A stretch of 64,000 nucleotides of DNA from Isoetes taiwanensis (lineage: Eukaryota; Streptophyta; Lycopodiopsida; Isoetales; Isoetaceae), in assembly GCA_021234155.1 (NCBI GenBank), contig JAJEKV010000026.1:16730283-16794282 (forward strand), read 5' to 3'. The notes below the pieces were generated by a model, which saw only the letters and a list, made by a program, of their open reading frames with translations, made no database searches and was not told where the DNA came from. Every line of letters begins with the position of its first letter. The stretch's first letter is position 1. Positions 1-64,000 of the stretch are shown piece by piece. A program made the position numbers and the translations under genes.

Positions 1-1
1 G

Positions 2-675
2 TTGAGAGGACAATGTATTCATGGTTGCCCTGGAAAGGTGCCAGAGGGTGTATTTGACGAGCTAGGTTTTGGCCATCTTGCAGGTGCTTCAAATAGTACA
101 CTAAAAAAGGATGTGTTAATCCGTCCTGCAATTGAGATCTCACCCTACAGGGTTCAAAGAAGGACAATGGCTTCATTTGAAGATTCACAACACCTGCAAA
201 GTCCTATAGGAGTACAGTCAATTGTGACTGATTTGAATGTAACAGCAGAACCACCACCACCAGTTCAAGAAGCTGTCCAAGAAGCTATAGAAGAAGTTGT
301 AAACACAGCACCAGTTGTGGAACAGACCCGAGTGTACACACTAAAGCACTTAAGGATGTTGAGGGAGTAATTCCATTGGATGAGGGCAACTTGGGTGAAT
401 TTTTGCCAAAAGGAAAGGGCAGAAGAACAAAGAGGGGTAAGCTGGAGGATAGCAAAGAAGTTGTTCAGGCTACAAGAAAGAGAACAAGAAGTAGCACTGT
501 GAAAGGTGCAGGAAGCAGTCTCAATCATGACACCACACCTATCAAAGTGTGTTCTGAAGAAAATGCAGAATCAGGCCCTCAAGTTTCAGGTGAGCCTGAT
601 CTTCAACAAGTGATTGATGCCCTTAATAAACCTGGAACGTCAGTGTGGGAAGTGCTGGCCAAGGCCACAACTTAG
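2..675 (+). CDS. N-terminal part of an FCP1/NIF phosphatase-like gene (partial, frameshifted)
   Basis: An open frame enters from outside the window (2-370) and continues in another frame (about 337-675), so a one-base shift or unseen intron lies near position 330. The peptide is low-complexity. It has a Pro/Glu-rich piece followed by a Lys/Arg-rich piece (key residues KGKGRRTKRGK) that resembles a nuclear localisation signal. No catalytic domain is present here. It lies directly upstream, on the same strand, of an exon carrying HAD-phosphatase motif I (852-978), so I read it as the N-terminal extension of that gene; the join is inferred. A small exon may lie at about 729-780, between AG and GT dinucleotides. 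The true start is not in the window. Confidence 0.45.
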
Positions 676-851
676 TGTTGCTTAAAACATTGAATATTAT
701 TGATTTTCTTTTGTTGCATTCACTGTAGGATTACCAGTTGATTCTGTTAGGTCAGAGAATCCTGCTGTTGATACATAAAGGTTTCCACATTCAACCCATT
801 TTTCATTTTCATCTTCATCTATTTATTCATGTAGTAATTCCTGTTGTGTAG

Positions 852-978
852 GTATTCAGGATGTTCCAACGTACTAAATATTAATTTGACAGCAAAAGAT
901 AAACTCATTGTCTTGGATTTAAATGGTGTGTTGGTAAAAACTTTTGGTGCAAATGAACACATACGCTTGGAATCAGGA
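852..978 (+). CDS. Exon with HAD/FCP1 motif I, cut by the 7-kb insertion
   Basis: A splice acceptor at 850-851 opens a frame reading KDKLIVLDLNGVLVKTF. This is the first motif of the plant FCP1/NIF-like branch of HAD phosphatases (D-x-N-G in place of D-x-D). The frame stops matching at 978. It resumes without codon loss at 8043, after a large insertion whose edges carry the same nine bases (970-978 and 8034-8042). FCP1/SCP-type enzymes dephosphorylate phosphoserine in nuclear proteins, but members with Asn at the second acidic position may be inactive or different. The family call is good; the substrate is unknown. Confidence 0.7.
970..978 (+). repeat. Target-site duplication, left copy
   Basis: GAATCAGGA, identical to 8034-8042. 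The bases on either side of the two copies differ, so the duplication is exactly nine bases. Confidence 0.85.
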
Positions 979-990
979 CAGGGAATAAAT

Positions 991-1127
991 TACTAATCGC
1001 ATATTCCTTATTAGCCAGAATGACTTTAGCTAAACTTGCTCTATATTAGTCCCAAAACTTTATGTGGTTTAGCTAAACTCTACATATTTTTCCTCTCATA
1101 CTTTCTAGCGTTTAGCTAAACTAACCC
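991..1127 (+). repeat. Subterminal direct repeat A (left)
   Basis: An AT-rich block with repeated TTTAGCTAAAC words. It aligns in the same orientation with 7755-7890 at roughly 70 percent by eye, including the shared GGTTTAGCTAAAC and CTTACTTTCTAGC-like words. Confidence 0.7.
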
Positions 1128-1149
1128 AAACATTATCCCAAAAATTTCT

Positions 1150-1285
1150 ATGATCCCATCGATCCGAGCCATCGGATCGCCATTCTGGGAAGGGACGAGC
1201 GCCTATATTAGGCCATTTCCGCTTTGGCTCGGTTATCGGCGTCTTCTCACAGCAGCTCTTCTTCTCCTCTCGTAGCTTCTCATGG
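1150..1285 (+). repeat. Internal direct repeat B (left)
   Basis: Begins CCCATCGATCC and runs through TTTGGCTCGGTTATCGGCG to TCCTCTCGTAGCTTC. It matches 6677-6800 closely in the same orientation, 5.5 kb away. The similarity continues more weakly beyond it. It could be part of an old LTR pair. Confidence 0.75.
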
Positions 1286-1289
1286 CTCT

Positions 1290-4200
1290 TCGACCGATTG
1301 ATTTCTTCTGGAGCTTCTCTTTCCGCTCCTGTTTCCACGTCCTCGCCATCGGCTTCTTCTTCGCAAGTCTTCTTACCCTTCTTTGGAAGGGTGCGAGGTG
1401 TTGCTTGAGGACTTGTCGTCACTTGTTGTAATTTTTGTAATTCTCTTGTTTGATGTTTCTGTTTGTTCGCACGGTGGGATGTATTTCCAGGAGGAATTAC
1501 CGTCGCTATTGTAGATGTCTTGATGCTCTTGTTGGATATCTTCGCATGTTACCATTAATCTTGTGGATTTGTTTTTGTTCTGTTGTTTTTGTCTGTTGCG
1601 GTTTCTGCATGTTGCAGCACCTTGAATCTTCTGTGTTGAAGCGCCTTGCATCTTCTACGATTTCTTTGTTCTTGAGGTACTTGCATGTGGTTTCGTTTGC
1701 ACGGTGGCTTGATGGCGGGTGGCCGTTTTGTTATCTTCGTGGTTTGGTTGGGCTTAGTTATGTTGTTGGGGTTTTGCTGCTCCGGTTTGCTGGAATTCTC
1801 TGTTTTTTCCATGGTTCCTTTTGTTGATTGGATTTTTTGCCCATTTTTGTTTCGGATCTGTCAGCTGTTTTCACCATCTGTTCTGAGTTTGTTTTCTTAC
1901 TGCGATTCCATTTCTGCTCTGAATTCCGGTTGCTGGGTTCTCTGGTTCGCTCACGCCAAGCTTCTTTTTGTTTTTTCATTTCTGTTGCCCTGACTTATCC
2001 TTGTGGGCTCTTCAACCTAGTCGCTTTCCGACCCATCCTTCTCTCTTTTGTGTCGATTTCTTCCTTTGTTGGCCAGATAGATGTTTTTGCAGTTGTTCTG
2101 GGGCAGGAGGGCGCCGTTGGCTTCATTTCGGCTTGGGCATGGCACTGGGCTATTTCTGCTTCTTGTTTTTCGATTCTCACCATTCTCTGCTGTATTTGAA
2201 GCTTTTCTTTCTTTGCGTATCTATTTTTAATCGGATTTGGGGCTGGCCTTCTTGCTCATGCATGCTTTTCTATCCATTCCCTGCTGCATGCGTCTCTGGC
2301 CTTCGTCTGCCCCTCTGCTCCTCGTTGCTCGCTGCTGCATGCTTTTTTGCACACTCGTCTGCTCCTTTGATGATTCTTCGGCTCCTTTTAACCTGTTTTG
2401 CCAGGGTTTCTTTTATCAGGTTTGGTTCTTCATTCTCGCTTCTTTCCTTTGTTGGTTTTCTTAGCTGCCATGCTGTTTCTTTGTCCCCTTTGTTCTGCTC
2501 AGATGTTCCCTCTTGGTTTTTCCCTCCTTTTTCACCTCCGGAGATGGCGATGACTGCCCACCACCTTTATGCTTTGCATTTGGCGGCGTTACATCCAGCG
2601 GCTAGCAATGCCTTACAGGTTGTACGGGCGGACATCGATTGGTCTGCGGAATACTTCATGCACCAACAAGCAGTCCTATATGCATTGGTCCAGTTCTGTT
2701 TGATATTCGGCTTTATTTGTTTCCCCTCAATCCTTAGCTTGAGTCCGTTATTTTGGTTGATATTTTGGTTGTTCAGTTAATGTCTCGTTTTGGATCAAGT
2801 TATCCTTATACGTCTACCCTTGACAATCACTTTAGTATATTGTTTTTTGTTTAATTGTCTCATTATTGCCTTCACTGCCTTTGCTTTCTCATTCTTTATG
2901 ACAACTTCTTATGTTTGAGATTATTCCGTGACTTCTAGGACAACAATGTCGACAATTATTTTGTTGCGACCCTTTTTCTAGCGGCATTTTCTTTGTGGCC
3001 TTTTCAAGTCTCATTTTTATTGGGTCAATAGGGGGGTGTCCTCTTTTTGTTTCCATCGCATCATTCCATCGGCTATATATTACGTATATTATTGCCATAG
3101 GGATTAATTTTTGCCTTGTTTGATTCGGACTCGTTGTCGTGTTTTTATATAAGTTGAGTCCCAGGTGGGGTATTCGTTTAGGCTATTGTTTTTCTATCCA
3201 TATTGCTTTGCATTAATTCGTTTGAGTATGGTTACGGATTAATCATTGGATTGTTTTTTCATGAGGTGCATTTTTGCGTGTGTATTTCATTTTTGAAACA
3301 TAAAGAGGTGAATATGGTTCATGACTTGCTTTCATATGGAAATTTTCAATTCTTGTCATATGTACGATTTGGGTCTGAAAACAAACTTATACGTGCTTAT
3401 ATTTTGCCAATGTTCAATTTCTAATCTTGTGGTGCTCTTTTATTTTCTTCGGTTCTTTCTCATTTGTGCTTTTGAGGTTGAACACATTACTACGCAACAC
3501 TCCTGGTAACGACTCTTGGCGAGTTTTCTACCTTGGCATATACGAATAGACCTTGCGGATTTTCATTGTGCAAATGTGGTTTTAGCATGTTTCCTATTTG
3601 CTGCATTTGCTCCCATGTCCATTTCATTGCGTAATCCTTGGCATAATATTTTGGGGTTATTTGTTACGATTCATCTTGTTACATATTCAATTTGTCTGGA
3701 CATGTGTCATTCTTGTTGGTTTGGAATTTCTTTAGGATGATGGGCGAGCATTGGCCTTTTGAACTTATGGGTGCATTTGTATGGGTTTAACTTGATCATT
3801 AAAGTGTTTTTTCCATAAGGTGTTTTTTGCACGTGTATATTGCTTTTAGCATAGGGGGCGAATCTGGTCCGTGTGGCATATTATTCTACATGTATTGTCC
3901 TTTTCATCTCTGGCACCTTATGTTTTCGTCATTCTTGTTGTTTACCTTGATATTATCCCTATGTTGCATTCACATGATCTATTTTGACTTTTTATGTTCG
4001 GCATCATTTGAATTTGCCTTTTTTCCTATAGACGATGTCTCCACTTGGTTTCCACGTTATGCTTATTATGCACTATGAGGGTTGATTTTCTTTTTCATAT
4101 TCTTGAACGTTGTTCTCCTCTTTTGGGCAGACGGAGCATTACAATGGTTGCATTTGCTTTTTCACGTTCTTGCCTCTATCATGTTTCCAGATGTTTCATG

Positions 4201-6650
4201 GTTGTTATCTTTTTTGCGTTATGGTTGACAATATAGTTTCGCTTTATGTTGGCATGTTTTTGCATTATATGCGTTTACATGGTTGTTTGACTTTTTATGT
4301 TCGGCATCATTTGAATTTGCTTTTTTCCTATATACGGTGTCTCAACCTAGTTTCCATGTTATGCTTATTATCAGGTGGTATACGTTATTCGGGTGGTATT
4401 ATCTTCTACATTCTTGGTTTCCCATAGTTGTTGGGTTTTATTTTTTGCACTTATGGTTTATCTTGTTTTTTGATGCCCCGCACTCTTTAACAGTTGTCTG
4501 GGTTATTCCGGTTGATTTTCTTGTTTATGTTCTGGCCGCATTTTTACTTTATTTTCTTTCTGTGGCCTATGTCTTGTTTCCTTGGGCTTATCGTTTTTGT
4601 AGTTACGCCTCATTTTTTCGTTTCCTTGTGCTCCGAATTAACTTTAGTTTCCGTTTCCTTCTCGACCATTCTTTTGCGCGGTGCTGGTATGTCTACATTC
4701 TCTTCCTCAATCTTGTCCCTCGTTTGCCCAAGTATGTTTTTCATATTGAGGCCTTTATTCATGGCTTTATGCATATGGTATTTGTCTTCTGCTTCACCAC
4801 ACATTTCTCCTATGCTACAGACCTTAGTATTACACGTCATTTGTATCTGTGCTATTTAGCTTTTTTGGATGTGTCGCATATTGCGTTTGGCACTTCCTTA
4901 TACTCATTCCAATTCTTCTTTTTGCCATGGTTTTTGCACTTTGTCATGTTTTTGCATTTGCGAGCTCTTTTGCACTATATTTCTCCTTTGAAGCATATTC
5001 ACCTCGTTGGTTTCGTCTTCCTGTCGTATTTTCCTATTGTATATTTTTTCTTTCTTTGATTTTTTCCGTTATGGGGAGCTTCGTCCATTGTTTTGCTCTG
5101 CTCGCTCGATCATTTTTTCGTATTCTGTTTTCTGTCGGCATATAATCTGATGTGGTTTTGGGGGCTTCTAGCATTGTTCAGGTTCTTATTAAGGCGATCG
5201 TGTTTTACACTTTCTCTGGCCGTTGGGCTCTTGTCTGTGGTTGTTTTCTCGTGGATTGGTTCATTGGCTTGCATTCCTCTTTTCTCGTATTTATGCTTGG
5301 GCTTAAAATATACATTATGCATTGTGCTACCCTTATACATCATATTTGCTATTTAGCTATATTTGCACGCAAATTTCTGTTTATCATGTTTTTTCTTCCA
5401 CCCGCTGGGTGATGCTTTTTTCCAACCCCTGGGTGATGCTATCCTCTCTTTTTTCATGAATTGTTGATTTTTCTCATTTCTAATCGCTCACGTCATTTTG
5501 AGTGCTTGTCGTTTTGCAGTTTGCCGCTTCACCATTATGCACGTTTTTGTTCTTTTTAACCGCTCTTGGGGGCCTTCTACATGTTTCAATTCTTCTCGCG
5601 CTCGGTCGTTGGTGCTCCTCTTTGTCTCACCCTCGCTACGTGCTTCGTGTCCGACTCGACATCTGGCGATTTCGCGGCGGCTGGGCTTCTAGTTTATGCA
5701 GTTACGCATAGTATGTCTACATTCTCTTTATCAATCTCGTCCCGTATGTTTTCCTATTGGGGCCTTTTTTCATGCATTTTTACATTCCTATACGTAAGTT
5801 TTTTCCTCTTCGCATTATTATCTCAGTTACTTGTTATTAGTTATTGGCCACAGGTTCGGAAGGACTCATAGCCACATTCACGCACTTCAGTCCGTAGCCA
5901 CATTCACAAACTTTGGTCCATAATCTGTATTCAAATAAGACAACTATCCACGGACATCAGTCCGTGATTTGCATTCATATCATATGTGCATTGTACGTAT
6001 TAACGTGGTTTGTTTTTGTCATCGCCTTGTTGCCGTTCTCGTTGGCATGCCGGGGCGCTTCCTTCGATTCGTCATCGTGGCGGTGTCCCTTCCTTTTTGT
6101 TGTTTTTGTTCTCTAATGTGCTTTTTTAGGTCATTGCCCTGATGCCGTCCAGCCGGGGCGCTTCCTTAGATTCGTCATCGGGGCGGCGTGCTTTTCTTTT
6201 CATTGTTTTTTCTCTAATATCCTTTCCTTTTTCAGGTCATTGAGCTGATATCGTCCGTAGCCGGTGCTTCCGGCTCTTCTTCTTCAACCGTTTTTCTCCC
6301 CGCGGCTTTCGCTTCGTCTTCTGGCGTTTTAAGTCATCAATGTGTAGTTTCCTTCTGCGGCGAACCCGGACTCTTCGGATCTTGGTTTCCTTTCTTCCCC
6401 TGCCCGCTTGCCTTCATTCGCATGCCCTGCCACTATCCTTCAACGCCTAATTTCTACCGGTTCTTTTCATCTCCTCGATACTCCGTCCGGCGGCCCTCTT
6501 TTTCGTTCCTCTCTTTTCTCTCTGCGTCCTTTATCCTGTCCGACTGCTCGGAGGTGGTAGCGGGCGTGTCTTCTTGCTATCGGCTTAAGCTGGAGGTTTT
6601 CGCGGCGACTAGGCTTATAGTTGAGGAAGTCCTTTGGTAGTCGGCGGTTT
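1290..6650. other. T-rich, gene-free interior of the insertion
   Basis: More than 5 kb with marked strand asymmetry: T and G on the plus strand, little A. It contains many overlapping open frames of hydrophobic residues in several frames, none with a recognisable domain. A 90-bp block at 3988-4076 is repeated with changes at 4289-4375. I see no transposase, reverse transcriptase or host gene. Confidence 0.6.
6049..6260 (+). repeat. About 103-bp tandem repeat
   Basis: The word GCCGGGGCGCTTCCTT with a GATTCGTCATCG continuation starts at 6049 and again at 6152. A degraded third start lies near 6257. Each unit ends in a T-rich stretch and AGGTCATTG. Confidence 0.6.
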
Positions 6651-6676
6651 TGTGTCTCGCGAGTCCCTTCCCGAGA

Positions 6677-6800
6677 ATCCCATCGATCCAGAGCCAGCCG
6701 GATCGCCATTAAGGAAGGGGCGGCCTAGGCCATTTCGCTTTGGCTCGGTTATCGGCGTCTTCTCACAGCAGCTCTTCTTCTCCTCTCGTAGCTTCCCTCC
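6677..6800 (+). repeat. Internal direct repeat B (right)
   Basis: Direct copy of 1150-1285. A short preceding word, GTTTTGTGTCTC plus GCGAGTCCCTTCCC, recurs at about 7630-7660, so a further nested repeat edge lies there. Confidence 0.7.
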
Positions 6801-6950
6801 CTTCCCGCCCTGGCGGCCGATTGGCGCATCGTCTTTTCATTTTTTTTTTTGTTGTTCATGCCTCTTTGTTGTTCTCCACACGTGTGTGTTGCTATTCTTA
6901 TATTTACGTTCCATCGCCCTCCTGCTTTGTTGTTCTCCACTTCTTTGGTG

Positions 6951-7094
6951 ATCTTTGTTTATTTCCACCTCGAGGGTGATGCATATTTTTACATAATGGT
7001 TCTCCACCCATTTGGGTGATGCTTTATCTTTGTTTATTTCCACCTCGAGGGTGATGCATATTTTTACATAATGGTTCTCCACCCATTTGGGTGA
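6951..7094 (+). repeat. 75-bp tandem duplication
   Basis: Two essentially identical units start at 6951 and 7026. Each holds CACCTCGAGGGTGATGC and CACCCATTTGGGTGAT, so each unit contains two short self-complementary words (CACC...GGTG). The near identity points to recent duplication. Confidence 0.85.
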
Positions 7095-7418
7095 TCTTTG
7101 TCTTTTCTGTTATGTTCTTTTTCCTCTATTTTCATTTTCGGACCTTCTTGGTGTAGCTTGTCTTTGTTTATTTTCTCGACCATTTCACGGGTATTGTTTT
7201 TGGGAGTTTTGTTGGTATTGCTTGCGGGGATTCCGCCGTTTTCTGTCTGTTGGCGGGGGTCTGCTCTATTTGCATTAAGCCATCACCCCTCTCCTTGGTT
7301 CTCCATGGACACATTCGGGGAGGCTTTTTCTTTGGGGTCGTGCTCTATTTTGCGTTAAGCCATCAACTCGTTTCTCTCCGTTCTCCAGGCAACACATTCA
7401 AGGTTGTTGGCGACCATT

Positions 7419-7475
7419 TCTCATTAGGGTTTTCCTCGAAAACCCGAAAGGGCGGGGTTTTTTATCCCGATGAGA
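7419..7475 (+). ncRNA. Hairpin cluster shared with the LINE 3' end
   Basis: An outer stem TTCTCAT/ATGAGAA encloses GGGTTTTC-CTC-GAAAACCC, then CCC-GAAA-GGG, then GGG-T-run-CCC. The same order of elements occurs at 49151-49224 in the LINE 3' region, with a different outer stem (CTTATTACTG/CAGTAATAAG) and a TTCG loop. It is probably a LINE- or SINE-derived 3' tail. Transcription is not shown. Confidence 0.5.
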
Positions 7476-7754
7476 AGTTGTCGCCATTACCCTTTTATTT
7501 TGCCTTGGCACATTTCTTTTTAGGGGGTAGTCCGATATTGTTCCTATGGTCGGCTATCCCCTCTCTCTCTCTCTAGTTTTCCACACATTGTATACTGCTG
7601 CTGTGATGAATGACAAGCCTATCTAGGCCGGTTTTGTGTCTCTCGCGAGTCCCTTCCCAGGATGTGGCCAACGAAAAATATTAAGCCAAATTACTATACT
7701 AACTAGCAAAATCTATGACTCAAATTAATTTATAATGATAGACTAGAAACTAAA

Positions 7755-7890
7755 CTACTAATCATATATTTCTTATAAATTAGAATGATATTAACTAAAC
7801 TAGCCTAAAATTCATTCTAAAAGTTTCTGGTGGTTTAGCTAAACAATACAAAATTTCACTCTCTTACTTTCTAGCATTTGGCTAAAGAGC
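7755..7890 (+). repeat. Subterminal direct repeat A (right)
   Basis: Direct copy of 991-1127. About 140 bp of further AT-rich sequence with TAGC/GCTA words separates it from the right end of the insertion. Confidence 0.7.
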
Positions 7891-8033
7891 TCCAAGGTTG
7901 GCGCAGTCCCGAAAAAAGTTAAGCTAAAATTATTATTTTTTTCCCAAATTTTTCCATTTACTTTAGCCAATTTTTTTCGAAAATGTGCTAAAAAATCTCC
8001 AAATAGCTAAGTTTAGCCCTTAAATTATTCCAT

Positions 8034-8042
8034 GAATCAGGA
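8034..8042 (+). repeat. Target-site duplication, right copy
   Basis: GAATCAGGA, identical to 970-978. Coding sequence resumes immediately after it. Confidence 0.85.
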
Positions 8043-8672
8043 TTGACAATGACATACACTAGCAGAAAGAAAGTGATATTCAGACCAGAAGCAGTGTTCT
8101 TCTTGAAGACTTTGTTACAGAAGTGTTGTGTTGGTATATGGTCATCAATGCAACTCTCTAATGTGGAAGATGTGTTGCAAGTACTATGTCCAGATTTGAG
8201 GGACGGATTTCTATTTGTATGGGGACAGGAAAAATGTGTGAAGACCAGTTTTTCCCACCCTAACAAACCTGGTTGTGCAGTCATGATGAAGCCACTTGGG
8301 AAAATATATGAGTCATACCCAAGATTCAGAGGTAAGACTTTGCTTCTTGATGATTCATTATACAAGTCTTACCTTAGCAGCCCCTGGAAACTTCTGCTAG
8401 TACCTGCATTCAAGATGGATGTCTGTGATGAAGTGCTAATAGAACTCACCCCAAAGATAGAAGGAATACTGCAGGCCAAGACTGAGGAAAAAATGAAGTT
8501 ACTGGTGAAGAACACACACAATTGCATGCCCTGGCCTATGACAGATAGAAAGATCATTATGAAGTTATGCTTGGAAAGACTTTGTGGAAAACAATTGCAG
8601 TTGTGCACCCTTGTGAACGAGGAATTGAAGAAGGTTTATGGTGATGAAGATTGTTATCCTCCATTACTGTGA
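8043..8672 (+). CDS. C-terminal catalytic part of the FCP1/NIF phosphatase-like gene
   Basis: About 209 codons follow on in frame from 978. They show the FCP1/NIF pattern: a FRPEAVFFLKTLLQKC helix, GIWSSMQLSNVEDVL, a FLFVWGQEKC strand, and TLLLDDSLYKS, the HAD motif with paired acidic residues. The tail after about residue 110 is less conserved. There is no in-frame ATG at the edge; the third codon is ATG, but the real start belongs to upstream exons. The phosphatase domain itself is undamaged, so disruption is recent relative to the neighbouring elements or the region is still spliced. The insertion would have to be removed as intron for activity, and I see no convincing splice sites at its edges. 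Confidence 0.75.
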   Translation: MTMTYTSRKKVIFRPEAVFFLKTLLQKCCVGIWSSMQLSNVEDVLQVLCPDLRDGFLFVWGQEKCVKTSFSHPNKPGCAVMMKPLGKIYESYPRFRGKTLLLDDSLYKSYLSSPWKLLLVPAFKMDVCDEVLIELTPKIEGILQAKTEEKMKLLVKNTHNCMPWPMTDRKIIMKLCLERLCGKQLQLCTLVNEELKKVYGDEDCYPPLL

Positions 8673-8776
8673 TTAAGCCTGAGACATTTATGATTATTGG
8701 CCTGATTGTCATTTATTTAGGCCAAGGAATCCTACACTTTTCATGTACCATCTTTATCTTATATTAATTTAAGAAT

Positions 8777-9180
8777 GTTTTTGCTATATTGTTTATATAG
8801 TTCAATGCAGACTTGTCTATAAGTTTTTGCTATATTGTTTATATCTAGTTCAATGCTGACTGCAAGGGATGCTTAAAACTTATCAAGTGCTTAAAAAAAA
8901 ATTGCTTGCAAGTGCTAGTCTGGTACGAGTCTTAATGGCAGATACTGCTTACTGTTATGCAGTGACAGTTACTAAGTATGTAGTTGCTTAACGCTAGCAG
9001 AAGTGTTAATGTCATCAAGTGCTTACTGTCATGCATTTAAGGTGCAGTGCTTACTGTTATGCTATATAACTGTTTAAAGCTAGTTGTTTATTGCATAACT
9101 GCTCGTGTGTTCCAGTGCTTACTCACAAGCACTGCTGAAACTAATTAAAGTGCTTAGTGTTTGAGCTAGAGCACTGTTAC
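8777..9180 (+). repeat. Local duplication and degenerate AGTGCTTACTG repeats
   Basis: A block of about 40 bp (TTTTTGCTATATTGTTTATAT followed by AGTTCAATGC) occurs at 8777 and again at 8825. From 8900 to 9180 the word AGTGCTTACTG or close variants recurs several times with irregular spacing. No gene is seen here. Confidence 0.5.
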
Positions 9181-9504
9181 ATTCAAGCATAATTTGAATG
9201 GACTGTACAAGAATTCAATGTTTTGTCACCTGCATGGATAATAGAAGTAAGAACATCAAATGAATTCATTCTTTACATAATGGAAAAAATAAAATGTGAG
9301 ACACAACAAAGAACAAAGTAAATGACAACAAAGTAAGTGAGATAATCAAAGAACAAAGTAGATGAGACAAAAAACTTCATATATTTGATAGACAAAAAAA
9401 ACATTTGATAGAGAAAAAAAATGAAAAACAAAGAACAAAGTGCTAGAGACAAAAAACTTTTTATATAAACAAAATATTTTACAAAAAAGGCCATAAGGCC
9501 AGTG

Positions 9505-9575
9505 TTTTTGGGGGGCTTTCGGGTGTTTTCGGGGGCTTTCGGGTGCTTTCAGGGGTTTTCGGGGGCTTTTGGATT
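9505..9575 (+). repeat. Short G-rich tandem repeat
   Basis: Four or five units of about 16-18 bp based on GGGGGCTTTCGGGTG. It lies just downstream of the acidic-tail ORF on the other strand. Confidence 0.6.
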
Positions 9576-9656
9576 CAGAGTCGGGCTCACTCCACACGTT
9601 CTCCTCCAATTCCCGCCTCCTTTGCCTTTTGGTCGGGCGGTCTTCGTAGCAGCTCT

Positions 9657-9987
9657 AAAAAATGAGTTGTTTTTCCTCTTCTTCATCTGCCTCTTCCTCT
9701 TCCTCTTCATCCTCCTCTTCCTCAGAATTCTCCTCCTCTTCCTCTTCAGAATTCTCCACTTCCTGCTCCACTTCCTGCTCGACTTCTGTAAACAAAAAAA
9801 GCATTTAGTTAAAACAAAAGAAAAACAAAACAAAAAAAAAAAATTGCAAAACAAAAGAATACCTTCTTCTTCCTCATGGTCCTCGATTAATTGCTTCTTC
9901 TTACGGAAGAACCGGCTCAAAAAAATATCTGGCCCTCTGTATTACGGGCGGCGTCACATCCTCCTCGGCACCGCTTAAGCACATACT
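9657..9987 (-). CDS. Possible spliced gene with an acidic C-terminal tail
   Basis: On the minus strand a T-rich stretch of about 77 bp has a clear GT start near 9863 and a TTTACAG end near 9787, like a plant intron. Downstream of it the frame is almost pure Glu/Asp (EVEQEVEQEVENSEEE and on) and ends in KQLIF before a stop near 9657. Upstream the frame reads FLSRFFRKKKQLIEDHEEEE, a basic-to-acidic switch. No clean start codon joins this frame; a TAA lies not far upstream. I do not recognise the protein. It could be a fragment captured by a transposon. Confidence 0.3.
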
Positions 9988-10119
9988 CGGGTGCTTTATT
10001 TCTACTGCATGCAGAGGCCATGGCAAAGGAAATAGACGGAATGGGCGTAAGAAGAGGATTTGGGCAAGAAGTCGGCTTAAGGCAGAAGCGTGAGGGCGTA
10101 AGAAGAGCTTAAATCCTAT

Positions 10120-10950
10120 GATTAGGCCCCTAGTGTTTAAATCCTATGCTTAGGCGCTCGTCGATTAATGCGAAAAACCTCACGCTGCTTGAACAATTAA
10201 TTAAGTAACCAGGGCTTAAATATTTCGTTATGACCATTGGAATTGACACATGTCACATCGAGGAAATGCCTTGACACTATATTTTTGCCAAGAATGTTGG
10301 GATAGTGATGGTACCAAAATAAATAATTGAATGTTATTTCAATGTCACAAATGTACATTCTTAAACAACAATTCAATCTTCATTTTCGGCACGCGTGTCC
10401 ATGCACACCACCCTTGTGCATCCTCACTATTATTAATATATATACAAATGTGTGCTTACGTGCTTAGGTGCAGGAACAACAAATCACTTGCAAAGAATTA
10501 CATCAATTTGGTTAAGTGTCAAAGAATTACAATGTTATTGGGAGATCCGACCATAATTTTTCATGGGTCTCTTGTGAAATTTTGTACATATCTCATGCCT
10601 TCTATTTTGTCCATATCAATTTTAGGATATCTTACCACGTGGGCGGGTATGAGGAGGCTTGGGGTTGTTTAGTGAGCAACATGTACTTGAAATTACCCAA
10701 GAATTGATAATACAGTCCACTTAAGATAACCTCATGCACTCCAAATTTTGCCCCCATCCATCTTTGTATGAATCTTCAAGTGTGCATTTGGGTTACGTGC
10801 ACTTGAGGATGTAGAAGTCCACACCCTCTGAATTGTCTACCTCGGCATTCACCGCAAAATTGTCACCTACCTCTACCAAATTACTTGATCCATTCATTGG
10901 CTTGTTCAAAGAGTCTCCTTTTTCTTCTCAACTCCTGGTTTTAAGTCGGT
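10120..10950. other. No recognisable gene
   Basis: AT-rich sequence between the acidic-tail ORF and the next decayed gene. I see short frames only and no repeats of note. Confidence 0.4.
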
Positions 10951-13246
10951 TTACCTCCCACTTTCCAAATCTACTGTATTGATGCGGGGAGTCCCAATTA
11001 CGATCCATGCAAAACAAAAGAGAAACATGACAGGGCATCTATGAGCAAGCCTGTTTTGGTCTACTCCTGGCGACAGTCTGATCTGATGAATCTTCTTTGT
11101 GTCTTTAAGTGTTTCAATTTTATATTCTTGCATGTTTGCCATAACAGCGGGGTTCAATTTCCCAAAAATATCTTTTGATCTCATCTGTTTCATCAACCGG
11201 TAGATCTGCCTGAAATATGTACCGCGAAATTTTACAATATCTTTAGCATGCCTCGGTTGCACACCATTGGGTTTGAGTTGTTCCTTACTTAGCGACCTTT
11301 TGATAACAACACACCGCACCATCAAGTTCACCTTTACCATGAGCGGTGGCAAAGTAGTTCCACACTATTTCCTTTTCATTCATTGTGTAGTACACTAAAA
11401 AAAAAAGGTTTTCTTGACTTGAATTGTGATGAGCGACCATCACTCCAAACCCAATGCTTCTCATACTCTATTTCTGTTCCTTAAGCCATGCGGCATGCTT
11501 TTGTAGGCGGATGTTCCACAAATAATGAGTCATGCACTTTATCATCGAAAATGTAAAAGTGAGTCTCTTTTATGATCTTCCTACCATTGTTGAGTCTATT
11601 CCCGATCTGCTCCAATCTTACGTTCTTTTTTTTCTTCTTTGGGCGGTCTTCTTACATGCACTTACGAGAACGGGAATATCAACACTTTTGTCACGCCTAT
11701 ATGTTATGTGAACAAGTATAGAAACTTGGTGCGTATGCCGGTTGCATTGGCTGGGGCTCATTACGGATCTTGATGTTTGTAATTTTTACGCAAAGTCAAT
11801 AACGGATACAATTGTATCTTAAAATGATGACACACCTTTGTTTAAACCGATTGGCACGCCAATGTGCTATGTAATTGTGTGGAACAAAATCTGATATTAC
11901 CTTCTTCACATCCTCTTGAAACTCTTTGGGACTTCTCTCTTTACGTACTAATCTTAAGACGCGGGTTTGTACCTCAAAGCCTTTCTTGGATCCCCGAATT
12001 CTCTCGTTACGGTCCACGGGTTGCTTTTCAAATGTCTTCCAAGTAACTAGTAATGAACACATTGCCATCCATTTCTGTGGACATTTTCTAATTCTATCCA
12101 ACCCACATTTTTTACACGCCAATATCAAGCAGTTATGATCAAACCACTCCTCATCATCACCTTTGTTGCAGACCACTTGTCTCCATAAATCACTGATGCA
12201 CTTGATTGTATGCTCCTTGATTGCACATTCTGGGCCAGGGCCACAAATATCACAGTGGCAGTTGCAATTGTCATGAACTCCACCCGATTTTCTCATGCTG
12301 TTCAATCCCTGCATGATGTATTCAAATTTCAAGTGGTAGATGCAACAACATGTATGCCTTGCACGCATCCTCCTTACAAAACTCGGTTTCAACCTCTCAA
12401 AAGTCTGCAATGCAATTTTGATATGAGGATTCTCCTCTCTAAACCTGAGGTAGAATTGCAACTGCAGGGAAATCGTGTGAATGCCAAATAAATGCTACTA
12501 TGAACCCTACAATATAGGATGAATACTTACTTGGCTGACTTCAAGAAGGTGAATTGGATGTTCCATCTTTATTCCTGTCTCTGATACATACCTCCTCACG
12601 TCTTTCTTGTATGGAGAAACTCTTGTATTCTCTGTTCAGAACTTGAGAACAGCTTCTCTATTGTAATCTAACATGTTATCCATCCGCTTCCTCCTCCTGA
12701 ACATTGACCAAGGTCCTTCCCCTTTGTTAGCTTGCACCCTTTTTTGAAAAGCATTTGAAATTGTTTTTAAAGGATCTTGAGCAATCTGCCACTTCGGTTG
12801 GTTCAATGGCTTGACACCATTTGTACCTGCTGCTGCCATTATCAGGGTGGACTTCCTTGCACGAAGCATGTCATGATTCCTCTCATACTTATGCTCTTGC
12901 ATTGTTTCCTTCAAATTCTTCACCATTTGCTCGGCCATAGTAACCTGCTTAGATTTCTTTATAGAAGCAATTGGTAAATCCCTTGCCCTCCAAAGAAGAC
13001 TGTCAAGGATACGGCCTTTGTCATTGTCATCATAATTTGGTTGAATACTTCAAAAATTTCTCCTGAAATTTCTCTTATTCTGCGGTCACTCAGTCTCAAT
13101 TTCTTATTCTTCTTTGAAGGCGAATCTTTAGAAGGGGAATTCTTCTTCATTGCTACCTTCTTTGCATACAATCTCTGCCTCTGATCTCTCTTTCTTACTG
13201 CATCAATGGCTTTGTAAAGTGAACGGGGAGAGGAATTGAGTTTCAT
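10951..13246 (-). pseudogene. Decayed transposon-type gene with a Cys-rich domain
   Basis: Minus-strand reading gives a Lys/Arg-rich N-terminal part (13246-12636), a GT-AG intron (12462-12530), then a 220-codon frame (12461-11796). That frame has a dense Cys/His pattern (CCCIYHLKFEYIMQGLN, then CNCHCDICG and CKKCG). Further downstream, pieces such as DFVPHNYIAHWRANRFKQ appear in broken frames to about 10951. The layout recalls large uncharacterised transposon-encoded proteins found in plants, algae and invertebrates, where this Cys-rich part precedes a nuclease-like core; that likeness is from memory. Stops and frame changes make it non-functional as read. Confidence 0.5.
12462..12530 (-). 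other. Intron of the decayed transposon-type gene
   Basis: Minus-strand donor GTAAGT at 12530 and acceptor TTTCCCTGCAG ending at 12462. The frames on either side join coding-like peptide. The length is 69 bp, at the short end for plants. Confidence 0.6.
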
Positions 13247-13285
13247 CTATCCCGGATTTCTGTGTATTGCAAAATTGGTGAGGGC

Positions 13286-13290
13286 AAATT
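13286..13290. repeat. Target duplication of gypsy element 1 (AAATT)
   Basis: AAATT directly before the LTR; the partner is at 25510-25514. Confidence 0.75.
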
Positions 13291-13883
13291 TGTTTGGGGT
13301 CTGGGTTCGGGAACTCCTGCAAGACAGCCCTCTGTGAGGACCCGTGGATCTAACAGGAGAATCCGGGGGGCTATGTCACGCGGGATTTGCAAGAAAAGAA
13401 CAAGAAGAAGAAAACAGAACCAAAGAGAACAATGAGAGGAAAATGATAAGCTTCCTTGATATCAATGATGAACATACATGAGCTCTCTAATCGAGAGAAA
13501 GACCGAAGAGAGACAAGACTCAAAACTCATCTAAAACTCATGTGCTAGCTCTACTCATATATATAGTACAATGGCCTTTGGCCCAATATAGACACTGGAC
13601 CGATCTCGGTGCCGACTCTGGAAGGAGGCCTGATTTGAGGAATATTGGCGGGTGCCTCTTGAAGTGCCTAGAATTCGGCCGACGCCGATGCGGGGCGGAC
13701 GTCGTCACTTGTCCGAGCCGGCCTCTTATGGACGGGACGCAGGCTTTGATCTGCGTGGTCTCCGCCGCTTGGTCTTCTGGCGAGCCTTTGATGGCTGACC
13801 CGTGGTCGAATCGTGGATCCTTGTTCTTGACCTGGTCCGTCGTATGCATGAATAGTCCTGTACCAGGAGGCACAGGACTAACA
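13291..13883 (-). repeat. 3' LTR of gypsy element 1
   Basis: 593 bp with TGTT...AACA ends. It holds a minus-strand TATA box in CTATATATATG (about 13556-13568) and a terminal hairpin AGTCCTGT/ACAGGACT near 13850-13880. Confidence 0.85.
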
Positions 13884-13889
13884 CTCCCC

Positions 13890-14638
13890 CCCACCAAACG
13901 ACACTCCGGGTGAAGAAAAGGAGGAAGTGTTTCTGAAGGGGGGAAGCCATCAGTCGGAAAGTGATCCTCACGGGAGTGAGGACGGGCACCATTATGGTAA
14001 GTGGCAATGAGATCCTGGCGGATTTGAAGAGCAGGAGGAGTGTTGAGCCCAAGGGCAGGATCAACATCAATGAGAAAATAAGATCGCACCATGTCTTCAA
14101 GGGCAGCATGGGCGTCGGAAGAAACAAACTGACATTCCATGAGCAGGCAGGTCTGGAGGCCGAAGGCACTGACGCTGGCATTCGGATTGCAGTAAAAAAT
14201 GGGACGCTGCCGATTTAAGGAGCTGATCAAGATGCATTTTAGAGCAGCACAAAAACCTGCTTGAAGGTGGGTGGAAGGATCCGGTGAGGTGGCTGCACGC
14301 AAGAAGGTGTCAAGACCATGGAGCGCATCAGCAGGGCGTTGCCAACCACGCTCATTAGCAATATAGATCCAATTCGTGGTGTTATCAAGAGTGGCACCCT
14401 CCTCCCAATGGGAGTGGCGAACAAAACGGGGATCCCACCGGAGATCCGTCGAGATCTGAGGTGGAGTCCATCCAGCATGGCTATCCATGACCTTTGTCCA
14501 AAAGGGGAGACGCCAATCAGAAGTCAGGAACCTGGGCGTGGAGGAACACCCGGGAAGCATAGGGAGAGGGAACCATGCCCGTGGGCGTGGAGTTCTTGAG
14601 CCCTCGCTCCCGAATTCAATCGACAAGGGCCGGATCAA
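13890..14638 (-). CDS. Extra sense ORF next to the 3' LTR of gypsy element 1
   Basis: An open frame in the sense direction of the element runs about 250 codons and continues into the LTR (to 13538). It has a Trp/Pro-rich start and a middle with THLQAGFCAALKCILISSL. I recognise no domain. Because it lies between pol and the LTR it occupies the place of envelope-like or accessory ORFs in some plant gypsy lineages, but I see no signal peptide or clear membrane segment. A real coding role is uncertain. Confidence 0.4.
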
Positions 14639-15324
14639 GAGCTTTACACCAACGATCCCGATCAGGGCAGAGAGTTTGAGAGTTGACAGGGAGGGCTATC
14701 CCGGCTGTGGGGACTGCCTTGCTATCCGAAGAGCACGTAATTGATTGTAACCTACGAGGTGTTGCATATAAATTTGTGCATAGGGAAGATCCTCGGGATG
14801 TCCCGTGATACTTCCTTATTTGTTGCAAACACTTCCGCTTGCCGAGAGGTAAATGATGTGCAAGCTTCGGGCATGTACTCTTGATGAAGAGCGTGTGTCC
14901 GAGCATGATCAGCCGGTAGGGGTTGTTATCCCCAAGCAACCATTGAAGGGTGGGGTCACCACGATAGTTACTGTGGTGGCCCATCCCAAATCTCTCACGT
15001 GTATCACCCGGATAGAAATCATGAAAAATGTAAGCCATGGGCTGAACAACTCTGAAGGTGATGAAATCCGGATCTTAGCAGTGAATGAGATCAAAGACTA
15101 AAAGGGCACAGCCAGACACCTTTGTCTTCAATAGAGAGTTCGCCAAATCAAGAAAATCTGCGGTCTTGCGCAGTGGAACATCCACGGGACCATCAGCCCC
15201 ATGCCGCCGGGAAAGAAAGAGGTGGCGGGCAACCACATAATCCGAATAGCTTGAAGGAAGGAACGGGAAATCAACGGAAGGTTGCTAACGATTGTGATAT
15301 AGCCGTCCGGTTTGGTCACGAGCC

Positions 15325-17107
15325 TCATCGCCAGACCGGAATAGCGTCTTTGTAAAGTTTGTTCGAGGTCACGGATCCGTGGTCCTTTTCTAACGAAGGC
15401 GTGGACCGGTCACGGACCCTTTTACGAGAAGTGTTAACGTGAGGAGGATTGCCGGGAGCATTGAGTGAGGCATCGGCAATCTCCGCGTCATCAAGAAGTT
15501 TACGTTTTACGAACCTCCGTAAAAGTGATCTTGGAGGGATGTGAGTTGAGAAGTGCATGGAGAGCTGAGCCGTCAAAGAGGCAATTTGAGCGTCCACGCT
15601 CAGTAGGTGTTGAACTTGAGTGTTTTATAATTGTCACAAAGCTTCCGGAGTACAAAGGCGTTGAGCTTAGCAATATCTTTCTCCTTGTCACTAAGGAGGG
15701 TGGCTTTGGACTTGTTTTGCTCCAATAAGTCCTGAATTTCGGATTGAAGCTGAGCCTGTTGATCTGCAAGTAGGCTGGTCTGATCCTGTGCACTTTTGAG
15801 ATCTATGCGGGCCTGTAAGAGAGCCCCTGCTTTTCTTGAAGTTGGGCTTCCAAAGTTTGAACTTGTGCAGTTGCAGCTTGAAGGTCACGGTGAACCGCAT
15901 CTGAGGCCGGTCGGGGCGTGTGAACCCCATTCATAAGAGCTTCTTGGGATTCTTGTAACTTTAGAACAGCAGCTTGAGCATCCTGGCGACATCTTGATAA
16001 ACAAATGATGAGGGTGGGTTGTGGTGGTGGAGCAGTACATTGCCTTGTTTGTGACGTTTGGGACACATGATGAGGACTAGAGTGCTTGGTTTCTGTAGAG
16101 GAGGAGGAGACAGTGACATGTGTCTTTGAAAGGTTGACATGACCCGAAGAAGAAGGGCATGAAGTGCCAACGGGTGAGTCTTAGGAAGGGACTCACGGAG
16201 TGGAATTTTGAGAATGAGAGTTTGTGGGAGGAAAGTAATGACGGAGGAGGAGGGCTTGAAGATGGCCGCCCGCGAAGTTCAGAGGTAGAAGTGGCAGCCC
16301 AAGACGGTCTACTTCTTGGAGAAGACGGTAGAACAACAACCGGGGCCAATCAATGTGGTGTTGGGAGAAAGCAGCAGCGGTGATCACCATATTATAGAAA
16401 GGCTTATTGATATGGGTGTTCTTGATAGAATACCCAAGGTACTTGCGCCGAGAAACTTAACAAAAATTTCATGGGGCTTGTCAATATTTGTCGGCGATGC
16501 ACATTTCTGCGTGATAGGCGGGGGCACCAAACTTCGGTGACATCTAGATCGTATGGCGGACCAAGATAAACAAAGGGCGCAAGGGATATGAAATACCTCC
16601 GAGAAATTAGGTGTTGGGTCGATGAAATGGTGGTGCCATCGACCAATCATAGTGTAGCCATTCGGCCGCTGTTGATGATGTGGCGATGAACCTGCTTCAA
16701 GCGGTGGGATTTGGGCCGGAAGGTCCATTTGTGAAAATTCATTAAAAGCTTACGGCGTTACCGCGGACCGCAAAGATTCCGGGCCAACAAAGGGCTTCAC
16801 GGAAAGTGGGCATCAAGAAAGATCTTGACTTCGAAAAAAGAGCGGTTCCACGGAGCGATAGCAGAAGTGTAGGAAATTTTGGAGCAGCCATCGCAAAGAG
16901 CTTGAAAAAACGGTGATGCAAGGGCGGAGAGCGGAGAAAAGGAGGACGAAGGATGAAGGACGAAGGCGCGGAGAGAAAAAGGTTTAGGGCGCCAAATGGA
17001 AGCGAAGAGAGGTATGATGAGGGCGGCCGCAAACCTGGATTGATGGTGCCGGTGGCAAAAGATGCCAAGGAGGGGGATTGAGAGGCAAAAATTTGGCTAA
17101 GTCCCAA
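15325..17107 (-). CDS. Extra sense ORF region after pol, with coiled coil (frameshifted)
   Basis: Several overlapping minus-strand frames appear to be parts of one protein. One part (16066-15803) is rich in Gln/Ala/Leu with heptad spacing (DLQAATAQVQTLEAQLQEK). It continues in another frame as LLADQQAQLQSEIQDLLEQ at about 15790-15690, a convincing coiled coil. Upstream parts are Ser/Pro-rich. No catalytic motif is recognised. It lies downstream of integrase and is thus additional to the standard gypsy gene set. Several indels must be bridged to read it through, so it is not intact. Confidence 0.45.
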
Positions 17108-17349
17108 ACAACAAAGGGAGAAGCAATGAGCGGTGGAGATGAGGGCGGAGAGAATGATGGGATGTGACAGTGGCCAAAGGACACATTAATGTTCGATAGG
17201 TGAAAAGAAGGAATGACATTTAATGCCGGCAACGAAGAGGGATATCATTAAAATGGAGGTGTCGGAAGGTACCATGGCTAGATATGCGGCGGAGAAAAAA
17301 ATTCTCATTTTAAAACAAATTTCTTGCATTGCAAAAACACGTTGGCGAT

Positions 17350-17400
17350 TTTGTGATTGGTCCACGTCGACAAGGAGTTCCTCGATTGGCTATATAAGGC
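17350..17400 (+). promoter_or_regulatory. Candidate promoter of an antisense unit in gypsy element 1
   Basis: CTATATAAGGC at 17390-17400 is a good plant TATA box on the plus strand, opposite to the element. Two ATTGG words (inverted CCAAT) precede it at about 17354 and 17384. Three ATGs follow within 80 bp. Confidence 0.5.
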
Positions 17401-17468
17401 GAACCGGGAGTGAAAGCGAAGACATCCGATGGCTCCGGCATGGCGGCTTTGTTTGAACGAAACGCACT

Positions 17469-17690
17469 ATGCCCACTAACTGTCAGGAGTGGATTACCTG
17501 CAAGATGGATTGTCTGGACCTCTGGCGCTGCCACAATCGTGGCCTGAGAATGGATGGCTGGTGTGCCGGGATGGCTGAACATCCCGATCCGAAGACCAAC
17601 GGGATGGAGGTGGTTCTGCACCTTCGCTGGGACCCTGAGCAGAACCTCTACCACCTCCTCCGCATCACCTCTGCTCCGAACCCGGAGTAG
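17469..17690 (+). CDS. 73-codon antisense ORF in gypsy element 1
   Basis: The frame opens at an ATG 70 bp after the TATA box and ends at a TAG followed by a T-rich 3' region. It is rich in Cys, Trp and charged residues (CQEWITCKMDCLDLWRC). Two upstream ATGs (17429 and 17440) open frames of 16 and 35 codons, so they could act as upstream ORFs. Antisense genes near the 3' end of plant gypsy elements are known, but I cannot assign this one to a family. It may also be non-coding RNA. Confidence 0.35.
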   Translation: MPTNCQEWITCKMDCLDLWRCHNRGLRMDGWCAGMAEHPDPKTNGMEVVLHLRWDPEQNLYHLLRITSAPNPE

Positions 17691-17820
17691 AGGGTTTTTC
17701 TTCTTAGGTTTTTAGTAGATAGGGCTCTGAGCCCGTTTTTGTATATAGGGCAGTGCCCTTAGCGGAAAGAGCTGGGCTGTGCCCACATTTTGTAAAAATT
17801 TCCACCTATAATATAATATG
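17691..17820 (+). terminator. Likely 3' region of the antisense unit
   Basis: T-rich run, then three G-C hairpins (GGGCTCTGAGCCC, GGGCAGTGCCC, GGGCTGTGCCC), then TTTTGTAAAAATTT and TATAATATAATATG. The last words resemble plant near-upstream and polyadenylation signals. Confidence 0.4.
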
Positions 17821-17828
17821 CCGCCTTT

Positions 17829-19240
17829 TTAGTCACTATCTGTTGTGTTTGCGTCTTGAACTGTATCTGTTTGTTGATTTTCACTTGCTGTGGTATGAAA
17901 TGTTTTGGCTAAAGCCATTAACGGTGTAGGTAATGGAGTTCCATCTAACTTCGGCCCACCTGGAAAACGCCGGGTTGAACCACTTGAACTATTTGATAAG
18001 GGCCAAACCATCCGAAACTTAAGCTTACGGAAAATTTTTTGTACCGAGAATCATAAAGAAGAACCAAATCTCCTTCTTTGAATGTTTTTTTTGTCTTCAT
18101 CACGTTTGTCATGGAGAGATTTTTGCAACCGTTGTCCATGAAGAACACGAATATAAGCATCCCTTCTAAGTTCATCCAAGCTGTTCCAATTGATAAACCC
18201 TTTCTTTGAGTCGCGGCGGATTATGGGCGTGCCGGTTGAAAGCGGGAGAGGGGGAGAATGTACTCAAAAGGCATGAGAGCTTCTTGACCATAAACCAATT
18301 TGAAAGGAGTGTGACCCGGTAGCTATTTTGAAACAAGTATTGTAAGCCCAAAAAACGGTAGGAAGCTTGGTTTGCCGGTCGGTCGAAAGCGTCACAAATT
18401 TTCTTGAAAATTGTGACCCGAGTTTTGTTGGTGCTTTCTCCAAACCATTCCCTTGAGGATAGTAAGGTGTGCTCTTGTGATGATGTATCGGGGAGATAAT
18501 CCGTCGGCTCCTTGATGGTATGATTGATAAAGTGGACACCACGATCAGCGACCATTTTCAGGTAAGGGCAGCGAATCGGCGTGATGATTTGTTGATAGAT
18601 AACCTTGGCGTGCTGGCCGCGGTGTTGTGCGGAAGTCGCGCAAGCTTCCGCCCATTTGGTAGCATAGTCGGTGAGAACGAGAATGTAGCGAACGCGGGTG
18701 TGCAGCCTGTGAAGAATCGATGGGTCCCACAAAATCCATTCCCCATTTCTTTGAAGGGGAAGTGGCGTGGCGGCCGGCGTCAAGGGAAGAAGCGTCCGCG
18801 GGCGTGGAGCGTCCCCAATAGCAAAGCAAGCATCACCGCGTCGCGGTGGGCGTGGCGTCTTTGAAGAAGCGTGGGCCAAAATAACCAACAAGAAGGATTT
18901 TTGCGTGCGTGGTGTCACCATGAAAATGACCACCACCAAGCCCTTCATGGGCTTCTCGAACAATATCCACGGGACCTCATGAGGAGAACACATCGTCGAA
19001 GGATGGTATCCTTACCCTTTTGTAAAGATGGCACAAACCATGGTGTAGTCCGCGGACCTCGAGGAGAAATTGATGGCGGCGGGATTGGCTTAGGCGGGAA
19101 AGGCGTGGCGTCCCTACGGTGGAAGAGCGCGCCTGAGGAGATCTGCTGGCGAAAGTCATGAAACCAATGAGGTGTTGCCGTGACGAGAGAAAGAGTTGGC
19201 GTCGGGAAAAGGCGCTGAGACTCCGGTGGAGGGATCATCT
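17829..19240 (-). CDS. Integrase of gypsy element 1 (frameshifted)
   Basis: The integrase core is readable in alternating frames: PLTPA with KWGMDFVGPI, then RYILVLTDYATKWAEA, MVADRGVHFINHTIKE (second Asp) and HHHKSTPYYPQGNGLE (Glu). The order and spacing are those of a gypsy DDE integrase. The C-terminal part (18175-17829) reads FKEGDLVLLYDSRYKKF, the usual Gly-Asp-Leu-Val-Leu-Leu-Tyr-Asp segment after the core. There is no chromodomain after it. At least four frame changes are needed, so no active enzyme is encoded as it stands. Confidence 0.8.
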
Positions 19241-19269
19241 GTGTGGATGCGTGAAAAGATAATCAAGGG

Positions 19270-19530
19270 GACAACATGAGATTTGCGGCCTTGTGAACAA
19301 TTTCAAAAAGGTGCAAATTCTTGCGAAAAGGAGGACCCAACGAGCAATGCGGCCCGTGGGCGTGGATTTGTTGATCAAATAAAAAGTGCACGGTGGTCAA
19401 CAAAGAATTTGATCATTGCCCAAAAGATAGTGGCCAGGCGTTGGGCCTTGAGATTAAACCCAAGGCTTCTTTCGCTGTGGCGGAATGGTTGCGCTCAGCC
19501 GATTGAGTTCCGGTCGCGTGTCGGTTTGGT
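19270..19530 (-). CDS. RNase H fragment of gypsy element 1
   Basis: Pieces AERNHSATAKEALGLI, DHRALFYLIN and TGRIARWVLLFA match the second half of gypsy RNase H (the TxxE, TDHxAL and RxARW motifs). The first half lies on the far side of the CT-rich block, ending near 20640. Confidence 0.65.
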
Positions 19531-19534
19531 CCCT

Positions 19535-20641
19535 TTCTCTCTTCTCTCTCCTCTCTCTTCCCTCTTCCCTCCCTCTTCTCTCTTCTCTCTCTCTCCTCTC
19601 TCCTCCATCTCCTCCCTCTCCTCTCTTCTCTCTCTCTCTCTCCTCTCTCTTCCCTCTTCCCTCCCTCTCCTCTCTCTCTATCTCCTATCTCCCTAAATCC
19701 TCCCTCTCCTCTCTTCTCTCTCTTCTCTCTCTCCTCTCTCCTATGTCCTCCTATCCTAAATCTCCTATAATATCTCCTGTCTATCTCTCTCCTCTCTCTC
19801 TCCCCCTCTAATCTAATAAATAATAATAAATATAAGTCTCTCCTATGTATAATCCCCTATAAATATATAATGTATGTAATATGTATGTAATATATATATG
19901 TCTCCTATCTAAATAATATGCAAAAATCTCTCTTCTCCCTCTCTCTATCTCCTATCTCTCTCCTCTCTCCTATCTCCCTATTTCTTTCCTCTCTCCTATT
20001 CTCTCTCCTCTCTCTTTCTTTTCTCTCTCTCCTCTCTCTTTCCTCTCTCCTCTCTCTCTCTCCTCTTGTCTTCCATCTCTCCTCTTCTCTCTCTCTCCTC
20101 TCTCCCATCTCACTTCTCTCTCTCTCTCTATCTCCTTTGTCTCTCTCTCCTCTCTCTTCTTTCTCTCTCTCTCTCCTCTCTCCCATCTTCCCTTCTCTCT
20201 TCTCTCTCCTCATCTCCTTCTCCTCTCTTCTTTCCCCTCTCTCTCCCTTCTCTCCCTCTTCCCTCTCTTCTCTCCTCTTCTCCTCTTCTCTTTCCCTCTC
20301 TCTCCCTCTCTCTTCCTCCCTTTCTCTCCTCTCTCCTCTCTCTTCCCTCCCTCTCCTCTCTTCTCTCTCCCCCTCCCTCTCCTCTCTCCTCCTCTCCTCT
20401 CTTCTCCTCTCCCCTCTCCCCTCTCTCCTCTCTCTCCTCTCTATCTCTCTCCTCTCTCCCTCCTCTTCTCCCCTCTCTCTATCTCCCCATCTCTCCTCTC
20501 TCTATCTCCTATTTCTCTATCTCCTATTTCTCTCCTCTGTCTCTATTTCTCCCCTCTCTCTCTACCTTTCTCTCCTCTCTCTCTACCTTTCTCTCCTCTC
20601 TCTCTACCTTTCTCCCCTCTCTCTCTACCTTTCTCTCTATT
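19535..20641 (+). repeat. 1.1-kb CT-rich low-complexity expansion
   Basis: Almost pure C and T on the plus strand, (CT)n mixed with CCT and TTC, with one AT-rich break at about 19810-19925. The last part (about 20555-20641) is a regular 21-bp repeat with CTCTCTCTACCTTT. On the sense strand of the element it is long open frames of Arg/Glu, and the 21-bp units give GRERGEK four times. It splits the RNase H coding region. Confidence 0.9.
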
Positions 20642-21564
20642 TGTCAGTGTGCGCATCATATTCTTGAGAAAGAACAGCTCCAATAGCAAATGCCGAGACA
20701 TCGACATGAACATGAAAGGGCTTGTCCCATTGAGGAGGAACAAGAACCGGGGCCTGAGTAAGTAAGAGCTTCAACTGTTGGAAAGCAGCATCCGCCTGGG
20801 AATTCCAAGCCCAGGTGGATTCATCACCCGTGAGTTTATGAATGGGATCTGCAATGGCGGCAAGTCCAGGAATGAAAGTGGAGTAATAATTGACCTTACC
20901 CAAGAAAGAGCGGGTTTCCTTGATATTGGCTGGTGCTTGAGCCTTGAGCACACAGCTGATTTTGGCAGGATCCGTGGTGATACCTGCTTTGCTGACCACA
21001 TGTCCTAACAGAACACCTGAAGTGACGCAAAAGGTGCATTTCTCGGGATTGAGACTAATGCCGGACTCATCACATTTCTGAAAGACGAGTTCCAATTTAT
21101 CCAAATGGTCAGCCATGGAACCCAGAGGCGAGAAAGTCATCTTGAAAAATTTGCAAGAAGGGATTTTCCTTCATAAAATCATGAAAAACTGAGAGCATGA
21201 TACGTTGAAACGTGGATGGAGAGTTTGATAATCCAAAAGGAACCACCTTGTAGGCAAAAGTGCCCCACGGGGTGGTGAAAGTAGTCTTGAGTTGATCAGA
21301 TTCTTTGATTGAGATCTGATTGTAGCCAGAAAAACCATCCATGAAGGAGTACATCTCATGTCCAGCAACCTCTTCCAGAACCTGGTCTGTGAAGGGAAGT
21401 GGAAAATGATCACGCTCCGTGGCCTGATTGAGTTTTCGGTCCACCCGCAAACGCGGATCTTACCATTGTGTTTGAGTGCAATGACGATGGGGCTCACCCA
21501 TTCGAGAATGTTTGACCTCATAGATCAAACCCCGCGGCAAGGAGTTTGTCAATTTACGCCTTGA
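20637..21564 (-). CDS. Reverse transcriptase and start of RNase H, gypsy element 1
   Basis: In order: a WVSPIV-like start with KHNGKIRVC, SWMVFLA..SGYNQISI (DGFSGYNQI reading in one frame), FTTPWGTFAYKVVPFGLSN, then FLQIFQDDF (the paired-Asp catalytic box with Gln-Asp-Asp-Phe), CTFCVTSGVLLGHVVS and SFLGKVNYYSTFIPGL. The end, HVDVSAFAIGAVLSQE, is the beginning of RNase H. The thumb and RNase H start are one frame (21140-20637). The finger and palm parts need two shifts. Confidence 0.85.
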
Positions 21565-22790
21565 CGCCATCCGCGGTAATTAGGGTTGAGCCGTCGTCGC
21601 GTTTGCTAGACTGGGCGTGCATCAGACTTGGTAGGAATGGTGAGTTCCCCCAAGGTTTTGTTGATCCCCAAGAAGATCTCAGCTCTAGGTGAAAATGTGT
21701 TTGAATTTTTTGAAGAGCGTGGCTGGCCCCTGATACGATAGGGGGGAAGATTTGCGACAATTCGGACAGGTGATTGTTGCCTCGTCCACAATCTCGACGT
21801 CGAGTCTGAATATGGGGATAACTTCCGTGTCTGGACAATATGAGCAGGGAGGTTGAAGCATAACAGGATGTGTGGCACTCTGCGTGGTGAAAAAGAGAGG
21901 TTGCCGAGTTTCATCAAGCTGCAGGTTGCTTCATGACGTGGACATCTACGAGAGCTGCGGGAGAGTCCACATCTTAAAAGTGATCAACCCGCTTGAATTC
22001 GATTGCAAGGAGCCGTGTAAGGGTCAAGCAAAGCAGCCACAACCGGTCGATCAAGGGTCATGTCTCCCCAAGGATCGGCATATTCGGGGTAGGATGATAG
22101 AGGCGACCAAGGTGGAGCCCGAACTTTGATAGATATGTTGGGCGTCCTCGAGAATCGTCGGTTGTCGGAGAGAGGGTTCAGCATTGTCGACGGAAATGAT
22201 TTTGCCGGTTTCCAAGTCCATGGTGGCATTGAGGTGACCATCCGGTGATGACTAACCGATCCGTGGCCCAATAATGGATACTCTTGGCCTGGCGAAAGAA
22301 AAGGTCTAGCCGACCAACATTTCATAATCACCGGATCTTCGCCACCTTCCAAACACCAAATTCCAAGGGGAATCGAGATCACCAATGTTGATGTGAAGAA
22401 GAGGCGTGGCCTTGAGGGCGCGTGATATGGCCATTGGCCAATTTGATGTCATATGGGGCACGATAGAGTTGTTTGATGCCCATTTGTTTGCGAGAGTTTA
22501 TCCGCGATGAGATTGACCGCGCTACCTCCGGCCAATTTGAACATGATTGATTTGTTGATTGCCCACCGTGGCATGTACCGTGGGTGTAGAGGTAGCAACA
22601 GCCCCAACCATAACGGTCGGGGAGGGGTAACGGTCCTTGAGAGCGTGACGAGTTTCAAAATCGTGGCAAGACTTAGAGGAATTTTGATTTTTGCCAGCTC
22701 TTCTTGGAGTTCCGAGGCACATGAGAAAAAGGATCGGGATCCACAGTCTTTGGAGTGCGTGGTAAGGAAGCAAAGAACTTCGTTGAGTAG
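21565..22790 (-). CDS. Protease/spacer region of gypsy element 1 (decayed)
   Basis: Between gag and RT. Broken minus-strand frames only. The place is that of the aspartic protease, but I cannot find a clear DTGS/DSGS box. Confidence 0.3.
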
Positions 22791-22792
22791 GT

Positions 22793-24850
22793 CTACCTCG
22801 CCAGCGATATTTGGATATGGTCGAGAGCGTGGAGGTTGAGACATGGAAGGTGCTTCTTGTCTTTGTTGAGCTCTAGTGGTGGCATGAACATTAGCCAACG
22901 TCGCGGCCTTCGGCCAGCTTGCATGAGGTTCAAAATGCTTTGGCGAACTTTAGGCATAACATCGCGGCATGAGTTTCTCCAAGTCAGGTGCAAAGTGAAC
23001 CTTTTTGCTTCTTCATGAGGAATGGTGTCGACAAAGAAAGGCAGGTTGCGTGCCATTAGGAATAATGGTTAAGGGGCGTGGCATCCAGTCCGGGCGTGAA
23101 ACCAAACCAACCCAATTTGATGGTATCGGACGGGAGGATTAAGAGCCCGAAAAATTTCTTCCCCGTGCTTGTTGATCCATCCGAGGTTGATTGGCGTGGA
23201 GCTGGTTGATAAGCGTGATTGCCGAGGTGCGCCGAGGTGGCTTTCGAAGAAACGGGCCGGGCCTTGTTTGCCATTAGCAATTCGAGTTGGTAAGCCGTGA
23301 GGCGGACCGATGTGGTCTGATTTGTGCCGTGAAGCCGCACCAACTTGTGGAAGTTGAGGACACGCCGTGGTGGTATGACCCCATTCTTGGCAGTGGTAAC
23401 ACTGAGCTTTCGAAGGATCAAAAGGAGGACGTGTGTTGGGTCCCCGTTGTTGCTCCTGTTGCTGATAGAGTTGATTGGGTTGCGCCTGCAGTGGTGGCTG
23501 CTGATATTGCGATTGGTGCTGAGGTGTGGTTTGCACTTGATAAACCATTTTGTTGCGGAAAGGTGTAGGATGAGTGCGAGTGCACTCTTCCGTGGCATGA
23601 TTGCACATGTTGCATCTTTTACAATGAGGCGGGCCATTGGTGGAGTTGCACTCATTATAAGTGGCCTTGATATTTGCGAGATATGGCACCGGTCTGATCA
23701 GCTATTGTGGATTGGCATGTTGAGGTTGAACAGCAGTCTGGGGAACCATGACGGGTGGAATGAAAGGGAGCTCCTGAAGAGCCACGCCACGGGAGGAAAC
23801 ATTGACTGAGTGATTGACAAGGTCGATGGCCTGCTCCAAAGTCTTCGGGCGCAGGTATTCAGTCATGAGTCGGATAGCTGGAGGAAGTCCCTGGAGAAAC
23901 CAGACCAAGATCTGGCTCTGTGTGGGGTACTCCTTGAGTTTGCTGAGCAGAATGTGAAGACGATCTGCAAAATCCCGGGCGGACTCCGTGGGCTCTTGTT
24001 GAAGGTCATTGAGTTGCTTGAGATGAAGTTGATCATCATCCGTGGTCCCATAGTGAGAAAGAAAAGCAGCCATTTCGACCAATCCTCGCTTCCAAAGTGG
24101 CTTTTGTTGGACATGAGCCATTGATGAGGGGAGCCACGCAGTGTGGTGGAAAAGATGTGGAATTTCAGTTGAGGTTGCGCATGACCATTCAGGACAGCCA
24201 GAGCCTCAAATTCTTCCATGTGGGCCTGAGCACTTTGGTCTAAAGGTTTGCCTTTCGTGTTGCCAAAGGTGGGATAAGTCAGCTTAAGGGTCTGAAAGGT
24301 AGAGGTAAAAGTCTTTGATGACAGAAACATGATAGTGAGGATATTGAGGTGGAGTTGGAGGTGGTATGGTGCCGGAAAGACCCTGCTGAAGGGGTGGCTG
24401 AGGTGGAGGTACCGGAGGTGCCTGATCATTGGTTTTGAGGTCTGTAAGATTGTAAACAGAAGAGCGTGGGAAAGGTAGGGAAGGGAAATTCTCGGGAGGA
24501 GCAAAAGAGATATGTGGATATCCCCGCCCACCCGTAGGGAGATGATGGTTGTGAAGGCAGAGGCGCATGGCCGTAAGACGGATGGATAAAGGCATGTTCG
24601 GGGTATGAAAGTAAGGTTGAGCGTGTTGAGCCGGATATGGCTCCCCGATAGTGATGAGGAGACCGAGGTCGCGGAGCAATGTTTGCACGCTTGAGGCGGA
24701 GAATTTGGACGAGACATGACACGCAGGGGTGGGTGGCGCCGACCCGTTCCCTAGACCGAATGTGGCCTCCCTCAATGTCATAAGCGTATCCATACATGTC
24801 AATGCAACGCCTTCCCTTCGATGATGGCGCCCAAGCGGAGACGTCGTCAC
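22793..24850 (-). CDS. Gag of gypsy element 1 (frameshifted)
   Basis: The capsid-like part reads PQLKFHIFSTTLRGSPHQW and ESARDFADRLHILLSKLKE with ILVWFLQGLPPAIR, the usual plant gypsy Gag pattern. It is followed by two zinc knuckles: CKRCNMCNHATEEC (CX2CX3HX4C, slightly short) and CYHCQEWGHTTTAC (canonical CX2CX4HX4C) near 23600-23400. The N-terminal part (24850-24300) is Pro/Ser-rich. At least three frame changes occur. Confidence 0.75.
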
Positions 24851-24934
24851 CGGAAAGAAGTTCTTCCGGCGGAAGTTTCGGACGCATTACATGGCGGCGA
24901 AGAAAGGAAAATCGAATCGCGCGCAGCGGGCGCA

Positions 24935-25509
24935 TGTTTGGGGTCCTGGTTCGAACTCCTCGCAAGATGACCCTGTGAGGACCCGTGGATCTAACAAGAG
25001 AACCGGGCTATGTCACGCTGGATTTGCAAGAAAAGAACAAGAAGAAGAAAACAACTAAAGAGAATAATGAGAGGAAAATGATAAGCTTCCTTGATATCAA
25101 TGATGAACATACATGAGCTCTCGCAATCGAGAGAAGACCAAGAGAGACAAGACTCAAAACTCATCTAAAACTCATGTGCTAGCTCTACTCATATATATAG
25201 TACAATGGCCGTTGGCCCAATATAGACACTCGATGATCATCGGTGCCGACTCGGAAGGAGGCCTGATTTGCAGGAATATTGGCGGTGCCTCTTGAAGTGC
25301 CTAGAATTCACGCCGACGCTGGGCGGTGTGACGGGTCACTTGTCCGAGCGCCTCTTGTGGACGGACGCAGGCTTTGATCAAGTGGTCTATTGCTTGGTCT
25401 TCTGGCCGAGCCTTTGATGGCTGACCGGTGGTGGCGTTGTGGATCCTTGTTCTTGACCTGGTCCGTCGTATGCATGAATAGTCCTGTACCAGGAGGCACA
25501 GGACTAACA
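24935..25509 (-). repeat. 5' LTR of gypsy element 1
   Basis: 575 bp, the counterpart of 13291-13883. The minus-strand TATA box lies at about 25190-25202. The primer-binding stretch should follow at 24934 and below, where a tRNA-3'-end-like sequence with TTCGA and GGGCGCA is seen. Confidence 0.85.
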
Positions 25510-25514
25510 AAATT
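25510..25514. repeat. Target duplication of gypsy element 1 (AAATT), right copy
   Basis: AAATT directly after the LTR end; the partner is at 13286-13290. Confidence 0.75.
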
Positions 25515-25808
25515 GTTGAATTTCGGTTCAGGCAATTCTTGGAAACAATTAGTCCCTCCATTTTGCTTGAATTCAAGATGGGTAAGCCCGCCATCCACGA
25601 ATATGGCGGGCTACAGGCATTCATATTTCTGGCACCATTCAAGCTCATGATTCTCTCAGCCTGTCATTTGACGGGCGCGCACCCTACATGTCAATTGATC
25701 AATCACGCACGTCGTGTTTAAAACACGCCGCTTTTAAGCACTTGTAAGCGGCGTCCGGACGGTGATTTCTGCTACCCAGTACCGATTTTGCACCCTTAGG
25801 TCAATGAC

Positions 25809-28250
25809 ATGCAACATGCTAAAAAAAATGCCTCTAATGATGATGACCAAGGCAAGGAAAAATCCCCAAATGATGAAGATGATGCCCAAGGAAAGGAAAA
25901 GACTCCAAATGATGTTGATGATGGCAAAGGAAAGGAAAAGACCCCAAATGGAAAGGATGATGTCAAAGGAAAGGAAATTGTACTTTATACTCGGGTCGAT
26001 TGGAAAAACAAAAAGGTCAAGATCCTGCATGAATGCAACAGAGAGGTAGTAGGAGAAGGGACTATTGTTCTAGCAGATCCTATCAATGCAGTCAATGATG
26101 AAAGATTAAAGGAGGACGGATTAGGTGTGGCAATCTCAAAATTATATGACAATTGGAAGGAAAAGGGGTCAGGCAAACAAGAATGCCTTGCTTGTTTGAA
26201 CCAACTAGAGGTTGCAACTATTGTGGCATGGCCTAGGGACAGTATTCAACTGGAGGGGAACTACATGTTTCCTATAGATGCAGAATCATTGTCAATAATG
26301 TTCACACAGTGTAGCAAGAGGCCACTTCCAACTTTCAAACATTATCCCACCAAAAGATGCAAGTCAGATTATGATTGTTCTCCTGAAGCCCTGATGAAGG
26401 TTAGAGGAAGTGAATGTTGTTGGGCCTCTTGTATTAGAATGTTCATAATAGACGAGATGGTGGGAGCAAGAGCTATATATCAGGAACATATGTACACCAT
26501 ATTTGGCTATGGAATTCAGGATGAAAGATCAAAGAAGAAAAGATTTCCATTTAACGGAAAGTGGATATGTTCAAAAGCATGGATGGCTATACATGACACA
26601 ACTGACAAAAGAGACATGAAAATGCAGTAGAATTGCATTGCACGGGAACACTGGTCTGGTAAGGCCTATCTCAAGAACTATAGCTGCAAAGGAAATATTT
26701 GAAAGATATGTGGATTTCAATGTAGAAAACATGCCAGAGTAAGAAGGATGAATAGGATAGAGTTGTTGTTGAAAAGAGTTTGCCATCCCATTGTACCTAG
26801 AAGAGCATATTAGAGGAAATAAATGCATTGCTTTGGGAACTTGAAGTGGCCTCTATATCCCAGCCCAGTTTTAGTAGGCTATGGAATAAGCATTTCAAGC
26901 ATGTGACCATAGCAACTTCAAACAACTTTGCAAAGTGCAAAAGGGCTAAGATAAGGGAACATATGAAGGACTATATGACAGATCAACTATCATGTAGATC
27001 AACTTATTGGATGTGGAGGACCTTATCTGCAATGGAACCTAATAACTATCTATGTATTATCCATGATAAAATGGACCAACAAAAGACTTGTCTTCCAGAA
27101 TTCAAGTACATACCTAAGTCATGTGGAAGATCATACCCTTTGCAGATTTCAATGAATGGGGCAATCACATGCATGGATAGTCTCAAACTTACTATGGTCA
27201 TGTCGATTTGGAGTTGTGGAGTGATGGTCCAGATTTTCACATTGGGAGTATCATGAGGTGTTTAAGAAACTATGAGAATGGTTATAATGGTCACCTCCAG
27301 GATCCTATAGCTAGCCAGGCACTACATAGTGCATTGTTGGATGGAAATCCTAATAGTATTGAAAAGTTTAGCAAGACAAGGTTTAGGAGGCATGGACCTA
27401 GTGAAATGTTTGAGCTTCAACATCTCGTGCTAAACCTCGAGATCTGCCTAGAAAGCTCCTCTTGCGCCTTGATGATTGTGCTGGTCAAAATAAGAACAGG
27501 TGGATGTTTTCTTTCCTATCCTACTTAATAGCTGTGGGTATTTTAAAAAGAGTCAATTTGGGGTTCCTAATGCCCGAACATACTCATGAGGATATGGATG
27601 CATTGTTTGGAAAATATAGTGACGGCTTGAGACAACAGACAGTGACCAACTTTTCTAGTCTATTGAAAATATTTCATGGATGTACTACTCCATCTCCTAT
27701 AGGATCTCTCATAGAAGAAGTGTCTGATTGGAAGAGTTTTGTGGATGGTTATGCTCTCGACATATAAGGTCATTCTAGACCTCTTCAATTCACTTTTTGG
27801 GTGAGAGAAGGGATTCCAATCATGCAATGGAAAATGAGACCCTCATAGGAGAAGTGGAGAGGTGGGGCAGAAATTTGGCACAAGGATGCGAATGGCGAGC
27901 CTATGATACCTCCAGGTCAACCAAAAGCTCTAAAACTGACTGAAGAATTGGGATTGACTAAGGATGGCATCAATGACTACATCAAGCATTGGCAAACTAA
28001 TTCGTAGACTAATCGTGCATTGATAGATTACTGGAAGAAGGTGATTAACTTGTTGGATGAGGTAGACACATCCTCAGAAGAGCTAAAAGAAGGGTGGTTC
28101 CCTAAAAGTAGGTGGAAAACATTAGCAGGTGCTGCCGAAGATGATGGTAATAATAGTAGCATTGTTAAGGCATATACTCCTCCTCAACCTGACAAACACT
28201 ATGTTGACCCTAAGAAAGATAGGGCAAAATATCTAGGCATGGATTTATAA
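25809..28250 (+). pseudogene. DUF7869-type transposon gene (decayed)
   Basis: The first 270 codons are open (25809-26630). They comprise a repetitive acidic/lysine-rich start, a module with CLNQLEVATIVAWP, and FNGKWICSKAWMAIHD, similar to the KxVCxxAFxxxxGI helix before DUF7869 domains. After several stops the frame resumes as LRLDDCAGQNKNRWMFSFL and LMPEHTHEDMDALFGKYS (about 27450-27630). This is the DUF7869 signature (L-D-N/D-x(2)-x-E/Q-N-K-N, then HTHEDxDxLF). The tail ends at 28250 with KDRAKYLGMDL. Such genes are abundant in plant and animal transposon-like loci; their exact reaction is not established. Stops at about 26631, 26700-27200 and 27770 make it a pseudogene. Confidence 0.65.
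25830..25980 (+). repeat. 39-bp tandem repeat coding 13-residue units
   Basis: Four imperfect units of the form PNDxDDxKGKEKT at the N-terminus of the DUF7869-type protein. They encode a flexible charged arm. Confidence 0.8.
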
Positions 28251-29100
28251 ATATTCTTTCCTTCTATTAGAATTGCATTATGTTGAACAACTTTGGTTCG
28301 TCTTCATCCTCCTCTTCAGAATCATTTCTTCGTTATCACCTTCTTTGTGTGGAGTATATAAGATCAATATATGTTAATTTTCTTAGGTTCTTTCTCTTTT
28401 CCTTTATATCTATCGTTATTTCTATTTCATTGCCATCCTCATCACACATAACCGGCCCCCCCTTGACTTAGTGATTCCAATTTTTCCATTGTATCCTTGC
28501 CCTGGCCAAGCAAGATGTAATAAGAAGCAAATGCAAATGGCAAAGAAATATAAGTTGTCGCCTTAATTACAAGCATGCAACCCGAGGGAGCTCGCTGCAC
28601 TGCATTCTTCAAGAATGTTTTTGATCCTTGCAAATGGATGTTGCTTCCTCTATAGCTGATTTTAGAATCCAAATGCCAGGAATACCAATAAAGCACAATC
28701 ATTGAGAAAAAGCACTATAGGTAAACCCTAAAGCAACATCGTGATAGCACGTGAGATTGCCATTGTTTCCCATGATGTCGATCTCGTTACAATAGAAAGG
28801 ATTGACAATCACCACAATTTCCTTGTTAGCATGTGAAGCAGAACATTCCAAAAACTTTACATAACATTCCATGGCGATGTAGACGCAAGATACAAAAAGA
28901 TGCGCATGAGCTAAAAAGCACTATAAGTGCAGAACAAAAAGTAGCCATTGTGTGTGCATTAGAAAATAATACAATAAAGCCGTTGTAAAGATTCGCCCGT
29001 ACTCTTTAGAATAAGGATTAGGGTTAGGGTTAGGGATCAGATCACACGTTAGGGTAAGGGATTAGATCACACAATGTGAAAAGTAGCATGTGAAAAAAAA
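28251..29100. other. Intergenic stretch with short telomere-like motif
   Basis: No supported gene. A minus-strand frame at 28442-28702 (86 codons) is open but unrecognised. At 29014-29075 there are three GGGTTAG units and a nearby duplicated word TTAGGG...ATCAGATCACAC. This is too short and not of the plant TTTAGGG type to be a telomere remnant with confidence. Confidence 0.4.
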
Positions 29101-29561
29101 AAGCACACTTCTTTTGTCCGAGATATTTAGCATTTTCTTGGATTTGCCAACTTCTATCGACGTCTTATTCGAGATTATTTGGAGGTTGCCCTTCCTTTGA
29201 CACGCTTCACGGCAAAGAATGTGCCATTTGAATAAAGCTCAAAGCAGAAACCTCCTTCATAATCCCAAAGCATGCTTTTATTACGACACCAATTCTTGTC
29301 CATGTAGATCCTTCTTGGCAGTATCCTATCGCAGGAAGGGGATGACCATGAATTGCATCCGATCTCTTATTATTTTTGAAAGTTTTAGGTTGCAGAAATT
29401 ATGACAAAGAGTTGTTGGTGATAGTTGATTCTTTCGAGGAGTGGAGACATTTCCTGGGGTTTTCTGGAAGGATCCCCTCATAAGGTCACAATCTACACTG
29501 ATCATTGAAATCTGGAATATTTTTAATGATCGAGTACTGCCTGGGACCTCTTCAAGGAAAG

Positions 29562-29812
29562 GGGCAAAAGTATGCTAGTGGGTATCAAAAAAACGCGGCC
29601 CCAGCACTTAGATCAGCACCCTGGATGTACTATTCTATCATAGTATTCCACTTGTTATTAATTGGAGTTGTTACATATTTCTATTGATTACCTAATTACC
29701 GTGTGCTAGTACCAGTAACACCTTAAACAAGCTGCCATATGGGGTGCTATATGAGTGCTGTCAGCATGTGTCCGGACGCCTGCTTTTGATACCCACCAGC
29801 ATACTTTTGCCC
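29562..29812. mobile_element. MITE with 29-bp terminal inverted repeats
   Basis: The left end starts GGGCAAAAGTATGCTAG and the right end is its near-perfect complement (one mismatch in 29). The element is 251 bp with no coding capacity. It sits inside the RNase H part of gypsy element 3. Left and right flanks share AAAG, too short for a safe target duplication. The superfamily is not assigned. Confidence 0.75.
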
Positions 29813-31379
29813 AAAGCCCTGACGTCTTGTCTTGACGCTCCTACCTTTAGCCTAAACTGAGTGATCCAACATTTGGTTAACAATCACAAGTTATTTTAGG
29901 GCTTGATTGGTTCCAGCTTATGGCCATCACTTTGTTCGAGAGGTCTCATGATACATCTTTGCTAGGCATTTCTACCATTGGATCCATTGGCTCAAAATGT
30001 ATTTTTACATCATCTTCTTGGCAAATGCGATCGGACTATGATCATTTTAAGATTCGAGATGGATTTCTATTTTGTGATGGGCTTTTATATGTTCCAGATG
30101 GTGCTTCTAGGCTTCGAGTTCTCTAGGCTTGCCATGACTCACCTACAGCTGAACATTTGGAGTAGCCAAAACTCTTGAACTTATTAGTCGAGAGTATTGG
30201 TGGCCTGGGCTCCGCTGCTCTGTAGAGGTTTTCATTCGATCCTATGACATCTGCTATAGAGTGAAGGTTCCAAGACATCTTCCTCGTGGTCTTCTTCAGC
30301 CGCTGCATATTCCAGATGGATCTTAAAAGAGTATTTCTTTGGATTTTATTCCAGAGTTGCTTCTACCTCGAGGTCATGATGCCGCCATGATAGTTGTTGA
30401 TCGCTTATCTAAGATGGCTCATTTTATTCGTTGCAACGTCACCATCACTATTGACCTTCTTCTTCATAAAGTATTCAGACTTCATGGATTGTCGGACAAC
30501 ATCGTCAATGATTGTGGACCTCAGCTCGTTGCAGGCTTTTGGAAGTGCTTTTGGAGTTATTATATATTGACCACTCGTTGACTTTCATCATCATCAAGGA
30601 AGTAATGGGCAAGCAGAGCACACTAATCAAATTTTGAAATAATATTTGAGGTGATTTATCAGGTACAAGCAGGATGATTGGGTCGATTTATTTTCGTTAG
30701 TTGGGTTTGCCCATAATAACTCAATATATGCTTCCACTAGCCAGACTCCATTCTTTTTGAACTCTAGCCAGCATCCTTATTCGCCTCTAGTGCCGTTGGA
30801 TATGACTCGATCAATCTTAGTGCTGAGTCTTAGCTCGAGAAACTCTAGGCTCTTCAATATCTTCAACACCATCTTCTTCGCGCACAAGAACATGGCATCA
30901 TGTTAATTTACATCATCAGGAAGCTCCTACATTTTATGTCAGTGACCTTATCTAGCTTCTGCGTAGGGACCTCCCTACCTGGCATCCCTACAACAAGTTT
31001 GACTATTGCCACGGCTCAGATCAGTATTATGGCATTTCGGCTCGAGCTTCCTTCAGTTATTCGTCTCCATCCAATATTTCATATTTCACTATTAAAGCCA
31101 TACACGTCTCATCCCTTTCCAGATTGAGTTCCTCTGCTGCCTCCATCGATAAAAATTGACGATCACGAGGAGTTTGAGGTTCGAGGGATACTGGACTCTA
31201 AGTTTCTTCGTTGGTGATTGTATTACTTTGTCGATTGGGAACGGCTAAGTGATAGAACCTAGGAGCCTGCTGGAAATTCGACTAATGCTCATGATAAAAT
31301 TGCAGAGTTCCATCGACATTACCTGGATAAGTCAAGTTTGGGTACTCCAGCTCCAGCTCCAAGGACTCAAGGGGGATGA

Positions 31380-32000
31380 TGTGACGGCTAAGAACTCAAG
31401 GAGGATGGTGTGACGACTATGTGGATGTTATACCTGTATGTACAAAGATGGTTGCCATATGGATGCAAAAAGATAATTGCACAAGGCAAAGTTTGAACTT
31501 GCAACTCTCTGCATGCAAGCTATATACCTTTATCAACTGAGCTACCAATTTTCCTTTACAACATGCTCTGCATCATTCTCATATGTGCATCAATTTTCAG
31601 GAGGTTCACTTTCTAGAACCTACAGGCACGTGCGACACTTGGCGCAATCTCATCCGCTAGACTGGTGCGATCTCAACCATTGGTTTAGATATATCTATCT
31701 ATCTACTCTATATATGTTCTTATGTTTGTCGCGCTTATCCGACCGTCCGTTCGAGATCCGACAGCTCACGTGGCTTTGGGACGTATCCTACGGCCCAGAT
31801 GGCTTGGGAGTTTATATATAATTCATATAGACGCGATCCTACGGTCCAGGTTGATTTGATCCTGATCGTCGGTCCGAGATCCTACGGCTCACGTTGCTTT
31901 GGGACACATCCTGCGGTACATGACTTTGGGAATTATATGTAATAGATCCTATGGCTCATGTTGCGTGAGATCTCGACCCTTGATCGAATCCAAGATCCTA
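31380..32000 (+). repeat. 3' LTR of gypsy element 3 (right end uncertain)
   Basis: Starts TGTGACGGC directly after a purine run. It contains repeated words of the form GATCCTACGGCCCA at about 31790-32010. The other LTR is missing, so its end is not fixed. Confidence 0.5.
31483..31560 (-). other. tRNA-derived sequence in the LTR of element 3
   Basis: Read on the minus strand it has a D-arm/A-box-like TAGCTCAGTTGAT, a central TTGCATGC, and a T-arm/B-box-like AGTTCAAACTTT at tRNA spacing. It could be a tRNA-Ala(TGC)-like pseudogene or SINE head. The acceptor stem is not convincing. Confidence 0.4.
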
Positions 32001-32408
32001 CGGCCCAAGTTGAATGCTCATCCCTTAGGAAAAGGCTTTCAAAATTTTGCCCTTGTATTCTGCTCTGATATTAAGTATTTCCAGTGTTCCAGCGTATTCT
32101 ATGCATATCCCATATTTTCCCTTGTTTTCGAGTAGGCTCATGATATAGATGGCTTCTTCAAGTAGCCCATGATGGATATATACTACAGATGGGAACTGGT
32201 AGGGCATTTAGCTGAAACAGATGGAGAGGAGCAAACATCAAGCTATGTTGCATCAAATCCATGTGAAACAATAGCAATAGAAAATGACAAGAAGACCAAA
32301 ATCTAGTCCAATGATCTTCCTTTGTTCTAGTTGGCATAGCAGAAAGCATAAAATCTTCTTTAAGGAGAAGGCACAATAGAAAAAGCTATAGCAATTTCTA
32401 AAGATAGA

Positions 32409-32905
32409 ATGCTACAATATCAGAAGCCATGGTGCAGGAGTATCCAAAGCACATGGAGAAGAAGTTTGTACCCGTCATGTATTGACATGACTAGGGTTAA
32501 TGACCTTTATAAACTTAAAATCCTTAGGCATGTTTGCTTATTGAAGCTAGACGGTGCGCATTGGGTGTCAAGCCCCTTAAGGATTTTGTATTTGGTGTTG
32601 GGGTCAAATAGTAGGGCAATAGTAGCTGAAGCATTACATCAGTTGGAGGTAGCAACCATTGGTGGGATTCAAATAATCCAGCATGCAAATGATGAACCAC
32701 GAATCGTAGTAACTTGGCCAATAGGCTCCCATTTCATGCTAGATTTGAAGGGTTTTATATCCCTTATTAAGGACCAAAAATGTCCTGCTATGTATAGAGA
32801 AGACCAAAATGACTAAGAGAGGTAACAGGATATCAGATCATTTTTAGACCCACCATTGGTATGCCACATGCCAATTGTGTGGGTGCAGTCATTACAATAC
32901 AAGAG
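32409..32905 (+). pseudogene. Fragment related to the DUF7869-type gene, with Cys motif
   Basis: The open frame 32409-32816 includes ALHQLEVATIGG and VVTWPIGSHFML. This is the same module as CLNQLEVATIVAWPRDS at 26.2 kb. About 35 bp further on, the sequence encodes WYATCQLCGCSHYNTRDW just before a GTATGA donor-like site. The Cys-x2-Cys-x-Cys-x-His pattern suggests metal binding. It recurs on the minus strand near 50.4 kb. Confidence 0.4.
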
Positions 32906-33689
32906 ATTGGTATGAATTTTCCTCTCTTTTCTTCCTTCTGGTATCAAGGTAATTAAGGCTTCAAAAGGATTACTTCTTTCAAAACGTCAGATTTCTAAAC
33001 GTCAGATTTCTTAGAGTTGTGGGAATGGCATTTCATGATAGTCTAAAATGTTATAAAGTAGTAATTGATTGCAGCAGTACAGATTTCAGCAGTACTGCCA
33101 TACAATTTTTAGATTCTGCAACCAATTTGTGTAGACTGATGGGAACTTCTATATCCAAGAAAAATGATACTTGCAAGGGTAAATTATCCTACATAACTTC
33201 CAGGCCATTTTAATAGTGGCATACAATCTGGAGCTCGATTGCATTGCAATGGCATTCTTTTGATATTAGTTACCATGTGGAAAAAGACAGATTAAACGAG
33301 AATCAGCAGAGGACAATGATCTGCAAATTTTACAAAAATTGCAGATTAGCTAGAAGTTGCAATTATGCCGATATATTTTATGAAGAAGTGTTGAATCTTC
33401 ACACAAGATCAATTTAGCTGTGCCGAATTAGATGGGTTCTTTTTTTGTGCATAGGTTCTAGCTTATGATTTGGGGTCAGATTTATGGAGCTTGCTTCCTT
33501 GCTTCCCATTTACAATCATGATCCAAAGGGACGAACCTATGGTGGGGTTTGATCTGGATTTTGGATTAAATGTGTCATGTCCTATGAAGAAAAGGAATTA
33601 AATTGCATCTTCTGCTGGCATTCAATATAAGTAAAGTGTCACATATAAATTACAATAAGTGTAGTTTTATTTGGAATAATAGGTGTAGT

Positions 33690-34185
33690 TTGCTTCCACT
33701 TCTCCCCCCCCTCTCCATTGCCGCCATTGAATCTCCACCTGCTGCCCCTGCCAACAAATAGGAATTGTGCCTCCGCATAGTCTCCTGGAATTGTCGGGCT
33801 TCCCATGGCAGAAGGGAGATAGTCTCAACTTAGTTGTCGCAGACATGGATCTCATCTTCCTCATGGAAACATGGGAGCATGCAGGACACAGGACCTGACT
33901 TGCCAGGATACCAGCACTACTCAATCTTCAATGATTGCACAGGAAAGCGGGGGCATGGGGGGGGTTGCCTGCTACTACCGAACAACCTTGGCACAATCAA
34001 TCTCCTTGTTCAAGACAGACAAGCACAACCGATACCTGTGGGTGCGTGTGCAAAACTGCAGTAGCAGACCCCTCTTTGTGGCAGCCTGCTACTTTCCACA
34101 TGCAGAAAGCAACTTCTATCACACCCACTCGGATGTGGATAGGCTGGACCCCTATGTCTATCTATATGATGACATACAGCAGCAT
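33690..34185 (+). mobile_element. LINE, 5' part with endonuclease start
   Basis: The plus-strand frame reads LRIVSWNCR (endonuclease motif I), DMDLIFLMETWEH (the catalytic Glu region) and GGVACYYRTTLAQSI, then LFVAACYFPHAES. This is the start of an APE-type endonuclease of a non-LTR retrotransposon. A small frameshift lies near 33830. It is cut at 34185 by gypsy element 2 and resumes at 46318. No ORF1 is seen, so the LINE may be 5'-truncated. Confidence 0.8.
34181..34185. repeat. Target duplication AGCAT (left)
   Basis: Matches 46318-46322. The LINE endonuclease frame continues from one to the other. Confidence 0.85.
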
Positions 34186-36368
34186 TGTGACGCTCCCAGA
34201 ACATATACGTCACTCGGACGTATACATACGGGGACTTCCCCCTCCCATGGCGACCAACTCGCCACGAGTAGGGCCCTCCATCTAACTCGGGCCATCTATA
34301 GAGAGATGCTCGAGTGAAGGACACAGAGGGGTCATTCGGCCCACGCCTTCAATGGGGCTCCTATGTCGCGAAAGCGTGAATACAAGGTTAGCACGCAGCA
34401 TAATCATATCATAAAATACCACCACGAGGGGTGGCACATCCATCCAAGTGACAACAACAAAGAATATGCATTTAATACTAGGGAAAACACCCCAAACCCA
34501 GGGTTCTACCCCGGCTCAGACTCCAGTGAGGATCGACTGACGGTTAGGTCTCAAGAGATCAGCAGACTGAATCTTGACATGGCGTTGGCTGGCATAGAAC
34601 ATCGGCTAGGGTTGTCCACTCCATCCGCCCCTCCTGTGCACACTTTGCAGATGAGTACTCAAGGTATCACCCTTCGAGCCTACTCCAGGGTTCATGACGC
34701 CCCGGTCTGATGAGGCAGGTCAGGGAAGTGTCCCCTTCCAGGATCACAGTGGTTCCATGGGTGAGCTAGAGAACACGTGCCGCATCAGCGACCCCCGCAT
34801 CCATACCCGACTTACTCACCCTAACTCTACTCAAAGTACAGGATGCCCCATACGGGTCACACCTCTGCACCCAGGGAGTGTCAGACCCATACCCGGCCCT
34901 CTACGTGACCAGCTATCAGGCCTAGCCCACTGTAGGAGTCCCAGGAGCCTTGTATGTTCGTGCAAGACCCCACCCCCACTTCACCACTGCGTCCCTTCTC
35001 TGGTGCTAAGCAATCCCATAGCATCCATGACTCGGTGGTCTCTTGTGCACAGGCCGCAAGAATTGGAATTAAAGGAGCTACTAGGAGCATACTAAAGCAT
35101 ATGGCATAGAGGTCTCTACCCCCCTCTAATCCCTGCTCTATGGAAGTTTAACAGAGCTACTGTCATACACACATCCATCCATCCATCATAAACATAATCC
35201 ATAATTGAAATGTAATCTTAACTACCAAAGAAGGGTTAATTCTAAGTGAGAACAACTAGAGAAGGCTCAAAGACTTAACTGAAGCGCTAGACTTAAAGAT
35301 ATAACTAGATTATCTACTAACCCGAGTTCCAGCTTGATCCATTGTCATGAGGCGCCTCCATCTCTCAGAATCTGGGTGTTCAGCAACCACTGGGGTGATC
35401 AGCAACAGTTCCAAGTACTTGGGCGCTCAGCTGCTCCTTCTCCTGGGTCAATTTTGGGTGAAATGGGGGTAGTGATCCACCTTGATGGCTCAAATTAGCA
35501 TTCCCCATGCTGGCCAATCGAGTTTGGCCAGGTGGCGCCTTCCCAAATCATTAATTGACTTAATTAACCCACTTAGATATTAATTCCTTAATTATAGGTT
35601 ATTATAGGGGTGCTGGCGCCTTGGCGCAGGGCTGGAGGATGCACCTCCTCCGAGCGACTTCTCTGAGCGTTTTCCCTGAGCGCCGCCTTCCCTGAGCGCC
35701 TGGACTTCTGGCGCTTGGGCTTATTGGATGCGTTGGTTTTCAGCTTCAGCGGTGCCCTCACGGTCACCGCCTTTCTGCAGATCGTTGCTATGGGGGTTTT
35801 GGGACTCTACCTGTTTCTGGGGCAGCTCTTATGGTCTAGTGGTTTGATCGAGTTACTCCAGGGGGTCGGCACCAGGATCTCTGCATCAGCATCTATTTGC
35901 CCTGGTTTCAGTGAGAGGATGGAGGTTTAGCGCGTGCATGAGTCCGCACCAGTACTCGGCACCTAGCTGTGAAGAGGTTACGGTTCGGGGGCGTTTGTTG
36001 AAGTTCTGTTTGTTGGAGGTATGCTTGTTGCTTTTTGCAGCAGCATAGCTTTTTGGATCTGTGGTCATCATGGCAACGGTTTTTCCCCAGTGGGGTTTTT
36101 TAATCCGGGCCATGGTGCTCACGGGCTTCGGCCCATGCAATGTATTTTTGTTTTCTTTGTACTTGTGGTCGCATGTCCTTCGTGACGCTGCCTTTGTGGT
36201 GCGACGTAAAAATATACTTCCTTCCTTCCTTCCTTCCTTAATAATTAAATTAGCATAGCTAATTTAATCCATTTTAGGTCAACCCCCTAGGTTACAATAC
36301 CCCATGGTGGCGTGGGTGATGTGTTAGTATATTTATACGTATACCGTATAAATACTTAGAACGTCACA
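34186..36368 (-). repeat. 3' LTR of gypsy element 2 (2,183 bp)
   Basis: Starts TGTGACGCTCC on the plus strand and ends ACGTCACA at 36368, so both ends read TGTGACG from outside. It is adjacent to a purine tract on the element strand (36369-36383). The interior has no coding evidence. A run of CTTC units lies near 36220. Confidence 0.8.
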
Positions 36369-36383
36369 TTCTCCCCTCCTTAG
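36369..36383 (-). promoter_or_regulatory. Polypurine tract of gypsy element 2
   Basis: On the minus strand CTAAGGAGGGGAGAA directly precedes the LTR start TGTGACG. This is the plus-strand priming site of reverse transcription. Confidence 0.75.
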
Positions 36384-36941
36384 AAATAATGTTGTCCTCA
36401 GCATTGGGTTAGATACAAATATAGGAAATTACATTATGAAGGAAGGTAACTCCTTATTTCCGAAGGTAATACATTAAAAACATTAAAGTTTGAAACAGTT
36501 TAAGCACCGAGGTGCATTTCACATGATCATCACAAGCAAAAAGTTCGAGGACCGAAGTCCAATATCAACATCAGAGTAACAAAAAGACAAGATGTGTAGA
36601 CAAAATAAAACTGGAGAAGTTGGGTCATCAGCAACCCTCTAAACATGGGCAGGTCACGTACTGCTCACTGGCCTGCACATGTCAATGCATTAGTTTATAT
36701 AGATAAAATAATTAGGTTGTGGTTGAAGGGACCACCCCCTATAAGAAACAAAAGAAAAATCTATCTAGAAGGGAACCTATCATGCCTATGGTTCGCAATT
36801 CATTATAGCCGAGATGAATGGGGCCTATCAACTACATGCTTTCCAAGCAATTCGCGGTCATGCCCACATTGACAATACACCACGTCCTAGAGAACACGAA
36901 GGTGATCTCATCATCGGTAACTATTATCAACCACGATGCAT

Positions 36942-39900
36942 CTACCCCTCTACTGGATGATGCCGGCGCATCAAGCCTTCAAGCTTACCGCCGGGAGCGG
37001 GGTTGATAGCATCGTTGATGGTGCGGCCCTGAGATTCTCGCATGAAGTCCGGATAGTGCTTCTCAAGGTCTATCTTCATCACCCACGTAGCATCCTCAGC
37101 TGGCAAGTGTTTCCACTTAACCAAATATTGTAGCATTTGACTCCTCCTGGTCTGCTTATAGGCCCGATCAAGAAGAGCTTCAGGCACTATATCTAGATGC
37201 TCTTCTATCATTTCAAGAAGGGTGGGTGTATCCAAGATCTCCTCTGGATCTGGGGTGTGTTGTTTCAGAAGACTTACGTGAAAGACCTTGTGGATCTTCA
37301 AGCGGGGTGGCAAATCCAAGCGATATGCCTGTTCTCCAACACGTTCAGTGATTTTGAACGGCCCAGCCCATCTGGGTGCTAGCTTCTTGCAGTTACCAAT
37401 CTTAAGCTTGGCTTGGTTTACCTTAATCTTAAGCCAAACCGATTCACCCACCTGGAAGACTCGTGGGGTTCTGTGTTTATCTGCTACACTCTTCTGACGA
37501 CTGCGTGCAGCCAATAAGTAACCACAGACTTCTTCAACCAAAGCTTGCATTTCCAAGAGAAGTTGTTGAGAAACCTCCACTTTAGAAACGAGGTTATGCC
37601 ATGTGTCTGGAGTAAGGCATTGATAACCATAATTTATCATGAAGGGAGACATTCTTGAAGATTCTTGTTTCATACTGTTATAGGCAAATTCGACCAGATA
37701 AATATAGTCAGCCCATTGTGATTGCTTACTGCACACATAACTTCGTAGCATGTCCTCGATAATACGATTGGTGCGCTCTGTCTGACCATCCGTCTGAGGA
37801 TGATATGTCGTACTCATAGCAAGTTTGGTCTGGATGGTGGCAAAGAAATCTTTCCAGAATGCACTTACGAATTTGGGGTCCCTGTCGGATACAATAACTC
37901 GTGGCATTCCGTGCAACCTGAAGATCTCCTTTGCAAATAGCAGAGCGGTATCGAAGGCTGTATCGGTGGTATGACATGGCAAGAAATGAGCCATTTTCGA
38001 CAATTTGTCGACCACTACCATCAACGCATCATATCCACGGAGAGTACGTGGAAGGCTCACAATGAAATCCATGGTTATGACTTCCCACTTGGCATTGGGC
38101 ACATCCCGGAGAGGTTGCAACTCTCCCGGAATCCTTAGTTGCTCAGCCTTGGTTTATTGACACACTTGACACTGCTTAATGTACCTGGCAATGTCCTTCT
38201 TCATCGAAGGCCAACTGGAGCAGATCTTAAAGTACGTCTTCATAAAACCTGCATGTCCAGCTATAGGGCTATTGTGCCTGTCATGGAGAATTAGCTTACG
38301 TACTCCTGAAGTCTCAGGTACACACAACTTATCCTTGTAATACAACAAGTTGCCCTCTTTCTTATAGGAACAGAAAGCTTCACGTTCTTTATCTGTGCGT
38401 GCCTCCTTAGCCAGACTATCCCAAACATCACGGAACTCGGGATCTGTGGCCAAAGTCTGTTCTATCTGTTTTCCAAACTCACTAGTGAGTGTGGAAATTG
38501 CATTACAATGGGTTCGGGTTACCAAGGGATGGCGTGACAATGCATCCGCAACCACATTGTGCTTCCCAGGCTTAGACGTAATCTCAAAATCATATTCCTC
38601 CAGAAATTCCATCCATCTTCTCTGACAGAGGTTGAGATTCGGCTGGGTGGATAGGTAACGGAGACTCTGATGATCCGTATCAAGTTGAAATCTGCTACCA
38701 AGAAGGTAGTGTCTCCATATACGCAGAGCGCGGACAACGGCTAACAACTCCTGATCATGGGTAGGGTATCGCTGTTCAGTCTCATTCATTTTCTTTGAAT
38801 CATATGCAATAACCCTCCCCTCTTCCATTAGGACTCCACCGGTAGCAATCTTACTGGCATCCGTTGCCACCAGTTTATCCTTTTCAGGATCGGGCAATGT
38901 GAGGACTGGTGCTGATGTTAAAGCATCCTTAAGTTTCTGGAAACTTCCCTGGACCTTTGCTTTCCAATGCTCAATCCAATCCTTCACTTTCTCATGCTTT
39001 ATAAGATCAGTAAGCGGTGCTGCAATCTTTGCAAAATCCTTAACAAATTTCCGGTAATATCCTGCCAATCCTAAGAAACTTCGGACCTCTGAAACATTAC
39101 CTGGAATGGGCCAATCCTTTACTGCCTCTATCTTTGCTGGATCTGTAGCAATTCCCTCTGCTGAAATGACGTGTCCCAAATAATCCACCTTCGGAGTGGC
39201 AAACTTGCACTTAGAGAACTTGGCAAAGAGCTGGTGACGTCTTAGCTTTTGTAGGGCCAACCGAAGATGTTTCTCATGCTCCTCCAGAGTCTTACTATAG
39301 ATGAGAATGTCGTCAAAGAAAATAACAACAAAATCATCCAAGTATTGTCGGAAGGCATCATTCATCAATCGCATAAAAGTTGCGAGGGCATTAGTTAATC
39401 CAAAAGGCATAACAGTAAACTCATAATGCCCATATCTAGTACGAAAGGCAGATTTATGGATGTCCTCCTCTTTAATTCTTATCTGATGATATCCGGAGCA
39501 TAAGTCAATCTTTGGGAAGTACTTGGCCCCTTGCAACTGATCCATAAGGTCATCTGCTCTGGGCAAAGCATAGCGATTCTTGATGGTATGCTTATTAAGT
39601 TGCCGATAATCAATACACATCCTCAAGGAGCCATCCTTCTTTTTGACAAAAAGGATAGGAGCGCCAAAAGGCGAAACACTAGGCCGAATGAAGCCTAGGT
39701 TTAGTAGCTCCTGAAGTTGCTTCCTAAGCTCTGCCAATTCAGGGGGGCTCATACGGTACGGGGCCTTACTGGTAGGCTTAGTACCTGGTTCCAAAACTAT
39801 CTCACATTCCACCCCTCTGAATGGAGGAAGTTTCTGGATCTCGTCTGGGAAGAGATCATTAAATTCCCTAAGAAGACTAGCAATGCTCTCTGTCAATGCG

Positions 39901-40691
39901 TCAACTACTTGCTTCTGTTTAGCATCTGACTCAATAGATGCAAGTCTGATGACGCAAAGTAGCTTATCTTTGCGTACAGCCTTAGTTAGCTGTCTGATGG
40001 ACATAGACTGCATAATAGGGTTTAATGGATCACCTTTTATAGTTACGCGGGCTCCATTAGCTGCGTCGAAGGTAACCTCCCGCTTTTCGCAGTCGATATT
40101 GGCTTTTGCAGATGCCAAAAATTCCATACCGACAATCAGATCATATTTGCCAATATCCATTAACTCGGCACCCAATGCAACTGGTGCACCTTGCAGCTGC
40201 ATTTTAAGGTTAATGCGTCGGCCATGAGTATGTCTGATTTTTCCACTGGCTAACGTGACAGGTTTTGGTCGGGACCTCAAAGTCTCAAGCTGCAATACCT
40301 GGGCCATTCTAGGAGAAGCAAAATTATGTGTACTTCCCGTATTCATAAGAATTATGAAAGGCTTACTGTCTACTTGACCTATGGTGGAAATAACGGCAGG
40401 CTGACTTTCAGCATTGCCGGTTTCTATGGCTGCAAGGATATGAGACGCACCGTGAATATACTCAGGAGCCTCCTCCTCGACAGGTAGAGTAGACTCGAGA
40501 TCGTCCCAATCGAGGTCGCCCATGGCCAGCTGGGCAGTCTGTGTGACATAAGGGCAATTCTGCATGAAGTGCCCAGGCCGCATACACCTGTAACATGCTT
40601 TGTCTCTGCGTAGCTGTTCTCGGGCCTCTTTGGGAATAGACTGTAAGAGGTTCCGAACTTCCTTACCGACATTGTTCGGTTTATCGGGCAT
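36942..40691 (-). CDS. pol: Pol of gypsy element 2: protease, RT, RNase H, integrase, chromodomain
   Basis: One frame of about 1,250 codons, broken by a single TAA at 38154-38156. In order: a zinc knuckle [14 protein letters not shown]; a protease box reading MNTGSTHNF (Asn where the catalytic Asp is expected); RT with [29 protein letters not shown] and FFDDILIYS; RNase H with [14 protein letters not shown] and DTDHQSLRY; integrase zinc region H-x-H...CQVC; DDE core with VSDRDPKF and TDGQTERTN; and a C-terminal chromodomain-like segment ([15 protein letters not shown]). These are enzymes of the Ty3/gypsy chromovirus group. The element copy is therefore defective by protease substitution and nonsense codon. 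The zinc knuckle normally belongs to Gag and marks the gag-pol junction. Confidence 0.92.
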
Positions 40692-40692
40692 G

Positions 40693-41660
40693 TTAAAGGT
40701 GACTTTCTTTTCCTGGCGGCCGTAAGAGTTCTGCTGAGAGGGTTCCCGGACTTGGTGAACGGCCCTTATAAGGAGTGTATGGGCGTGGCTGGGAGTAAGA
40801 TGCTAGACGTTGGTACTGGCTTCGCGGGGTGTCTTCTTCAAGGCTCAATGCCTTAGCCTCAGCCTCTGCAACTAACTTCGGGTCTATGGCCTTAACCATT
40901 CGTTTAATTGATGGGGCCAACCCTTCAATATGGCCCTCCACCGCCCTCTTTTCATTCATACCCGGCACATATAGCCACAGGTGCATGAATTCATCTGTGT
41001 AGGCCTGAACTGACATACCCTTTTGCTCCAACACTTTTTAAACTTGCATCTGCTTCGGTTTAGATGCTTGGCTCTAGCATAGCCCTTCCACCAAATACGA
41101 GCAGCCCCTGTAAGGTTTGTAGTGGCAACCTTTCCTGTATCTTTCTCCGTCATCCCATAGGATTTGCTAAACTCCTTCATCTCGTCCAACCAAGACTCTG
41201 CATTCAGCCCGCCTCTAGATTTCCCATCAAACTGGGCCAGTTTCCTTTTTTTCCATATACTGGTTATGGCCGTGTCAACCATCTTACGGTACTCCTTGTC
41301 CCGGTGCTTTGCATGGTCACCAGATGATACAGACGACTCAGAGGACTCAGAAGTGGCTGATTGTGAGGAGGTGGCACTATCCCTTGAGGAACTTCGATGG
41401 CGTTCAAAATGGTGCCTCCTTTGTGCGGGTACAGGGCTTGGTTCAGGTGCAAGTGGCTGCGGTGGTGGGGGACTTGGCGGTAACGGAGGTAACTCCGGTC
41501 CATCCTCCTGCGCATGCTGCGGTGGGTTGGCATTCAACAAATAAGTTTGCAGCTCCACTAACTGCCGCTTGATCAACAGGAGTTCCTGTTCAGGCGTTAA
41601 TCTGCTAGCACCTGAGGGTGTCTGCCACGAGGCGTTACGTGCACCGTCTATATTGACCAT
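40693..41660 (-). CDS. gag: Gag of gypsy element 2 (frameshifted)
   Basis: The N-terminal part (41660-40956) has Pro/Ser-rich stretches and [21 protein letters not shown]. It then has the capsid-like region [16 protein letters not shown] with [15 protein letters not shown]. The frame shifts near 41030 to [18 protein letters not shown] and [16 protein letters not shown], completing the usual plant gypsy Gag core. A second shift leads to the zinc knuckle in the pol frame. It forms the virus-like particle shell in intact relatives. Confidence 0.85.
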
Positions 41661-41932
41661 AAGAAGGTGTAAAGAGAGTTATTGGAATACCACGGGTTAC
41701 AAAGAAGATTATCTTAATTAGTGCTAGGAAATAATAATAAAGACAGTAAAAAGAAAAGTCTTTATTGTAGCTTCAAGTAACAAGTACATTGGATACATAT
41801 CCTTAGCCGAAGCTTAAGGTCATACAGTACAACAAACAGTAATTACACACATATTTAGCCATAAGGCTGTACATTTAACAACTCTTAGAGAACACATACT
41901 TAGCCATACAAGAAAAACTGAAGAGATTAAGA

Positions 41933-42421
41933 CTAGGGCTGCGCAAAAGGGTAAAGGATGGAATAGCGGACGCTCTCCCGTACGGCCCTCACTACCTTAT
42001 AGCGAGCCCATGCCTGAATAATGACATGCTGGTAGTCCATGGTGGGACTAATGATGAGGAGATTAAAAAGATCTCGTAGCGCAAAGAAAATCTGCCATAA
42101 GTGCTCATTAGCATCGGCATAAGCTTCATGCCTTGTCATCTCCCAATAATCCCAAGTTCGTCGAAGAGTTTGCTGCAAATGTTCGAAGGCACGTTCTCGG
42201 AGAATGTTGACTATCTCTAATCCTTTAGCTGGGTCATAAGGTTCTCCTTCCATAACGAGTTCCCTCTCTTCGGAGTCATCATCTCGATCGGGATACTCAC
42301 CATATCGTTGACCGTAGTCTTGGTCGGGAGGTCCTGGATCGTCCCTTCGGATGTCATTGGTGATTCTTTCCTCAATCTCTGCAAGATCATAATCTGCAAG
42401 ACGGCAAGAATGAATATACAA
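41933..42421 (-). CDS. Gypsy element 2, ORF E (162 codons)
   Basis: An acidic N-terminal half (EERITNDIRRDDPGPPD, DRDDDSEERE) is followed by a helical C-terminal half with several Trp and Tyr (LRRTWDYWEMTRHEAYADA, ARYKVVRAVRESVRYSIL). It is unrecognised. It is the last extra ORF before gag, separated from it by about 270 bp. No lesion is seen. Confidence 0.5.
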   Translation of the reverse strand: MYIHSCRLADYDLAEIEERITNDIRRDDPGPPDQDYGQRYGEYPDRDDDSEERELVMEGEPYDPAKGLEIVNILRERAFEHLQQTLRRTWDYWEMTRHEAYADANEHLWQIFFALRDLFNLLIISPTMDYQHVIIQAWARYKVVRAVRESVRYSILYPFAQP

Positions 42422-42615
42422 TGTGGAACGATTTCTTACACTCTAAACTCTAATAGATACAAGGAAGTATCATGGGAAAAAAAGAAACAATTTAATTGTA
42501 TTCATCAATACCATAATCATAAGTCCTAAAAAGGTGGTACATATAATGTAGGATGGCTATAATGCCAAATCAAAATTTACAACTATACACAGTACAAGAT
42601 GCGTAATAAAAACGT

Positions 42616-44060
42616 CTAAGAACTAGGAGTTTCCTCTTCGTCCATAGACTGAGGAGGTGGTGGCGGCGGTCGATGACGTAGCAAAGTCACCCCGGGGTCT
42701 ACTGTGGCAGCTGCAATGGAGGCAACCTCTGGCGGATAGGCGGTAGCCAATGGGGCCGCCGTAAGGAGTTTCATACTCATCCATAGTGCGATGTCCTGCC
42801 CCAATGCAGTGAGGGCAAGATCCCGTCGAATGAGTACGTAAGTAAGCGTGCGATAGGGAAGCTTCTTGTGCCCTGCCAATGTGGAAAGAGCACGGAGGGT
42901 CCACCATGAAGCCTCGGCCTCTGGCCCTAAGTCCCGGGCTACAAAAAGTACTTGCCCCTGCCGAAAAGCTGATAAGAAGAAGCGGGTGAGGTGATTCCCC
43001 AACACCTTCCCTTGCGGGGTCTCCGATGTGGCAACCTCCTTATCTAAGTCCATAGGGACTTCTTCTTCCTTGAGTTCCTCCTGCTCTTCCTTCAAATGAG
43101 CAGGGTTATGGTATAGATCCTCTCCCTCCTCATCCGAACCGGAGGGAACTTCGACCATATTAATATTTGGGACATGAGGCCCCATAGCTGTAAAGGCATC
43201 CGGTGAAGGCTGGGATGGTGGATCCTGTGACACCAATTCCCTAAGCCATAACAAGGTTTCAGCCGGCTCTATGGTCTCCTGATGAAATTGGAGTAGTTGT
43301 TGTACCTCCCGGGGAAGGTCAATGGGCGTAAAATCAATGAAATCATACATACAGTACTCTGCTAACTCATAGAGTACATGATCCTTGCGTCAGCGCTTAA
43401 ACCCGGCCACCATGTGATAAGTCCAGATGATATCATCCAAGAGAAGATACTCTTGCCCTTGGTGATACACAACTGGAAGGGCGTCTAGCCCGGACAAGCG
43501 TGCAGCTTTTCTCGACGTGGTGGCATCTCCTCTGCCAACTGCTTCCAACGGGTGAAGTCACCCATACCTATGTGCTCATCCTCTTCCTCCTCGGAAGACT
43601 CGGGAAGTTTGCCTTTCTCTGCCGGCAATGTCTCATCCTCAACATACTGATCCATGAGGATGGCTAGGGGAAAGGCAATTTCAAGATATTGTCGCCCCTG
43701 GTGCTGAACAACTGGCAGCTGTTTACCCCATCTAAGCTTGTCCTTCAGCACATCATATGCGTGGGTGTCACCCCCTAGCATATCTCAGACTACATCCCGT
43801 TCTAGATACAACCGGGGAGGTTCCCCAAAAGGAGTACACAGAGGGAGCATCTCCTCTGTGTAAAACTGTAGGAATCCGGCATAATCTGGATGCCGCTGCA
43901 TATTAGAGATGAGGTCGAGGCGCTGGCATAGAAAGGGCTGTAAAAGGTCAAAGGGCACCTTTGGATCCCAATGCTCTCCATCCTGGTACCATGCAAGTAG
44001 ATCGATGGCAGCCATGGGCGCTGGAAGAGAGGAGGGAGGAAGATAAACGGATATAGACAA
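42616..44060 (-). CDS. Gypsy element 2, ORF C/D (about 480 codons, disrupted)
   Basis: Three consecutive pieces read as one protein: 44060-43785, then past a single TGA to 43485, then past one frameshift and another TGA to 42616. It has an internal repeat of the form LPVVxHQGxxYL (near 43700 and 43470), a Ser/Glu-rich acidic stretch, another acidic stretch (EEQEELKEEEVPMDLD), and a helical end (ASWWTLRALSTLAGHKKL). I do not recognise a family. A weak likeness of the last 90 residues to a histone-type helix pattern was considered and not accepted. Confidence 0.5.
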
Positions 44061-44219
44061 ATGAAAATGAAACCCTAGAGATCCTTTTAACGCCTTTTAT
44101 TTATTAAAGTGATTTGTTTATGCTGACGTCAGCATTTTCGTACATAATACAAGGACAAAAATGTAGATTTTTATTTAATATAACAAAAATATTTACAACG
44201 CATACATCCTTAAGACCCA

Positions 44220-44938
44220 CTAAGGACGCTCTCCCCAGATCCTGCGGGCCAGGGCCAAATCTTTTGGCATTATAGTGACTCTCTTTGCGTGGATAGCGCA
44301 AAGATTTGCATCACCAAAAAGTGCCACCAAGTAGGCTTCTGCAGCCTCTTGAAGTGCTAGAATGGCAAAAGTCTAGAAGCGGAGGTCGGTTTTGAACTTC
44401 GGCTATCTCCCGAACTAACCTTTGAAAAGGCAGCTTCCGTATCAGAAGTTGCGTGGTCTTCTGGAACTTACGGATCTCCCGTAAGGCCACCGGGTCTGTA
44501 CCGGTGGGGCTTCCTCGGTGGAGCAGGGTTGGGAGTCGGGCCCCTTTGCCGTGGTATCGTCTTGGCCCCAACAACAGGACGGGGCCGGGAGGCATCCACC
44601 CGCTCCTGCCTCCGGCTGGAACTCGCGTTCTTCCCAAAAGCTCCGACAACCTTCAACTTCTCCTTGTACTGGCTGCCGGACTTTCGGGCTACGGCTTTTC
44701 TCCGGTGTTTAATGGGCGTCCTGTCCGTCTGGTTTGGCCCCTGCTCAGTCCCTGGTCCCCCATTACCCTGCTGGTCCTGCTGTTCTTGTCGGGCCTTCTC
44801 CTCTTTTTCCCTTTGGATTCTTTCCTGTTCCTCCCGGAACTCTCGAGCTCTCCTGAGGTCTTCTTCAACCTCAACAAACCGCCGTTCCACAATGCGGCGA
44901 AGGAGTTCAGCGTGGTATCGGTTGGGTCGCTGGCTCAT
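44220..44938 (-). CDS. Gypsy element 2, ORF B: coiled coil plus histone H3 core (lesioned)
   Basis: Starts at the ATG at 44938. The first 60 residues are a highly charged coiled coil ([20 protein letters not shown]). A basic, Pro-rich linker follows, ending in [12 protein letters not shown] (44489-44512), which is the H3 sequence just before the alpha-N helix. Then come [51 protein letters not shown] and [15 protein letters not shown] to the stop at 44220. These cover alpha-N, alpha-1, loop 1, alpha-2 and alpha-3 of histone H3, with loop 1 of canonical length. Three lesions break it: about 5 bases lost near 44487, 2 lost near 44397, and a TAG at 44373-44375. The coiled coil and the start of the H3 domain are in one uninterrupted frame, so this is a fusion and not a separate insertion. 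The natural H3 tail is absent. Confidence 0.85.
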
Positions 44939-44944
44939 ATCAAT

Positions 44945-45478
44945 CTAGATCGTCGTCAAATAATCCAGACTGATGTCAGGAATCTCTCCCCACATGAAGC
45001 TCTGGGAAGCTTCATGCCACTCATATGGGGGAAGCTCGATTGCCCTGCCATCAATGACGGCGACTCCATCTCCTAGATACCGATATTCTCGACCTCGAGC
45101 CGCCGTATCGGCTCGTTCTACCTCCCTGCGGTCATCCTCCCTGGCCAAGTTCCGGATACGGTCGGCCTCCGTTCTTATGTCCTCCTCCTCAGTGTGTCCC
45201 TCACATTCAGGAGGGTAAAATTTTATCAACACCATAACCAAGTCAGGTTGCTCGACTATGGTATAAGGAAGCTGTCGGAGATTCAATCTAACCAAAAACG
45301 GCTCCGAGTAATGGTAGATTGGATAGGGTATCCTAGCGTCGTTAGCAAATCTGTTTACCAACTCATCCAGAAGTATATCAATCAGGGCAGGGTCAGTAGC
45401 CATATGCTGTGCGATTAAAGCATAAATTTGGGCTATGGTGAGGGTAGCGGGGTCCACGGTACTCTTGGTGGTGGCCAT
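44945..45478 (-). CDS. Gypsy element 2, ORF A (178 codons)
   Basis: Intact from an ATG at 45478 to a stop at 44945, seven bases before the start of ORF B. The N-terminal half is helical and hydrophobic (IAQIYALIAQHMATD, LVNRFANDARIPYPIYHY). The second half is acidic/basic (DIRTEADRIRNLAREDDRR). No domain is recognised. The tight spacing to ORF B suggests that both are translated from one RNA, by reinitiation or after splicing. Confidence 0.6.
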   Translation of the reverse strand: MATTKSTVDPATLTIAQIYALIAQHMATDPALIDILLDELVNRFANDARIPYPIYHYSEPFLVRLNLRQLPYTIVEQPDLVMVLIKFYPPECEGHTEEEDIRTEADRIRNLAREDDRREVERADTAARGREYRYLGDGVAVIDGRAIELPPYEWHEASQSFMWGEIPDISLDYLTTI

Positions 45479-46142
45479 AACTATGGCGCTGGGGTCTAAG
45501 GCGGCAGGCGGTGAGGCGCTTGCGGTTAGGAAGACGAGAGGGGAGGCGCTAGGGGTAGAGAAGGCGGTAGAGATAAACCAAGGTGGGAGAGCAAGGTCGG
45601 GTCCGGTAGCTATGGCGGGCGTCAGACCTAGCGGGCGGAGGCGCTATAAAACAAGGAGGAAGTAAAAAAAAGTTAACGGCCACCTTACCCTTAAATTTTA
45701 AAGTTTTTCTAGTTTTTTTTTTAATAATTATATTTGCGGAAATACGCCTTTGAAAAATACGATCGGGCCGACAAAGATTATATCGCGCTCCCTACCGCGA
45801 CTGGAAGTCGATGAAAAGCAAGCGGCGCCCGAGTTGACTTTCGGGGCCCCTCCTTGACTCCTTTCCACCTGTTGATGACCCTCCTAGGGTTTTTGGGTAT
45901 GCCCGATCCATTGGGGCCACTTTCGCCTTCATCCGAACTACCTACAAAAAGTTATAGCCCCTCCAAACTTGGGTACTCCAGTTGCCCTAAACCTCTTAAA
46001 ACTTACAATCTACTCCATCAACCTAGCACAAAACCAAACATCAAAGAGCTAAACAATCATACTAGCTTAAACTTCCACCTAACTACTGAACTAACGAGTT
46101 AGGGTTTGGTCAGTGCTATGATTTCGAGCAACCGAAATCACG
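45479..46142 (-). other. Leader between primer site and ORF A, gypsy element 2
   Basis: No coding evidence on the element strand. It contains an AT-rich run at 45700-45740 and a GC-rich part just before ORF A. It is probably the 5' untranslated leader. Confidence 0.5.
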
Positions 46143-46154
46143 GCTCTGATACCA
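46143..46154 (-). promoter_or_regulatory. Primer-binding site, initiator tRNA-Met type
   Basis: On the minus strand TGGTATCAGAGC, exactly complementary to the 3' end of plant initiator tRNA-Met, one base inside the LTR edge. Confidence 0.9.
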
Positions 46155-46155
46155 C

Positions 46156-46317
46156 TGTGACGCTCCCTGAATATATACGACACCCGGCCGTATACATACG
46201 GGGACTTTCCCCTCCCATGGCAACCATCTCGCCATGCATGGCGAGATGGTTGCCATGGGAGGGGAAAGTCCCCGTATGTATACGGCCGGGTGTCGTATAT
46301 ATTCAGGGAGCCTCACA
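46156..46317. repeat. 162-bp near-perfect palindrome in place of the 5' LTR
   Basis: 46156-46236 is the terminal 81 bp of the LTR. 46237-46317 is its reverse complement with one mismatch (sixth base from the outside). The centre is GCCATG|CATGGC. The primer site abuts one end and the target duplication the other, so it stands exactly where a 2.2-kb LTR should be. Confidence 0.9.
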
Positions 46318-46322
46318 AGCAT
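46318..46322. repeat. Target duplication AGCAT (right)
   Basis: Matches 34181-34185. It is followed directly by LINE sequence coding KQLGSIILLGDFNARTG. Confidence 0.85.
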
Positions 46323-47180
46323 AAGCAGTTGGGCAGTATCATACTCCTTGGAGACTTCAATGCGCGCACTGGGGTAGAACAACCCATGAGATTTGATCCC
46401 TTGACTGATGATATATTGCAGTTGCATCCTGCAGAAGGAGCTTGGCCACGGACATCAGATGACAATCAGGTCACGCGCTATGGTCGACAGTTGCTTTTGC
46501 TCTGTAGTATCTTTGACCTGGTAATCTGCAATGGACTAGTACAGTGGCCTTCCACCCGCAAGAGCACTTGTAGGCAGGAAAACCAGGGGGCGGATCTAGT
46601 GTGGTGGACTATATGCTGGTGCCTGAGCAGGATATGCATGTCGTCAAGCACTTTCAGGTTGTGCGAACCCCCGGTGCAACAACTCCTCACATGCCTCAGC
46701 TGCGATTGGATTATGAACATGCAGGGGCTTATGCCCAGATTCTTATAGATGACCTGGCAGAAATTTTGCAATATCAACAGACAGGCCGGCTGACTGATGT
46801 GCTTAGGACTGCGGCAGAGAGGTGCTTTGGGATAAGCCGCCCGCGACGGACCTCCAGGAACACAACCTTCCCACGTAATCAATAGTTTGATGCAGAGTGC
46901 AAAGGAACACAAACGCTGGCTCCGCCAAGTCACGGACCACGCTTTAAGCCCACATGCGGTCGGGCGACTGCGCATCTTCCTTAAAGCTAAGAAAGCCGTA
47001 CATTGCAACATCAAAGGGAAATGTTTTACCTCCCGGAACGTCATCCCGGACCTTAGGCGAAGGGTTCTTAGAAAGCGGTCTACAGCCCCACGGGGGAATA
47101 TCACTCCGAAAGCGGTGGAGACAATACTTGCAACAACTATCTCGACCCTCGGGGTGCACATGCGGCATTACCCTTGCAAG
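46318..47180 (+). CDS. LINE, endonuclease remainder and linker (frameshifted)
   Basis: Continues the endonuclease after the gypsy insertion: SIILLGDFNARTG is the conserved LxGDFN motif, and YGRQLLLLCSIFDLVICNG follows. A frame change near 46600 leads to VVDYMLVPEQD, which contains the SxxDYxL-like motif near the end of APE endonucleases, then a linker toward RT. Confidence 0.8.
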
Positions 47181-48590
47181 AAGGCCCGGTCTTTGGAAAT
47201 CACGAATCCGGGGCGTGGAACAAGGCTTGCGGCGCCTTGCCAATGGGAAAGCCCCGGACTTGGATGGTATGCGGGTAGAATTGCTTAAAGTGGGCGGGGC
47301 CGTCCATAATACCGGTCTTTGATCGCCTTGTTCAACAAGGCATTACAGAAAGGTTTCCCGCTGCAGTGGACTAATAGCAGAGTTGTTCCCATATATAAGG
47401 CAGATGACCCACACTGCCCAGCCAATTACCGAACAATCATGGTCAGTTCGGTGTTTGCAAAATTGCTTGCTGGGATTCTCGAAAGAAAGCGGTTGACGGG
47501 CCGGGCGAGGCGTGAGAGGTGCGGGCCCTAACCCAAAAGGAGATTGAGACCTCGGCACTCAACCATTGACCACATCTTCACGTTGCGAACTCTGATTGAA
47601 GACAGCAGGAACCGCCGTCAGGATCTATATTGTTGCTTTGTGGATTTTGCGAAGGCGTTTGACACTGTGCCTCGGGAAAAACTATGGGCAAGACTGCAAG
47701 AACTAGGGGTTCCTGTAGATTTGCAGAATGCAGTGTACAGGCTATACGAAAGATGCTCGGGTCGGTTGCAGCAAACAAGCCAACCATTTGATAGTAGTAT
47801 CGGGGTTCGTCAGGGATGCCCTCTCTCCCCAACATTGTTTGGGCTTTACATTGATCAATTGGAGAGCTGGCTTGCTGATAATTGGGGCGATGGAGCTCAC
47901 CTTCTCTATCAGATCATTAGACAGTTAATATATGCTGATGATGTGGACCTCCTAGCTTACACACCAGCAGACATGCAACGACATCTCGATGCCCTGGACA
48001 CATTCTGCCAAGCGACTGATATGCGCGTCAACCTGGCCAAGACTAAGGTGGTTTTCATATCATCTTCACGTCAGCCGAGGGTCCCCTCCTTCAGTTACCG
48101 AGGCCAAAATGTGGAAGTTGCATCCACATACAAATATTTGGGAGTGGAGTTTCCTTCTACTATGCACTGGGACACATCCATACGGCTACGAGTGACGGCA
48201 AGCTGGAAGGCACTATATGCAATGCAAAACAATAGTCATAGAGCAGAGTTGATGATTGGACCATCAGTCACACCTGTTCAAGGTCTTAGTAGAGCCTGTC
48301 CTTTTATACGGGGTGGAAGTATGGGGCCCAGTAGTATCACTTGCTACTTGGAATGACTTGGAGCAGGTCCAGAAAGCCTTCTTAGTACGAGCACTAGGGG
48401 TGAAGTCCACAGTCCCATATCAAATTCTACTGCAGGAGACAGGATTCTTGCCTCTTCAGAGGGCGGCTCTTGATCGCCACATTGTCTATTTTCAGAAGGT
48501 GGTCAATATGGACGATGCTCGTCTCCCTAAACTAGCTTATATCATGGCAATGGAGCCGCAACGCCTCAAGGCCTGCTGGAGGGTTGGCTA
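47181..48590 (+). CDS. LINE reverse transcriptase (frameshifted)
   Basis: GKAPDLDGMRVELLK and NYRTIMVSSVFAKLL open the fingers. DLYCCFVDFAKAFDTVPR carries catalytic Asp A. GVRQGCPLSPTLFGLYID is motif B. LIYADDVDLLAY (about 47927-47960) is the YADD catalytic box. YKYLGVEF is motif E. A frame change near 48250 leads to the thumb-like VLLYGVEVWGPV and TWNDLEQVQKAFL. This is the non-LTR enzyme that primes cDNA at nicked target DNA. The 813-bp frame 47544-48356 is free of stops. Confidence 0.9.
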
Positions 48591-49150
48591 GATGGAATGT
48601 GCAGGAGCACAGGTGCATACATGTGCAAACAGAGGCAGATCGCCATAGCTTGAGGCAATATCTTGATGCTTGCTTCCTCAGCAAGCTTTGGGATGCCAAT
48701 GCCCTTGAACAGGTCAAGACAGCACACTACCAGCGCCACATAAATTCCACATTGGAACGAGGCCCGCAATGCTACCTGCGTACCCACTTGCCCATGAAAA
48801 GGCGCAGACTCATTGCCTCCATTCGCACAGGGGCACATCATCTTCGAATTGAGACGGGCAGATGGATTGGTGAGCCATGCCAGGACAAACTCTGTCAATG
48901 CTGCCAAATGGGAGTCATTGAGGATGAATCTCATACCCTTCAAAGTTGCCCAGCATATGATCAAATTCGGACACGATATGCTGAGTTGGTCAGGCCTGGC
49001 CAGCCGTTACATGTGACATTGAGCACAACATCCGTACGGATGCGGGATCATATCTTCAAGAGATTATGGACATGCGAGATCAGCTATGTCCTCGGGCACA
49101 CACTTGACATGTATATATACATTGATGTATACTTGTACAGTTTGACAGCA
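48591..49150 (+). CDS. LINE C-terminal region with zinc motif
   Basis: A basic segment (MKRRRLIASIRTGAHHLRIETGRW) is followed by CQCCQMGVIEDESHTLQSC. This is the CCHC motif typical of LINE ORF2 C-termini (near 48890-48950). The frame continues open through the hairpin region at 49151-49224. Confidence 0.75.
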
Positions 49151-49224
49151 TTCTTATTACTGCCATGGGTTTTCCCTCGAAAACCCTTCGGGGCGGGGGT
49201 TTTTTTTAACCCGGACAGTAATAA
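49151..49224 (+). ncRNA. Structured 3' element of the LINE
   Basis: Ten-bp outer stem CTTATTACTG (49151-49160) with CAGTAATAAG (49215-49224). Inside are GGGTTTTC-CCTC-GAAAACCC, the alternative CCC-TTCG-GGG, and GGGTT-T-run-AACCC. The element end with GATAAAAAAATCATTCTC lies 80 bp further on. LINE reverse transcriptases of the stringent type recognise such 3' stem-loops; this role is inferred. Confidence 0.6.
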
Positions 49225-49309
49225 GTTTGCTGCGCTCCTTATGGGTCCCATAGGCCGATTGGCCTCAGTGGACGATAAAAAAATCATTCTCATTCTCATT
49301 TATTTGGGC

Positions 49310-49973
49310 TTTAGTTCAAAATTGGAACTTATGTATTTGCAAACTAAGTTGGTCTTTCTGCATGCATTAAAGTAGCCAAGACGGCTGGCGACATTGACTT
49401 GACATAGCGAAAGGGTTATGGTCCCTCAATTGATGTCTATGTTGTCATTTGTACAAGAATGCTATTTGTGATACCTCCACACGGAATGATTTCTTCGTTA
49501 ATGGCTTCAGGCACTGTGTAAAGAAGGAAGCCAAGCCATCTTTGTTTATGCTCAATATTACATCGAAGGGATATACGAGGTTATGTAGTTTACAATGTTC
49601 GTTACATTTTATATGGCTATATGTCTTCATTGAACACGAAAGTACGTCAACCATTTCAAATGCTTTTGCAAGGTAAAGAGCGTGCTACTCAACTCAATTG
49701 CAACTTCACAACAAATCCAACATCAGTAAATCAACTAAAAAAATGGTTCTGACACAAATCCATCACTCATTGGACATCCTATTATTATATGATTGACATT
49801 AATAAAAGGGTCCAACTTCATAGGGTTTGTACCAAAGAAATTTTCGTCGCTTTGGCCATCGCGATAAATTTTTGTGGTGTTAGTGCAAACTGTTATTTGT
49901 GGTAAAAACCCACTTGCAATTATAATGATGTTATTCCTTATATCCAAAATGTCATGCGCTTTTCTTGCATTCT
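49310..49973. other. No supported gene
   Basis: AT-rich sequence after the LINE end. Short frames only. Confidence 0.4.
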
Positions 49974-50129
49974 AGCCATATCAAATGTCACGAATCCCAT
50001 AACCAGAATTGTGAACTGCACTTTGATCTAAGGAAGCACACAACTACAGAAAACAACAGTGCTGGGCCATACGCTACTTTGGAACAGTCCATGCAATTGC
50101 TCTCTGAGCAGGCTCCTGCTTTGGACAAG
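49974..50129 (+). CDS. Possible plus-strand exon
   Basis: TTCTTGCATTCTAG precedes an open 52-codon stretch (NCELHFDLRKHTTTENNS, LEQSMQLLSEQAPALDK) that ends AAG before GTAAAT, so both splice borders are good. It is unrecognised, and the neighbouring exons on this strand were not found. It lies opposite in direction to the gene at 50374-51433. Confidence 0.3.
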
Positions 50130-50373
50130 GTAAATCCGAAATCAGCAATACATAACATTAATATGTTGTTCAAAAGATGAGACCGTATAGTCCAATGTGT
50201 TACATATTATAAGGAAACAATGTAAGACAGGAACAAAGAGTAAATTAACATCTACTAGAGACACATTCTAGGAGACCCAAATATGCACATTTAGCTCCTT
50301 ATCCTAGCTTTGAAAATGATAGGCAAACCTAGCAAGTAAAAGTAAACTACAGTTTTGTAGTGATTGTAGTGAC

Positions 50374-51433
50374 TGCACCCACACAATTGGCATGTGGCAT
50401 ACCATCGTATGTCATTCAGAGTATTTGGGATCCGCGCCTCTATAGAAAAAGTCTGGACAAAGAAGAAGCCGAAATGGTGTTGTACCTGCCATCAGAGACA
50501 TCAAAGAACTTCATCCGATAACCTCTACAGAATATGCAATATGTACTGCTCCTTTATTCATACTTTTGCTCCTGATCTAGCACCCTGAGCCTAGTTTTTA
50601 GTGCCCTTGCAAGATACTTGACTCCATCGTCCACAATCTTGCAAGAAATTGTCTTTGAATTGGGATCTTGCAGTGCTATTGCAATATACTCAAGCATATA
50701 AAACCCAAGATTTAGTTGTGCACTATAGGCGTCCTAACACCAATAGCAGAGTGCCGGTTTTTGCTCAATAGCGATGCCTTATCATTGATCAACGGAACAC
50801 TTAAAAAGCATCATATCATGTATGATCTCATGCCACAAAACATAAAAATAAGTTGTTCAGCGGTTTCCCCTTTCCAATCTTGTATCTTTTGCCCATCTTT
50901 TTCAAGAACAAAGATTGCTAAATTGATAGAAGAATTTGAATATTCAGAACGCATCAAGCCACATCTGGCAACGGGATCTGGAGTGCCCCAAAGCTTAAGG
51001 ATTTATAAGTTCCAAGCAAATGCTCAAGTGCCACATTTGTGAGACACTCTCCAGCTCTAGTCTGATTCGAAACTGCAGTATAAATGAGATCAACGGCCCT
51101 GGTATAAATGGACAGGTCTGCCATAGCCAGAACTCTGGAGGCAAGAATAGAACCGCGGGATTGCAAGCAAGAAAGAAAAAGGGAGGTTTATTTGATTCTT
51201 CAAAAGCACCCACCTGAAGGAGGAGCAACTAATTGATGTGTTAAGCTCAAGAAAGGTCATTTCTAGCAGAGGCAGTCCGTATGTCTACATGTTCAAAGCT
51301 TTTAATGCCAAGAGCAGATCACAAATACCTAATACCTGTTGGAGTTCTCTGCAACAGATGGAGTTTGTGTCGCTTCTCTGCTCCAGATATGGCGGTGCGA
51401 TGTGCCATAGCCAGCAAGCTGCTCCGGCGGCAT
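50374..51433 (-). CDS. Unrecognised spliced gene (minus strand)
   Basis: Candidate exons are 51433-51336 (MPPEQLAGYGTSHRHIW; ends at GTATTA), a middle exon within about 51130-50960 (ADLSIYTRAVDLIYTAV, ECLTNVALEHLLGTYKS), 50733-50564 (LGFYMLEYIAIALQDPN, VKYLARALKTRLRVLDQEQ; acceptor TTAG, donor GTATGA), 50524-50484 (YRMKFFDVSDG; donor GTACAA) and about 50436-50374 (RWYATCQLCGCSHYN). The exon boundaries are good but the frames of the last two do not join cleanly. The Cys motif recurs at 32.87 kb. I cannot name the protein. Function is not inferred. Confidence 0.4.
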
Positions 51434-51439
51434 AGCAAC

Positions 51440-52238
51440 AACAGGACGCCCGCTTGCTTGCCGTGTTAGTCTTTTTTTCTCTTTTTTCTTATTTTTTTTA
51501 AAGCCCGATTTTTTCCTCAGAAAGGTACGTGTTTGTTTTAGGGGAAAGCATCAATCAAGAATATTTTAAAAAACATATTTGTAGGAGAATTATATATGTT
51601 AGATTAGATAAACAAAGATTTATTCTAGTAGAGATACATGGGAAACATTAAAGGGTGCACTTGGAATTTGGGCAACTCTTTTCCTTAACAAAGGAAAAAA
51701 AAACGTCTGGGCACAATGCAGGAATCAGATAAAATAAAAAAGTTTAAGAGCCTGCCCTGCATGTCTAGGCCAAGAAGATGCCAACAGAGAAGCAATGTTT
51801 GGTAGAATGGTGCCCTAATTTAGCCTCAATGTTTGGTAGAATGGTGCCCTAATACAACCTCAAGACAATCAACGGCAAACTAACCACCCACTAACGCCAC
51901 ATAACGCAACAAAGATTTCCACTCTAGACTCTCAAGTGGTACAACATGGCAACTGGCTCGCTGGTTCTGTCTCTGGAATGGGAAAAGAAGCAACATGGCT
52001 CCGCTCAACATGTCGCTTGCAGTTGCCATGTTGTGGCGGATGGAAAAACCGCTCCCGATGCTGCCATACATCCACCAGCATAAAACGGCATATTCTATCT
52101 CCCTAGGGTTTTGCCTTCAAACATTGGTAGCAAAAATTGGTAGTCTTCAAAATCTTTCATAATTGAACGGTGTAAAGAAATTCCTCCTATACTTGGAACC
52201 AACAAACTGAATCGGCCCCCTTCTTGCCACATCCAGCT
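51440..52238. other. Upstream region of the SRR1-like gene
   Basis: No coding sequence. A direct repeat of GTTTGGTAGAATGGTGCCCTAAT occurs at about 51799 and 51833. No clear TATA box is seen close to the ATG. Confidence 0.4.
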
Positions 52239-53243
52239 ATGGCGACGGCGGCCACCAGCAGACGGAGCGCCTCTTCCTCTGATTTTGCCCATGATCCTAA
52301 ACAGTCATGGACTGTTGTTTGTCGCCGGAAATTCAGACGCCAACCCAAATGCCCAGATGCTAAAAACGTTCCAATCGGTTTGGGTTCGCAGAAATGCAAT
52401 GTGGGTTTAGAAGATGACTTCGATGATGCAAGAAGGGTCCTTTTGTTGGAACAGATCGATAAATCTCTGGAGAAGGTAAAATCTTCTCCCTTCTTTGCTA
52501 AGTTTTTGGAGCAAATGCAGAGTCTCAGGTCTTTAAATGCGTTGATCCCCGGAACCTGCTCAGACTTTGAAAGCAAGGGAGTAGACTCAGTGTCGAATTT
52601 TCCCGATTCTGAAGAAAATGGTATGAAGGGGAGCAAAGTAGGGTTAGAGAAAATTTTACATCAGCTCGAGTCAAAAAAAGGTGAAGGAGTGGATTTGGTA
52701 TTGTATGGCATTGGAAGCATTGCAAATTCTGAAGTTTCTAGATGCCAATTTTCCCTTGCATTATTATTGAGAAAAAACTTACCCGCTATTGAAAGGATGT
52801 TAGTTTATGATCCAATTTTATCAGCTTTGGAACAAAGAGTATTAGAGGCATTTGACTGCTCAATGCTCTTATATAATGAACAGGGTGGCAGATATGTGAG
52901 CAAGCCAACCCTCTTCTATATGCCTCATTGTGAGGCTGAGTTATATGACAATCTTCTTAGAGCAAATTGGAATCCTGACAGTTTAGGAAAAATTGCTGTC
53001 TTGGGGAACAGTTTCAAGCAGTATCGAGATATGTGGCCACTTCCTGGTTCTAATATGAAGTCCAAACAGCTTGGACACTTATTGAAAATTCAGAATAATA
53101 CTGAGGAACATGCCATTGAAGACTTTTCTTTTCCTCTTCAGTCTGCATTTAATGATATGAGTTGGCATTTTTTCTCTTTTACCGATGGCCTCAAACCTGC
53201 AGCCGGATTCCAAGGAGCATTTTTTGAATGTGATTCTTCATAA
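52239..53243 (+). CDS. SRR1: SRR1-like protein (intact, intronless)
   Basis: 334 codons from the ATG at 52239. A longer reading from 52224 would start at TTG and is rejected. The Ser/Ala-rich start leads to SWTVVCRRKFRR and a coiled region (VLLLEQIDKSLEKVKSSPF). The SRR1 domain begins at VDLVLYGIGSIANSEVSRC, continues with LVYDPILSALEQRVLEAF, and ends with FYMPHCEAELYDNLLRANW and IAVLGNSFKQY. Arabidopsis SRR1 acts in phytochrome B signalling and the circadian clock, and yeast and animal members in haem-related or transcription control; the molecular reaction is not known. The frame is clean, unlike its neighbours, and no transposon lies in it. It is the best-preserved host gene of the window. 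Confidence 0.9.
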   Translation: MATAATSRRSASSSDFAHDPKQSWTVVCRRKFRRQPKCPDAKNVPIGLGSQKCNVGLEDDFDDARRVLLLEQIDKSLEKVKSSPFFAKFLEQMQSLRSLNALIPGTCSDFESKGVDSVSNFPDSEENGMKGSKVGLEKILHQLESKKGEGVDLVLYGIGSIANSEVSRCQFSLALLLRKNLPAIERMLVYDPILSALEQRVLEAFDCSMLLYNEQGGRYVSKPTLFYMPHCEAELYDNLLRANWNPDSLGKIAVLGNSFKQYRDMWPLPGSNMKSKQLGHLLKIQNNTEEHAIEDFSFPLQSAFNDMSWHFFSFTDGLKPAAGFQGAFFECDSS

Positions 53244-55500
53244 CACTGCTTCTGAAGCAGATTGTCTTTGTTTTCCTATCTAACACAAAGAGTTAAGGGA
53301 TTAGCATCTTTCCCATTTATGATGATCTCTGTTGTTATGTATATCTTGGTTAGAAACTAGAAGATAAGCTGATGACATTTACATACACAAAATTGATTTT
53401 TAACAAAAGATACAAGACATTCATTTTCATGAGATTATGGGGTATGGATGGATTGGTGGTTTAGGTTCATAATTCTGATGCATGCCAGATTCTAAATGTG
53501 GTGCTTGCATATATTGCTTTCCCATCTTTTAGACCAGCTTTATGTCCATTGCTCTAAAAGCTGGACAGTCAGATATTGGTTCATGAGTGTTGGAAGCCTG
53601 TGAATTAGATATTTTTAATCGATGCAGACATAGCACATAGTGTATATTGGATTCCTTTGGAGCTCCTTTCTAGACGTTAGAGTTTTGTGTTGTGACAATC
53701 TTTTAATCATTTCCTTTTCCTGGATAACCATTTGCTGGGTGGCTGAAAGGTCAGGGATGTCCTTTTTGAGCTGCAAAGCCTTAATCAACAGACGGTGCGT
53801 TGTTACTATATCCTTGGTTGAATGATTCCATGCTCAGATGGCTTTGATAATTTATACCTATTAAACAAGGCTATTCTTAATTTAAAAGAACATAGCAATT
53901 TATGTGTGCTTGGAGAAACAAAATGCTCTGAGTCAAGGATATTTTGACTTGATAATGACTGGAGAAACAAAAATACTCTGGAGTCAAGCATGTAGTGGCT
54001 TGACAAGGTGTTGTCATAGGAAGGATGGAAGGTAGCTGGTTCACATGCAAGAACAAGAAATTAATTGTCTGTAATAGCGTTTAAGCTAAGGTTGAAAACA
54101 ATGTAATGGGAATTATCTCTCTTTTTCTTGTTAAAAGAGGACTGGATATTTTAAGCATTAACACAATTAGATGTAATGGAGATCGTCATAGCCTATTTGA
54201 ATCACAAGTCATTGAAGTTCTTTCACATTGCATTAGATATGTGCATTGATAAGGTAAGTGCTGCATTCAGGCTTAGGCGTATTACTATTAATTGAACATG
54301 AGATTCTTATATATATTAGTTTGTTAGCACCTTTTGTGTGAGGATTCAATCCCTCAAGTGCGAGCAATAAATGTCTACTGAAGAAAGGAATAACGTTAAT
54401 CATTTATCCTTGGACCTTGTTCTCATTCCATAGCGATGTTGGTTAGGATGGTTGAGATGGTATGCAAATTAGACGAAATGGATGGTATGAATTGCTGTTC
54501 AGCTATTAATGAGTTGTTTTGGAACTCTGTCTTTACATATATTTATAACCTTTTTAGGATCAGATTGCTGTTTTAACTACTTGTAATGTGCTTTTAGCAG
54601 GGAATCTCTCGCCGACCAGCTTGTCAAAGATTCACACCTCTTGCGTTCCATTTCTTAGTATGCTTGCAATCCTAATATTAACCTTCAAAGATTTTCTTGG
54701 TGGTTGTGCATTTCTATAATCCGAAACCTTAGAGATCTGATCCCACCCCTTGATCACCATTCTACCTTGGAGTCCAGCATTAGTTAAGTTGCTATAGTGT
54801 TCCAGTAAAGGTCAAGACAGTTTAGCATTGGCACAAGTTTAGAAAATTGCACATGTCTGGTCCAAGTGTTTATCAAAGCCAGAGAGGGTTCATTGCAAGA
54901 TTTTGAGATCTCCTTTCAGATTAATTATGTTAACCTGGAATTCTGTCATTAACATGTATATAAAACGTGGATAGGAGAAAGTGCAGTGAGGTGGAGACCT
55001 GCAGGCAATGTGTACTTATGGACTATTACAGGTTATGTTCATTGTCGGTGCTCTCATATTATTAGGCATTTGAAACACGAAGGCATAAGCCAAAACATGT
55101 CACCTTTGTAGGCATTCTGAGTGGAGGTGCTGATAAAAAAATGGGAAAGTATATGCATGCCAAACTGTTAATGTCGTTGTTTGAATTTGAGTTTTCCGTT
55201 TGGAATTCACTTCTCCACATATGTAAAAAATGTGGAAAGCATGTGAGATGCCTTCAGATTTAATGTTCATATATGCTTCGTATCTTGGAATACTCTGATA
55301 GCTGTCCGGCCATATCTTGTGCTCGTTGTAAAATCTATGTGGAAGAGTTTTAATCCAAATATAATTCCCCCTTTTTCCCAGGCCCATCGATCCAGCATGC
55401 AAAGTTCTTGCATATGGCTATGGCCATCCCTTTAAAGCTGAAACGAATTTAAAAAAACTAGCAAAAAAAATGCTTCAAAAACAAATTTGAGCCTAAATTG
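53244..55500. other. 3' flank of the SRR1-like gene, no supported gene
   Basis: AT-rich. Short frames in several directions (for example 55100-55402 on the minus strand) have no recognisable domain. They could be introns or 3' sequence of the GDSL gene, which reads toward this region. Confidence 0.4.
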
Positions 55501-55526
55501 TTCATTTGCCAATAACACCTAGCAGT

Positions 55527-55997
55527 ACCTCTGTAACTTATGAACTGCAGTAGATATAAACGGTTCTTTTCCACAGCAGTATGCCATTTCAAAGGCTTCT
55601 GGAATAATGTTTAACTCAACTTCTTCAATAGTCATCTTCTTGTTATATAGGCTCTGCCAGAGATCATTGATTCCAATGCAAATGAAGTACCTTCTGAAAT
55701 GGTTATTCATCTGTAGATTGGGACTGCAATTCTGTTTGGCATATCAGAATAAGAGAAGCAAAATAGATCAAATTCTATAGGGCAAAATGAGAATACCTGT
55801 TAAGGAGTTAAAAGTTGAACCATCGAGATTTTTCTGAAAGTAAAGGAACTGGTTTACTTGCTCTGCTAGGTGAAATGGGGTCATGATGGCCGATGCTCTT
55901 GCTGTGGCCCCTCCCCATGCAAAGCTTACTCCATGCTCGTAATTTGGCTCAATATTTCCAACATATGGTGGTAGTAAAGGAAACCCAAAGGCTTGAG
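55527..55997 (-). CDS. GDSL esterase/lipase, two internal exons
   Basis: Exon 55997-55797 has a clean acceptor (TATGCAG) and donor (GTATTC). It reads FGFPLLPPYVG, then YEHGVSFAWGGATARAS and TPFHLAEQVNQFLYF, the block-II/III region of plant GDSL esterases. The next exon (about 55706-55527) reads RRYFICIGINDLWQSLYN, with the conserved Gly-x-Asn-Asp of block III, then EVELNIIPEAFEMAY. It ends at GTACTG or at a TAG just after. The first exon with the catalytic Ser (GDS motif) and the last exon with the Asp-x-x-His are not found within reach, so this is a partial or broken gene. Such enzymes hydrolyse esters of cell-wall or cuticle lipids and are usually secreted. Confidence 0.7.
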
Positions 55998-55999
55998 CT

Positions 56000-57616
56000 G
56001 CATAATACAGAAAGAAGACTATGAAAAATGATAACCCATATCAAAGATCGTCTAAAGCAGATCGCAGATTTAGAAATCCGATCTGCAAGCAGGATCTAAC
56101 TTGTACTAAATACGAACCTGCAACTGGCCATCAGAGAGGCGCCCTTGAAAATGATGAACTATGTCTGCAACCACAATTAGCAAACACAAATCTTTGCAAA
56201 GCAGCAAACATCTTTGGCATAACTCTATATTCTTAATAGTTTTTGATTCATACAAAATACTTCTAGCAATACATTACTCTAACAACTTCTACAATGGTTA
56301 ATTTCTCTAATGAGAATGCACTAACGTGTCATAAGACAGAAATGCAACCTTGTCTTACTAGAACCACACTTGTGTCATCCCTCAATCTAAAAACATTCAC
56401 ACCAAAAAAAAAATTAGGAAACGAAGCTTTGTCATTCTTGGGCATATCTGTTGTTGCACTAGGGATGCCCTAAACGTAGGCAGGCGATCAAATTCTGGTC
56501 AGGGGATAGGGTCCGCCTAGGATGCTGCCTGCATTCGAGGTGAGTTCCTTCCAATTCTCTCTCAAATTTGTTCTAATGAAAGGAAAATTCTGTTTCCAAC
56601 TCCAATATGGATGATTTTTCTCCAATTCATGCAAGAACGGGCAACATTTTCTTGGTTTCATTGCAAATTTATATCTAATACCATGTTTACATTCTCACTT
56701 CGTGTCTGCTTTTTGCAGGTGTGATTTCACCCTCATGAGGTGCAGATGTGATTTCACCCTTATTAGGCTTTAAAATTCTAAATCCACGGTCTTCTTTATC
56801 TTTTGTTGGGGCTGACAATCACTTCATCCAAGTAGCAGCAGTTGATAAGAAACACCAAGATCAAATTTTCACCTAAGCAAATGCATCGGTGGTGTCAGTT
56901 CCCTCATTTTGTTTGGAAACTGATAGGCAGAGGGTGCAGCATTCACATCCCTAGCCTAAGTTAAAAAAAAAAATCAAACTATCTATTTCAATATGTGCAA
57001 GGCCACGACACAAATCAACAGCATATTCATTTCTCAGAGGTTGATGTCCAGAATGCACCATTTTATTCTCGCGTTTAGGGGTTCCAGTAATTGTCAAAAT
57101 GGAGAAGCTGAAAGCAAAGAACAACATACATGTGCTGCATACATGTAAGCCTCTTCTTGATGGGGGGCTTCAGGTACGAGCAATAATAGCAAAACGTTTT
57201 ACAACTTATTATTGGCGGTCCAAAAGTCCTTCACAGATGTAGAAGTTGGCAAATATTTATGGATTGGCAAGCAGGCAAGTCCAACTCGCATTTTACAGTT
57301 GAGCTAATGGATTGGTAAGCCAACTCACACTTTAAGAGATATAGAGTGGACGGGCTAGTCTAAAGCAACAATTTTATTGGGTTCAACATTCATCATCTTC
57401 AGCAAATCCAACAGAAATGATTTGAGGGAGGTATTAAATTGGATCGAGTCAACAGCAATGCTCAAAAAATTGTAAAGCACTTAACTGAATACATTCCATG
57501 ACCAGAGAAATTATCACCAGCCTCTCCTAAGCTGTACCAGCCAAGTTAGGAGAACACATATTGCGCCTTCAACAAAAATAATGCCAAGGAAGCGAATACA
57601 ACATTGGATGGACAGG
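56000..57616. other. No supported gene
   Basis: Intergenic or intronic AT-rich sequence between the GDSL exons and the end of the RCL1-like gene. I searched the minus strand for the GDSL first exon and did not find a GDS motif. Confidence 0.4.
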
Positions 57617-59151
57617 TCATGTGACCTTCCTTGATAAATTTCTGTATCCACTGCCAACACAAGTTAGAATAACTGTACCTGTTTTAGAGTCTGGTTGGAT
57701 ATTAAATTTTACATCAAGGAACTCTTTGATGTTGCGGAGAGTCTGGATTCCATAAGGAGAAAGCTTGCCAATCCGAACTTGACAAACATCCTCGGGACAT
57801 AACGCACACAGCAGGAAAAGTAAGCTCTGCAAAGAAAAGGAAATGTAAGTAAATCTAATGAACTTGAGAACATTAAACTACAAAGCCAAAACCTGATGAG
57901 TTGTGTCGACAACTCCGCCCTCCTTAATCTCCTCTAGAAGCAGCATAGCTGCTTGAGACCCAAGATCTTCAGGAAGCATTTGCATCCTGTTTTCTTCAAA
58001 TTCGTTTTCCTTGGAACAGTTGGCAGCACCATCAACACCAAGCAAACAGCCCGTAGTTGTTTCTGCCACCAGTGAAATACCGTATCCAGGAGACCTAAAC
58101 CAGATCCAGCATTATAGGCTTTCTTCTTGCAGATTAATCTTTTATAGTAAAGCGCACTTACCTTCCAGACTCTGCACCTGAATAGTGGTCAGTAAAGATG
58201 TGAACATCTGGCAAAAGCCGGTTTAAGACACCCCGTGCTGCTGCAAACATACGGTTTGATATGTGAGGAGAAACTCGGGTAGAATAAGCAACTCCTCGTA
58301 CTCATTTTACCATTCCTTCGTCTATCCACTTTACTGCCTAAACAATACTGATTGTAAAGAAAAAGGGGCTTCCAATCAAATACATGACTAAAAACTCCAA
58401 GAAAAATTACCTTTAGACTGTTCAAAACAACTGGAACTTTCAACATCACCTCACCCCCACCAAGTGGAGGAGCCCCTCGAGAAACAACTTTCAGTTCCAA
58501 ATCTTCTATTGGGACCCCAAAGTGCTTTAGAATAGGTAGAGTGGTGGTTCTAAATGTATCTACACATGGATCCTTTTCATCATTTGTAATACCTGCCAGT
58601 ATCGTTATTTTTAGCATTTAATATATATAAGCACTTTTCAAATAAGAGGCATCATATCTAACCTTTTAATGTTATGGAAAGCCTGGACTTCCCAAAAAGT
58701 CCAAGAATTATTAATGGCTCAAGAAAGTAACCAATTGAGCGCTCTGTACCACAATCATGAACTAGGTTCCGACCCCCAGTCAAAATTCCAGGCTTATACT
58801 GAATCTTTGTGCCTGTGGATGAGGATATCAGCACTTTACAAAGCAAAATAATGCTAGATTAAATAGTAAAATATTTAGATTAAAAGAAAGCTAAATAAAG
58901 GAACCTAATGGGCTGTAATAGCAATAGGATGAATGCTCAGGATATGAAACACATATTTGTGGTGACGCGTACAAAGTATTCAAGACAAAAAGCAAGACAT
59001 GAACTAAATGCAATTACCTGTCTCATTGATTACAACACTGCAGCCATTGGAGATCTTTTCCATGAGGAGCAAGAGCGATCCCTCGTAGTTACGGACACCT
59101 GGGAACTGATCGTGAGCCCTGATGTCATGGATTGTAATGGGCGTTCCAGGA
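57617..59151 (-). pseudogene. RCL1: RCL1-like gene (RNA 3'-phosphate cyclase-like), 5' end missing, nonsense codon
   Basis: Six exons on the minus strand: 59151-59018 (GTPITIHDIRAHDQFPGVR), 58812-58663 (KPGILTGGRNLVHDCG, FLEPLIILGLFGK), 58592-58411 (GITNDEKDPCVDTFRTTTLP, GGGEVMLKVP), 58337-58162 (STRVSPHISNRMF, LLPDVHIFTDHYSG), 58094-57893 (SPGYGISLVAETTTGCLLG) and 57826-57617 (VRIGKLSPYGIQTLRNIKEF, stop). All borders are GT-AG except the outer edge of the first, where a TIR-bearing repeat begins. Rcl1 is a non-cyclising relative of RNA cyclase needed for 18S rRNA maturation with Bms1. The exon 58337-58162 carries an in-frame TGA where relatives have Arg (after WIDEGMVK). The N-terminal 30 or so residues are absent. 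Confidence 0.85.
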
Positions 59152-59154
59152 TAT

Positions 59155-61003
59155 AGTTACCAAATACGGATATGGCATGCCAAAAAAAAAAACAAATACG
59201 GAATACGAAATACGGATACGAAAAATATGGCAAAGTACTCAAAACAAACAACTGTGCTTCTAAGAATGAACAACATATTTTGTACATTGAGATTCCAAAT
59301 ATGTTATAGATTAGGCTTTAAAACATCTAGTAATGTTCAAATAAAACACAAGTTTAAGTTATATGAAAATATCATAGAACATAGTTTATAGAACACTTGT
59401 AGTCATGACAAGAGTACCTAAGATAAACAATGAGAAACAATGAGCATAGCATTTCCAAATCCGTATTTTAATTATACAAATGCTTTCTAGCATGTTCAGG
59501 GCAGCAGAGAAGAACCCTTTCTAAATCTAATCCATAAATAATTGACACTAATGAATAAAATCAGAAGCATTTCAAAAAAACCTCAGAAACTATCATCCTT
59601 CCAACATTCTTAAAGAAAAAGAGAGCCTCAGCCCAAAAGGTCCAATGGAGGTAGAGATGACTTTATCTTCACAGTTAAGGAGGACCAGGGTAAATAAATA
59701 ATGTGAAGAAAGATCTACAATAGAAATAAAGTGCCCTGATCCAAGGGAATACTAGTTTCCAAAAGAAAAATTGATGTGTGACACAAACACATAAGCAGTC
59801 ATTTCAAAGGTTAATATTCAAGTAGCTATCTCTTCGTCAGTTGAAATATTTAGACAAACACTCAAATACGGCCTTCTCTTTGTGGGAGAGCTCAGGGTTT
59901 AGCATGTATTTGAGAAATGAAGCTGCTGCAAATCATGTCAGATAAATTGATTTGCTGCTGGTTCAACTCCATGTGGTATATTTGGAGTATAATGCTGGAG
60001 TTTTCCTTGGATTTGAGCATTCCTTTTTATGGTGTATAATGCTGGAGTTTTCCTTGGATTCGGGCTTTTGCTAATGCATGGATTGTCATTTCTGCCAAGG
60101 GAAGACTGGGACTAAGCATTCTGCACATGATCCAAAAGAAAAAAACAGAATTGGCCTATAATTTGCAGCCAATATGTTTATAATCTGTGCCATGGCAGCC
60201 TCGACCTGTACATCTTCTCTTCATATACATATTAAGATCACTAAAGGACTGAGCAATTCTTAACTTTGATCTGAAGCAAATTTGAGATCTTCAAACTAGT
60301 GTGTGCAAACGTCTCTTAAAGCAAAGAGATGCATTGGATATTGCTCTTAAGTAGGACAAACCAGTAAGACAGACCAGTAAGTAAGAGATGCATTGGAAAT
60401 TGCAAATGCAAATGGAATGGAAGGATTTTTTACCTGCTTAAGAATATAATGAAAATTTGTGACTGTAAGAATCCAAATCCGACCTCTAGTAGTCTGAATC
60501 TGAATCTGATACGTGCTTTGGGTTGGGCGACCTAGGCTCACAGCCTCAGGGCTCTGGTCGTGAATGCAAAACCCGTTCAGCCCTTGAAGATAAATATGTG
60601 AGTGATGCAAAAGATAATTGTTTCTGGTGGTTTGCAGTTGTATCAGACGCTCACCTGGCTGTGCTATATTTAGAAACAGAGAAGAAGTGCTGCTTGCTAT
60701 GCGTAGAAACGAGAGTGTTTGCTCATTGCAATCGGACGCCGCAATCGCATTCTGGCCGGTCGCACTTCCACGGTTCGACCTGTGTTAGCAGGGGATGGAC
60801 ACGAACACGGTGTTAGGTTTGTTGGTCAGGAGATTTAAGCCAAAAATGGCATTAAAAAACGCCCTATACGGCGTATTTGCAAAAAAACAACGGCGTATTT
60901 GGCATCCGTTTTTGCCCCACACCGTTGTCCGTATTTCATACGGTTTTTTTTCTAAATCCGTATTTTCCGTATTATACGAAAAATACGGCCGTTTTTGGTA
61001 ACC
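59155..61003. mobile_element. 1.85-kb TIR element at the broken end of the RCL1-like gene
   Basis: The left end GTTACCAAATACGG and right end CCGTTTTTGGTAAC are inverted. Both ends are rich in CGTATTT/AAATACG words. No transposase is seen. Target duplication is not evident. The right 1.18 kb (59826-61003) is the first arm of a long inverted repeat. Confidence 0.55.
59826..61003. repeat. Long inverted repeat, arm 1
   Basis: It starts TAGCTATCTCTTCGTC and ends CGTTTTTGGTAACCATG. It pairs with 62768-61575 over about 1.18 kb with moderate divergence and several short indels. Confidence 0.85.
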
Positions 61004-61332
61004 ATGTCTGATGTCTCAACGCAAGTTTGTGGGAATCAGCCTCTCTGGGTTTGTAGTTGCTGCCAGCGGAAAGTGTTACAGCTTGCCCCATCTTGCTTTT
61101 TCTCTCTCAGCTCACATTGAGGTCATTGAGCATGCTAGATTGACACCCCAGACATGTTCTGAGGTAGACATGTCTGTGGCATCCTTATGAGTAGATTTCT
61201 TTCGGAGTTTTTTCTTACAACATTGGCCGTTTGATAAAGAGGTTAACATTGCCATTTTTGAGGTTTGCTGCAAGTGAATTCATGTGGTTGATATGTAAAA
61301 GCATCGAGTAAGGAATCCAAACACGTTCTTAC

Positions 61333-61575
61333 CGGATCCGGGGGCTCCAACAACTGGGCATGCAACATTCAAAACAGACTTCAGTAAGAATGAACAGCAA
61401 AACAATAAAAATAAAAGGGCAAGCATTCACGGAAAAAAAAATGAAAACAGTTGTGCAGATCCGGCAATAGAGCTTTTCGAAGATCCAAAAAAAATTGGAA
61501 GCAGTTTACCTGCAGGGATGTATAGAATATTGTCCCCTGGATAGATCAAATCCTGCTCCGTAAGGTACATTTCAT
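61333..61575 (-). CDS. LysM-like exon pieces between the arms
   Basis: 61575-61510 reads LTEQDLIYPGDNILYIPA before GTAAAC. The form x-LIYPGDxLYIP is the second half of a LysM domain, which binds chitin-type or peptidoglycan sugars. After an intron, 61378-61333 reads VLNVACPVVGAPGSG before GTAAGA. Both have plausible splice borders. The rest of the gene is not found, as the arms lie on both sides. It may be a captured fragment. Confidence 0.35.
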
Positions 61576-62768
61576 CCGTTTTTGGTAACCATAACGTTTT
61601 TGGCCGTTTTTTCGTATAATACGGAAAATACGGATTTAGAAAAAAAACCGTATGAAATACGGACAACGGTGTGGGGCAAAAACGGATGCCAAATACGCCG
61701 TTGTTTTTTTGCAAATACGCCGTATAGGGCGTTTTTTAATGCCATTTTTGGCTTAAATCTCCTGACCAACAAACCTAACACCGTGTTCGTGTCCATCCCC
61801 TGCTAACACAGGTCGAACCGCGGAAGTGCGACCGCCGAATCGCGATTAAGGCGTCCGATTGCAATGAGCAAACACTCTCGCTTTCACGCGATAGCAAGCA
61901 AAGACTTCTTCTCTTTTCTAAATATAGCACGGCCAGTGAGCGCCCCGATACAACCGCAAACCACCGTAAACAATTATCTTTTGCATCACTCACATATTTA
62001 TCTTCAAGGGTCGAACGGGTTTTGCATTCACGACCCGAGCCCCGAGGGTCGTGAGCCTAGGTCGCCCAACCCAAAGCACGACGATCGATCGATTCGACTA
62101 CTAGAGGTCGGATTTGGATTCTTACAATCCACAAATTTTCATTATATTCTTAAGCGGTAAAAATCCTTCCATTCCATTTGCATTTGCAATTTCCAATGCA
62201 TCTCTTACTTCTTTCTGTCTTCTTTGGTTTGTCCTACTTAAGAGCAATATCCAATGCATCTCTTTGCTTTAAGAGACGTTTGCACACACTAGTTTGAAGA
62301 TCTCAAATTTGCTTCGGATCAAAGTTAAGAATTGCTCATCCTTTTAGTGATCTTAATATGTATATGAAGAGAAGATGTACAGTCGAGGCTGCCATGGCAA
62401 TGTTATAAACATATTGGCTGCAAATTATAGGCCAATTCTTTTTTCTTTTGGATCATGTGCGAGAATGCTTAGTCCCATCTTCCCTTGGCGTAAAATGACA
62501 ATCCATGCATTAGCAAAAGCCCTAATCCAAGGAAAACTCCAAAGATTATACACCATAAAAAGGAATGCTCAAATCCAAGGAAAACTCCAAAGATTATACT
62601 CCAAATATACCACATGGAGTTGAACCAAAGAAAGAAATCAATTTATCCGACATGATTTGCGGCAGCTTCATTTCTCAAATACATGCTAAACCCCGAGCTC
62701 TCCCACAAAGAGAAGGCCGTATTTGAGTGTTTGTCTAAATATTTCAACCGACGAAGAGATAGCTACTC
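61575..62768. repeat. Long inverted repeat, arm 2
   Basis: Reverse-complement relative of 59826-61003. At its inner edge the last 15 bp (CCGTTTTTGGTAACC) are turned round relative to arm 1. This copy is richer in CG at sites where arm 1 has TG, CA or CTG. Confidence 0.85.
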
Positions 62769-63352
62769 CCTGGGTTCACCTCTATATAAGGGGCATATGG
62801 CATGTGTGCATCAAGTCGAGAGAAACCCTCTCAGTATCTGGTGACCCTCCATAGAAACCCCTATGTATACGGTCCCATACTTCGTCAAGAATCATACCCG
62901 ATTCCATACTTTTACACCCAATCTAAGCTCTTCTTGCCCTACCCTCAACCTTATTTTACGTCCGAATTTCATTCATGTATCCTACCCCACCGTATTTTTT
63001 TACATCCACCAAGAAATGTTGCATCCAAATCGAGATTTAGGGTTCTTCGTGGCGCCATTTGAGTTCAATGGTCACTCCGTAAAATAAGAAAGAAATACCG
63101 AAATTTTATTTATTTTAATTAAATCGATTTTAGGATGATATCATAACGAAATTCATTATTGATTATTGAATAATGAATTTAAATTAATTATTGGTCATGA
63201 TTTTATTTTCGGGCGCCTTTTTAAGGACGCCATTATGGTGAACTTCGCCATGTACCGCCGCCAATGATCGAAGCTCATTCCCTCTAGCGCCTATTCCTCT
63301 CCTTCTCCCGATCCGACACTCCGATCCGCCTATTCCTCTCCCACATTCGACA
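62769..63352 (+). other. Upstream region of the terminal ORF unit
   Basis: A TATA-like TCTATATAAGGGG at 62781 and TTTTTAAGG at 63218. The rest is AT-rich with no supported gene. Confidence 0.35.
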
Positions 63353-63490
63353 ATGGCGCCGATTAAGACCACCTCCGGTTGCCCATCAAGAATCCGCGGG
63401 GGCTCTGCTCCACCAAAGGAAGAGGCCGCTACCGAGGAAGAGGCCGCTACCGAGGAAGAGGCCGCACTGGGAAGAGGCAAAGGGCACTAA
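63353..63490 (+). CDS. Short repeat-bearing ORF (45 codons)
   Basis: Starts MAPIKTTSGCPSRIRGG and has three 18-bp units, each coding EEAATE, before a stop. In the next frame the same units code RGRGRY. It is unrecognised. The following 500 bp have T-rich runs with TTTTGTAAA words and TATAATATG, like the 3' region at 17.7 kb, so the two units may be relatives. A frameshift may hide a longer product (WSSYQKKFKEWVDRVTPS follows at about 63548). Confidence 0.35.
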   Translation: MAPIKTTSGCPSRIRGGSAPPKEEAATEEEAATEEEAALGRGKGH

Positions 63491-64000
63491 AATCAAGGTT
63501 GTCGCGAATTTTTCCTGCATGGAAGTGGTGCACATGCAAGATCATGGAGCTCATATCAAAAAAAGTTCAAAGAATGGGTTGATCGGGTGACTCCTAGCAG
63601 ATGAGCGGCTTTTGAAATGAAAATCCGTGCAAGAGGGAACGATCCATGTCTTTGCTTAGGATGCCACCTCCGGCAAATCGGTGAAGCGCCTCCAGATTAG
63701 TCGACCTCGCTCCCGCCTCGCTATTCGATATCCGCTAAGTTGTGCCCCGTTGTTATGCCTCCGGGGCGTCATCAATGATAGCTTAGGTTTTTTTTATTTG
63801 CCATACTGAAATATCCCCGAACTTGTTTTGTAAAGCTCCCGATCTTTTTTTTGTAAAGCTCCCTGTTTTAGGACCGCTTTGTTTTGTAAATGGCCATGAA
63901 AACAGGGGATGTAAACGCCATGCTTGTGTGTGAACCTTCCTTTTGTAAAGTATATTATTATAATATGAATATGAAGCGCCGTTTGACATTGTTCTTGTGT
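63491..64000 (+). other. 3' region of the terminal unit
   Basis: Repeated TTTTGTAAAGCTCCC words and TATTATTATAATATGAATATG near 63955. No further gene to the window end. Confidence 0.35.

Follow-up and report, generated by a model that had tools for sequence, protein, structure and literature searches.

A histone H3 core under purifying selection in the leader protein of a chromodomain gypsy retrotransposon lineage of Isoetes taiwanensis

The element and its H3 core in the window

The analysed stretch of DNA (hereafter the window) covers 64,000 nucleotides of the Isoetes taiwanensis genome. Its minus strand carries a chromodomain gypsy element, running from 46236 down to 34186, with the following features:

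46156..46236, minus strand: 5' LTR remnant, last 81 bases, cut short where an inverted copy adjoins it (46237-46317)
46143..46154, minus strand: primer-binding match TGGTATCAGAGC, a 12-mer
44948..45478, minus strand: ORF A, in intact copies the N-terminal domain of the same protein
44945..44947, minus strand: in-frame stop splitting ORF A from ORF B in the window copy
44468..44938, minus strand: ORF B, 156 codons: charged part, basic tail and the H3 core up to its eighth residue
44220..44512, minus strand: histone H3 core, H3 positions 37-135, three pieces in three frames
44489-44512, minus strand: H3 piece 1, KPHRYRPG, in frame with ORF B
44398-44490, minus strand: H3 piece 2, 31 aa, matching solved H3 chains at 3.5e-12
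44220-44396, minus strand: H3 piece 3, reading FKTDLRF up to an in-frame stop and continuing beyond it
43488..44015, minus strand: ORF C, with an internal stop
42619..43389, minus strand: ORF D
41936..42442, minus strand: ORF E, single-sequence model of low confidence (pLDDT 53)
40696..41678, minus strand: gag, with two frame breaks
36945..40802, minus strand: pol, with a weak zinc knuckle, protease, RT, RNase H, integrase and chromodomain
34186..36368, minus strand: 3' LTR, TGTGACG..CGTCACA, 2.2 kb

The LTR evidence consisted of the 3' LTR and the primer match, the 5' LTR being reduced to its 81 bases. The primer match is presumably of the initiator tRNA-Met type; a tRNA scan came back empty. 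Pol carried PF00078, PF17917, PF17921, PF00665 and PF00385 in the order of a chromovirus (Ty3/gypsy), two matches lying below the cut-off: zf-CCHC (0.017) and rve PF00665 (32.2 bits, cut-off 32.6). A single in-frame stop was found in pol, at 38154-38156. The best listed pol relatives were 35-59% identical and came mostly from seed plants and green algae, with none near among the matches listed.

The leader between the primer site and gag was 4.5 kb long and held ORFs A to E. ORF A and ORF B share one frame, and intact copies read through the stop site at 44945-44947. For ORF A, a Pfam search gave no family, and a single-sequence structure model had low confidence (pLDDT 52). A protein search with ORF B, limited to 86-273 aa, a range that excludes the intact protein, returned no relative at E <= 0.1; relatives were present as frames in three other regions of the same genome (L050-L052). 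Against viral contigs, ORF B had no match, and the single match of ORF A (43 residues at 40%) was taken as chance.

Other observations concern the accessory frames and the surroundings of the element. In neighbouring frames of the minus strand, LPVVYHQGQEYL (43393-43557) and LPVVQHQGRQYL (43488-43784) point to duplication of a module in ORF C/D. The LTR ends at 34183-34264 and 46153-46234 were 89% identical over 82 bases, despite one pol lesion in ~1250 codons, and the 5' LTR end may come from another copy. Positions 46156-46317 formed an almost perfect 162-base palindrome, in which the LTR end meets an inverted copy of itself; it is either a real inversion or an assembly fold-back. Beyond it lay LINE-like ORFs (46290-49375, plus strand). 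The window also contained a host-type ORF with an SRR1 domain (52224-53243; PF07985, 2.8e-41) and a ~1.2 kb inverted repeat, 94% identical (59821-60990 and 61602-62767).

An earlier note on this DNA had described a minus-strand frame passing from a charged coiled coil into KPHRYRPG and then, with three lesions, through an H3 core, all between the primer site and gag of a gypsy element. Every one of these parts was present. ORF B lies between the primer site (46143-46154) and gag (41678-40696), and the core, read through with X at the joints, matched PF00125 at 1.7e-38. The fusion to H3 stands, and the charged part is probably a coiled coil, as judged by composition alone. The lesions in the core are frame breaks at ~44489-44490 and 44397 and an in-frame stop at 44373-44375. 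With the stop between ORF A and ORF B (44945-44947) as a fourth lesion, one absent from the earlier note, the window copy of the H3-bearing ORF is dead, broken in four places.

The third H3 stretch, taken as a 50-aa piece, matched solved H3 chains at 7.5e-21. The window core agreed with plant H3.3 at 82 of the 96 residues compared, and its loop 1 had the length found in H3, which speaks against an angiosperm-type CENH3. Three lesions fell within 97 codons of the H3 part, compared with one stop in pol (~1250 codons) and two frame breaks in gag (~330 codons). This is more per codon than in gag-pol (binomial 0.003, with assumed codon counts and assumed frames for ORFs C-E). A passenger or pseudogene reading, drawn from the window by this lesion density and the lack of database relatives, was dropped after the whole-genome search.

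On PF00125 the window core scored 130.1 bits, and plant H3.3 itself 148.8. Neutral decay was simulated from plant H3.3 as the ancestor, with an equal number of changes. The simulated cores scored 106.9-128.4 bits and none of the 38 reached the window's value, so that the substitutions in the window copy were milder than neutral change. By a cruder BLOSUM62 sum, the score of the window core was reached by 104 and 109 of 3000 neutral simulations.

Copies across the genome and selection on the H3 part

The profile search covered the whole genome (1,658,258,908 bases, 1110 contigs). For the histone family it gave 8705 first-look candidates, of which 150 were scored. Fifteen of these began at profile position 2, like whole H3 genes, and the other 135 began further in, many inside frames of 400-494 codons; five of the 150 had an internal stop. 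The eight host H3 genes read (L002-L009) were normal H3 with a MARTKQTARKS tail. A first sample of 40 loci (L010-L049) was hand-picked among the 150 scored Pfam matches, with long frames favoured. In each of the 40, one open frame (367-494 codons) carried the whole H3 core at its C-terminal end; in L017 this frame continued for ~20 codons past the core.

Seven copies of this first ORF (ORF1) were examined whole and had ORF A, the charged part, the basic tail and then the core, with L010 beginning inside ORF A. Three intact ORF1 sequences matched PF00125 at 2.6e-38 to 3.2e-42. By sequence the fold is of the H3 type, the 60 best solved matches shown being all H3. The element cores are not free proteins of ~136 aa with an ARTKQTARKS tail, as histone H3 is. 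The central proposal of the earlier note, an H3 fold encoded by a gypsy element itself, holds; intact copies keep the full core in one frame.

By core residues, the 40 copies fell into the sequence groups S1 (25), S2 (8), S3 (2), S4 (2) and S6 (2), plus one other. The window copy is of group S3: over 95 columns, it is 97% identical in its core to L045. In 10-kb contexts from S1 (L050) and S2 (L051 and L052), ORF A, ORF B with H3, ORFs C, D and E, and gag followed in the order of the window. A pol match was present in L050 (82%) and in L051 (71%), and absent within the 10 kb of L052. The exact primer 12-mer was found upstream of ORF1 in L050, and was absent in L051 and L052.

Copies chosen by H3 score cannot show whether H3 is always present, and we therefore sampled by ORF A alone. 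This genome search gave 3350 first-look candidates, 150 of which were scored. From the 149 other ORF A copies, 40 were taken by rank (2-21, then about every sixth of 22-136, counted by hand). The earlier note would have taken copies without the H3 part as a refutation, yet 39 of the 40 had 50 or more H3 residues in the same position, ~0.9-1.0 kb away from the ORF A start; the remaining copy had 48. A single open frame from ORF A to H3 was kept in 12 of the 40, one of them the 48-residue copy, and the other 28 had stops or frame breaks between ORF A and the end of H3. Both samples show a repeated architecture in element copies: ORF A, charged part, tail and H3 core.

The H3 core is under strong purifying selection in the element lineage. 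In the ORF A sample, the median omega (dN/dS) of the core was 0.049 (mean dN 0.031, dS 0.631) and none was >=1. This figure comes from 401 usable pairs out of 406 among 29 of the 40 copies, gapless and of at least 90 codons, with 11 dropped and three stops among the 29. ORF A had a higher omega, 0.097 (37 of 40 copies, 548 of 666 pairs usable). In the hand-picked 40 the median for the core was 0.041 and the maximum 0.255 (412 of 780 pairs usable, the others being near-identical or saturated); choice by Pfam score lowers dN there, a bias from which the ORF A sample is free. All values are pairwise Nei-Gojobori counts. The pairs are non-independent and carry no P-value, because the copies share ancestry, and the inclusion of broken copies raises omega.

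By region, omega in the 25 S1 copies was 0.140 for the N-terminal domain, 0.236 for the coil, 0.144 for the tail and 0.043 for H3. The corresponding values in the eight S2 copies were 0.135, 0.090, 0.138 and 0.014. H3 was the most constrained region in both groups. Among the hand-picked 40, 56 of the 98 core columns were invariant and 55 of these equalled host H3, including R69, R72, R83, C110, H113, R116, T118, K122, D123, L126, R129 and I130, positions that form the H3-H3 bundle and the contacts with DNA. Single departures at such positions also occurred in the ORF A sample, which includes many broken copies (e.g., L055).

Origin of the cores and likeness to CENH3

The element cores of several sequence groups appear to share common descent. 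In a tree of a chosen subset of the 40 copies and the window (with 13 database rows assigned to no group), 20 element cores lay on one side of a branch with support 86/95, recovered in 85% of 200 bootstrap trees. Support for this branch was moderate, and most inner branches were weak. Compared with eight host H3 genes (out of 15 full-length H3 matches listed, the comparison covering genes other than intron-bearing H3.3), seven element cores differed at 0.80-1.00 of synonymous sites and at 0.09-0.14 of other sites. The H3 part is thus no near-copy of the host genes read; by the earlier note, a match to a single host H3 gene at pseudogene-level identity would have refuted its proposal of an element-borne fold. 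The synonymous differences are near saturation, from which we infer that the capture or captures are old. In 11 copies counted, 80-88 of the 98 core residues were identical to host H3. L90 was common to host H3 and all 40 element cores, and E77 to host H3 and 33 of the 40. Probably the core was acquired once, from an H3 gene.

CENH3 is defined by a longer loop 1 than that of H3. An insertion of this type was absent in the window core and in the 40 hand-picked copies. The window core was identical to Arabidopsis CENH3 at 57 of 95 residues, and plant H3.3 was similar (56 of 98). The S1 cores (among L010-L044) mostly carry TEPLI and E102, residues also of grass CENH3, present here through either convergence or descent. 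Either H3 or CENH3 may have been the source of the element core.

The tails gave a mixed result. A KHP- or RHP-type tail was found in 32 of the 40 hand-picked copies, its significance varying with group and peptide. The score of the sunflower CENH3 N-terminal peptide against the S1 tails was reached by 0 (L010) and 1 (L031) of 1000 shuffles, and that of the wheat peptide by 4 and 16, figures that are the best among ten copies by four published CENH3 peptides. For L045 and L048, of the window's group, sunflower and wheat scores were reached by 300-917 of 1000 shuffles, and for the poplar peptide the ten copies' tails gave 105-946. CENH3 tails start with MARTKH, according to an excerpt of PMC9842635. 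The window tail has a similar RTPIKH; its CENH3 peptide scores were reached by 471-1413 of 2000 shuffles, and its score against the H3 tail by 945 of 2000.

The MARTKH pattern occurred at 69 sites in the genome, compared with six in a reversed control, and no host CENH3 was recognised among the 40 of these sites that were read. Four of the 40 (L101, L118, L120 and L124) begin MARTKHTARK or MARTKHTVRK and belong to a second group of ORFs. In L135 (around L124), one frame starts with an H3-type tail, passes through a long charged region and ends in a divergent histone fold (PF00125 2.1e-22), 52% identical to the L045 core over 89 residues. The best solved matches of this second-group core were H3. 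It contains EIRHFQ and LIPRAAF, which together with the MARTKH start presumably resemble Arabidopsis CENH3. In L133 (around L118), the tail and histone ends are in different frames and the fold is cut.

In both L135 and L134, the region around L101, a relative of the window lineage's ORF C sits close by (5e-8 and 2e-7 against L050, in a comparison with 11 sequences), and L133 holds one that looks similar to ORF C. The relatives in L134 and L135 suggest that the arrangement of a histone-bearing first ORF followed by ORF C may predate the window lineage. We infer that the second-group elements are gypsy.

Possible use of the fusion protein and known systems

We favour, with a probability of about 0.72, the reading that the leader protein, made of ORF A, coil, tail and H3, holds a captured H3 which has been kept under selection and is used at chromatin. 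The lineage would have taken the core from an H3 gene, probably once, and then kept it under strong purifying selection. The C-terminal core quite probably forms pairs with host H4 and is able to join nucleosomes or bind to them, since the histone-contact and DNA-contact residues are unchanged. The fusion protein may then tie element complexes to chromatin, with the H3 end incorporated in a nucleosome or attached to one while the N-terminal part faces the element's own proteins, as a tether working beside the integrase chromodomain. Such tethering ranks first for us among the possible uses, as the partners to which the core is joined, a domain and a charged part, were found in the company of element ORFs only; we hold it tentatively, at somewhat below even odds. 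The chances appear evenly balanced that a lineage of plant LTR retrotransposons adopted a histone H3 as a lasting component of its machinery, and that both groups of leader ORFs, one with the foreign N-terminal domain and one with the MARTKHTARK tail and CENH3-like fold, supply components of nucleosomes by which element DNA is placed in chromatin or protected there.

A functionless captured host H3, now a pseudogene, would fit the window copy with its four breaks, and fungal passengers of this kind, H3 borne by transposable elements, are known (PMC6710886, excerpt). Strong purifying selection across groups, found also in copies chosen without H3, and the milder than neutral substitutions of the window copy (130.1 bits, 0 of 38 simulated) make this reading highly improbable. 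At the level of the family, the low dN/dS refutes the captured gene without selection that the earlier note had allowed for; that reading holds for the window copy alone, which is dead. An anti-silencing use is unlikely, though better placed: an element H3 with a replaced tail would keep K9 and K27 silencing marks off nucleosomes on element DNA. The nucleosome-holding core residues are kept, and the ARKS motif is absent from the 65 residues before the core in 38 of the 40 Pfam-chosen copies. Some S1 tails read RTKHPSTGGKS, which by eye can be lined up with the host RTK-QTARK-STGGK minus its K9 segment (the aligner chose otherwise). However, the overall likeness of the tails to the host H3 tail did not stand out clearly from shuffles, 37 to 700 of 1000 of which reached it in ten copies. 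ARKS is present in the other two copies, L045 and L048 of the window's group, and in the window ORF B, and the second group retains an N-terminal MARTKHTARK.

Steering of the elements to centromeres by a core derived from or imitating CENH3 seems doubtful. The idea draws on the S1 tails of L010 and L031 that match sunflower and wheat CENH3 peptides, and on the MARTKH start, EIRHFQ and LIPRAAF of the second group. Against it, loop 1 has the H3 length, the window core is no nearer Arabidopsis CENH3 than plant H3.3 is, and the best solved matches are H3 even for the second-group core. The tail match also fails in L045 and L048, in the window tail and with the poplar peptide. We consider it improbable that the core and host H4 serve to compact or protect element cDNA before integration, a packaging role with which the preserved fold and DNA-contact residues and the position of ORF1 in the leader, ahead of gag, would be consistent.

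Retrotransposons read chromatin, through chromodomains, or target it. Our results suggest that this element lineage uses the host DNA-packaging system in a way undescribed for retrotransposons in the literature searched, as a retrotransposon codes for a component of the nucleosome core, under selection. If this is true, the lineage is a natural system in which to ask how elements select or change their chromatin; it would allow tests of whether element H3 enters host nucleosomes, and raises the question of whether histone variants pass between genomes and mobile elements. In the open-access literature, the scope of our search (subscription papers and preprints lay outside it), no histone-coding LTR retrotransposon was found. 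The word "histone" was absent from the main text of a review on extra ORFs of plant LTR elements (PMC7264820), and likewise from a review on gene capture by plant transposable elements (PMC13317346) and from the Isoetes genome paper (PMC8566536).

The lineage shares features with several known systems. CENH3/CENP-A likewise has an H3-type core behind a foreign tail, and part of the element copies have an RTKHP-like tail, but the element core has an H3-length loop 1, is encoded by the element and forms the end of a long fusion protein. Orchid Ty3/gypsy elements keep an ORF for an AlkB-type m6A demethylase (PMC9289625, excerpt) and are likewise a plant gypsy lineage with a host-type extra ORF; as far as that excerpt goes, theirs is an enzyme domain, with Tat-type features and without a histone. 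In chromoviruses the integrase chromodomain reads histone marks (PMC2864245, excerpt). The window element is a chromovirus, with the chromodomain at the integrase end; whereas known chromoviruses, on the account in that excerpt, read histones, the Isoetes lineage codes for one besides.

An H3 borne by a transposable element has itself a precedent in fungi. An H3-like gene (H3L) is carried by hAT DNA transposons in Pyrenophora tritici-repentis (PMC3538342, excerpt), and H3-carrying hAT elements occur in Pseudocercospora fijiensis and relatives (PMC6710886, excerpt). There too, by these excerpts, an H3 sequence gains copies in the host genome through a mobile element. The fungal carrier is a DNA transposon in which the H3-like sequence is an ORF of its own, broken by RIP in P. 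fijiensis. In place of a hAT transposase and terminal inverted repeats, the Isoetes element has RT, integrase and an LTR; it is an LTR retrotransposon whose core is fused to an element protein and has been selected over large synonymous distances. What appears new, within the literature searched, is the histone as a selected domain of a retrotransposon protein.
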